This document shows, piece by piece, positions 1 to 37,823 of a stretch of 37,823 nucleotides of DNA. The position numbers and the translations under genes were made by a program. Origin of the DNA: an uncultured Lachnospiraceae bacterium (GTDB taxonomy: Bacteria; Bacillota; Clostridia; Lachnospirales; Lachnospiraceae); contig CADBZI010000024.1 in NCBI GenBank assembly GCA_902799015.1, forward strand, positions 1-37,823, read 5' to 3'. A model generated the notes under the pieces. It saw nothing but the letters and a program-made list of their open reading frames with translations. It was not told the DNA's origin and did not search any database. Position 1 is the first letter of the stretch. Each line of letters starts with the position of its first letter.

Positions 1-1259
1 TTGCTACCGCCGCTCCATCCGTCAGCGCAGACGGAAAGAAGGATGTTGTCGTCATCTTCATTTGCAATCTCCACCCCGTTCAGGGTAATGACCGCATTCG
101 TATTGGTCACGTGGAAGACATGTCCGCTCTTGCTGGTAAGGCTGCCGCCTGTCATCGTGAAATGACTGGTGCCGCTGGCTGCATCTCCTGACATCGACTG
201 GTAGATCATAATGCTGTCCAGGAAAGTGGCATTGCCATTGCACTGTGTATTATTCGCTGTCAGATCGCAGTCTGTCAGTTCGATGGAGTTCAGTCCTTCG
301 ATGCATACCCCCTCCGAGAGATTGGAGGTGAGTGTCGCATTATCCACATGGATCTCAGCAGTGGAATAGATCGCCGGAGATCCCAGCCCGTTTGAGGTAT
401 AATTTCCGCCGTTCACATACACCGTGCCGCCGCCTCTGTCGGAACGAATCGCCGCGGAGGACTGTCCGCTGGTTGTGACATCCAGGTCATAGGCATAGGT
501 GGTGCCGCCGCCTGTGGTCATGATACCGCCGGAGCCTGAACCTGTTGTCGTGATGGTTGTGTCCCGGATCACGACCGTGGTACCATCTCCCTGCGCTCCG
601 TTCTGGCCGCCGTTTCCTCCGTAGCTGAACACACCATTCGCTCCGCTTGCATCTGTTGTGATCGTTCCGCCGGTGATGGTGGTCACAGATCCGTCCTTCA
701 CCAGAATGCCCGCATTCACCCCATAGAAATTACTGCTGTCACCGCCGTCGGAATCACCGGTTTTGGTGACGGTAGGATCTGTAATGGTTACTTCATCGGA
801 CGTCGCGATCAAAAGCGCGTTTTCATCGGACGACGTGCTCGCATAGGTTTGTCCGCTCTGTTCGTCGGACGACGTGATCTCTTCGGCTGCCGTATAGGTA
901 ATGTCCGCATCACTCTGACCCGGGCCTCCGTTTCCATCCGGCGGTGTTCCGCCGGGGCCGCCATTCCCATCGGGAGCAGCTCCTCCGGGGCCGCCGTTTC
1001 CGTCCGGCGGTGTTCCGCCGGGACCCACGTTTCCATCCGGCGGTGCCTGCATTCCCTCCGGTGCATCCGCAGGCGGATCTCCCGGTATGCTGCCGCTTTC
1101 CGCTTCAGATGACTCCCCGGAGGAAACCGTCGCTTCCACCTGCTCCGGCTGACCGGACGATGCAGCCGAATCGTCCGCAGAGCTTTCTGCCTGCGCACAC
1201 ATACTCACTGTCAGCATTGCCGGCAGCAAAAACGCCAAAACCTTACTTCTATACTTCAT
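1..1259 (-). CDS. Secreted repeat-rich protein, predicted right-handed beta-helix (C-terminus beyond window)
   Basis: At least 419 residues are visible and the reading frame is still open at the window edge. The ATG at 1259 is preceded by AAGGAGG about 8 bases upstream. Residues 1-23 look like a signal peptide (MKYRSK then a hydrophobic stretch); a Cys at 21 lacks a good lipobox, so lipidation is doubtful. A Ser/Glu-rich segment is followed by a Gly-Pro-Asp-Asn repeat (residues 73-115). From about residue 140 there are short repeating units rich in Thr, Gly, Asn and Asp, with patterns such as GGTITT and TTTGSG. These are typical of parallel beta-helix surface proteins and Cthe_2159-type carbohydrate-binding domains. 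It lies just downstream of the histidine kinase gene and shares a promoter type with the tannase-like gene at 3502-5739. The function is unknown; a cell-surface or polysaccharide-binding role is inferred from the fold only. Confidence 0.75.
   Translation of the reverse strand, partial: MKYRSKVLAFLLPAMLTVSMCAQAESSADDSAASSGQPEQVEATVSSGESSEAESGSIPGDPPADAPEGMQAPPDGNVGPGGTPPDGNGGPGGAAPDGNGGPGGTPPDGNGGPGQSDADITYTAAEEITSSDEQSGQTYASTSSDENALLIATSDEVTITDPTVTKTGDSDGGDSSNFYGVNAGILVKDGSVTTITGGTITTDASGANGVFSYGGNGGQNGAQGDGTTVVIRDTTITTTGSGSGGIMTTGGGTTYAYDLDVTTSGQSSAAIRSDRGGGTVYVNGGNYTSNGLGSPAIYSTAEIHVDNATLTSNLSEGVCIEGLNSIELTDCDLTANNTQCNGNATFLDSIMIYQSMSGDAASGTSHFTMTGGSLTSKSGHVFHVTNTNAVITLNGVEIANEDDDNILLSVCADGWSGGS
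915..1043 (-). repeat. Tandem Gly/Pro/Asp/Asn-coding repeat
   Basis: About four imperfect copies of a unit encoding PPDGNGGPGG with a 1-2 residue spacer (TPP, AAP, TPP) occupy residues 73-115 of the beta-helix protein. The unit is about 33 bases long. It looks like a flexible linker between the N-terminal segment and the beta-helix. A compositionally similar Gly/Pro/Asp-rich stretch occurs in the tannase-like lipoprotein, at residues 460-515. Confidence 0.8.
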
Positions 1260-1288
1260 AATGATTGCCTCCTTGTTCTTTGATGGTG

Positions 1289-2533
1289 TCATTGTATAGA
1301 AGATAGATTGAAGCAAGATTGAAGAATGACAGTAAACCGGATCCTCTGATCCTGGCAGGATACCTGAATGGTTCCTCCATGATTGTCCGCCACTGCTTTC
1401 GCGATGGAAAGACCCAGCCCGTAATGTCCCTCCTCACTGCTGCGTGCCTCATCAAGCCGGTAAAAACGATCAAAAAGATGCGCCTGCTCAGCCAGAGGAA
1501 TCTCCTCTCCGTCATTTTCCACCGTCAAAACAGCATTGTGTCCCTGCCGGTTCAGATGCAGATCGATCTCACTGCCTGTCGAATGGCGGATCGCATTGTC
1601 GATCAGGACAGATACCAGCTGCGTCAGCTGCACCGGATTGCCCATGAGAAGGATCCCTTCCGCAATCTGTTCCCTGATCTGCTTTCCCTTTTCAAAGGCA
1701 ATGCTTTCCTGGGCAAGCACTTCTCCCTCTACGATGCGGGACAGGTCAACCCGCTCCATGACAGTCCCGGCGTTCTCCGCGCGGGAAAGGTCCAAAAGCT
1801 GGGTGACAAGAGCGCCCATGCGGTCATTTTCATACTGAATGTTCGCAAGCCACTCATTTTCCCCGACCTCCCTTGATAAAAGCTCCGCGTTCGCACCGAT
1901 CACCGCAACCGGGGTCTTGAGCTCATGACTCGCGTCAGAGATGAATCGCTTCTGGCGGCTGTCATTCTCCTCCAGCGGACGTATAATCCGCTTCGACAGG
2001 ATCAGGGAAAGGAAAAACAGAACGACCATAGCACTGCCGCCGACGATCAGAATGATCCGCAGCAGTATACTCATCCCTGTCTCTGTCACTGTGGTATCGA
2101 TAAATGCAGCCAGCATATAACCGCCCTTATCACGAATCAGAAAAGCCAGATTGCCATAGTTCCCGGAAGAGCGGCTGCCGTTCACCAGATCTTTTGCAAT
2201 CCCCGTCAGCTCCTCCTCACTGTACAGATTCTTGTCCCCGGTATTGACTGCGAGTACCGAGCCGTCCTTGTCCAGCGCCACGCTGTAAAAAGTGGAAAGC
2301 TGAAAATCCGGTCCCTCCTCGACTGCCGGTTTCCGGCCGGGCTGCTGTGATGCTTCTTTTACCGGATTCAGTTCCAATGCATACAGATCTGCATAGCGTT
2401 CCAGCAGCATCTGATTGTTGTGCCCGATCTCACGCCGGTTCTCGAGTACAATCACAGACAGCGTCACAACGAACAACAGGATCAGGGATCCCATAATGGA
2501 AAGGATGATCTTTCTCCTTGACTTCTCAAACAT
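1289..2533 (-). CDS. Sensor histidine kinase of a two-component system
   Basis: 414 residues. The ATG at 2533 overlaps the end of the response regulator gene by 8 bases and has GAGGGA upstream; a GTG one codon earlier is possible. There is an N-terminal membrane segment (about 9-30), an extracytoplasmic sensor region (about 35-155) and a second membrane segment (about 157-180). The HisKA domain carries SHELKTP (phosphorylated His near 203). The ATPase domain shows the N box (LIDNAIRHS), a DGEEIP stretch in the G1 position, and GLGLSIAK in G2. The sensor domain resembles no family I can name, so the signal is unknown. The last residues (about CFNLSSIQ) are encoded by the promoter of the next gene and look like an extension over the usual kinase end. 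It acts at the membrane and should phosphorylate the regulator encoded immediately upstream. Confidence 0.93.
   Translation of the reverse strand: MFEKSRRKIILSIMGSLILLFVVTLSVIVLENRREIGHNNQMLLERYADLYALELNPVKEASQQPGRKPAVEEGPDFQLSTFYSVALDKDGSVLAVNTGDKNLYSEEELTGIAKDLVNGSRSSGNYGNLAFLIRDKGGYMLAAFIDTTVTETGMSILLRIILIVGGSAMVVLFFLSLILSKRIIRPLEENDSRQKRFISDASHELKTPVAVIGANAELLSREVGENEWLANIQYENDRMGALVTQLLDLSRAENAGTVMERVDLSRIVEGEVLAQESIAFEKGKQIREQIAEGILLMGNPVQLTQLVSVLIDNAIRHSTGSEIDLHLNRQGHNAVLTVENDGEEIPLAEQAHLFDRFYRLDEARSSEEGHYGLGLSIAKAVADNHGGTIQVSCQDQRIRFTVILQSCFNLSSIQ
1291..1323 (-). promoter_or_regulatory. Promoter of the beta-helix gene with an OmpR/PhoB-like direct repeat
   Basis: On the minus strand two copies of TTCAATC (at 1317-1323 and 1306-1312) are spaced 11 bp start to start, followed after 9 bp by the -10 box TACAAT (1291-1296). 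There is no separate -35 hexamer, which is usual for promoters activated by OmpR-family regulators. The -10 overlaps the TGA stop of the histidine kinase, and the repeats encode its last residues. The ATG of the target gene lies 31 bp beyond the -10. The same layout recurs at 5771-5803. Confidence 0.65.
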
Positions 2534-3212
2534 CACGTTCCCTCAATTCATATCCCAGGCCGCGCACAGCCTTGATCTCAACCCGGGATCCGACAAAGGC
2601 CAGCTTCTTCCGCGTAAATGACATATATACTTCTACGTTATTGTATTCTGCCTCGCTCTCATACCCCCAGATCTTCAAGGCAAGCTGATCCCTCGTCATG
2701 ATCTGCCCCTGGTTGGAAAACATATATTCAAGAATATGGAGTTCCTTCTCTGACAGTCGTACACTCTGCCCTGTCGTTTCGCAGGTAAGGACAGCCGAGG
2801 AGGTGTTCAGAGACAGGTCTTTGCAGATCAGACACCCGTCCTCGTGAAAGCCGGTATTCCTCCGGCCAAGCGCACGCAGTCTCGCCAGCAGTTCTTTGGT
2901 CTGAAACGGCTTTGTCAGATAATCATCCGCCCCGCTGTCCAGTCCTGTCACCTTATCGTCCAGCTGACTCTTCGCCGTCAGCATCAGAATCGGTGTGGTT
3001 ACCCCCTTGCTTCTTGCGCGGCGGGCGACCTCATACCCATTCATCTCCGGCATCATGACATCGAGGATCGCGATGTCATAGATCCCGCTCTCAAGGACCG
3101 CAAGCGCCGACGCACCGTCTTCCATATGATCGACGTCATATCGTTCCTGTTTCAAAAGAGCCACAAGGGCTGCTGCCATTCTTTTTTCATCTTCTGCAAG
3201 GAGGATCCTCAT
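2526..3212 (-). CDS. OmpR/PhoB-family response regulator
   Basis: 228 residues. The receiver domain (1-115) has the acidic pocket E7/D8, the phosphoacceptor D51 in ILDVMMPEMNG, T79 and K101 in LTKPF. The C-terminal winged-helix DNA-binding domain (about 128-225) contains the SEKELHILEYM and TRDQLALKIWG blocks typical of Trans_reg_C. The start at 3212 has only a weak ribosome site, but it fits the receiver N-terminus (MRILLAEDE). The gene overlaps the kinase and has its own promoter at 3264-3292. Two flanking secreted-protein genes carry direct repeats with the 11-bp period that this protein class binds, so they are the probable targets. Confidence 0.95.
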   Translation of the reverse strand: MRILLAEDEKRMAAALVALLKQERYDVDHMEDGASALAVLESGIYDIAILDVMMPEMNGYEVARRARSKGVTTPILMLTAKSQLDDKVTGLDSGADDYLTKPFQTKELLARLRALGRRNTGFHEDGCLICKDLSLNTSSAVLTCETTGQSVRLSEKELHILEYMFSNQGQIMTRDQLALKIWGYESEAEYNNVEVYMSFTRKKLAFVGSRVEIKAVRGLGYELRERDV

Positions 3213-3421
3213 ATCAATACCGTCTTTCTGATACTCTTCACAAACGCATTTTGTCTCAGCCGCATGCTATCACAGCCATTTTTCCATGTCAAAATACATG
3301 TGATTCTTCCGATCTCCTTTAGAGTGATTTCGCGGAAGCTCATCGTCTGATAGAGCTGCTCACAGGCATTGATGATTTCTTCTCTTTTCCGGGCAATCTG
3401 TTCCGATGTTATTTTTCTCAT
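3209..3421 (-). pseudogene. Truncated TetR-family regulator (N-terminal stub)
   Basis: A 70-codon frame begins like a TetR-family regulator: residues 1-38 (MRKITSEQIARKREEII... to LKEIG) match the first helices leading into the helix-turn-helix. The recognition helix (normally a TSFTRTSIYNYF-like block) and the whole ligand domain are missing. The remaining ~32 codons are unrelated, overlap the promoter of the two-component operon and end at its start codon. The start has no strong ribosome site. It is most likely the remnant of a regulator gene. A short functional peptide is possible but less likely. Confidence 0.65.
3264..3292 (-). promoter_or_regulatory. Promoter of the two-component operon
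   Basis: On the minus strand TTGACA (3287-3292), a 17-bp spacer and TAGCAT (3264-3269) lie about 50 bp before the response regulator ATG. The promoter sits inside the open frame of the TetR-like stub, exactly where TetR homology has been lost. No TTCAATC repeat is present, so autoregulation by that site is not evident. Confidence 0.6.
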
Positions 3422-3450
3422 CTTTATTCTCTCATCATTCCGCAGAATAC

Positions 3451-3463
3451 TGACACTGTGTCA
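3451..3463. promoter_or_regulatory. Perfect 13-bp palindrome, candidate TetR-type operator
   Basis: TGACACTGTGTCA is a perfect inverted repeat around a central base, about 30 bp upstream of the TetR stub start. A second half-site TGACAC lies at 3487-3492. Position and form fit an autoregulatory operator of the now truncated TetR regulator. It also lies just downstream of the tannase-like gene stop. Confidence 0.5.
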
Positions 3464-3501
3464 GCATATTAATGATACATATGCTCTGACACGTTCAGTT
3501 G

Positions 3502-5739
3502 TTAATGGAACAGCTCTGCGAGGGTGTCTGCATACTCCTCAAAAACCTTCAAAACATAGATATCCCAGTGGCGCGCATCGGCAGTACTGCTTCCGAAGAC
3601 ATAGTCTTCCTGTCCATAATCCATCACGTCGAAGCCTGGCATCGCCTTGACCGCGCCGGAGGTCCGGTATGCCACAGTTCCTGCAAGCGTCATGCTGACG
3701 CCGCTTGTACTGTCGTAGCTGACCCAGCCGGAAAGATCGGTTCCTGCAGGCTCCGTGCCGTCTCCATTGGAGATCTGACCGCTCGCGGCAGCCTTCGTGA
3801 TCTTTACTGCACCATCCACATACTCGCCGTACATGGTATCTACGTAAAGGGCAAGAGAATCACCGAAGATCTCAGACGGTACATGACCGCCGTTCCACTG
3901 CCATTCGATCTCTGCGTCGGTTCCGGCATTCAGCCAGGCAATCTGCAGGTTCAGGGAGTTCATCATGGAGATATCGCCCTCAGAAGCGCCCATCAGGATC
4001 CTTGCCCATGAGGGACCATCTGTTCCTTCAGCTCCGATATAATTCAGCGGGTTATAGAGATCAACGATATTGTTTCCGTATTCGTCTCCGGCCTGAATCT
4101 CGGCAATATCTGCCTGATAGGCAGCCAGCATCTCTTCAAAGGAAGCATAATTCGCAGAATCGGCCTTGCTGGAAGCAGACTGTGTAGTGCCAGAGTCAGG
4201 CGTTCCGACTTCATTACTGCTGCCACCGTTCATGTCGGGGGGACCGCCTGCACTGTCTCTGCCGGGACCGCCGCTTCCCATATCAGGAAGACCCCCTGCG
4301 AAATCACCGTCAGGACCGCCGCTGCCGCCGAGACCGCCTTCCTTACCGCCAGAGCCGCTGCCGGTGCTCCCCTTGACATACCAGCCGTTGATGAATGCTT
4401 CCGCACGGTCTGCATCCGTCATCGCCGCAACTTCGCTGTCAGAAAGAGCTGTGCCGTCACTGTTAAACCAGGTCCAGTCTTCCGCGTAAGCAAGCCGGTC
4501 AATATAATCCTGTAAGCTCTGCTCAAATTCCGCAAGATACAGATCAAGGTAAGTTCCGTAGTAACCGTTGGTATCCGTATGCCCGGTTTCATCATATTCG
4601 ATGGTGAGAGCGACCGTATCAGAGGTATCACCATCACCGTTCAGATCGAAACCAACCTTTGACTCATCAACGGACAGATTCTGTGCGTTGATATACTCCA
4701 TATACTCAGCCGCCAGATACTCTGCGAGCTGCTTCTGGAAATCCGTATTGAAGCTGTAGTCCGGATTCAGGTAATACTCGAAAGCCAGCGTCATGTCCGC
4801 TTCGGCAAGGGAAGTAATGGCGCTGTAGGCCATGCAGCCCCAGAGGCCATCGGAGAGTTCCACTTCACTGCCGTTCACCGTGACCGTGGTGCTGTAGCTG
4901 CCGTCAGAGTTCTTATAGACGCCGACCGCTCCCTGTGAGATCTCATAATCATAGAAGTCAGAATGGTTGGATGTCGCAGCCAGCATGGTGGCATGCGCAC
5001 CGCCGCCGGACCCGCCGGTGGAGACGAAATAGTCCACGCTGCCGGGAAGATTTCCGAGCAGAATGTTGAACTTCACGAAGCGAACAGCATTCTTCTGATC
5101 CACCAGGCAGGACGGGGCGTCGCCGGTATAGGTGCCGTCAGACAAAGTGCTCTGCTTGCCGCGGTTGCCGCAGGCGATATTGATATAGCCTTCCCTTGCA
5201 TACGTTGTTCCCGCTGTCTGATTTGACTGTGCGGAGTAGCCTGCTGCGCCGGTATTGATGATGACCGGAGCGGTTGCTGCCGTATAGACCTGGCCGTTGG
5301 TGCTTGTCACTGTCGCGTCGTAATCAATAACAAGAATACCGGAGGCTGTACCGCTGGAAACATCCGCATTGCCGTCGCCATCGGTATCCACACCCTTCAC
5401 ATATGCGCCGGGCACGCAGACGGACACACCCTGGCAGTCAGGAAGCTCTGCGTTGGTGACGGCTGTCACAATAGCCATCGTCCAGGCATCGGCGTTTTCG
5501 GAATACGTCCATTCCGGCTTGATGTTTGCCAAGTTAAGTGCGGACTCAATGTCTGTCTTCTCCGTACTGTCCGCAGTGATCACTGTCGTATCGGCAGACT
5601 GGCTCTGACTATGATCAGCTGCCGGCGGTGTACTGTTATTATTTGTCGTAGTTTCGCCTGAACATGTGCCGCAGGCCGCAATCCCCAGGACGAGGACCAG
5701 TGCAAGAAAAATCGCAAGCATATTTCTGAATTTCTTCAT
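3502..5739 (-). CDS. Tannase-like (subtype B) alpha/beta-hydrolase lipoprotein
   Basis: 745 residues. The start at 5739 has GGGAGG 7 bases upstream; the frame extends 11 codons further but without a ribosome site. Lipoprotein signal: a hydrophobic stretch and LGIAAC with Cys23. Residues ~75-270 resemble the first half of bacterial tannases: SVCVPGAYV, APVIINTGAAGY, NIACGNRGK, APSCLVDQKNAVRFVKFN, and the nucleophile elbow GGSGGG with Ser244. A lid-like region follows (~300-455), then a Gly/Pro/Asp-rich linker (~456-525). The second catalytic block (~555-640) has a likely Asp589 in GASEGD and His619 in NGGHVP. The C-terminal block (~665-735) carries KAMPGFD and VFGSS...HWD. In Lactobacillus plantarum tannase, as I remember it, this last block precedes the Asp/His block. 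An esterase acting outside the cell on gallate-type or other aromatic esters is inferred. Substrate unproven. Confidence 0.75.
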   Translation of the reverse strand: MKKFRNMLAIFLALVLVLGIAACGTCSGETTTNNNSTPPAADHSQSQSADTTVITADSTEKTDIESALNLANIKPEWTYSENADAWTMAIVTAVTNAELPDCQGVSVCVPGAYVKGVDTDGDGNADVSSGTASGILVIDYDATVTSTNGQVYTAATAPVIINTGAAGYSAQSNQTAGTTYAREGYINIACGNRGKQSTLSDGTYTGDAPSCLVDQKNAVRFVKFNILLGNLPGSVDYFVSTGGSGGGAHATMLAATSNHSDFYDYEISQGAVGVYKNSDGSYSTTVTVNGSEVELSDGLWGCMAYSAITSLAEADMTLAFEYYLNPDYSFNTDFQKQLAEYLAAEYMEYINAQNLSVDESKVGFDLNGDGDTSDTVALTIEYDETGHTDTNGYYGTYLDLYLAEFEQSLQDYIDRLAYAEDWTWFNSDGTALSDSEVAAMTDADRAEAFINGWYVKGSTGSGSGGKEGGLGGSGGPDGDFAGGLPDMGSGGPGRDSAGGPPDMNGGSSNEVGTPDSGTTQSASSKADSANYASFEEMLAAYQADIAEIQAGDEYGNNIVDLYNPLNYIGAEGTDGPSWARILMGASEGDISMMNSLNLQIAWLNAGTDAEIEWQWNGGHVPSEIFGDSLALYVDTMYGEYVDGAVKITKAAASGQISNGDGTEPAGTDLSGWVSYDSTSGVSMTLAGTVAYRTSGAVKAMPGFDVMDYGQEDYVFGSSTADARHWDIYVLKVFEEYADTLAELFH

Positions 5740-5770
5740 AAAGAAAACCTCCCTTACATTTGATGAGTTC

Positions 5771-5803
5771 ATTGTAAGGGAGATTTCTTGAACCTGGATT
5801 GAA
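5771..5803 (-). promoter_or_regulatory. Promoter of the tannase-like gene with an OmpR/PhoB-like direct repeat
   Basis: On the minus strand TTCAATC (5797-5803) and TTCAAGA (5786-5792) are spaced 11 bp, followed after 9 bp by TACAAT (5771-5776) and after 31 bp by the ATG at 5739. Every distance equals that of the promoter at 1291-1323, and a gapless alignment of 74 bases ending at both ATGs shows roughly 60 percent identity. A 10-bp inverted repeat (5749-5758 with 5773-5782) overlaps the -10 box. Confidence 0.65.
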
Positions 5804-6038
5804 ATTCCTTAAGTATTATTGTGCAGCGCATGGTTTCCGGATCTGAGTTGGCAGGCATCAGATATGATTCCGCTTTTTAATAACACTCATTTTTCTTCGA
5901 AGGCAGGTCTCCAGCCTGCAAACTGAACGAGCTGCTCCTCCGTGCGGTGGTAGTAACGAGAATGCGCCGGTCATTTTTCCAAAGCGAAAATCATATTGAC
6001 GATGGGCTACTTCCAGTGCACCGAAAAGGCTACTCTCC
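5804..6038. other. Intergenic region, no gene recognised
   Basis: Between the tannase promoter and the ZIP transporter stop I see no convincing frame on either strand, no T-run terminator and no long palindrome. A small GCAGG/CCTGC hairpin near 5902-5918 lacks a following T-run. Confidence 0.5.
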
Positions 6039-6821
6039 TTATCCCAGCGCCACGTCCAGTGCCATCATCAGGCTGAAGCCGACAGCGAAGAACATAACGC
6101 CGATATTGGAATGCTCCCCTGAAGACATCTCGGGGATCAGTTCCTCCACCACCACGTAAAGCATAGCCCCGGCAGCAAAGGACAGCAGATACGGCATGGC
6201 GCTGGCAACCAGGACAGTAATCCCGCCAAAAATCGGCTCCACCGCGCCGGACAGGACGCCAAGCCAGAAGGATCTCGACTTGCTCTTCCCCTCCGCGAAG
6301 AGCGGCATGGAGATAATCGCACCCTCCGGAAAGTTCTGGATCGCGATGCCCAGCGCCAGGGCCAGCGCACCGCCTGCCGTGATATTGGCGGAACCGGAAA
6401 ACAATCCTGCATAGACAACGCCGACTGCCATTCCCTCCGGAATGTTATGAAGTGTCACGGCAAGGACAAGCATCAGGGTCCGGTTTAAATTCGCTTTAGG
6501 TCCTTCCACCTGATCAGCCTGATCGATACGCCTATGCAGATGCGGTATCACGTGGTCCAGTGAGAGCAGGAACAGGATCCCTATCCAGAATCCGATGAAA
6601 GCAGGAAGGAAGGCCAGCCGCCCCTTTGCCTCAGATTGCTCGATAGCGGGAACGATCAGGCTCCAGATGGACGCCGCCACCATCACGCCTGCCGCAAAGC
6701 CCGTCAGGGCACGCTGCACGTTGGTCTTGAGATCTTTCTTGAGAAAGAACACGCAGGCGGCACCGGCTGCTGTGCCGAAAAAGGGGATTATAAACCCCCA
6801 GATCACCGTTTTCATCTCCAT
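6039..6821 (-). CDS. ZIP-family divalent metal transporter
   Basis: 260 residues with about eight hydrophobic segments. The two signature metal-binding helices are visible: TLHNIPEGMAVG (around 125-136) and IQNFPEGAIISMPL (around 161-175), the His/Asn-x-Pro-Glu-Gly pairs of ZupT/ZIP proteins. A His-containing loop (HVIPHLHRR, about 90-98) could bind metal on the cytoplasmic side. The ATG at 6821 follows AAAGG; a second in-frame ATG lies two codons on. The gene overlaps the ATC hydrolase gene by 10 bases and is probably translated with it. It likely imports zinc, iron or manganese across the cell membrane; the metal cannot be told from sequence. Confidence 0.93.
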   Translation of the reverse strand: MEMKTVIWGFIIPFFGTAAGAACVFFLKKDLKTNVQRALTGFAAGVMVAASIWSLIVPAIEQSEAKGRLAFLPAFIGFWIGILFLLSLDHVIPHLHRRIDQADQVEGPKANLNRTLMLVLAVTLHNIPEGMAVGVVYAGLFSGSANITAGGALALALGIAIQNFPEGAIISMPLFAEGKSKSRSFWLGVLSGAVEPIFGGITVLVASAMPYLLSFAAGAMLYVVVEELIPEMSSGEHSNIGVMFFAVGFSLMMALDVALG

Positions 6822-7459
6822 CCGAACAAACCTTTCTTTTTATATCCGCAGTCACAATACGGGCCGCCGGAGGCCAGCGTGTACTTCCGAACAAAGTCGG
6901 ATGCTCCGCCTGCTTCACTCATGGTGTAATCCAGGTGACACATTGCGGGAACCATCTCGTACAGACCCAATTCCTTCATCAGTGTACAGATACCGCATTT
7001 GGTGAACCGGGCCTCATAGCCGCTCCCGTCCGGGTATGGAAGGAACTCCAGATTCCAGGAATAGGGATTGCGGTCAGCGGCGTTTAAGGCTGCCGCCGCC
7101 TTCATACCCTGGATGTCTTTATCGCTGAATTTCTGCTTTCCGCCCAAGCGACAGAACCATTTCATAGGCCGTATCATCATCGCCTGTGCATAGTAATCTG
7201 TCAGCCGCTCCACTTCCGGTTTTTTCTCCATGCTCAGAAGGAACGCGGAAAGCATTGCGCAGTTCACGATATTCATCCTAAACCGGTCCGCCTTCTCGAA
7301 TTCAGGCAGCCCGGCGATGATCGTACGATATCTTTCCTTCGCAGCCTTTGAAATCTGATCGGCTTCTTTTGCACCATATCCAAAGACGGAAATCAGCTTG
7401 TCCCGGAACGATTTACTGAATAACACCCACATCCCCATGGGCATACCTGTATATTTCAT
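6812..7459 (-). CDS. L-2-amino-thiazoline-4-carboxylic acid (ATC) hydrolase family protein
   Basis: 215 residues. The start at 7459 follows GGGAGG with 5-base spacing; the frame extends 10 codons further without a good ribosome site. The C-terminal half carries the family pattern of Cys and acidic residues: FTKCGICTLMKELG, then MCHLDYTMSE, and near the end a LASGGPYCDCGYKKKG tail. This matches the ATC_hydrolase domain (PF14196) as I know it. Characterised members open the thiazoline ring in a Pseudomonas cysteine-forming route. Many clostridial members are uncharacterised and often sit near regulators or transporters, so the real substrate here is open. It overlaps the ZIP transporter gene, suggesting linked roles in thiol or metal metabolism (inference). 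Confidence 0.8.
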   Translation of the reverse strand: MKYTGMPMGMWVLFSKSFRDKLISVFGYGAKEADQISKAAKERYRTIIAGLPEFEKADRFRMNIVNCAMLSAFLLSMEKKPEVERLTDYYAQAMMIRPMKWFCRLGGKQKFSDKDIQGMKAAAALNAADRNPYSWNLEFLPYPDGSGYEARFTKCGICTLMKELGLYEMVPAMCHLDYTMSEAGGASDFVRKYTLASGGPYCDCGYKKKGLFGWR

Positions 7460-7541
7460 ATCAGCCTCCCGCCTCAGACCGGCGTTCAATCTTGCTCTTT
7501 TTTCCCAACAACAATCCTCTCAGGATGAGACCGCCAACGAT

Positions 7542-7596
7542 GGTTAGTCGCTTCTAACCCGACTCTATACTATATTCCATTTTCGGAATAAATCAA
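7542..7596 (-). promoter_or_regulatory. Promoter and two inverted repeats before the ATC hydrolase/ZIP operon
   Basis: On the minus strand TTGATT (7591-7596), a 16-bp spacer and TATAGT (7569-7574) form a plausible promoter. An inverted repeat TATTCC-N6-GGAATA (7573-7590) fills the spacer. A second, GGTTAG-N6-CTAACC (7542-7559), lies just downstream of the start point. Both look like operator sites of a repressor not identified in the window. Confidence 0.5.
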
Positions 7597-7645
7597 GGGG
7601 TATTTGAAAAAGAATGCTGATAAACTCTGTATGTATCCTTCCGAA

Positions 7646-7789
7646 TCAGTCCCGATGCTGCAGCAGGAAGTTGCAGCAATCATCACCCTTCATGGTTTTC
7701 AGCTTTTCGCCGAGACGGCTGACCTGGCTTTTTAGTTCTTCATACTGGCCACGAAGATCTGACGCCTTCGTTTCTTTCGTGATCTCCAT
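7646..7789 (-). CDS. Small 47-residue coiled-coil-like protein
   Basis: The frame starts 8 bases after the stop of the DUF2249 gene (ATG at 7789) and encodes 47 residues beginning MEITKETKASDLRGQYEEL. The middle (about 12-35) is highly charged with heptad-like Leu/Val spacing (LRGQYEELKSQVSRLGEKL), suggesting one amphipathic helix. The C-terminus contains CC and ends LLQHRD. The ribosome site is weak and translation may be coupled to the upstream gene. I recognise no family. Tight linkage to the ferredoxin/DUF2249 genes suggests a shared role, possibly as a binding partner; function unknown. Confidence 0.5.
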   Translation of the reverse strand: MEITKETKASDLRGQYEELKSQVSRLGEKLKTMKGDDCCNFLLQHRD

Positions 7790-7797
7790 ACCGCGCT

Positions 7798-8481
7798 TCA
7801 CACCTTCACGTCCGGATTTTTTTCACCGAATTTCTCTTTAAGCGTTTCGCAGATCTCGATGCGCTCCTTGCCTTGTTTCTCCATATTTTTTATGGACTTG
7901 TATGCAGCAAAGAGCGTTGACGGGCCAATTTCAGAACTGAAATACCCGATGCCCTGATTCCAGGCAAGAAGCTCAAATACATCATCCAAAGCTCTGCTGT
8001 CCAGGCCGTGGATATAGGCTTTTACCAGTTCTCTGGTCGCCTGGCGCATGCGGCCTGCACCGACCGCATTGGTGAGGGAGAGGAGAAGCCGCATCTCATA
8101 GGGCAGATACCGGTTATTATCATTCCAGGTCAGATCCCAGAAGTTCACGGCGATATTGCCGAGCTTTTCGTCGATCAGCGGCATGTTGGTCAGAGCTGCC
8201 GGACGCATCGGAATGTCTTTTTCCTCCTGCTTCACTGCCGCTCGATAGAAGAACGCATGGTACTCCGTATCTCCGGCCTTTTCCGTATGAACCTCATAAC
8301 CAAGGTCTTCCATCACCTCATAAAGCGGGATCGGCTCGAAGGACTGAACGATCTCAAGCCCGCTCCCGGCAGGCAGCTGCATGGCCTGCTTCTTGAGTCC
8401 CTGGAAGAAGTTGGCCTGGATGCCTCTGACGTCAATCTTTTTGAATTCAGCTGTTTTATCTTTCCATTCTGTATAGCTCAT
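7798..8481 (-). CDS. DUF2249 domain fused to an AhpD/carboxymuconolactone-decarboxylase-like helical domain
   Basis: 227 residues. The ATG at 8481 follows AGGAAG. Residues ~15-80 match DUF2249, a TusA-like fold: IDVRGIQANFFQGL, then SGLEIVQSFEPIPLYEVMEDLGYEV. Residues ~95-205 are helical and resemble AhpD-like proteins (LTNAVGAGRMRQATRELVKAYIHGLDSRALDDVFELLAWNQ), but lack the CxxC redox pair. The gene is 19 bases downstream of the ferredoxin and upstream of the 47-residue protein, within one operon divergent from a Crp/Fnr regulator. DUF2249 proteins occur near nitric oxide and anaerobic respiration genes in other bacteria, so a role in handling reactive nitrogen or sulfur species is plausible but unproven. 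Confidence 0.75.
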   Translation of the reverse strand: MSYTEWKDKTAEFKKIDVRGIQANFFQGLKKQAMQLPAGSGLEIVQSFEPIPLYEVMEDLGYEVHTEKAGDTEYHAFFYRAAVKQEEKDIPMRPAALTNMPLIDEKLGNIAVNFWDLTWNDNNRYLPYEMRLLLSLTNAVGAGRMRQATRELVKAYIHGLDSRALDDVFELLAWNQGIGYFSSEIGPSTLFAAYKSIKNMEKQGKERIEICETLKEKFGEKNPDVKV

Positions 8482-8500
8482 CGTCTTTTCTTCCTATGAA

Positions 8501-9211
8501 TCAGTCCAGGATCCGTCCGTCCCGTGAGATCGTTACAACCTGCCATGGGATGAACTTGTCGCTTGCTTTAAGCGCATTCTCCGCTGCCCTCTGCAGACCT
8601 CCGCAGCAGGGGACCTCCATACGGACGATCGTCACGCTCTTGATATCGTTGTCACGGATGATGGCAGTCAGCTTCTCCGTGTAATCCACCGCATCCAGCT
8701 TCGGGCAGCCGATGACTGTGATCTTACCCTTCATGAAATCCTCATGCATGTTGGCATAGGCGTAGGCTGTGCAGTCAGCGGCAATGAGAAGTTTCGCGCC
8801 GTCGAAGAATGGAGCCTGCGTGGGAAGAAGCTTTATCTGGCAGGGCCACTGCGCCAGTCTTGATACAGATCTTCCGACCGTGACCGGTGCTTCTTCGCTG
8901 CGGTCAAATTGTGCCATACGGGAACCGGGACAGCCGCCCTCATGATGTTCATGCTTCATTTCATTCATGGTCTTTTTCTCCTTTGCTTCTTTCACTGCTT
9001 TTTCGTCGTATTCGGGTGCTTCCCGTTCTTCAAAAGTGATCGCACCGGTGGGACAGCCGGGCAGACAGTCACCAAAACCGTCACAGAAATTCTCCCGGAC
9101 CAGCTTAGCTTTGCCATCGATGATGTCGATAGCACCTTCATGGCACGCTTCTGCGCACAGGCCACAGCCGTTGCATTTCTCTTCGTTTATATGTATGATT
9201 TTCCGAATCAT
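8501..9211 (-). CDS. 4Fe-4S ferredoxin-type protein with C-terminal cysteine-rich domain
   Basis: 236 residues. The start at 9211 is set by AAGGAGG 8 bases upstream; 14 further in-frame codons lack support. N-terminal iron-sulfur domain (~1-60): CNGCGLCAEAC and a second cluster motif FCDGFGDCLPGCP followed by TGAITFEE. A charged linker with a His-rich HEHHEGGCPG segment (~85-95) follows. The C-terminal domain (~120-236) contains LLIAADCTAYAYA, VIGCPKLD and VPCCGG, a Cys arrangement conserved in a clostridial family found beside Crp/Fnr regulators and hybrid cluster protein genes. It probably carries electrons for an anaerobic redox or nitrosative stress function. No hcp gene is in the window. 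Expression is likely controlled by the divergent regulator through the site at 9270-9285. Confidence 0.88.
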   Translation of the reverse strand: MIRKIIHINEEKCNGCGLCAEACHEGAIDIIDGKAKLVRENFCDGFGDCLPGCPTGAITFEEREAPEYDEKAVKEAKEKKTMNEMKHEHHEGGCPGSRMAQFDRSEEAPVTVGRSVSRLAQWPCQIKLLPTQAPFFDGAKLLIAADCTAYAYANMHEDFMKGKITVIGCPKLDAVDYTEKLTAIIRDNDIKSVTIVRMEVPCCGGLQRAAENALKASDKFIPWQVVTISRDGRILD

Positions 9212-9242
9212 TTCTTTTGCCTCCTTCTCTTGTTCTGGCATC

Positions 9243-9311
9243 AGTATGCACAAGGAATTTGAATATTTCTGTATCTAGAGATACACAACTATATCTTTTT
9301 TGGTGTATAAC
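9243..9311. promoter_or_regulatory. Divergent promoter region with a central 16-bp Crp/Fnr-like palindrome
   Basis: TGTATC-TAGA-GATACA (9270-9285) is a perfect 6+6 inverted repeat centred at 9277.5. On the plus strand TATAAC (9306-9311) places a start near 9318, so the palindrome would centre near -41. On the minus strand CATACT (9243-9248) places a start near 9236, again about -41. That is the class II activator position of Crp/Fnr proteins for both divergent genes. Neither side has a good -35 hexamer. Confidence 0.55.
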
Positions 9312-9340
9312 TGCTTCAGGGATTCTTAAGGAGATTCGAT

Positions 9341-10015
9341 ATGGACTATTCTGTACTTGAAAAGAGCACCCTGTTTCAGGGAGTGGAGGCAAAGGTTCTT
9401 CAGGGATACCTGGAAGAGACTCCTCATCACATTCAGTGCTACGATAAAGAGGAAACGATCTTTCATCTGATGGATTCGGCACTCAGGATCGGTATTATTC
9501 TGGAGGGCCGCGTGGAGGCCCAGAAGTCCTTTCCAAATGGAAGCCAGGTAAACGTCTCAGTTCGTGTTCCGGGGGAAATGATCGGGCCTGCCGCCGTATT
9601 CTCGAAAAGTCAGCGGTACCCCTGCGATATCGTTGCCCTGGAGCCTGCGACGCTTATGATACTTAGGAAGGAAGATCTCCTGTCACTCATGCAGAAGGAT
9701 GTGCAGATACTGAAGAATTTCACGACAGAGATCGCTTCCGCAACCTATATGCTGCAGCAGAGGCTGGAGCTTTTATCCTACAACGGGATCGCGCAGAAAG
9801 CCGCCTTCTGGCTGCTGATGCAGATCAGACAATCAGGAAAGACTACTGTCAGGATTCCGGATTCCATATCCAAATGGGCCATGATTATGAATGTATCCAG
9901 ACCATCCCTTCACAGAGAAATGAAAAAGATGGAAGACGGCGGAATCATCCGATACACGGGTAAAGCCATTGAAGTCCTGAATCCGGATGAACTACAGTCA
10001 GTGCTCAGCGATTGA
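9341..10015 (+). CDS. Crp/Fnr-family transcriptional regulator
   Basis: 224 residues, the only plus-strand gene. The ATG at 9341 follows AAGGAG. The N-terminal cyclic-nucleotide-binding-like beta roll (~10-115) shows IGIILEGRVEAQKSF and VPGEMIGPAAVFS. A dimerisation helix (~120-145) precedes a winged helix-turn-helix (~150-215) with SISKWAMIMNVSRPSLHREMKKMEDGGII. No Fnr-type N-terminal cysteine cluster is seen, so the signal may be a metabolite, haem or nitric oxide rather than an iron-sulfur cluster. Divergent orientation with the ferredoxin operon and the shared palindrome suggest that it controls itself and that operon. Confidence 0.92.
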   Translation: MDYSVLEKSTLFQGVEAKVLQGYLEETPHHIQCYDKEETIFHLMDSALRIGIILEGRVEAQKSFPNGSQVNVSVRVPGEMIGPAAVFSKSQRYPCDIVALEPATLMILRKEDLLSLMQKDVQILKNFTTEIASATYMLQQRLELLSYNGIAQKAAFWLLMQIRQSGKTTVRIPDSISKWAMIMNVSRPSLHREMKKMEDGGIIRYTGKAIEVLNPDELQSVLSD

Positions 10016-10081
10016 TTTATCATCCATACCACCCACCTCTTTGCCGATGATCTTCTCCTTTCGAAGCGGCTTCTTCCAAAT

Positions 10082-10205
10082 TCAAGAACGCCAACGGCGT
10101 TCTTGCCGCGGTGCTGCGTGCCAGTGGCACGCGTTTAGCGCCGACCGGAGCGAAGCGGAGAACGCGCTCGGTGCGAAGCACCTTCCTCTGAGCGCGGCTG
10201 CGATC
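10082..10205. repeat. Cluster of GC-rich hairpins between crp and rpsI
   Basis: This gene-free stretch contains CAAGAACGCC/GGCGTTCTTG (10083-10105), GCGTGCC/GGCACGC (about 10116-10132) and a nested GCGCTC...GAGCGC hairpin enclosing GGTGC-GAA-GCACC (about 10161-10195). The motif GCGAAGC, which forms a very stable DNA mini-hairpin, recurs. The first palindrome belongs to a three-copy family (see 23620 and 27011). No coding potential is seen. Confidence 0.7.
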
Positions 10206-10215
10206 CGCCGGAGGC

Positions 10216-10304
10216 TTTATCTCAGTGGGGGATTGACTCCCGCCACTGAGACAGAATAGTTACTCGCCGCCTATAGAGGCGGGAGTCTCCCCCACTGAGA
10301 TAAA
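10216..10304. repeat. Long inverted repeat, 27-bp arms
   Basis: The left arm 10216-10244 and right arm 10278-10304 (starting TTTATCTCAGTGGGGGA and ending with its complement) pair over 27 bp with a two-base bulge. The 33-base centre contains a smaller CGCC/GGCG hairpin. It sits between the converging ends of the Crp/Fnr gene and rpsI. It may act as a two-way terminator or be a palindromic mobile or REP-like element; there is no T-run at either end. Confidence 0.8.
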
Positions 10305-10337
10305 ACGGTATAGATTTGGTCAGCCGAAAAAGCAAAA

Positions 10338-10376
10338 GAAAAAACCCCGGAACCATTGAAATTCCAGGGTTTTTTG
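10338..10376 (-). terminator. Rho-independent terminator of rplM-rpsI
   Basis: On the minus strand a stem of AAAACCCTGGAA with TTCCGGGGTTTT (one wobble pair) closes a 9-base loop and runs into a T-tract. It lies about 20 bases after the rpsI stop. The A/T-rich flanks on both sides may let it work in both directions. Confidence 0.85.
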
Positions 10377-10393
10377 ATGTTTCGAAGTTTCGA

Positions 10394-10786
10394 TCAGCGC
10401 TTGCTGAACTGCGGAGCTCTACGTGCCGCTTTGAGGCCGTACTTCTTTCTCTCCTTCATACGCGGATCTCTGGTGAGAAATCCTGCTGCTTTCAGGGTAG
10501 GACGCAGTTCAGCATCCGCTTCAAGCAGTGCGCGGGAGATTCCGTGGCGGATCGCGCCGGCCTGGCCGGTCATTCCGCCGCCCTTGACGTTGACAAGGAC
10601 ATCAAACTTATCCGTGTTCTCGGTGAGAACCAGCGGCTGGCGAACGATGGTCTTCAGGGTCTCAAGCCCGAAGTAATCATCCATATCACGCTTATTAATC
10701 GTAACCTTGCCGGTTCCCGGTACAAGGTATACACGTGCGACAGAGCTTTTTCTTCTTCCAGTTCCGTAATATCTATCCGTAGCCAA
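10394..10786 (-). CDS. rpsI: 30S ribosomal protein S9
   Basis: 130 residues, the normal length. It begins [21 protein letters not shown] and ends with the diagnostic basic tail RRAPQFSKR, whose terminal Lys-Arg reaches the P-site tRNA in the small subunit. [19 protein letters not shown] is the conserved core. It is 16 bases downstream of rplM, the universal L13-S9 pair, and is followed by a strong terminator. Confidence 0.98.
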
Positions 10787-10802
10787 AGTTCATTCCCTCC
10801 TA

Positions 10803-11231
10803 TCAGATCGTCATGGTTTCCGGCTTCTGAGCCTGATGCTTGTGCTCAGGTCCGGCATAGACGAAGAGCTTCTTAGCCATTGCTCTTCCGAGCGGGCCCT
10901 TCGGCAGCATACCGATCACTGCGTGCTCTACAACTCTCTCCGGCTTCTTGGCAAGCATCTCGCGCAGGCTTGTCTCCTTGACGCCGCCGATGTACTTGGA
11001 ATGAGAGAAATAAGTCTTCTGATCGAGCTTCTTTCCGGTTACCTTAATCTTGTCTGCATTGACGACGATCACATAATCGCCTGTATCCAGGAAAGGAGTG
11101 AAAATCGGCTTATTCTTTCCGCGAAGTGTCGCTGCTACGACAGTTGAAAGACGTCCGAGCGTCTGTCCTTCGGCGTCAACCACATACCATTTTCTCTCGA
11201 TGCTGGCTGCGCCTGGCATATAGGTTTTCAT
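10803..11231 (-). CDS. rplM: 50S ribosomal protein L13
   Basis: 142 residues from the ATG at 11231, preceded by GGAGG; an 8-codon extension upstream is not typical of L13. Conserved blocks are [55 protein letters not shown] and [12 protein letters not shown]. It is the first gene of the L13-S9 operon, transcribed from a perfect-consensus promoter at 11373-11401. The 5' leader of about 130 bases may carry an L13-type autoregulatory RNA. Confidence 0.98.
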
Positions 11232-11239
11232 TATCGAAT

Positions 11240-11366
11240 ATCCTCCATGTATCATATTGAGCCCGACGGTGTTTTACCTCCGTCTTGCCGGTATCGATAA
11301 GCATCCTTTCCGGGGTAGGCAGATGCGAATCATCATGAAAACAGCGTGCGTCTGTCCGGCGCACAC
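11240..11366 (-). ncRNA. Structured 5' leader of rplM (candidate L13 leader)
   Basis: Between the predicted transcription start (near 11366) and the ribosome site there are about 120 untranslated bases with possible hairpins such as GTGCGCCGGACAGACGCAC. Firmicutes rplM genes often have an L13 leader that binds the protein and limits expression. Assignment rests on position, promoter strength and length; I could not check it against the covariance model. Confidence 0.35.
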
Positions 11367-11372
11367 TTTGAT

Positions 11373-11401
11373 ATTATATTCACGTCAAACGCCGCTGTCA
11401 A
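11373..11401 (-). promoter_or_regulatory. Strong promoter of rplM-rpsI
   Basis: On the minus strand TTGACA (11396-11401), a 17-bp spacer and TATAAT (11373-11378) match the sigma-A consensus perfectly, as expected for a ribosomal protein operon. Confidence 0.9.
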
Positions 11402-11483
11402 GAAGCATTTTACGGCAGGACATCCGTGGGCATGAACCGGATGTTATCCGCCTGCCTGTCGGCGCATGGCCCATTGATTCGCG

Positions 11484-11518
11484 CAGAAAGAAAGCGCAGG
11501 CCATACTCAGCCTGCGCC
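11484..11518 (-). terminator. Terminator after the cytidylate-kinase-like gene
   Basis: On the minus strand GCGCAGGC (11510-11517) pairs with GCCTGCGC (11494-11501) across an 8-base loop, followed by TTTCTTTCT. It is about 60 bases past the stop at 11580. The remaining sequence to the rplM promoter holds no gene. Confidence 0.75.
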
Positions 11519-11579
11519 TCAAATCATCCCCATACTGCCTGCCCGGAACGGAATCACGCATCCGAACAACCAGACTGAA

Positions 11580-12170
11580 TCATGCCTCTTTCACATCTCC
11601 GATCAGGCTTACCAGCAGGTCTACCGTTTTCTCCGGTCCGATCTTGCCGACATCGATCGAAAGATCATAATCATGATAGTCTCCCATCTCATGACCGGTG
11701 TAGGCACGATAGTATGTCTTCCGCCAGTGGTCACACCGCTCGATATACTTGTCGACATCCGCCTTCCCGTATTCATTCAGCTCAAGGGCATGAGCTCTGC
11801 GAAATGCATGATCCGCGTGAAGAAAGACATCAAAGGTTTTCACTCCGGCTTCCCGAAGAATGATATTCGAGCAGCGCCCAACCATAATGCAGGGCTTCTT
11901 CGCCAGCTCCAGAATCACTTCTCTCTGTGCCTGGAAGATCGCATCATAGGAGCTGTTGTACGCGCTCGTGCTCAGAAAGGCATTGATGAACCGGCTTCCC
12001 TGGCTCAGGGACTCGCCCTCCCGCGAAACATCCTCCTCGGAATATCCGCTCTTTTTTGCTGTCATCCGGATAAAGTCCACATCATAATACTCGATTCCCA
12101 ACCGCGCGGAGAGCGCTTTTGCCACAGAACGGCCGTAAGCTCCGTACTCCCTGCTGATCGTAATAACCAT
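11580..12170 (-). CDS. Cytidylate-kinase-like family protein
   Basis: 196 residues. The ATG at 12170 follows GAGGAG. It begins MVITISREYGAYGRSVAKALSARLG, a modified P-loop in which the usual GxxGxGKS is replaced by REYGAYGRSVA, typical of the Cytidylate_kin2 family (PF13189). Later blocks are YYDVDFIRMTAKKSG, CIMVGRCSNIIL and DHWRKTYYRAYTGHEMGDYHDYDLSIDV, the last resembling the C-terminal part of that family. It is probably a soluble nucleoside monophosphate kinase or relative; its substrate is not known. It stands alone between the TRAP operon and rplM, with its own terminator. Confidence 0.85.
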   Translation of the reverse strand: MVITISREYGAYGRSVAKALSARLGIEYYDVDFIRMTAKKSGYSEEDVSREGESLSQGSRFINAFLSTSAYNSSYDAIFQAQREVILELAKKPCIMVGRCSNIILREAGVKTFDVFLHADHAFRRAHALELNEYGKADVDKYIERCDHWRKTYYRAYTGHEMGDYHDYDLSIDVGKIGPEKTVDLLVSLIGDVKEA

Positions 12171-12234
12171 ATCTCTGTCTCCTCTTTTCGTTTTTATTCA
12201 TCCTTACCGGGATGATCCGTCCGTCAAAAGTCCC

Positions 12235-12259
12235 TTGCGAATTGCTTCGCGCTTCGCAA
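12235..12259. repeat. Small palindrome between the TRAP permease and kinase-like genes
   Basis: TTGCGAA (12235-12241) pairs with TTCGCAA (12253-12259), with two GCTTCGC copies in the loop. On the minus strand it is followed by GGGACTTTTGA, so it may be a weak terminator for the TRAP operon. It shares the GCGAAGC motif with other intergenic palindromes in the window. Confidence 0.5.
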
Positions 12260-12305
12260 TCCTTCTGCCATTACATAGCCGTTTGATGACACTTATGCGA
12301 GGATG

Positions 12306-14264
12306 TCAGGCAGGAGAGGCATTCTTTTTCTGTACCATCTGGATCATATAGATTGCTACGGTAATGACAGTTCCGATGATATCCGTCAGCATTCCCGGAT
12401 AGATCAGCATCAGTCCTGCAGCTGCCAGGATCATCCTGAAGAGCGGGTTCAGCGGCCTGATCATATATCCTTCAATCGCCGCAGAGATCGCGAACATTCC
12501 GATTACGCTCGTTATGATAATCAGCACGAATTCAGCCGCGTTGGTATCGATCAGAAGCATCGCCGGATTCAGGCAGAAGATATACGGAATCAGAAATGCG
12601 CCGATTGCGAGCTTTGACGCATTGAGCGCAGTTCTCATCGGGTCGGATTTTGCGATCGCGGAGCCCGCATAGGCTGCCAGTGCCACCGGCGGCGTGATGT
12701 CCGCAACGATACCGAAGTAGAACACAAACATACTCGCGCAGATGGTGTTCAGTCCCATACCTGTGGTCAGAATCGGCGCGCAGGTGGTAGCCATGATGAT
12801 GTAGGTTGCGGTTGTCGGAACGCCCATTCCGAGAATGATACAGCAAAGCATGGTAAAGATCAGAGCGATCAAGAGATTTCCATGAGAGATCGATACGATC
12901 ACATCGATGAAGACCTGGCCCAGACCGGTCATTGTCACAACACCCGCGATGATGCCGGCAATGCCGCACGCAACGCCGATGCTGAGCGTATTCTTCGCGC
13001 CGGTCTCAAGCGCGTCGAGGAACTTCTTCGGCGTCATACGATGCTCTTTGTTGAACATGCTGACCACGATGCACAGCAAGGTGGCAATGATCGCGGCCCG
13101 GCTCATGGTGTAGCCGGAGGTGATCAGATAGACCAGCGCTACCAGCGGTACCAGCAGATAGATCTTCGGCAGAATCTCCCTTGCCTTCGGCAGCTGTTCC
13201 CTCGGAATACCCTTCAGTCCGAGACGCTTTGCTCTCAGGTGAACCATCAGGAAGATTCCCGTAAAATACAACACTGCCGGAAGGATTGCCTTGATGACAA
13301 TCTGCGAATACGGAACGCCGACCATCTCCGCCATCAGAAATGCTGCAGCGCCCATAATCGGAGGCATGATCTGTCCGCCCGTGGAAGCAGCGGCCTCAAC
13401 TGCGCCGGCGAATTCGCCCGGATAACCGGTTTTCTTCATCATCGGGATCGTGACGGAACCGGTCGTGACGGTATTTCCCACGGAAGAGCCGGAAACCATG
13501 CCGCACAGCGCGGAAGAGATTACCGCAACCTTGGCAGGGCCGCCGGACGCAAAGCCCGCGATGCTGTTCGCGCAGGAAATGAAGAAGTCCGAGATCCCTG
13601 TCGCCTCGAGAAAAGCACCAAAGATAATGAACAGAACAATATAGGTACTGCAGACGCCAACCGGAGTTCCGATCACGCCTTCTGTCGTATAGAACAGATT
13701 ATAGATGATAATATTCAGGGACTTGCCTACAGAAAAAGCATAGATCACAAAGCACGCAGCTACCACAATAATCGGAATTCCGGTCACTCTGCGGCAGCAC
13801 TCTGCCAGAACCAGTATGCCGATCACGCCCAGCCATACCTCAAGATCCGATATCCGGATTCCATGCTTGATGATCGCCTGGCTGTTTACTACAAAGTAGA
13901 AATAGCAGCCGGATCCCACAACCGCAAGAATAATATCATAGATCGGGATACGGTTGACTTTCTGGGGTCTGCCCCCTGACTTTCTTGCCGGAAAAAGGAT
14001 AAAAACAAATAAAATGACGATTCCCAGGAACAGAGGACGCCGGATTCTCTCATCCCATACCGCAAACAAGTTCATATAGATCATGAACACGGAGAATGCT
14101 GCGAGCATCACCTTGATCACGATTGCCGGGATTCCCTCCCATGGCCGGGTATTGGATTCCCGGTCATATTTTTTCATCAGTTCTTCAACATCTGCTGCCG
14201 TTCCTACGGACGGATCCCCGGCCGGAGCATTGTTCAGAAGATCCTTCTCATTGTTGTCTTTCAT
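12306..14264 (-). CDS. TRAP transporter permease, fused small and large subunits (TAXI type)
   Basis: 652 residues. The start at 14264 follows GAGGTTGAG; four extra in-frame codons upstream lack a ribosome site. Numerous hydrophobic segments form an N-terminal four-helix part (~50-180) corresponding to DctQ and a long DctM-like part (~190-640). Recognisable blocks are FGAFLEATGISDFFISCANSIAGFASGGPAKVAVISSALCGMVSGSSVGNT, GGQIMPPIMGAAAFLMAEM and GMGVPTTATYIIMATTCAPIL. The fused single permease is the usual form in TAXI-type TRAP systems. It sits downstream of the DUF1850 gene and the TAXI binding protein. Together they form a secondary, ion-driven importer of an organic acid; the substrate is unknown. 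Confidence 0.95.
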   Translation of the reverse strand: MKDNNEKDLLNNAPAGDPSVGTAADVEELMKKYDRESNTRPWEGIPAIVIKVMLAAFSVFMIYMNLFAVWDERIRRPLFLGIVILFVFILFPARKSGGRPQKVNRIPIYDIILAVVGSGCYFYFVVNSQAIIKHGIRISDLEVWLGVIGILVLAECCRRVTGIPIIVVAACFVIYAFSVGKSLNIIIYNLFYTTEGVIGTPVGVCSTYIVLFIIFGAFLEATGISDFFISCANSIAGFASGGPAKVAVISSALCGMVSGSSVGNTVTTGSVTIPMMKKTGYPGEFAGAVEAAASTGGQIMPPIMGAAAFLMAEMVGVPYSQIVIKAILPAVLYFTGIFLMVHLRAKRLGLKGIPREQLPKAREILPKIYLLVPLVALVYLITSGYTMSRAAIIATLLCIVVSMFNKEHRMTPKKFLDALETGAKNTLSIGVACGIAGIIAGVVTMTGLGQVFIDVIVSISHGNLLIALIFTMLCCIILGMGVPTTATYIIMATTCAPILTTGMGLNTICASMFVFYFGIVADITPPVALAAYAGSAIAKSDPMRTALNASKLAIGAFLIPYIFCLNPAMLLIDTNAAEFVLIIITSVIGMFAISAAIEGYMIRPLNPLFRMILAAAGLMLIYPGMLTDIIGTVITVAIYMIQMVQKKNASPA

Positions 14265-14285
14265 ACTCAACCTCATTACTCTATA

Positions 14286-14804
14286 TTACCGCTCCAGGGC
14301 AAATCTTACTTTCGCATTTTTACCGCACAGATCCCTCAGACTGATCATTTCTCCGTCCTCCAGGGTCAGCGTATGGTCTGAAACCGTCCCTACAAAGTAG
14401 ACCAGGTCCTCCATCTTTCGGTCAAATCCCGTGATGATCATGCTTCCGTCTTCCCCGTATTCCAGCTTCTGCCCTTCCTCCAGCTGCGTCTGAACACCGG
14501 CACCGAACCCATAATACACTGTCTTCACAACATAGATTCCGTCCGGTCGGATCTCGTAGTAATCCGTGACCGGACTTTTGTTAACCGAATGAATAAAACC
14601 AATACTGAAGGTATCGGACATGCGGACCGGATAACGAGCGTAGATCTGACCGGTCTTCACAGAAGAAAGGACCAGATAGCCTCTTTGCCGCTGATACGCG
14701 AATGCGGCAGCCAGAACCGCAAAAATCAGGATCAGGACTGCCGCAATACTTTTTACACGAAATGCCCGTGCGTCTCGTTGACCCGAAGCGCCCGTATTAC
14801 TCAA
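14286..14804 (-). CDS. DUF1850 domain-containing membrane-anchored protein of the TAXI-TRAP operon
   Basis: About 172 residues if translation starts at TTG 14804, which overlaps the TAXI gene stop by 8 bases; a GTG at 14840 is an alternative. No ATG is available at the 5' end. One N-terminal membrane helix (VKSIAAVLILIFAVLAAAFAY) anchors an extracytoplasmic domain with the DUF1850 hallmarks: FSIGFIHSVNKSPVTDYYEI, YYGFGAGVQ and the ISLRDLCG end. DUF1850 genes are regularly located between TAXI binding proteins and TRAP permeases. The protein is presumed to assist substrate transfer or complex assembly; the biochemical role is unknown. Confidence 0.85.
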   Translation of the reverse strand: MSNTGASGQRDARAFRVKSIAAVLILIFAVLAAAFAYQRQRGYLVLSSVKTGQIYARYPVRMSDTFSIGFIHSVNKSPVTDYYEIRPDGIYVVKTVYYGFGAGVQTQLEEGQKLEYGEDGSMIITGFDRKMEDLVYFVGTVSDHTLTLEDGEMISLRDLCGKNAKVRFALER

Positions 14805-15753
14805 CCTCGATGCCCTGCTCCTCGAAATACTTCTTTGCACCGGCGTGGAACGGTACGCTGATGCCCTTTACCGCATCTTCAAGATTCAGGAACTCAAACT
14901 TTGCATGTCCTGCAATCAGATCTTCCTGATTGTCAAACATTGCCTTGAGAAGCTCATATACTGCTTCTTCGCTGACATCATTGGAAGCAATCAGAGTCGC
15001 GCGGACGGAAACCGTCGTAGCATCCTCGTCAACTCCATCGTAGGTGCCGGCCGGAATCACAGTCTCCGTATAGAAGTCATACTTCTCCTGCAGCTTCCCA
15101 ATGTGCTCTTCATCCAGCTGAACCAGGCTGACATCCTTTGTAGTCGCCAGGTCAACAACCGCTGTGGTCGGAGCGCCTGCAACGATGAATGCCGCGTCAA
15201 TCTTGCCGTCTTTCAGGCTGTCCGCGGAATCACCGAAGGAAGCATTCACAACATTGATATCATCAAATGTCATGTCATAGGCTTCCAGAATCTGCTTCGC
15301 GTTGAACTCTGTGCCGGATCCCGCGTCACCGACGGAAACCGTCTTGCCCTTCAGATCCGCAACGCTTGCAATCGAGCTGTCGCAGGTCACGATCTGAACT
15401 GTCTCATCATAAAGTCCGGCTACTGTGGAGAATGTCTCATATTTGCCCTCATCCTCGAACAGGTCGGTTCCGGTATAAGCATAATACATGACGTCGTTCT
15501 GCACGATCGCCAGATCCGCTTCTCCTACATCAACCAGCTGAATGTTCGCCTTGGATGCACCTGTGGACGTGACTGTCAGACTGGACTCCTTCAGAACCGG
15601 ATTCAGAACAGTCGCCATAACACCGCCTACCGCATAGTAGGTACCGGTTGTTCCGCCGGTTCCAAGAGTCAGATTATCCGCGGCCATCGCGGCTGTGGAT
15701 CCCCCAATCACCATGCTCGCAGCCATCACGATTCCAAGAATTTTCTTTTTCAT
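14797..15753 (-). CDS. TAXI-family TRAP transporter solute-binding protein
   Basis: 318 residues. The ATG at 15753 follows GGAGGT. The signal peptide (1-24, cleavage near AMAA-D) has no lipobox Cys, so the protein is predicted to be released or held by the permease rather than lipid-anchored. The mature N-terminus LTLGTGGTTGTYYAVGGVMATVLN is the TAXI signature. GKTVSVGDAGSGTEFNAKQIL and DGKIDAAFIVAGAPTTAVVDL are further conserved blocks. It captures the substrate outside the cell and delivers it to the permease at 12306-14264. It is first in the operon, with its own promoter at 15826-15854. Confidence 0.95.
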   Translation of the reverse strand: MKKKILGIVMAASMVIGGSTAAMAADNLTLGTGGTTGTYYAVGGVMATVLNPVLKESSLTVTSTGASKANIQLVDVGEADLAIVQNDVMYYAYTGTDLFEDEGKYETFSTVAGLYDETVQIVTCDSSIASVADLKGKTVSVGDAGSGTEFNAKQILEAYDMTFDDINVVNASFGDSADSLKDGKIDAAFIVAGAPTTAVVDLATTKDVSLVQLDEEHIGKLQEKYDFYTETVIPAGTYDGVDEDATTVSVRATLIASNDVSEEAVYELLKAMFDNQEDLIAGHAKFEFLNLEDAVKGISVPFHAGAKKYFEEQGIEVE

Positions 15754-15825
15754 GCATGCACCTCCATAAGAATAATATTGACGGTTCCCTTGCGGCCAAA
15801 ATATTCAGGCCCATAAATATGGTCT

Positions 15826-15854
15826 ATTTTAACGCTTTATTGCATAAAAGTCAA
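15826..15854 (-). promoter_or_regulatory. Promoter of the TAXI-TRAP operon
   Basis: On the minus strand TTGACT (15849-15854), a 17-bp spacer and TAAAAT (15826-15831), giving a leader of about 65 bases before the SBP gene. A weaker TATTAT at 15772-15777 is too close to the ribosome site to be likely. Confidence 0.7.
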
Positions 15855-15877
15855 CACAGGGGACCTCTCTGCAATAA

Positions 15878-15914
15878 TCACAAAAACGCGCTTCTTTTTC
15901 TGAAGCGCGTTTTG
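15878..15914 (-). terminator. Terminator of the opp operon
   Basis: AAAACGCGCTTC (15883-15894) and GAAGCGCGTTTT (15902-15913) form a perfect 12-bp stem with a 7-base loop. On the minus strand it runs into TTTTTG. It lies 225 bases after the binding-protein stop, beyond the multi-branched palindrome. Confidence 0.88.
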
Positions 15915-15939
15915 GGTACGTCCTGCTTGTACTCTATAT

Positions 15940-16132
15940 GACGATTCACGGCTCCCCGTCCAGGCCTCAGGCCATCCATGCTTCGCATGTCTGTCGCTGC
16001 TTTCGCAGCTTCTGCCTGAGGCTGTCCTGTGGGGAGCCGCTTCGCGCCTTTGATCTGAGTCCCGATCTGCCACTTACAAGCCCTGCGGGCTTGACGTGTC
16101 AGACGCGCGACTCAGATCGGCCGTGAATCGTC
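15940..16132. repeat. 193-bp multi-branched palindromic element
   Basis: Outer arms GACGATTCACGGC (15940-15952) and GCCGTGAATCGTC (16120-16132) enclose two further stems. One is GGCTCCCC/GGGGAGCC (15950-15957 with 16031-16038), containing CCTCAGGC/GCCTGAGG and small CATGC-TTC-GCATG and GCTGC-TTTC-GCAGC hairpins. The other is GATCTGAGTC/GACTCAGATC (16052-16061 with 16109-16118), containing AAGCCC-TGC-GGGCTT. Folded, it gives a multi-way junction. It begins 6 bases after the opp binding-protein stop and lies in that transcript's 3' region. No frame of interest is seen; it could be a structured RNA or a palindromic mobile element. Confidence 0.85.
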
Positions 16133-16138
16133 TTGTTA

Positions 16139-17884
16139 TTATCGTCCAAACTGGGCGTCGTTGTTGCCGGAGTCGGTCAGCCACATCTCGAGCATATTGA
16201 TCGGGTCGTTGTAGTCTGCCAGCCATCCTTCACGTGCGAAGTCGAACTGTCCGTTCTTTCTGTCGTTCAGGAAGACATTCCACTCTTCGGACTTGATCTC
16301 CATGTTGATGCCGACGACTGCCAGATCCTGCTGGATCGACTGTGCGATCGCTACATGGCCGGTTCCGTCGTTGGTCAGATACTCGACCGTGATCGGAGTA
16401 GAGTCAGACAGCATTCCGTCTTCGCCAAACTCGAAGCCGGCTTCCTCAAGGAGTGCTCTTGCCTCGTCGACATTGTCAACGCCTGTTGCAGTCGGATCGA
16501 AGTAGCCGACAGCTTCCTCGCCGTTGAAGTCCCAGGTGACCGGATACTCATAATCATCATCGTTGACTGCGAACACGCCGCCCTGGCCGTCTGCCATTCC
16601 TGCCGGAATGAAGGTGCCTGCCGGCTGCTGGCCAGTCTGGCCAACCGCGTCAACAATGTACTGACGATCGATCAGGATGGAGAATGCATGTCTCATCGCC
16701 GCAGCCTGCTCCGGAGTCTTGCCGTCAAACAGCGGGCTGTTGACATTGAATGCCACATAGTAGGTTCCAAGGTTCGGGACAATGAAGAAGTCCTCGTTGT
16801 TGATCACGTTCGCGATCTCATCGTTCGGAACGGTATCGATGAACTGAAGGGAACCATCATTGTAAGCGTTGTAGATCGCGGTGTCATCCGCGCTCAGCAT
16901 GAAGTTGATGGAATCAAGGGTTACGTTCTCCGCATTCCAGTAATTCTCATTCTTCTCATAAGTCATGGACTCGTTATGCTTCCATGCAGTGCAGGTCATC
17001 GGACCGGAGGTGACGAATCCGCTCTCCAGTGCCCATGCGCCAGGATTCTCTCCATCCGGATCTGCCTCAGTGACAGCCTGCTCCGGTACCGGGAAGAATG
17101 CCGGGAATGCACACAGATCAAGGAAGTACGCGCACGGCTGGGTCAGGTGGCAGGTGAAGGTAAGTCCGTCATCAGAAGCCTCGATGCCCAGAGTTCCGTC
17201 ATCGTTTCTCTCAAGGTTCATGGAATCGCACAGATAGCTGTAGTCAGCAGCGGTATTCGGATCCGCAAGACGGTTCCAGGAATACACGATATCCTCAGCA
17301 TCCAGCGGCTCGCCGTCCGACCACTTCAGGCCTTCTCTGATCTTGAAGGTATAGGTCAGGCCGTCCTCGGAAACCTCCGGCATCTCCTCTGCCAGCTCCG
17401 GAATCAGCTGTCCCTCTTCATCATACGCAAACAGTCCGGAGAACGCCAGGATCGCCAGGCATGCGCCGTCCACGGAGCTGTTCAGCGCCGGATCAAGGTG
17501 ATCAGGCTCGGAAGCAAGGTTTGCGTTCAGGGTATTGTCCGGTGTATTCATATATGCGAAATACTTGAAGCCGAACAGATTCGAGTACAGTCCGGTACAT
17601 TCCGTATTCATCATGTAGATGTCATTGTAGAAGTAGATCGGGATGACAGCCCATGTGTCCATCAGCTCGTCTTCCGCTTCATGCATCAGCGCCTCACGCT
17701 TTGCCAGATCAGTCTCCTGATAGATCTCAGCGATCTTCTCATTATAGTCATCCCAATCCGGGGCTGCCTCAGAGCTCTTTGATGCAGGTGCAGCTGCTTC
17801 GGTCTCGTCCGCCATCGCGTACATTCCGAAGGAAGACAGCACCATTGCACTGGCAAGCAGTACAGATACCAAACGTTTCTTCAT
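16139..17884 (-). CDS. Peptide ABC transporter substrate-binding protein, apparently circularly permuted
   Basis: 581 residues. The ATG at 17884 follows AAGGAGGAGG. The signal peptide (1-25, AMA-D) has no lipobox Cys. Residues 43-112 (WDDYNEKIAEIYQETD..., LMHEAEDELMDTWAVIPIYFY, ...GLYSNLFGFKYFAYM) match what is normally the extreme C-terminus of OppA/DppA-type proteins. From about 114 (DNTLNANLASEPDHLDPALN) the usual mature N-terminus begins, and the rest follows in normal order: GLTYTFKIREGLKWSDGEPL, SGPMTCTAWKHNESM, FSILIDRQYIV, and DPINMLEMW...GNNDAQFGR. It stops exactly where the WDDYN segment would usually continue. The last gene of the opp operon, it should feed peptides to the permeases. 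The residue order is seen directly; the permutation is judged against family knowledge. Confidence 0.92.
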   Translation of the reverse strand: MKKRLVSVLLASAMVLSSFGMYAMADETEAAAPASKSSEAAPDWDDYNEKIAEIYQETDLAKREALMHEAEDELMDTWAVIPIYFYNDIYMMNTECTGLYSNLFGFKYFAYMNTPDNTLNANLASEPDHLDPALNSSVDGACLAILAFSGLFAYDEEGQLIPELAEEMPEVSEDGLTYTFKIREGLKWSDGEPLDAEDIVYSWNRLADPNTAADYSYLCDSMNLERNDDGTLGIEASDDGLTFTCHLTQPCAYFLDLCAFPAFFPVPEQAVTEADPDGENPGAWALESGFVTSGPMTCTAWKHNESMTYEKNENYWNAENVTLDSINFMLSADDTAIYNAYNDGSLQFIDTVPNDEIANVINNEDFFIVPNLGTYYVAFNVNSPLFDGKTPEQAAAMRHAFSILIDRQYIVDAVGQTGQQPAGTFIPAGMADGQGGVFAVNDDDYEYPVTWDFNGEEAVGYFDPTATGVDNVDEARALLEEAGFEFGEDGMLSDSTPITVEYLTNDGTGHVAIAQSIQQDLAVVGINMEIKSEEWNVFLNDRKNGQFDFAREGWLADYNDPINMLEMWLTDSGNNDAQFGR

Positions 17885-17989
17885 TATTCAGTTCCTCCTC
17901 CTTATAGATGTGATTAAAAACATGTTGATTATACATCATTCCTCTGCAAAAAAGAAGTATAGAATTCACTTCAATTGCGTCAGATGATG

Positions 17990-18970
17990 TTACTTGTTCC
18001 AGCAGGCTACCAGATGGCCGTTTCCTCTGTCCGTGAGCTTCGGCATCTCTGCGGAGCACTGCTCAGTCGCGTACTTGCATCTCGTCCGGAACGGGCATCC
18101 GCTCGGCATATGAAGCGGGCTCGGCACATCTCCCTCCAGAATGATTCTCTTGCTGGACTTTGCCACCTTCGGATCCGGATAGGGGACCGCGCTCAGCAAG
18201 GATGTGGTATAGGGGTGAATCGGATGTGCGTTCAGTTCATCCGCATCCGCAGTCTCCACCATCTTGCCCAGATACATGACTGCAATTCTCTTCGAGATAT
18301 GATGCACCACCAGAAGGTCATGTGCGATAAACAGATATGCGACGCCAAGTTTCTTCTGCAGGTCCTCAAACATATTGATAACCTGCGCCTGAATCGACAC
18401 ATCGAGCGCAGATACCGCTTCATCACAGACGATAAAACGAGGATTGGTTGCCAGCGCTCTGGCGATACCGATTCTCTGTCTCTGTCCGCCGGAAAACTCA
18501 TGTGCGTAACGTGTCGCATGCTCCGCATTCAGGCCGACCAGCTCCATCAGATGCAGAATCTTCTCTCTTCTGTCCGAGCGGCTGGTGTACAGCTTATGGA
18601 CATCCAGCGGTTCTCCGATGATGTCCTCAACCGTCATACGCGGATTCAGAGAAGAATACGGATCCTGAAACACCATCTGCATATCCTTGCGCAGGGTTCC
18701 GATCGACTTTTCATCTACCCTCTTCCCGTCAAAGAACACATCGCCGTCCGTCGGCTTATACAGACGAATCAATGCTCTGCCGACAGTGGTCTTTCCGCAT
18801 CCGGATTCTCCGACCAGTCCGAGCGTCTCACCCGGCTTAATGGAGAAGGAAACGCCGTCAACCGCTTTAAGGGGTGTGGTAGAAAACATTCCCGTCTTGA
18901 TCGGGAAATACATCTTCAGATCATTTACCTCAACCAGGTTTTCCGGGTTTGGCTTGTAATTTTTATCCAT
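17990..18970 (-). CDS. Oligopeptide ABC transporter ATP-binding protein (OppF-like)
   Basis: 326 residues from the ATG at 18970, preceded by GGGGAGG; a 14-codon upstream extension lacks support. Walker A is GESGCGKTT, the Q-loop region is MVFQDPYSSLNPRMTV, the signature is FSGGQRQRIGIARAL, Walker B is FIVCDEAVSALD and the switch His is in FIAHDLLVV. The C-terminal oligopeptide/dipeptide domain has CPFRTRCKYATEQC plus a final ACW; these four cysteines probably bind an iron-sulfur cluster as in related transporters. It lies 16 bases downstream of the OppD-like gene and 105 bases upstream of the binding protein gene. With OppD it powers peptide import at the inner face of the membrane. Confidence 0.95.
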   Translation of the reverse strand: MDKNYKPNPENLVEVNDLKMYFPIKTGMFSTTPLKAVDGVSFSIKPGETLGLVGESGCGKTTVGRALIRLYKPTDGDVFFDGKRVDEKSIGTLRKDMQMVFQDPYSSLNPRMTVEDIIGEPLDVHKLYTSRSDRREKILHLMELVGLNAEHATRYAHEFSGGQRQRIGIARALATNPRFIVCDEAVSALDVSIQAQVINMFEDLQKKLGVAYLFIAHDLLVVHHISKRIAVMYLGKMVETADADELNAHPIHPYTTSLLSAVPYPDPKVAKSSKRIILEGDVPSPLHMPSGCPFRTRCKYATEQCSAEMPKLTDRGNGHLVACWNK

Positions 18971-18986
18971 TCTCTCTGTCCTCCCC

Positions 18987-20015
18987 TTATGTCCCGGCTT
19001 CGGCAACGGCATCTGCCTGCATCCCGCCTGACGATATCTGGGCCTGGATCACCTTCCAGCAGGCTGCACGGTGACCGTCCGGGGTTTCCACCTCCGGAGG
19101 CTGTTCTACCAGACAGATCTTCATGGCCTCATCGCAGCGGGGACAGAACGCGCAGCCCTTCGGCATATTCAGAAGATTGATCGGCGTACCGGAGATCGGC
19201 TCCAGCCGTTTCCCCATCGTGTCAACATTCGGGATCGAGCGCAGGAGTCCTTTCGTATACTCATGGCTGGGACGATAGAAAATATCCTCGGCAGTCCCTC
19301 TCTCACAGACGCGTCCGCCATACATGACAATAATCTCGTCCGCCATCTGTGCAATCACTCCAAGGTCATGCGTCACCATGATAATCGCCATGCCCAGTTT
19401 CTTCTGAAGATCCTGCATCAGCTCCAGAATCTGCGCCTGAATCGTCACGTCCAGAGCCGTCGTCGGCTCATCCGCGATCAGAATGTCAGGTTCGCAGGCA
19501 AGGGCCATGGCAATCATGACTCTCTGTCTCATACCGCCCGAGAATTCGAACGGATACTGGTGGATCCTCTTTTCCGGCTCATTGACACCGACGAGCTCCA
19601 GCATCTCAATTGCACGCTTCTCCGCTTCTTTTCCTTTGCGGTTTGTGTGAAGCTTGATCGCTTCTTTGAGCTGGAATCCGATGGTAAAGACCGGATTCAG
19701 GCTTGTCATCGGATCCTGGAAAATAATCGAGCAGCATTTGCCGCGGAAATCGCGCATCCTGCTTTCCGGCCACTTCGTAATGTCTTCTCCCTTGTAGAGA
19801 ATCTGTCCGGACTTGATGGATCCGTTCTTCTCCAGAATCTGCATGATCGAATAGGCGCTGACAGACTTGCCGGATCCCGATTCCCCGACAATGCCCAGAA
19901 TCTTTCCCTCCGTCAGGTTAAAGGTAACACCGTTGACCGCCTGCACCTCTCCTTTATCGGTTGTGAAAGAGGTATGGAGGTCGATTACCGACAGAATGTT
20001 TTTCTCTTCAGCCAT
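18987..20015 (-). CDS. Oligopeptide ABC transporter ATP-binding protein (OppD-like)
   Basis: 342 residues. The ATG at 20015 follows AAGGAGGT. Walker A GESGSGKSVSAYSIM, Q-loop IIFQDPMTSLNPVFTIG, signature FEFSGGMRQRVMIAMAL, Walker B ILIADEPTTALDVTIQAQ and the HDLGVIAQMAD switch are all present. The C-terminal domain has the cysteine cluster GCAFCPRCDEAMKIC and a final ACW. Gene order and the GRVCERG block are typical of OppD/DppD. It forms the ATPase heterodimer with the product of the next gene. Confidence 0.95.
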   Translation of the reverse strand: MAEEKNILSVIDLHTSFTTDKGEVQAVNGVTFNLTEGKILGIVGESGSGKSVSAYSIMQILEKNGSIKSGQILYKGEDITKWPESRMRDFRGKCCSIIFQDPMTSLNPVFTIGFQLKEAIKLHTNRKGKEAEKRAIEMLELVGVNEPEKRIHQYPFEFSGGMRQRVMIAMALACEPDILIADEPTTALDVTIQAQILELMQDLQKKLGMAIIMVTHDLGVIAQMADEIIVMYGGRVCERGTAEDIFYRPSHEYTKGLLRSIPNVDTMGKRLEPISGTPINLLNMPKGCAFCPRCDEAMKICLVEQPPEVETPDGHRAACWKVIQAQISSGGMQADAVAEAGT

Positions 20016-20020
20016 CTCTC

Positions 20021-21103
20021 TTACCTCCTTAACTTCGGATCAAATGCGTCTCTGAGACCGTCGCCCAGCAGATTGAACGCCAGAGTGATCAGACCGATCA
20101 TGAGCGCCGGGAACACCAGCTTATAGGTGTAGGTCGTGATGCCGCTTCTGGCCGCACTCGCGAGAGAACCAAGGGACGGCATGGGGGCCTTCACACCCAG
20201 CGAAATGAAGCTCAGGAAGGACTCTGTGAAGATTGCGGACGGAATCTGCAATGCAGCTGAAATGATGATCACGCTGATGCAGTTCGGAAGAATGTGTCTG
20301 CGGATGATCCGGCTGCTTTTCGCACCGCTGACCTTTGCCGCCAGGACATATTCATTTTGCTTGATGGTAAGAATCTGTCCGCGGACCAGTCTGGCCATGC
20401 CAACCCAGTACAGAAGCCCGAAGACAATGAACAGAGAGATCATGTTCGTGCCAAGCCGTGCCAGGATCCCGTTTCCGTCGAATTTCAGGACTTCGTTCAG
20501 AACAACGGAAAGCAGGATGATCATCAGAAGATCCGGCAGCGAGTATATGACATCAACAAACCGCATCATAATCAGGTCGACTTTCCCTCCGAAATACCCG
20601 GATATGGAACCATAGAGAACGCCGATCACCAGAACGATCGCGCTCGCGAAAACACCGACCAGCAGAGAGATCCTTGTACCGTAAGCAACACGGACAAAGT
20701 AATCACGGCCCAGTTCGTCGGTTCCCATGATATGGGGGAAAACCTTGCCGCCTTCATCGATATACTGCTGTTCCAGCTTGGAATACGTGAATGGCGCCAT
20801 GTTGGTCGCACTCTTGTCCCTCTTCCCGTTTACCGTGATGATATCGGAATAGCTGTAGGGTACGATCACGGGAACAAGCGTGATCATAAGGATAATTGCA
20901 ATCAGTACGACGATACTGAACATAGCCAGCGGATTCTTTCTCAGCTTCCGCATGCCATCCCGGAAGAAGGATGTGGATTCGCTCATCACATCGGCCTGCT
21001 TCTTTTCCTCATCGGTTGCCTTTTCAAACTTTTGAAGATCGATCTGCAGAGAGAGCGGATTCTTCTTTGGCATCTTGTTGACATCTGCTGCTTCTTTTGC
21101 CAT
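20021..21103 (-). CDS. Oligopeptide ABC transporter permease (OppC/DppC-like)
   Basis: 360 residues. The ATG at 21103 follows AAGGAGGGGAG. A long cytoplasmic N-terminal tail (1-55) precedes the first membrane helix (~57-80). MGTDELGRDYFVRVAYGTRISLLVG is the DppC signature, and the EAA loop that docks the ATPases is EYVLAAKVSGAKSSRIIRRHILPN. About six membrane helices are evident, and the end LNLLGDGLRDAFDPKLRR is typical. It is 13 bases downstream of the OppB-like gene; the two permeases form the membrane channel. Confidence 0.95.
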   Translation of the reverse strand: MAKEAADVNKMPKKNPLSLQIDLQKFEKATDEEKKQADVMSESTSFFRDGMRKLRKNPLAMFSIVVLIAIILMITLVPVIVPYSYSDIITVNGKRDKSATNMAPFTYSKLEQQYIDEGGKVFPHIMGTDELGRDYFVRVAYGTRISLLVGVFASAIVLVIGVLYGSISGYFGGKVDLIMMRFVDVIYSLPDLLMIILLSVVLNEVLKFDGNGILARLGTNMISLFIVFGLLYWVGMARLVRGQILTIKQNEYVLAAKVSGAKSSRIIRRHILPNCISVIIISAALQIPSAIFTESFLSFISLGVKAPMPSLGSLASAARSGITTYTYKLVFPALMIGLITLAFNLLGDGLRDAFDPKLRR

Positions 21104-21116
21104 TTTGCTCCCCTCC

Positions 21117-22028
21117 TTAATCCAGGTTGATGCGCGGATCGATCAGTTTATACACGATGTCCGTCAACAGGTTCATCGTGACCATAAAGACAGCAAGGAA
21201 GATCGTGACCCCCATGATCATCGGGTAATCACGGTTTGTGATGCTCTGGACAAACTCGGCGCCCAGTCCGCCGATCGTGAAGATCTGCTCGACGACCAGA
21301 GAGCCGGTCAGTACGCCTGCGATCATCGGTCCCAGGTAAGTGACCACCGGAATCAATGCGTTCCGCAGCGTATGAACGAACAAAACCTTCCACTGCGCGA
21401 CACCTTTGGCGCGGGCTGTGCGGACATAGTCCTGTCCCATGACGTCCAGCATGGAAGTCTTGGTCAGCCTCGTGATATAGGCAGCAGGATACATGGCCAG
21501 CGCAATCACGGGAAGCACCAGATTCTGATTGGTCGGGCTCCAGGCACGCACCCAGCCCAGCTTCACGGAGAAAATGACCAGAAGAAAGGATCCCAGAACA
21601 AAGCTTGGAAGCGATGTAAACAGCGTTGACAGGAATATAATGACCCGGTCAGGCCACCGGTTTCTCTGCAGTGCCGCGATGCTTCCGAACACCACGCCGA
21701 GAAAGACAGCCAAAAGAACTGCCATGATACCCAGCTTTGCCGAAACCGAGAACTTGGAGCCGATCGTCTCAGAGATTTCACGGCCTGTCTTCGCGCTGAT
21801 CCCGAAGTCTCCATGAAGAAGATTCTTCATGTAGATCACAAACTGCTCCCCCACCGGCTTATCGAGATTGAAACGTTTTTCCAAAGCTGCCTGTACTTCC
21901 GGTGACTTCGCCTTCTCTCCCGCGAACGGTCCGCCCGGTATTGCATTCATCGTAAAGAAGGTGATGAAGCATACGATAAAGATCGTCACAATTGCGAGAA
22001 GGACTCTTTTGAATATGTATTTACCCAT
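21117..22028 (-). CDS. Oligopeptide ABC transporter permease (OppB/DppB-like)
   Basis: 303 residues. The ATG at 22028 follows AGAAGGAG. The first helix MGKYIFKRVLLAIVTIFIVCFITFF and the FFTMNAIPGGPF block open the protein. The EAA loop is DYVRTARAKGVAQWKVLFVHTLRNALIPVVTY. Six membrane helices are expected; the end YKLIDPRINLD is typical. It is the first gene of the operon, with a strong promoter at 22069-22097 and a leader of about 35 bases. Confidence 0.95.
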   Translation of the reverse strand: MGKYIFKRVLLAIVTIFIVCFITFFTMNAIPGGPFAGEKAKSPEVQAALEKRFNLDKPVGEQFVIYMKNLLHGDFGISAKTGREISETIGSKFSVSAKLGIMAVLLAVFLGVVFGSIAALQRNRWPDRVIIFLSTLFTSLPSFVLGSFLLVIFSVKLGWVRAWSPTNQNLVLPVIALAMYPAAYITRLTKTSMLDVMGQDYVRTARAKGVAQWKVLFVHTLRNALIPVVTYLGPMIAGVLTGSLVVEQIFTIGGLGAEFVQSITNRDYPMIMGVTIFLAVFMVTMNLLTDIVYKLIDPRINLD

Positions 22029-22068
22029 GTGATGCTCCTTCTGGCTGCAGATTAATACTCAGTTTGTA

Positions 22069-22097
22069 ATTATATCTATTTCACTTTCGTGCGTCAA
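22069..22097 (-). promoter_or_regulatory. Promoter of the opp operon
   Basis: On the minus strand TTGACG (22092-22097), a 17-bp spacer and a perfect TATAAT (22069-22074). A further TTGACT lies about 15 bp upstream. No clear operator palindrome overlaps it. Confidence 0.85.
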
Positions 22098-22180
22098 TGT
22101 TTTAACTTAGTCAAGGTTCCCCCTGTGAGGATGCTCCTTTGTATACAGCGTCAACGGGGTATCCCCACTGAGGTGCAGCC

Positions 22181-23557
22181 TCATCGATCATCATCTCTGA
22201 TCGAGGATGCGTCAAAGAAGGATGTGAAATATACCGGAGCATTGATCAGCGTATATCCGTCAACAAATCTTCTTGTCATCCTCATATACAGATCTCCCAT
22301 CTCACGGAAGTCCGTATCGCCCCACAGTCCGCACAAATAGTGGAATCCATGATCCAGCAGGTAATTCAGCTTTTCTCCGGGATATTCCACCTCCGCTCCA
22401 TACGGATAGAACAGGATGTCAGCAGGACCTGTCAGGGATCCGACATATTTCAGCCAGTTATCGATTTCCGCGGAAAATGACTCAAGGCTCATGTCATTCA
22501 TATAATTGTGGGACCAGCCGGCGCATGCAATGCTCCATCCCTCCGCTCTCAAAGCTGAGGCGATTGCGGAAACCGTATCATCCTGATTGGCAGCAGACCC
22601 TCCTGCGCTCTGGATGGAAGCATCCTGTCCTTGTACTGCGCCTTCTTCCGCTGAGCCTTCCTCCGCCGCGGAAGAAATCCGATACCCGAAAACTCCTTCA
22701 CTTCCCGAGACCGACACGATTCCCCGTGCGCCACGGAAGGAAAAGTCCGGATGTTTCTCAATGAAGCTGTCCAGAATGGGGATAAAATCATAATCTCCCG
22801 CTACGTCATGTCCTTCGCTGTCCGTGTACTGTGCCTTGACCTTGCCGTCCTGATCCAGGACCAGCTTTGTCGCAATCCCGTCGCCATTTCTGACATTGCT
22901 GTAATTCACGTTATCCTGTGAGAGGATAATCGGACGTTTTCCTTCCGGAAGTTTCAGCTTCTGCTCCTCCATGGAAGAGGTTCCCCGCTCATCGGTCACC
23001 ATCTCGGCGATGGTATGAATGTCGATCAGAATGTAGCCGCTGTCATACAGGCTCTGCAGGATCGCGCTGAACTCATCGCAGGTCACCATCGTTGTATTGT
23101 AATCAGACGCCCTGTCGTCCCCGTCAAATGCCATCGTGGTATCGTAGATCAGCGTCGGGAAACACAGGTGCGGGATATCGCCGTCCACCCAGTTCACCAG
23201 GTTGGAGTCGCCTTTCTCATAGCGCTCTCTGGCGTCGCTTACGCGCTGGTCTCTGGCCAGCGCAAGCGGGATCTGATTGAGCACAGAGATTGCCTCCTCA
23301 AAGTTATACCCCTGTGCCAGTGCTTCCGCCTGGGAGAGATACTCCTGAAGGGTTGCTTCCTCCGATTCCGATTCCTCCAACAGCTTTCTTTTTTCTGCCA
23401 TCTTCGGAGTCTCTACCGGCTCGTTGTTCTCATACATGCCATCTGTGCCGATTGCCTCTGCAATCTGGTAATTCATCTGGCTGCGGGTGCAGCCGCTCAT
23501 CATCACTGCACCGCTCAAAGCCACCGCCAGCACTGCCGCGAAAGTTCTTTTCTTCAT
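22181..23557 (-). CDS. NodB-like polysaccharide deacetylase-family lipoprotein, possibly inactive
   Basis: 458 residues. The ATG at 23557 follows AGGAG. Lipoprotein signal with VMMSGC (Cys23). Residues ~55-115 form a charged helical, TPR-like segment. A NodB-type domain follows: FPTLIYDTTMAFD (~133-145), RPIILSQDNVNYSN (~208-221), ARGIVSVSGSEGVFGY (~277-292), GWSIACAGWSHNYMNDMS (~340-357) and DILFYPYGAEVE (~380-391). In active members of this family the first metal motif is usually SFDDVNY and the second contains a second His. Here they read SQDN and SHNYMN, so two ligands appear replaced. An Ala/Glu/Gly/Gln-rich insertion occupies ~297-327. It follows dapF; it may bind rather than deacetylate cell-wall glycans (inference). 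Confidence 0.75.
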   Translation of the reverse strand: MKKRTFAAVLAVALSGAVMMSGCTRSQMNYQIAEAIGTDGMYENNEPVETPKMAEKRKLLEESESEEATLQEYLSQAEALAQGYNFEEAISVLNQIPLALARDQRVSDARERYEKGDSNLVNWVDGDIPHLCFPTLIYDTTMAFDGDDRASDYNTTMVTCDEFSAILQSLYDSGYILIDIHTIAEMVTDERGTSSMEEQKLKLPEGKRPIILSQDNVNYSNVRNGDGIATKLVLDQDGKVKAQYTDSEGHDVAGDYDFIPILDSFIEKHPDFSFRGARGIVSVSGSEGVFGYRISSAAEEGSAEEGAVQGQDASIQSAGGSAANQDDTVSAIASALRAEGWSIACAGWSHNYMNDMSLESFSAEIDNWLKYVGSLTGPADILFYPYGAEVEYPGEKLNYLLDHGFHYLCGLWGDTDFREMGDLYMRMTRRFVDGYTLINAPVYFTSFFDASSIRDDDR

Positions 23558-23619
23558 GGAACTGTTCTCCTGTCCTGTCTGGATCCGTACCGTGCGTTTG
23601 TGTTCCGTATGCTCCGGAT

Positions 23620-23642
23620 TTCAAGAGCGCCTACGGCGTTCC
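23620..23642. repeat. Short palindromic repeat, copy 2 of 3
   Basis: TTCAAGAGCGCCTACGGCGT and the following TCC closely match the copies at 10082-10105 and, less well, 27011-27033. The core GAGCGCC-TA-CGGCGTTC folds as a hairpin. It lies in the gap between the dapF stop and the NodB-like gene. Confidence 0.6.
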
Positions 23643-23652
23643 TGCGCGCCGC

Positions 23653-24528
23653 TTACAGTGCGATCTCTCCTTCAAATACTGTTACCGCAGGACCGGTCAT
23701 AAACACCGTACCCTTCTCTTCCTCCCACTCGATCTGCAGGTCTCCGCCTCTCAGATGCACGGTGACAGAGGATTGTGTCAATCCGTTCAGGATACAGGAA
23801 ACCGCAACCGCGCAGGCCCCGGTTCCGCAAGCCCATGTTTCTCCGCTCCCCCGTTCCCAGACGCGCATGCTGATATTCCTGCGGTCCGTCACATGAATGA
23901 ATTCTGTGTTGATGCCTTCCGGAAACAGCGGATTATGCTCAAACAATGGTCCGATCCCGCTCACATCGTACCCTGCAACATCCGATACCTGAACAACACA
24001 ATGCGGATTCCCCATCGAAACACAGGTGCCCTTCATGGAAAGTGACTCCTTCAGAGGGATCTCTGTCTCCAGAATAATATCCCCGTACGGTTCCAGATGC
24101 GTGGTATGAATTCCGCCAAAGGCATTCACATCCACCGGAATCTGCTCAGGCTGCAGGATCGGGGCTCCCATATCCACCCGCACGAGATTCACCTTACCAT
24201 TCTCCTTGAACAGCTTCAGGTGTTTGATCCCGGCAAGCGTTTCAACAGTGATCTCATCCTTCTGTGTCATATGATGATCGCTGACATATTTCCCGACACA
24301 GCGAATGCCGTTTCCGCACATTTTGCCGCGGGAGCCATCCGCGTTATACATCTCCATCTCAAAGTCCGCCACATCAGAAGGATTGATCAGGATCAGTCCG
24401 TCCGATCCGATTCCGAAGTGACGATCCGATACGAATCTGGCCACGCCGGCCGGATCCGCCAGCTTCTCGCGCGCTCCGTCCACATACACGTAGTCGTTCC
24501 CGATTCCATGCATCTTTGTAAATCTCAT
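23653..24528 (-). CDS. dapF: Diaminopimelate epimerase
   Basis: 291 residues from the ATG at 24528, preceded by GGGGAG; a six-codon upstream extension is unlikely. It interconverts LL- and meso-diaminopimelate for lysine and peptidoglycan synthesis in the cytoplasm. MRFTKMHGIGNDYVYVD opens the protein. The two catalytic cysteines are Cys71 (GKMCGNGIRC) and Cys234 (WACGTGACA). ERGSGETWACGTG is the family signature. It follows the methyltransferase gene, whose stop overlaps the upstream part of this frame, so the two are co-transcribed. Confidence 0.97.
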   Translation of the reverse strand: MRFTKMHGIGNDYVYVDGAREKLADPAGVARFVSDRHFGIGSDGLILINPSDVADFEMEMYNADGSRGKMCGNGIRCVGKYVSDHHMTQKDEITVETLAGIKHLKLFKENGKVNLVRVDMGAPILQPEQIPVDVNAFGGIHTTHLEPYGDIILETEIPLKESLSMKGTCVSMGNPHCVVQVSDVAGYDVSGIGPLFEHNPLFPEGINTEFIHVTDRRNISMRVWERGSGETWACGTGACAVAVSCILNGLTQSSVTVHLRGGDLQIEWEEEKGTVFMTGPAVTVFEGEIAL

Positions 24529-24542
24529 TGGACTCTCCCCTC

Positions 24543-25313
24543 TCATAGGAATCTCTTGCCTTGTTCCCTTGCCCGGAACAGGATGCGGTCGGTCCGGCTG
24601 TCCAGATCCACGGATTCAGGACTTACCGGATCCGAAACATATGCCTGCATGGCGCCTTCCATCTTCAGCCCCGCCTCGGTAAGCATCTCTTCCACTTCCC
24701 TCACCCGGTAGGCCCGTTCCCGATGCGTTTCCAGAAAGCGCTCATACAGTCCGTTCTCCCTGCGCAGAAACAGCGTAAGGTCATATTCATTCAACCTTGC
24801 TTCCGGATCGTAACTATTCTCCCAGATAAAGCTGCACTTATCTCTGGACTCCGCAAAGGTGTTGTCCGCGCACAGGCTTTCATAATAGCGGCAGCTGTTC
24901 ATGTCGAACAGGAACAATCCATCCGGATCCAGGTAGTTATTCACCAGCCGGAATACCTGAACAAGGTCCTCCCGGTCCGTGATATAGTTCAGGCTGTCAC
25001 ACGTGGAAATGACGCAGCGCACGGTTCCGTACAGTTCAAACTCCCGCATGTCCTGCATCAGGTACAGAATATCACAGCTGCCCTTTCGCTCCTGCGCAAT
25101 CTGGAGCATATCCGCGGAGGAGTCCACACCAATCATATCATACCCGGCCATGGCCAGTCGTTTCGTGATCTGTCCGGTTCCGCATCCCAGGTCAAGCACC
25201 AGTCCGTCCCGGATTCCGGATTCCTGCATGGTGCGGATCAGATACCGTGCCCAGTCATCATATGGAACCTCATCCATAAATGTGTCATATACGCGTGCGA
25301 AGGTTTCGTACAT
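24543..25313 (-). CDS. Class I SAM-dependent methyltransferase
   Basis: 256 residues. The ATG at 25313 follows GAGGGGAAAAG. The Rossmann core shows motif I VLDLGCGTGQITKRLA (~39-54), the acidic end of strand 2 IGVDSSADML and motif IV VISTCDSLNYI. A C-terminal part of beta strands and helices (~130-250) resembles small-molecule methyltransferases common in clostridia; no specific substrate motif is recognised. It lies between a small export-family protein gene and dapF, with its stop overlapping the dapF ribosome site region. The function is unspecified methyl transfer in the cytoplasm. Confidence 0.88.
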   Translation of the reverse strand: MYETFARVYDTFMDEVPYDDWARYLIRTMQESGIRDGLVLDLGCGTGQITKRLAMAGYDMIGVDSSADMLQIAQERKGSCDILYLMQDMREFELYGTVRCVISTCDSLNYITDREDLVQVFRLVNNYLDPDGLFLFDMNSCRYYESLCADNTFAESRDKCSFIWENSYDPEARLNEYDLTLFLRRENGLYERFLETHRERAYRVREVEEMLTEAGLKMEGAMQAYVSDPVSPESVDLDSRTDRILFRAREQGKRFL

Positions 25314-25371
25314 TTTCTTTTCCCCTCAGACGGCCAATCCCGCTGCCGGCCTGTGCCGTCGGAAAGCTGTC

Positions 25372-25872
25372 TCATCCTACGACATTTGCCAGAAATGCAT
25401 AGGAGAATACAGTCATGATGACCGTCGCCATCAGTACACCCAGAAGGATCGGTACGATCGCTTTCTTCCAGTCCATATCAAGAATTGTCGCAATCAAGGA
25501 CCCTGTCCATGCGCCGGTGCCCGGCAGAGGAATCCCGACAAACAGCAAGAGTCCCCAGAACTCTCCGTACTTCATTCCAACACTCTTCTTCTGGCCTCTT
25601 CTCTCAATCCATTCTGCAATGCCGTGCAGGGGTGTTTTCTTCATCCACCCAAGTACTTTCTTGAGAAGAATGAGAATGAACGGTACCGGAAGCACATTTC
25701 CGATGATGCAGATCGGAACCGCCACCCAGAGCTTGACGCCCAGAAGCGCAGCCACGATCAGGCCGCCTCTGCACTCCAGGATCGGAAACAGGGACACAAT
25801 AAAAACCACCAGCTCCGCCGGCATGAATTGTCCGAGGTTTGACGCAAACCATGTAGCAAGTGTATTCGTCAT
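25372..25872 (-). CDS. Small multidrug export family membrane protein
   Basis: 166 residues. The ATG at 25872 follows GAGGAG. Four to five hydrophobic segments are present. The conserved blocks FIVSLFPILECRGGLIVAALLGV (~24-46), the polar YGEFWGLLLFVGIPLPGTGAWTGSLIA (~102-128) and NVLPVPFILILLKKVL match the Sm_multidrug_ex family (PF06695, COG2426). Despite the family name, transport activity is poorly characterised. The gene begins 14 bases after the hisC stop. Confidence 0.88.
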   Translation of the reverse strand: MTNTLATWFASNLGQFMPAELVVFIVSLFPILECRGGLIVAALLGVKLWVAVPICIIGNVLPVPFILILLKKVLGWMKKTPLHGIAEWIERRGQKKSVGMKYGEFWGLLLFVGIPLPGTGAWTGSLIATILDMDWKKAIVPILLGVLMATVIMTVFSYAFLANVVG

Positions 25873-25886
25873 GGGTTTTTAACTCC

Positions 25887-26981
25887 TCAGCAGATCGTTT
25901 TCTTCAGGAACGCAATCAGCGCATTCATCTGGGCATCCGTGCCGATGGTGATGCGCAGGTAATTGTCGATCCTGGGCTTGTCAAAGTAACGCACAAGAAT
26001 CTTTTCCTGCCGCAGCTGGCGGAACAGGTCAGCAGCCTTGTATTCCGGATGCGTCACGAACAGGAAGTTCGCGCCGGAATCCGGAAAGCGGAATCCGAGT
26101 TCGGAAAGCTCGCTTTTCACCCGCTCCCGTGTGGCAATGATCTTTGCCGTACAGGTCCGGTAGTAGTCCATGTCTGAAAATGCCGCGCAGCCTGCGGCAA
26201 TTGCTGCCTGACTCATGGTATAGGAATTAAAGGAATACTTCACATCATTCAGATACCGGATCATCCTGGAAGACCCGACTGCCCAGCCGATCCGCATTCC
26301 GGCCAGCGACATGGACTTGGAGCTAGTCTGCACCACCAGAAGGTTGTCGAATTCATCAATCAGATTCAGCGCGCTTGATGCCGGAACATTGCATCCGGAC
26401 TTCAGTTCCTCTTCCGTTCCGGAAAAATCAATATAGGCTTCATCCACGATAACCGCGACGTCGCGGTTATGCTCCAGGATCCGATGCACTTCATCAAGCC
26501 CTTTCAACACCCCGGTCGGCGCATTGGGATTCGGGAATATGATCCCGCCGTTTTCCCTGTAGTAGTCCCGGTTCACGATCCGGAAGTTTTCGTCAAGCGG
26601 CTGTGTCTCATAGGGAATCCGGAACAGCTGTGCCCACACATCATAAAATGAGTAGGTGATATCCGGAAACAGAATCGGCCTTCCGGAAGCGAAAAAGGTC
26701 AGAAAGCTCATCGCAAGCACATCATCCGACCCCACGCCGACAAACACCCGGTCAGGTGATACTCCGCAATGCTTCGCGACTGCTTCCGTCAGAAGCGCGG
26801 AAGCCGGATCCGGATACCTGCGCAATGTCTCCGCCTCCAGATTGCGGAGTGCCTCCAGCACCCTTTCGGAAGGCGGATATGGATTCTCATTGGTATTGAG
26901 TTTGATCAGATCCCGAATCTTCGGCTGCTCGCCAGGCGTGTAAGGGATCACTCTTCTTACGTTATTTTCCCACTTTGGCAT
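25887..26981 (-). CDS. hisC: Histidinol-phosphate aminotransferase family protein
   Basis: 364 residues. The ATG at 26981 follows AAGGAAC. A class I/II PLP-dependent aminotransferase: LIKLNTNENPYPPSERVLEAL (N-terminal substrate region), VGVGSDDVLAMSF, NPNAPTG, VIVDEAYIDF, and the PLP lysine in SSKSMSLAGMRIGWAVG. The C-terminal Arg is in DNYLRITIG. It transfers an amino group to imidazole acetol phosphate in histidine synthesis. No other his gene is in the window, so a broad role (for example aromatic amino acids) is possible. It is 57 bases after prfA, with a small palindrome between. Confidence 0.93.
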   Translation of the reverse strand: MPKWENNVRRVIPYTPGEQPKIRDLIKLNTNENPYPPSERVLEALRNLEAETLRRYPDPASALLTEAVAKHCGVSPDRVFVGVGSDDVLAMSFLTFFASGRPILFPDITYSFYDVWAQLFRIPYETQPLDENFRIVNRDYYRENGGIIFPNPNAPTGVLKGLDEVHRILEHNRDVAVIVDEAYIDFSGTEEELKSGCNVPASSALNLIDEFDNLLVVQTSSKSMSLAGMRIGWAVGSSRMIRYLNDVKYSFNSYTMSQAAIAAGCAAFSDMDYYRTCTAKIIATRERVKSELSELGFRFPDSGANFLFVTHPEYKAADLFRQLRQEKILVRYFDKPRIDNYLRITIGTDAQMNALIAFLKKTIC

Positions 26982-27010
26982 CGTGTTCCTTCTGCCTTTC
27001 TGTATACTGT

Positions 27011-27033
27011 TTCGAGAGCGCCATCGGCTCTTC
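27011..27033. repeat. Short palindromic repeat, copy 3 of 3
   Basis: TTCGAGAGCGCCATCGGCTC and the following TTC align with TTCAAGAGCGCCTACGGCGT at 23620 with about five differences; AGAGC/GCTCT pair as a hairpin. It lies between the prfA stop and the hisC start. Confidence 0.5.
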
Positions 27034-27038
27034 TTCGC

Positions 27039-28112
27039 TTACCCTTCACCGGAGCCAGCCAGTTTTGCTGCCTGATCCGCGGCAATCAGGGGATCAATCA
27101 GCTCATCCAGATCGCCGTTCATGATCTGGTCAATCTTGTACAGCGTCAATTTGATCCGGTGATCGGTCACCCTGCCCTGCGGGAAGTTATAAGTGCGGAT
27201 CTTCTCGCTCCTGTCTCCGGATCCGATCTGGCTTCTTCTTTCCTGTGCCTCGGCATCATGCCGTTCCATCAGTTCTTTCTGATACAGGATCGAGCGCAGA
27301 ATCTTTATGGCCTTGTCCTTATTCTTCAGCTGACTCTTCTCATCCTGACAGCTTACCACAATCCCCGTAGGCTCATGAACCAGACGGACCGCGGAATCCG
27401 TCGTGTTGACACACTGGCCCCCGTTCCCGGACGCGCGGAATACATCAAAATGACATTCATTCAGATCCAGATGAAAATCAATCTCCTCCGCCTGCGGCAT
27501 GATTGCCACGGTGCAGGCAGAAGTATGAATCCGTCCGCCGCTCTCTGTCTCAGGCACCCTCTGCACCCGGTGCACGCCTGACTCATATTTCAATCTGGAA
27601 TATGCGCCCTTCCCATTGACCAGGAAAACACATTCCTTGAATCCGCCGATTCCGTTTTCGCTGACACTGGTCAGTTCTACTTTCCATCCATGTGTCTCTG
27701 CATAGCGCAGATACATCCGGTATACCTGAGAGGCAAACAGGGCAGCCTCATCTCCTCCTACACCGGCACGGATCTCAACAACTACATTTTTCTCATCGTT
27801 CGGATCTTTGGGAAGCAGCATGATTCTCAATTCCTGCTCCAGCTCCTCCATCCGATCCTTTGCCCCGGACAGCTCCTCCTTAAGCAGAGATCGCATATCC
27901 TCGTCCTTCTCCCCGGAAAGCATCTCCTGACAATCCTGAATCGTTTCCTGCACTTTTTGCCAGGAATTGTACGCCTGCGCTACCGGAAGAAGACCGGCCT
28001 GTTCTTTCATCAGTGACTGGAGCCGCGCCGGATCCTTTGCAGTGTCCGCGTCCGAGAGCAATCTGACGATTTCCTCCAGTCTTTCCTTTACTTCTTTCAG
28101 CTGTTCAAACAC
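27039..28112 (-). CDS. prfA: Peptide chain release factor 1
   Basis: 357 residues. It starts with GTG at 28112, directly after the prmC TGA, with AAGGAG 7 bases upstream inside prmC. It recognises UAA/UAG and hydrolyses peptidyl-tRNA on the ribosome. The catalytic GGQ is in [19 protein letters not shown]; the anticodon-like loop is in the [18 protein letters not shown] block (P-x-T). An N-terminal coiled-coil domain spans ~1-100. The adjacent prmC product methylates the GGQ glutamine. Confidence 0.98.
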
Positions 28113-28946
28113 TCAGTCACTCCTTCGGCCGCATACAACGCGATCCAGTCCTGCAAGATCCTTCAACACCCGGACCTGCTCGTATCGATCTTCGTCGAAC
28201 ATCGATCTGACAGCATCCGCCTGATCATATCCGATCTCCATCAGCAGCCATCCTTTTGGGTTCAGATGTACGGCTGCATCTTTCAGAATGCGCCGGTAAA
28301 AATCAAGTCCGTCCATACCGCCATCCAACGCCATCCGCGGTTCATGATCCTTCACTTCTTCCATCAAAGTATCAATCTTACCGGCTGCGATATAGGGCGG
28401 ATTTGATACGATCATATCATAGGTTCCGCAGACCGCGTCAAAAAGATCCCCCTGCAGAAGCTCCAGGCGGTCTGTGACACCGTGCAGCTTCGCGTTTTCC
28501 GACGCAATCCTCAGCGCAGCCGCTGACAGATCACACCCGCATCCGGTCAGATCCTTTCCGAGACACAGAAGGCTGACGGCGATGCAGCCTGATCCGGTGC
28601 ACAGATCCAGGAACCGGCCGCCTTCCTTCATCTTCTTCAGAGCTTCCTCCACCAGCAGTTCTGTTTCCGGCCGGGGACACAGCACATCCTCTGTTACGAT
28701 AAACTTAAGACCGCAGAAGTACTGCTCTCCCGTGATCTGCTGAAGCGGTATCCTGCCGGCGCGAAGCAGCACCTTCTCCAGGTACCGGTCCGCATCCGGC
28801 AATTCTTCCCCGGCACAGGCATAATATCTTGCGCGGTCAATTCCGCAGACAGACTGAAGCAGTAGCAGAGCGTCGATCTCATAGTCCGGCACCTGATGCT
28901 CTTCCAGACATTTCTTCGCTTTCTGTACTGCTTCCCGAATGGTCAT
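28113..28946 (-). CDS. prmC: Release factor glutamine N5-methyltransferase
   Basis: 277 residues. The ATG at 28946 overlaps the DUF1385 stop by 4 bases. An N-terminal helical domain (~1-80) with QQITGEQYFCGLKF is followed by the SAM-binding core: LDLCTGSGCIAVSLL and the catalytic IVSNPPYI motif (NPPY) that holds the glutamine amide. The end GLDRVVCGRR is typical. It methylates the GGQ glutamine of RF1/RF2. Gene order DUF1385-prmC-prfA is common in clostridia. Confidence 0.98.
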   Translation of the reverse strand: MTIREAVQKAKKCLEEHQVPDYEIDALLLLQSVCGIDRARYYACAGEELPDADRYLEKVLLRAGRIPLQQITGEQYFCGLKFIVTEDVLCPRPETELLVEEALKKMKEGGRFLDLCTGSGCIAVSLLCLGKDLTGCGCDLSAAALRIASENAKLHGVTDRLELLQGDLFDAVCGTYDMIVSNPPYIAAGKIDTLMEEVKDHEPRMALDGGMDGLDFYRRILKDAAVHLNPKGWLLMEIGYDQADAVRSMFDEDRYEQVRVLKDLAGLDRVVCGRRSD

Positions 28947-30130
28947 AGATTCTGATTCTGTGATGATTCCGCATCTGTCGTTCCGTCTGCCGGATCATCC
29001 TCTCTCCGGATTGTATACAGGTCATCGCTTTCATGAGGCTCATCTGCTTCCGTCAGCACATATCCTGCGTCAAAGTTTTCATTGAGGTATTTCTTCCAGT
29101 TAAATACCGCTTCCACCGATGCGATCCCGACTTTAATCTGCTCATCATCGGGCTCTTTGGTTGTCAGCTTCTGCAGAAGCAGCCCGGGCTTGCTGAGTAT
29201 GTTGACACACTTGTTGTCATACCTGCCGGCAAGGCGGATAAATTCAAACGATACGCCCGCAATCACAGGAATGAGCAGTACACGGATCACAATCCGCATC
29301 ACCGGATCGGATGTCCGGATGAAGAAGAAAAAGATCACGCTGACCACCATGACAATCAGCAGAAAGCTTGTGCCGCAGCGTTTGTGCTGCCGGGAGCTTT
29401 TCCTGACATTTTCCACATTCAGTTCCAGGCCGTGTTCGATACAGTTGATGCACTTGTGTTCTGCGCCGTGATACATGAAGGTTCTCTGAATATCCTTCAT
29501 GCGTGAAATCAGCAGGAGATATCCAAAGAAGATCAGCATTCTCAGAATCGCTTCACTCACGGAAATCAAGGATTCCGAGCTGGTAACCGTCCGAAGCGCT
29601 CTGGAAAGGAAGTACGGAAGCATCATGAACAGTGCGATGGACACCGCCAGGGAGAAGATCAGCGTAAGCGTGAGCAGCAGGGAATTATCGGAATCTGAAG
29701 ACTTCCCGTTTCCGGATGCCTCCCTCTCCTTCAGTTTTTTCCGCTCCTCATCCGCTTTTTTCTGCGCCTCTTCCAAAAGATGGTCTGCCTGCTCGCTCTT
29801 TCCGGCAGCGCGCAGCTTTGCCGCTTTCTTTTCCGCCTTCTTCTTCTCGTCTGAGAGCCGCTCCTCCAGTTCTTTTTCCGATTCTTCCGCAAAGAGATCT
29901 GCACTGAACATCAGTGTCTTCATTCCAAGGTATAAAGAATCAATGAAGCTGCACACGCCTCGCAGAATCGGAATCTTTCCCACAGACTTAAAAGGGATCA
30001 CTCCCTTGTAAATCCCGGTTTTCACTGTAATCTGTTTATCGGCGGTGCGTACTGCAACAGCCCACTTCTCGGAATTGCGCATCATAACGCCTTCCATGAC
30101 AGCCTGACCGCCAATGTTTGAATACTTCAT
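28943..30130 (-). CDS. DUF1385 membrane protein (YqhQ-like)
   Basis: 395 residues. It begins with the family signature MKYSNIGGQAVMEGVMMR at the start 30130. The core KIPILRGVCSFIDSLYLGMKTL, the YHGAEHKCINCIEHG block and the CGTSFLLIVMVVSVIFFFF membrane helix define DUF1385. Between ~85 and 145 lies a strongly charged, Lys/Glu/Ala-rich insertion predicted to form a coiled coil, followed by a Ser/Asp stretch. An acidic Asp/Glu/Ser tail ends the protein. Three to four membrane helices are evident. A weak promoter (TAGACG-18 bp-TATAAA) and an inverted repeat lie upstream. The biochemical role of the family is unknown. Confidence 0.92.
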   Translation of the reverse strand: MKYSNIGGQAVMEGVMMRNSEKWAVAVRTADKQITVKTGIYKGVIPFKSVGKIPILRGVCSFIDSLYLGMKTLMFSADLFAEESEKELEERLSDEKKKAEKKAAKLRAAGKSEQADHLLEEAQKKADEERKKLKEREASGNGKSSDSDNSLLLTLTLIFSLAVSIALFMMLPYFLSRALRTVTSSESLISVSEAILRMLIFFGYLLLISRMKDIQRTFMYHGAEHKCINCIEHGLELNVENVRKSSRQHKRCGTSFLLIVMVVSVIFFFFIRTSDPVMRIVIRVLLIPVIAGVSFEFIRLAGRYDNKCVNILSKPGLLLQKLTTKEPDDEQIKVGIASVEAVFNWKKYLNENFDAGYVLTEADEPHESDDLYTIRREDDPADGTTDAESSQNQNL

Positions 30131-30151
30131 ATCGCTTTTATCTCTTTCATC

Positions 30152-30169
30152 TATAAACCTATGTTTATA
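30152..30169. promoter_or_regulatory. Inverted repeat before the DUF1385 gene
   Basis: TATAAAC (30152-30158) and GTTTATA (30163-30169) are perfect arms around CTAT. On the minus strand the first arm overlaps a candidate -10 (TATAAA), so the palindrome could be an operator. Confidence 0.35.
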
Positions 30170-30183
30170 TCTGACTCTGTATG

Positions 30184-30217
30184 TGAGCGTCTAAGGAGCA
30201 AGCTCCTAGGTCGCTCA
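30184..30217. repeat. Nested intergenic palindrome
   Basis: TGAGCG (30184-30189) pairs with CGCTCA (30212-30217), enclosing AGGAGC/GCTCCT (30194-30199 with 30202-30207). It lies between rpmE and the DUF1385 gene and is followed by a CTTCGTCCTTCGGA-type small hairpin near 30251. There is no T-run. Confidence 0.55.
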
Positions 30218-30297
30218 TCATGATGCCGATCCCGTAATTGAAACTGCTTCGTCCTTCGGACTCGCACTTTCGAACGGTATCTGGCTATCTTCTGATT

Positions 30298-30336
30298 AAG
30301 AAGAAAAGAGGGCTGAGGCTCTCAGCCTCAACCCTC
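30298..30336 (-). terminator. Terminator of rpmE
   Basis: On the minus strand a 13-bp stem (30324-30336 with 30308-30320, one wobble pair) with a 3-base loop is followed by TTTTCTTCTT. It starts 16 bases after the rpmE stop. Confidence 0.9.
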
Positions 30337-30351
30337 CTTGCCTTATCCTGA

Positions 30352-30558
30352 TCAGTTCTGGCCAAGACCGTACTTCCTGTTGAACTTATCAATACGGCCG
30401 CGTACCTGTGCTGCCTTCTGCTGTCCGGTATAGAATGAATGGCACGCAGAGCAGATCTCAACATGGATCTCCGGCTTCGTGGAGCCAGTCGTAAAGGTAT
30501 TCCCGCAGTTGCAGGTAACCTTTGCCTGATAATACTTCGGATGGATTCCTTCTCTCAT
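30352..30558 (-). CDS. rpmE: 50S ribosomal protein L31 (zinc-binding type)
   Basis: 68 residues from the ATG at 30558, preceded by AGAGGTG; a GTG three codons upstream is in frame but less likely. [22 protein letters not shown] and [13 protein letters not shown] give the CxC...CxxC zinc site of the C+ paralogue, KFNRKYG the usual end. A single gene with its own promoter at 30727-30755, a long leader and a terminator. Confidence 0.97.
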
Positions 30559-30569
30559 CGTAATCACCT

Positions 30570-30720
30570 CTCTTGATCGTATGTGAACTGCTTACATCCT
30601 CCGCCCCATGCGAAGGAGTCACTTCCCGGCCTGTCCGGGCAACCCCCGCAAGTCCATGCGGTTTTCCGTGTTCCGATCCCGCCAGCTTAAGCGGAATTGC
30701 ATACAGCTTTCGGACACAGC
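30570..30720 (-). ncRNA. Long 5' leader of rpmE (candidate L31 leader)
   Basis: About 150 untranslated bases separate the predicted start near 30720 from the rpmE ribosome site. Several GC-rich hairpins are possible, for example CCCGG-ACAGG-CCGGG near 30635. Firmicutes rpmE genes often carry an autoregulatory L31 leader. The match to that RNA family was not tested. Confidence 0.35.
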
Positions 30721-30726
30721 AAAGGG

Positions 30727-30755
30727 ATTATATCACGGTGCATTTTATGATGCAA
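30727..30755 (-). promoter_or_regulatory. Promoter of rpmE
   Basis: On the minus strand TTGCAT (30750-30755), a 17-bp spacer and a perfect TATAAT (30727-30732). It begins 15 bases after the copA stop; no terminator for copA is seen before it. Confidence 0.8.
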
Positions 30756-30770
30756 GAAGAAATCATGGAT

Positions 30771-30980
30771 TCAGACGATCTCCAATACCTTGTAATCCTG
30801 ATCTTCTACCGCCTTTTTCAGGATCTCATCGTCTACCGGCGCACTCATTGTAACAATGGCGCTGCCTTCCTGATGCGAAACCTGCGCACCCGTAACGCCG
30901 TCAACCGCCTCCAGAACTTTTTTGACACGCGCTTCACAGTGCTCACACATCATTCCTTCGATCTTCATTGTCTTTGTCAT
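30771..30980 (-). CDS. Possible independently translated CopZ-like copper chaperone, in frame within copA
   Basis: From an internal ATG at 30980 the last 69 codons of copA encode a full CopZ-length protein starting MTKTMKIEGMMCEHCEARVKK, with the CxxC copper site and a beta-alpha-beta-beta-alpha-beta pattern. AGGAGG lies 8 bases upstream (30989-30994), the best ribosome site possible and unexpected inside a coding region. CopZ chaperones usually follow copA as a separate gene; here the stop between them seems to have been lost while the start signals remain. Whether it is made separately is an inference. Confidence 0.55.
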   Translation of the reverse strand: MTKTMKIEGMMCEHCEARVKKVLEAVDGVTGAQVSHQEGSAIVTMSAPVDDEILKKAVEDQDYKVLEIV

Positions 30981-33371
30981 TTCTGTATCCTCCTCTTTCT
31001 CAGTGTTGATTGTTGCCACATCTATTTCTATTGCCTTCTTCCTGCCGGCCGGACGCTGTTTCCTGATATCAAACAGATTCAGCCGCAGCGCATTCATGAC
31101 GACGCAGAAGCTCGACAGGCTCATCGCAGCAGCGCCGATCATCGGATTCAGTTTCAGGCCAAAGGGTACGTACCACGCGCCTGCAGCCACAGGGATCAGA
31201 ATCGCATTGTAGAAAAATGCCCAGAACAGATTCTCATGAATGTTCCGCAGGGTCTGCCGGCTGAGGCGGATCGCCGCCGGAACATCACTCAGACGGCTGT
31301 TCATCAGGACAACGTCCGCCGAATCGATCGCAACATCCGTCCCGGCACCGATTGCAATTCCGATATCTGCTCTTGTCAGAGCCGGAGCGTCGTTGATTCC
31401 GTCACCCACCATGGCACTCTTGCCCGCCTTGCCCAGTGACCGGATCACTTCTTCCTTTCCATTCGGCAATACTCCGGCAACAACGTTGTCCACTCCGGCC
31501 TGAGCGCCGATGGCTCTCGCGGTCCGCTCATTATCGCCTGTCAGCATCACAACATGAATTCCCAGATCCCGCAGCTCCTGGATTGCCTGCGGGCTGTCCT
31601 CCTTCATCGCATCGGCGGCCGCAAGTACGCCGATCAGACTGTCGCCTGCCGCGAAAAGCAGCGGCGTCTTCCCTTCCTGTGCCAGTCTCTGTGCCGTTTC
31701 CCGCATCTGTCTGCTTACGGAAATCTGTTTTTCCAGATAACGCAGGCTGCCGCCGGTCAGGCGTGTACCTGCAGGGTACCCTCCGCATGACGTCACCAAT
31801 TCCGCCCTCACTCCGCTTCCGGGAAGTGCAGTGAAAGATACGACATCCGCGGGCGTGATGCCTTGTCTTTGCGCCTCCTGTACGACTGCTCCGGCAAGCG
31901 GATGCTCACTCATCTTCTCGACACCGGCAGCAAGTGCAAGCAGCTGCTCTGTCTTGACATTCTCATTCGGAATCACATCACTCACGCGCATCTGGCCGGT
32001 GGTAATGGTACCTGTTTTATCCAGTGCAATGACCTGTGTGCGTCCGGTCTGCTCCAGCGCCGCAGCGGTCTTGAACAGAATTCCATTCCTGGCACCGACC
32101 CCGTTTCCGACCATAATGGCGACCGGTGTAGCCAGTCCAAGTGCGCATGGGCAGCTGATTACGAGCACGGAGATCGCCCTGGCCAGAGAAAATGACATGT
32201 CTTTTGAGACAGCCATCCAGATGAGAAAGGTAACCGCTGCGATTGCCATAACAACCGGAACAAAAACCGCGCTGACACGGTCCGCCGCTTTGGCAACCGG
32301 TGCCTTCGTCGCGGCTGCGTCAGAGACCATCTGAATGATCTGGCTGAGCGTGGTATCGGATCCTACCCTGGTTGCCCTGCAGCGTAAAAAACCGGATTGA
32401 TTGATTGTCGCGGCACTCACCGTACTGCCAGGCTCCTTGTCCACCGGAACCGATTCTCCCGTCAGGGCAGATTCATTTACCGCAGACAATCCATCCACAA
32501 CCACTCCGTCGACGGGAATATTCTCCCCCGGCCGCACTACAAAGATGTCTCCGACCTGCACCTCCTCGATCGGCACGGTCCGCTCTTCCCCGTTACGCTC
32601 CACCACTGCGCTCTGAGGAGAAAGCTTCATGAGGCTTCTCAGGGCATTCGTTGTACGCCCCTTGCTCATGGACTCCAGCATCTTCCCGATTGTAATCAGC
32701 GCAAGAATCATTGCGGCCGATTCAAAGTACAGCTCATGCAGATAAGGATGCAGTTCCTGCGCCGACGCGCCATCTGCTGCCGCACGCGTCATAGAGAACA
32801 GCACTGCCATACTCCATGCATAGCTGACACCGCTTCCCATCGCGACCAGCGTGTCCATGTTCGGAGCCAGATGGATCAGGCCTTTGAATCCGCTGACAAA
32901 GAACTTCTGATTGATTATCATGACGATCAGTGCAAGAACCGCCTCCAGAAGAGCGATTCCGATCGGATTCCCCTCGAAAAACGGTCCGGCCGGCCAGCCC
33001 CACATCCCATGTCCCATTGAAAAGTACATGAGTACCAGGAGAAATGCAACCGAACTGATCAGCCTTTTTTTCAGTTTTGGCGTTTCATGGTCCGCAAGCG
33101 CTTCCTCTTCCATGGCAAGCTTCTGCCGCTGGCTTTGCGCCGCGCTGCTGCCCCCCTGCTTCTGTGGTTCCCTTCCGCGGGGCATGGCACCGTACCCGGC
33201 GTCCTCTACCGCCTGAATGACAGCCTGCTGATCCGCGTCTCCCTCTACGCCCATGGAATTGGTCAGAAGGCTCACAGCGCACGAAGTGACACCCGGCACC
33301 TTTGAAACCGCTTTTTCTACACGCGCCTGGCAGGCCGCGCAGCTCATCCCTGTTACTGTATACTGTTCCAT
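30771..33371 (-). CDS. copA: Copper-exporting P-type ATPase with an extra C-terminal CopZ-like domain
   Basis: 866 residues from the ATG at 33371, 7 bases after the csoR stop. It pumps Cu(I) out of the cytoplasm. The N-terminal heavy-metal domain has GMSCAAC (Cys11, Cys14). Eight membrane helices are expected. The transport motif is CPC (407-409), the phosphorylated Asp451 is in DKTGT, and SEHPLAGAVV, MLTGDNE and GDGINDAPAL complete the ATPase set. After the last helices (NALRLNLFDIRKQ) a linker of ~30 residues leads to a complete second metal-binding domain with GMMCEHC. This final part has its own ribosome site and ATG at 30980, so a free chaperone may also be made. It is induced with csoR. 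Confidence 0.97.
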   Translation of the reverse strand: MEQYTVTGMSCAACQARVEKAVSKVPGVTSCAVSLLTNSMGVEGDADQQAVIQAVEDAGYGAMPRGREPQKQGGSSAAQSQRQKLAMEEEALADHETPKLKKRLISSVAFLLVLMYFSMGHGMWGWPAGPFFEGNPIGIALLEAVLALIVMIINQKFFVSGFKGLIHLAPNMDTLVAMGSGVSYAWSMAVLFSMTRAAADGASAQELHPYLHELYFESAAMILALITIGKMLESMSKGRTTNALRSLMKLSPQSAVVERNGEERTVPIEEVQVGDIFVVRPGENIPVDGVVVDGLSAVNESALTGESVPVDKEPGSTVSAATINQSGFLRCRATRVGSDTTLSQIIQMVSDAAATKAPVAKAADRVSAVFVPVVMAIAAVTFLIWMAVSKDMSFSLARAISVLVISCPCALGLATPVAIMVGNGVGARNGILFKTAAALEQTGRTQVIALDKTGTITTGQMRVSDVIPNENVKTEQLLALAAGVEKMSEHPLAGAVVQEAQRQGITPADVVSFTALPGSGVRAELVTSCGGYPAGTRLTGGSLRYLEKQISVSRQMRETAQRLAQEGKTPLLFAAGDSLIGVLAAADAMKEDSPQAIQELRDLGIHVVMLTGDNERTARAIGAQAGVDNVVAGVLPNGKEEVIRSLGKAGKSAMVGDGINDAPALTRADIGIAIGAGTDVAIDSADVVLMNSRLSDVPAAIRLSRQTLRNIHENLFWAFFYNAILIPVAAGAWYVPFGLKLNPMIGAAAMSLSSFCVVMNALRLNLFDIRKQRPAGRKKAIEIDVATINTEKEEDTEMTKTMKIEGMMCEHCEARVKKVLEAVDGVTGAQVSHQEGSAIVTMSAPVDDEILKKAVEDQDYKVLEIV

Positions 33372-33378
33372 CACGCTC

Positions 33379-33699
33379 TCACTTCATCAGCTTCTGCAAA
33401 AGTGCGCAGAGTTCATCAATTGTTTCTTCCCTGCCCTCCCGGATGTCTTCCACCACACAGGAGTGTATATGCGCCGAGAGCAGCTGTCTGTTAAACCCAT
33501 TCATCGCCGCGCTTACAGCAGCGGACTGTGTCAGAATCTCCGGGCAATACACCCCTTCCTCCACCATTCTGCGAATCCCGCGTACCTGTCCCTCAATCCT
33601 TCTGAGCCGGTTTACCAGGCTTTTGATCTCTTCCTCAGACCGCTCCTTATGGCGCGTTGTGCAGCAATTGTCGGAAACGTTCTCTTTCTTTTGATCCAT
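33379..33699 (-). CDS. csoR: Copper-sensing repressor CsoR
   Basis: 106 residues from the ATG at 33699, preceded by GGAGGG; a 17-codon extension upstream crosses the second operator and is unlikely. All-helical DUF156 family: LVNRLRRIEGQVRGIRRMVEEGVYC. The Cu(I) ligands are Cys52, His77 and Cys81 (HxxxC), identifying CsoR rather than FrmR or RcnR. When free of copper it binds GC-rich palindromes in its own promoter; two such sites are present. Co-transcribed with copA. Confidence 0.95.
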   Translation of the reverse strand: MDQKKENVSDNCCTTRHKERSEEEIKSLVNRLRRIEGQVRGIRRMVEEGVYCPEILTQSAAVSAAMNGFNRQLLSAHIHSCVVEDIREGREETIDELCALLQKLMK

Positions 33700-33727
33700 A
33701 AGGGAAATCCCTCCGCCTTCTTCTCTC

Positions 33728-33744
33728 ATACCCCCTGCGGGTAT
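33728..33744. promoter_or_regulatory. Second CsoR operator
   Basis: ATACCC-N5-GGGTAT is an inverted repeat 36 bp (centre to centre) downstream of the promoter operator and just upstream of the csoR ribosome site. The form matches known CsoR sites. Confidence 0.7.
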
Positions 33745-33758
33745 TTTCATCTTTGCCT

Positions 33759-33787
33759 ACTATATACCCCTATGGGGTATTTGTCAA
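33759..33787 (-). promoter_or_regulatory. csoR-copA promoter with a CsoR operator filling the spacer
   Basis: On the minus strand TTGACA (33782-33787), a 17-bp spacer and TATAGT (33759-33764). The perfect palindrome ATACCCC-TAT-GGGGTAT (33764-33780) occupies the spacer, so bound repressor would block RNA polymerase directly. Confidence 0.88.
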
Positions 33788-33790
33788 ATC

Positions 33791-33828
33791 AAAAAGCAGA
33801 GGAGCTTCGAATAAAGAAAGCTCCTCCG
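33791..33828 (-). terminator. Terminator of the 120-residue membrane protein gene
   Basis: GAGGAGCTT (33799-33807) pairs with AAGCTCCTC (33818-33826), and on the minus strand TGCTTTTTGATTT follows. The T-run ends right before the csoR -35 box. Confidence 0.8.
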
Positions 33829-33858
33829 CCCGGAAGTAAAAAAGTATAGATCCTATCG

Positions 33859-34221
33859 CTACTTTTCCGCCCTTGTATTCTTCCACATAATCATCAGCAC
33901 AGACAGGATCCCCATAGCCAGGCAGATCATTGCCCAAGGCTGCATGTACCGATAAACCGGTGTTATGGCAAATGCGATCGCTGCCGCAATCGCGAACAAC
34001 ACAAGTGAAATAATCGACCCGGAATCATCCTCCGCTTTCCGCATTCCAATCCTGACAATGCTGCCGGCCATCAGAAGGCCTGCGATCACAATCCCGATAA
34101 AGCCATTGATGTGTCCGCTCATCGTAAGCACATTCCATGCTGCTGCATAGCCGGATATCAATAAAATATATCCCGCAATCACAATCCCCAGAATTCCTGC
34201 CCAAAGTTTTATGCTTTTCAT
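33859..34221 (-). CDS. Small membrane protein of unknown function
   Basis: 120 residues from the ATG at 34221, preceded by GGAGG; 17 more in-frame codons upstream lack support. Four hydrophobic segments are seen: ~5-27, ~34-52, ~67-87 and ~92-110 (for example LWAGILGIVIAGYILLISGYAAAW and MICLAMGILSVLMIMW). Short polar loops include MRKAEDDSGS. I recognise no family. It has its own promoter and terminator, so it is a single-gene unit between csoR and the OhrR-like regulator. Confidence 0.7.
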   Translation of the reverse strand: MKSIKLWAGILGIVIAGYILLISGYAAAWNVLTMSGHINGFIGIVIAGLLMAGSIVRIGMRKAEDDSGSIISLVLFAIAAAIAFAITPVYRYMQPWAMICLAMGILSVLMIMWKNTRAEK

Positions 34222-34286
34222 CCCGTTCCTGCCTCCAAGATCTTCCCGACAAGCTTCTGCATGTATAAACAACTTTCTCTATTCAG

Positions 34287-34315
34287 ATCATAGCACAGTG
34301 CCGGGAAAAACACAA
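34287..34315 (-). promoter_or_regulatory. Candidate promoter of the small membrane protein
   Basis: On the minus strand TATGAT (34287-34292) is preceded directly by TGC, an extended -10; the -35 is weak (TTGTGT, 34310-34315, 17-bp spacer). Confidence 0.5.
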
Positions 34316-34380
34316 TACCTGAATCACACTCCGAGGCCGTTTCCCTGACCAAAGGTTGCAAGTCCCACACAGCAGACAAG

Positions 34381-34405
34381 CCCCGGAGGAAATCATCCTC
34401 CGGGG
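34381..34405 (-). terminator. Hairpin after the MarR-family gene, probable terminator
   Basis: CCCCGGAGGA (34381-34390) pairs perfectly with TCCTCCGGGG (34396-34405) around five bases. It lies about 60 bases after the regulator stop. The following minus-strand bases (CTTGTCTG) are only weakly T-rich. Confidence 0.6.
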
Positions 34406-34467
34406 CCATATTCCCGCCTTTTTTCACCGTAACATACGGTCAGTAACATACGAAAGCTGTCAAAAGC

Positions 34468-34899
34468 TTAGTCATTTCCAAGCATCTTATACAGTAGTGT
34501 ATACAATGTCTTTCCTTCCTCAGGAGACAGCTTCACGCAACAGCTCATCTTCTCCGGAATCGAAACCGCCTTGTCACGAAGCATTTCCCCTTCTTTGGTC
34601 AGTGTTACAATCAGGACTCTCTCGTCCTCCTTCGCCCGCTTTCTTGTGACCCAGCCCTTGGACTCCAGTTTTTTCAGCAGGGGCGTCAGGGTTCCGGAGT
34701 CGAGATACAGACATTCGCCAAGCTCCTTGACATTCATCTGTTTGCGTTCCCACAGAACCATCATGGTAATGTACTGTGTATAGGTCAGATCCAGTTCATC
34801 CAGAAATGGCTTGTATTTTTTAACGATCTCCCTGGAACATGCATATAAAGGAAAGCAAAGCTGATTGCCAAGTTTCAGTCCCGCGTACTTATCCTCCAT
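34468..34899 (-). CDS. MarR-family regulator of the OhrR (peroxide-sensing) type
   Basis: 143 residues from the ATG at 34899; the frame extends 21 codons upstream without support. LGNQLCFPLYACSREIVKKYKPFLDELDLTYTQYITMMVLWE matches OhrR. The Cys at position 15 is the reactive thiol that senses organic hydroperoxides in Bacillus OhrR. The winged helix (~50-105) includes MNVKELGECLYLDSGTLTPLLKKLESKGWV. No ohr peroxidase gene is adjacent, so its targets lie elsewhere or include the neighbouring membrane protein. A palindrome at 34957-34973 suggests autoregulation. Confidence 0.88.
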   Translation of the reverse strand: MEDKYAGLKLGNQLCFPLYACSREIVKKYKPFLDELDLTYTQYITMMVLWERKQMNVKELGECLYLDSGTLTPLLKKLESKGWVTRKRAKEDERVLIVTLTKEGEMLRDKAVSIPEKMSCCVKLSPEEGKTLYTLLYKMLGND

Positions 34900-34956
34900 C
34901 CGTTCTCGTTCCTTTCCGCCATGCGCGCCGAAGCAGCCGGCACATTCCTGCCAAAA

Positions 34957-34973
34957 GCGCAATTACATTGCGC
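34957..34973. promoter_or_regulatory. Palindromic operator before the OhrR-like gene
   Basis: GCGCAAT-TAC-ATTGCGC is a perfect 7+7 inverted repeat starting a few bases after the predicted transcription start (about +15 at its centre), the position of a repressor site. A CAATT/AATTG-like core resembles MarR-type operators. Confidence 0.65.
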
Positions 34974-34986
34974 ACAATTCTTTATG

Positions 34987-35015
34987 ATTTTATCTGAATC
35001 ACTTCTGCCTGTCAA
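34987..35015 (-). promoter_or_regulatory. Promoter of the OhrR-like gene
   Basis: On the minus strand a perfect TTGACA (35010-35015), a 17-bp spacer and TAAAAT (34987-34992), about 80 bp upstream of the ATG. Confidence 0.8.
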
Positions 35016-35040
35016 CTTCTGGCATGTTTTTATTCTGCTT

Positions 35041-36447
35041 TTATTCTGCAATCTCTCCGGAAGCATATTCCAGCACCTTGTGGTACATTTCCGGATATCC
35101 CATCCCGGATTGCCGGCTCAGACGCATAACGCTCTCTGCCTCTGGATACACCGTGTGCTTGTTTCCGATCCTGCAGACCTTTATGTCAGCGCTCCCCCAA
35201 GGTGTTTCCACAGTCATAATCTGCCGCGGGAGAATGGTGCGGCTGCAGCTGAACTCCCGTATGCCAATCGTGGTTGTATTCTGAAAAATGATCTCTTCGA
35301 GCTGTGCCTTATTCTCTGCCACACAAATGACATTCAACACATAAGCCGGACGGTTTTTCTTCATATATGCCGGCGTATAGAAGACGTCTCTGGCGCCGGC
35401 TTCCATCAGCAGATCCATGACCGCTCCCAGGGCTTCTCCCGTACAATCGTCAATATTCGTTTCCAGTTTTATGATCTCATCTGTCTGCTCTGCTTCGCGC
35501 ATGCTGTCATTCCTTTCCGGTTCGATCAGCATAGCGCGCAGAATTCCGGAGGTTGCGTATTCCCGCTTTCCCGCGCCAAGACCCGTCCTCAGAATGCGGA
35601 ATTTTCCCGGAAGCGTATCTTTCACCTCCAGCGCAGCCAGAATCGCCGCACCTGTCGGGGTAATCAGTTCGCCCTTTACATACCCCAGAATTCCGAAGGG
35701 GATCTGATATGTGCTGAGAATCTGCGAGGTCGCCGGTACCGGAATCGGCAGCAGACCATGCTGGCACATAACCGTCCCTGTCCCTTCCGAAAGATCCGTG
35801 ACAATTACGTCCGTAATACCCAGATTGTCGATGCACACAGCCGTAGCCGCAATATCCATAATCGAATCGACAGCGCCGACTTCATGAAAATGCACCCGCT
35901 CGATCGGTTCTCCATGTACCTTGCTCTCCGCCTCGGCAACAATATGGAAGATCTTCAGCGCCAGGTTCAAAGCATTCTCTGTCAGGCATCCTGACCGCAG
36001 AATTGTCTCAATCTGCGCCATGTTGCGGCCATGGTGGTGATGGGCATGATCATGATGTGCATGGTCATGGTGTTCGTGGTCATGATGCTCGTGGTCATGA
36101 TGCTCGTGGTCGTGATGCTCATGGTCGTGATGCTCATGGTCGTGATGCTCGTGATCATGATGTTCGTGATCATGATGTTCGTGATCATGATGCATCTCGC
36201 CCGGGTGAAGATATGCCATATCATGATCATGATTCTCATGTTCTTCATCCAGTATCACATTAAAATCACAAGCATCCAAAGCCGACTTTTTAACACGGCT
36301 GATCACAACACGAACACCTTCCAGACGCAGACTGTCCAGCGCTTCCTGAAGTACCTCCTGATCCGCCCCAAGGTCCAGCAGGGCACCGACTGTCATATCC
36401 CCGCTAATACCGGAGGAAGCATTCAGAACCAGAACCTTTTCACTCAT
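35041..36447 (-). CDS. larC: LarC-type nickel-pincer cofactor biosynthesis protein with a long His-rich insert
   Basis: 468 residues from the ATG at 36447, AGAGG upstream. LarC inserts nickel into the pincer cofactor of lactate racemase and related enzymes, using CTP. VLVLNASSGISGDMTVGALLDLG opens the protein; RVHFHEVGAVDSIMDIAATAV, GTVMCQHGLLPIPVPAT, ITPTGAAILAAL and the C-terminal ETNIDDCTGEALG block are family hallmarks. In Lactobacillus plantarum LarC is made from two frames by frameshifting; here one frame covers both parts. Residues 86-139 are a His/Asp/Glu repeat with about 34 His, likely a nickel store or delivery arm. No larA, larB or larE lies in the window. Confidence 0.95.
   Translation of the reverse strand: MSEKVLVLNASSGISGDMTVGALLDLGADQEVLQEALDSLRLEGVRVVISRVKKSALDACDFNVILDEEHENHDHDMAYLHPGEMHHDHEHHDHEHHDHEHHDHEHHDHEHHDHEHHDHEHHDHEHHDHAHHDHAHHHHGRNMAQIETILRSGCLTENALNLALKIFHIVAEAESKVHGEPIERVHFHEVGAVDSIMDIAATAVCIDNLGITDVIVTDLSEGTGTVMCQHGLLPIPVPATSQILSTYQIPFGILGYVKGELITPTGAAILAALEVKDTLPGKFRILRTGLGAGKREYATSGILRAMLIEPERNDSMREAEQTDEIIKLETNIDDCTGEALGAVMDLLMEAGARDVFYTPAYMKKNRPAYVLNVICVAENKAQLEEIIFQNTTTIGIREFSCSRTILPRQIMTVETPWGSADIKVCRIGNKHTVYPEAESVMRLSRQSGMGYPEMYHKVLEYASGEIAE
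36031..36192 (-). repeat. 15-bp tandem repeat encoding HHDHE/HHDHA
   Basis: Ten units of 15 bases encode eight HHDHE and two HHDHA pentapeptides, followed by four His. The units differ mainly at third codon positions (CAT/CAC, GAT/GAC, GAA/GAG), so the amino-acid pattern is under selection. Unit gain or loss would change length without shifting the frame. Confidence 0.95.
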
Positions 36448-36512
36448 TTCTTCACAATCCTCTCTTTATCTGTCGTTCTGATCTTCTCTGTGAAAATGAA
36501 TCAGAATCCTCT

Positions 36513-37175
36513 CTAAAATGTGCCCGCTGATCTGCAGATATCACTCAGACAGCACCGATCGCAATATGGCTTTGTCCTTGCTGTACAAACTTCCCGACCA
36601 TGTAATACCAGACGATGACAGAAAGCATTGCCCTCCTCCTCAGGTATGATCTCCCATAACTGCATCTCCACTTTCTTCGGATCTTTTTCCGGAGACTTGG
36701 GATCTTTTTTATTCTCAACAAGCCCGATTCTGTTCGTAAGACGAATGCAGTGCGTATCTGTCACGATAGCAGGTTTCCCAAACACATCTCCCATCACAAG
36801 ATTCGCGCTTTTTCTGCCGACACCCGGCAGTTTCAACAGTTCATCAAAGTCATCCGGAACTTTGCCGTTATATTCATGTACCAGTTTTCTCATACACGCG
36901 CTGATGTCTCTTGCCTTACTTCTGCCCAACCCGCAAGGGCGGACGATCTCTTCGATCTTATCAGGATCAGCCGCAGCAAGATCGTACATCGTCGGATATT
37001 TCTCATATAGGATCGGTACAATCTCATTGACGCGCGCATCCGTGCATTGTGCAGCCAGGCGTACACTCACAAGCAGCTTCCAGGCGTCATCATAATCCAG
37101 CGTACAGTCAGCGTCCGGATAAGCCTCTGCAAGTCTTTGTATCACACGCAGGGCCAATTCTTTTTTATTCATCAT
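36513..37175 (-). CDS. nth: Endonuclease III
   Basis: 220 residues from the ATG at 37175, with GAGAGGG upstream; ATG 37172 is an alternative. It is a base-excision DNA glycosylase and AP lyase for oxidised pyrimidines. The helix-hairpin-helix LPGVGRKSANLV carries the catalytic Lys122, and Asp140 in VTDTHCIRLTNR activates water. The C-terminal 4Fe-4S loop has Cys197, Cys205, Cys208 and Cys214; the first spacing is seven residues rather than the usual six. Residues 156-168 form a Lys/Pro/Asp-rich insertion. A single gene between the tRNA terminator and larC. Confidence 0.96.
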   Translation of the reverse strand: MMNKKELALRVIQRLAEAYPDADCTLDYDDAWKLLVSVRLAAQCTDARVNEIVPILYEKYPTMYDLAAADPDKIEEIVRPCGLGRSKARDISACMRKLVHEYNGKVPDDFDELLKLPGVGRKSANLVMGDVFGKPAIVTDTHCIRLTNRIGLVENKKDPKSPEKDPKKVEMQLWEIIPEEEGNAFCHRLVLHGREVCTARTKPYCDRCCLSDICRSAGTF

Positions 37176-37270
37176 GCGCACCCTCTCTTACATTGCAGAT
37201 AAGATAACTATATCACTATCTCAGAACCTTAGCCATTTCTTGTGCCATCTTGCGGCATATCCGATGGTAC

Positions 37271-37304
37271 GAAAAAGCCTCTCATCTTTTACGATGAGAG
37301 GCTT
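37271..37304 (-). terminator. Terminator of the rRNA/tRNA operon
   Basis: AAGCCTCTCATC and GATGAGAGGCTT form a perfect 12-bp stem (37275-37286 with 37293-37304); on the minus strand TTTTTC follows. It starts three bases after the tRNA-Cys end. Confidence 0.92.
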
Positions 37305-37306
37305 CG

Positions 37307-37377
37307 AGGCGTCAACCAGAATCGAACTGGTGATAGAGGTGTTGCAGACCTTTGCCTTACCGCTTGGCTATGACGCC
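37307..37377 (-). tRNA. tRNA-Cys (anticodon GCA)
   Basis: About 71 bases. Acceptor arms GGCGTCA and TGACGCC pair fully, with T as discriminator base as in Cys tRNAs. The anticodon loop is CTGCAAC. The T arm contains GGTTCGATTC-like sequence (CAGTTCGATTCTG). CCA is not encoded. The anticodon stem has one mismatch at its outer pair. Confidence 0.92.
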
Positions 37378-37390
37378 TTATTATCTGAAA

Positions 37391-37462
37391 TGACCCCTAC
37401 GGGATTTGAACCCATGTTACCGCCGTGAAAGGGCGGTGTCTTAACCGCTTGACCAAGGGGCC
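37391..37462 (-). tRNA. tRNA-Glu (anticodon TTC)
   Basis: About 72 bases. GGCCCCT pairs with AGGGGTC (one G-T pair). The anticodon stem ACCGCC/GGCGGT closes the loop CTTTCAC. The T arm GGGTTCAAATCCC is normal. No CCA is encoded. It lies 13 bases before tRNA-Cys. Confidence 0.93.
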
Positions 37463-37537
<75 letters not shown>

Positions 37538-37539
37538 TG

Positions 37540-37731
37540 AGTGGAGCACTTAGCTGGTAACGAGCGCTTGCGCGAAGTTAGCAGCTTACGTGCGTACCAT
37601 GCCGAACCCTTAGTGAGCATGCAATGCGAACTTAGTAGTTCGGCGTTTGTGTAGCACTTCGTACCCTGAAAACTGCATACAAAATATCATATCTCTTCTC
37701 TTTATTCAAGACTTTTCAACCAATTCCGTGA
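37540..37731 (-). other. Structured spacer between 23S rRNA and tRNA-Asn; no 5S recognised
   Basis: Downstream of the 23S 3' end a 5S gene would be expected, but none of the usual landmarks (for example CCGAAC in a CCCATCCCGAAC context) is seen. The stretch instead folds into imperfect hairpins, among them CGAACT/AGTTCG (37622-37643 region) and GCTGCTAAC/GTTACCAGC around a GCGCAAGCGC loop (37553-37592). It is probably transcribed with the operon. Confidence 0.55.
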
Positions 37732-37823
37732 GGACAAGCCTGCGACCGATTAGTAACAGTCAGCTCCATACATTACTGCACTTCCACCTCTGTCCTATCT
37801 ACCTCATTCTCTCTAAGGGGTCT
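37732..37823 (-). rRNA. 23S ribosomal RNA, 3' end (partial)
   Basis: The minus strand reads as the conserved 3' end of clostridial 23S rRNA: AGACCCCTTAGAG..., AGGTAGATAGGACAGAGGTG, ATGGAGCTGACTGTTACTAA and TCGGTCGCAGGCTTGTCC. The gene continues beyond the window. The exact 3' end is approximate. Confidence 0.92.

Follow-up and report, generated by a model that had tools for sequence, protein, structure and literature searches.

A very probable circular permutation of an OppA-like peptide-binding protein encoded in an opp operon of an uncultured Lachnospiraceae bacterium

The opp operon in the window (the whole stretch of 37,823 nucleotides analysed here) raises the question of whether its last gene encodes an OppA-like substrate-binding protein with its segments in rearranged order, and, if so, how widespread this order is and how it arose. 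An earlier note had claimed, from the letters and translations of this DNA, that the protein is circularly permuted and that residues 43-112 correspond to the C-terminus of the family. The operon reads oppB-oppC-oppD-oppF-oppA on the minus strand, with the permuted gene in last position and a purine-rich, ribosome-binding-like sequence ahead of its ORF; the features are the following.

16139..17884, minus strand: permuted OppA-like substrate-binding protein, whole ORF (P0001), 581 amino acids plus stop codon; PF00496
17759..17884, minus strand: signal peptide and A/S/E-rich linker, residues 1-42; SPase-I-like by eye, without lipobox
17549..17758, minus strand: transposed segment made up of residues 43-112; its homologue in canonical proteins is their C-terminus, with the end of domain III and the last part of domain I
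17534..17548, minus strand: new junction linker NTPDN, about 5 residues, leading from the old C-terminal end to the old mature N-terminal end
16142..17533, minus strand: core, residues 118-581, with the canonical mature N-terminus, domains I and II and most of domain III; ends in GNNDAQFGR
17990..19012, minus strand: oppF, ABC ATPase with oligo_HPY (Pfam)
18987..20015, minus strand: oppD, ABC ATPase with oligo_HPY (Pfam)
20021..21103, minus strand: oppC permease, BPD_transp_1 and OppC_N (Pfam)
21117..22028, minus strand: oppB permease, BPD_transp_1 (Pfam)
15883..15913, no strand assigned: hairpin (I2), then a short T run on the minus strand; possible terminator downstream of the operon
15940-16132 of the window, no strand assigned: GC-rich element of about 190 bp with perfect 13-bp terminal inverted repeats, GACGATTCACGGC / GCCGTGAATCGTC

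Segment order in the window protein

PF00496 (SBP_bac_5) is the sole Pfam family matched at E ≤ 0.001; it covers residues 160-575 with an E-value of 1.2e-84 and extends over profile positions 2-367 of 368, and no cluster B sugar-binding fold of the Tp0684 type (see below) was matched. Since PF00496 alone gives an ordinary match, linear domain-model annotation hides permutations of this kind. The rearrangement emerges when the segments are aligned separately: in a phmmer search of PDB chains, residues 117-575 aligned with positions 22-444 of Bacillus subtilis DppE (8ay0), and residues 46-106 with DppE positions 452-512 (i-Evalue 8.4e-06). The same swapped layout recurred in four other PDB chains with alignments among the matches listed, with the short stretch individually non-significant in each (i-Evalues 0.012, 82, 1e+03 and 1.4). 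Instead of the canonical segment order (domains I-II-I-III-I), the C-terminal ~70 amino acids of the family precede the mature N-terminus. The 60 PDB chains listed bear names of family-5-like binding proteins, such as those for peptides, heme or nickel; among the matches listed for the permuted profile (60 of 100), the best stretch never starts before profile position 139, and these sequences look canonical because their stretches begin past the moved segment. Separate profiles of the segment (residues 43-112) and of the core (residues 118-581), both built from 29 permuted proteins, placed the segment after the core in canonical proteins and before it in permuted ones.

The closest canonical relatives are the proteins of loci L088, L089 and L090, from the same family group, and of L015, from Lachnospiraceae; they are encoded in the same operon, but differ from the window protein in their canonical order, in the presence of a lipobox and in a loop of 7-9 amino acids at the break site. 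Residues 43-114 are 51% identical over 67 amino acids to the C-terminus of L015, and the core is 56% identical to L015 and 59-61% identical to L088, L089 and L090; since the nearest canonical relatives agree for moved segment and core, a single gene was rearranged, and not two different genes fused. The swapped-order alignments to DppE and to these relatives, together with the conservation of the order in orthologues, bear out the permutation and the assignment of residues 43-112 as originally proposed. A fusion, in which the N-terminal 70 residues came from a different binding protein and the core merely lost its own C-terminus, should yield an identical linear layout; we give it very little credence, since the moved segment is closest to a C-terminus of the same subfamily, the core is without the moved part and shows no overlap with it, and the segment tree, weakly supported over 70 columns, repeats the pairings of the core (L079 with the canonical L015 group, L074-L084 with L088/L090).

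All segments of canonical OppA/DppA proteins (DppE 8ay0, OppA 8are, Salmonella 1b05, Borrelia OppA4 4gl8) are shared by the window protein, which resembles these family 5, cluster C proteins (PF00496) in its docking aspartate, its opp operon and its export signal, and is unlike them in its permuted order, in new termini that would lie in domain III instead of domain I, and, for the window member, in the missing lipobox. By sequence alignment, its D557 corresponds to D419 of Salmonella OppA, which we take to be the residue that docks the peptide N-terminus; the equivalent aspartate is invariant across the 29 aligned permuted proteins. From these sequence comparisons and the selection estimates given below, we regard it as very probable that the circular permutation is genuine and that the window protein is a peptide-binding protein maintained by selection, which serves as substrate receptor of the adjacent OppBCDF importer.

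Conservation and spread of the permuted order

The breakpoint type of the window protein, here termed P1, occurs in 16 of the 19 genomes of the window's genus, several of these copies being fragmentary or cut by contig ends; in the other three genomes (70-77% complete) the best hits were canonical relatives only, with 36-38% identity. Among 299 genomes of the family, sampled at about one per genus, 24 carry the permuted order, two of them from the window's genus. Confinement of the permutation to this genus was rejected, P1 having been found in other genera. Further members are L115 and two proteins from different families of the same class, L159 and L160; taken together, the searches yield 41 distinct P1 genomes, among them G202 (locus L169), a single contig rated 100% complete.

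In the list of operons, restricted to loci with at least three opp genes, oppB, C, D and F adjoin the permuted gene in all 29 P1 operons. The opp genes of L200 are divergent (29-54% identity), oppA lies ahead of oppB in L169, and in L012, L178 and L199 one or two opp genes are followed by the contig end. Canonical relatives mostly share the opp neighbourhood (e.g., L175, L176, L177 and L015); opp genes are absent within the stretch examined around L020 and L168, and L206 has an opp gene ~2 kb off. Opp genes adjoin permuted and canonical forms alike. As a separate observation, L166 (G1067), from another family group, has opp genes with 71-82% identity to the window's B, C, D and F genes; these genes and its permuted OppA are as close to those of the window as in many genera of the same family, which suggests operon transfer or an issue of grouping.

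In nine orthologues of the genus (36 pairs), the moved segment has a median dN/dS of 0.092 (measurable in 34 pairs; median dS 1.18), the core one of 0.123 (all 36 pairs; median dS 0.76), the junction one of 0.139 (33 pairs), and signal peptide plus linker one of 0.198 (30 pairs); these values are rough because dS is high (medians 0.7-1.5). Moved segment and core are both under purifying selection. That the permuted gene is a non-functional or decaying relic is accordingly a very slim prospect, even though the permuted oppA of L071 (G288, one contig) contains an in-frame TAG and that of L024/L044 is broken near residue 529, each a possible pseudogene or sequence error; most loci are intact, dN/dS stays near 0.1, docking aspartate and operon are retained, and no close paralogue able to replace the window protein was seen in the window's genome (85% complete). 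An assembly artefact, with collapsed tandem oppA copies mimicking a permutation, would suit the multi-contig drafts that make up most genomes and the neighbouring oppA-like genes of relatives, but its probability is negligible: the order recurs across genomes of genus and family, the identical break and fused junction appear in separate genomes of many genera with their own signal peptide and stop codon, contigs of whole-genome size carry permuted genes (G202, G1292 and G1012 for types P1, P2 and P3), and the low dN/dS likewise disfavours it.

Break site, termini and membrane tether

The window protein ends in GNNDAQFGR, and its moved segment starts with (A)APDWDDYN; canonical L092 reads GNNDTQFGK-DPSNTAAP-DWTKYD across the same site, and canonical relatives read GNNDMQLGK-loop-APEWAEYD. 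The earlier note had the two ends fitting together without loss or overlap; GNNDAQFGR does meet the start of the segment, but the canonical loop is partly missing or now serves as linker. Among the canonical rows listed, this loop measures 6-10 amino acids in the 17 subfamily members; the sister group around L098 has 15-28, and the remaining rows have 1-6. Being longer in the canonical subfamily and the sister group than elsewhere, it probably existed before the break. The junction between the old C-terminal and N-terminal ends varies from 5 to 10 residues across P1 proteins and differs by subclade. A Q-x-G-R/K terminus is found in 28 of the 29 aligned permuted proteins; the exception, L078, runs 8 residues longer, and L160, outside the aligned set, has 5 extra C-terminal residues.

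The available excerpts on Borrelia OppA4 assign residues 30-62, 187-285 and 504-530 to domain I, 63-186 to domain II and 286-503 to domain III, and name Asp431 as the docking residue for the peptide N-terminus (PMC5736914); the domains of AliD are described alike in the portion of text available, with lobe 1 comprising domains I and II and lobe 2 domain III (PMC11192437). The window chain ends 24 residues past D557, at about position 455 in Borrelia numbering by counting, which falls within domain III as delimited in these excerpts. The new termini are consequently predicted to lie in domain III (lobe 2), whereas the canonical termini both lie in domain I. The initial proposal that the termini share one lobe describes the old ends, both in lobe 1; the new ones, as placed here, are in lobe 2. 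With both old termini in domain I, joining them would be easy; with the new termini in lobe 2, any tether would be shifted to the other lobe.

Lipoproteins with a lipobox cysteine are usual, though not universal, among the family-5 binding proteins of Gram-positives. The missing lipobox of the window protein, recognized from the beginning, was confirmed, and its signal looks SPase I-type by eye. With rows sharing their last 60 residues counted once, 23 of the 38 distinct P1 rows matched a simple lipobox pattern, including just 1 of the 13 from the window's genus; the 15 rows without it consist of 12 from this genus (one of these, L049 of G004, is cut off by the contig start) and L070, L080 and L160. 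Most permuted rows outside the genus retain a lipobox, as do both P2 and all three P4 proteins (types described below) and five of six P3 proteins, or more safely four of six, since the match in L152 is doubtful given that its close relative L153 has none. A link between permutation and lipobox loss was rejected on these counts. A lipobox is also absent from several binding proteins with canonical order in the window's genome and genus, including three of the four other family-5 proteins in the window's genome (L002, L004 and L005 by eye; L003 has one). Lack of lipidation seems to characterize the binding proteins of this lineage and not the permutation, since canonical-order relatives are without a lipobox and permuted proteins elsewhere have one.

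Further extracytoplasmic binding proteins in which no lipobox was seen by eye are encoded at positions 14797-15753 of the window and at L053, and Lgt is present in the window's genome, hinting at another retention route in this lineage. L048 (G008, 691-3153) keeps an LAGC motif, and the next 267 residues have a high content of Ala, Glu and Thr; both L048 and L049 are permuted OppA proteins whose low-complexity stalk, built of ETEAEAA-type repeats, is very long, and L054, a canonical protein of the same genus, has a similar stalk.

Taken as a working model, the permuted protein would fold as an ordinary two-lobe OppA, with the old termini side by side in domain I and closed by the short linker, and with the new ends opening a loop at the surface of domain III (lobe 2), where this subfamily and the sister group have more residues than is found elsewhere. 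Peptides would dock via the conserved aspartate (D557) and be delivered to OppBC in the usual way. For most permuted relatives outside the window's genus, a lipid tether would pull on lobe 2 via a long low-complexity linker; within the genus this tether would be mostly gone. The permuted order might have originated from tandem oppA copies, fused in frame between the C-terminal end of copy 1 and the N-terminal end of copy 2 and then trimmed. No tandem intermediate beside a permuted copy was found in the loci fetched. Neighbouring canonical-order oppA-like genes, two to four in a row, occur in G382, G438, G403, G497, G560 and G105; such rows are a possible source for duplication-fusion permutations.

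Other breakpoints and the direction of change

Searches with the permuted profile were extended to 295, 391 and 398 genomes of the order, class and phylum under strict E-value limits; as these limits were strict and only named rows were fetched, the scans should not be read as frequencies. Every listed row starting before profile position 110 was inspected (8 besides the window in one scan), together with late-starting candidate rows and G462, G439 and G556; further permuted proteins may exist among weaker rows. Three additional breakpoint types were recovered. Type P2 is cut at core positions 261-264/272-274, at the start of domain III (L154 and L162; 2 genomes); P3 is cut at 321-358/368-372, in domain III (L152, L153, L161, L163, L164 and L165; 6 genomes); and P4 is cut at about 109-116, in domain II (L181, L182 and L183; 3 genomes, all fragmented assemblies). 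L162 and L164 lie on single contigs of 3.12 and 3.14 Mb. These 11 genomes represent 7 family groups of the phylum, with no P1 family among them, and at 10 of the 11 loci at least three opp genes of the same strand stand directly beside the permuted gene; at L161 they are ~2 kb off on the opposite strand. Other lineages of the phylum have made equivalent permutations elsewhere in the protein. In the permease/ATPase tree, L154 and L162 are parted by well-supported branches, which suggests two events for P2; the separation of L161 from the remaining P3 rows is weakly supported.

Several permutation candidates were rejected: G360 (L155), G1125 (L168) and G1056 (L184) proved canonical, and G1085 (L186), G712 (L187) and G1312 (L188) are cut by contig ends, the remainder being in canonical order. 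The candidate in G152 (L185) is an oppA remainder fused to oppD and not permuted; its 745-aa frame at 2176-4410 on the minus strand contains most of OppD and the later part of OppA, without the OppA N-terminus, and represents a deletion or a misassembly.

Neither the binding-protein tree nor the tree of the transporter genes keeps P1 proteins apart from canonical forms: the two intermingle on both. The core tree (80 rows left of 110 selected, after manual removal of near-duplicates and of distant canonical rows) requires five changes of order for the P1 rows, four of them forced by well-supported branches, and a single permuted clade was rejected (36 versus 44 rows; AU p=6.7e-05). For OppBCDF, 51 of 59 operons were used (L014, L017, L018, L025, L026, L028, L029 and L031 were omitted); after removal of L200 and L206, which have very long branches, the remaining 49 rows require three changes, three of them forced, compared with four and three when L200 and L206 are kept, and a single permuted clade was again rejected (26 versus 23 rows; AU p=8.2e-09). 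Trees of the core in three parts and of the moved segment (48 rows, 70 columns), all weakly supported, need 5-6 changes each, of which 3, 1, 3 and 1 are forced. Since the single P1 clade was rejected on both core and OppBCDF, there was more than one switch of order, whether through repeated gain or through reversion; the near-exact reuse of one C-terminal end argues for few origins, against this verdict of the trees.

The subfamily may have been permuted once, at its base, and have returned to canonical order at least twice; this account is a serious rival to repeated independent gains, at slightly less than even odds, and it concerns history alone, leaving the nature of the protein as described. 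It would need three changes on the OppBCDF tree with other groups as outgroup (one gain, two losses), compared with about five if only gains are allowed; permuted L167 branches first on that tree, and the common end site agrees with a single break. On the other side, a similar loop (GK[D/N]P..AAPDW and variants of it) recurs among canonical members from different subclades; it looks inherited and not rebuilt and so speaks for repeated gains, and the core tree places the canonical pair L120/L121 near the base with weak support. A broader proposal is somewhat less likely than not: permutation may be recurrent and reversible in the cluster C binding proteins of this phylum, with at least four separate breakpoint classes (three in lobe 2, one in domain II), with order flipped several times in one family, including from permuted to canonical, and with selection acting on the attachment site of the N-terminal tether.

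Natural circular permutations tend to be encountered one at a time, as curiosities. Here, one common fold is permuted at four places in ten family groups of one phylum, mostly beside transport genes, and close relatives of the permuted proteins are still in the old order; it appears that nature has rearranged this peptide-binding protein more than once. Among the titles and abstract openings of the open-licence literature, no permuted family-5 protein was found, and Tp0684 was the only natural permuted ABC binding protein recognized there. Tp0684 (MglB-2) of Treponema pallidum is described, in the available sections of its source, as a naturally circularly permuted glucose-binding protein of Type Ic/Cluster Bc (PMC4990184). 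According to the same sections, it parallels the present case as a natural permutation of an ABC-importer binding protein that is common to relatives in other bacteria; it keeps its ligand cleft, and its authors also raise the matter of membrane tethering (PMC4990184). It differs in being a cluster B sugar-binding protein, whose N-terminal strands have moved to the C-terminus within the N lobe (PMC4990184), whereas the proteins described here belong to cluster C, have a C-terminal segment moved forward, break at several points, and have a mixture of permuted and canonical relatives.

Finally, the GC-rich element downstream of the window's oppA stops a few bases from the stop codon of the gene. 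Four other places in the genome match it partially, at 75-88% identity, on account of which it is perhaps a small dispersed repeat, MITE- or REP-like.
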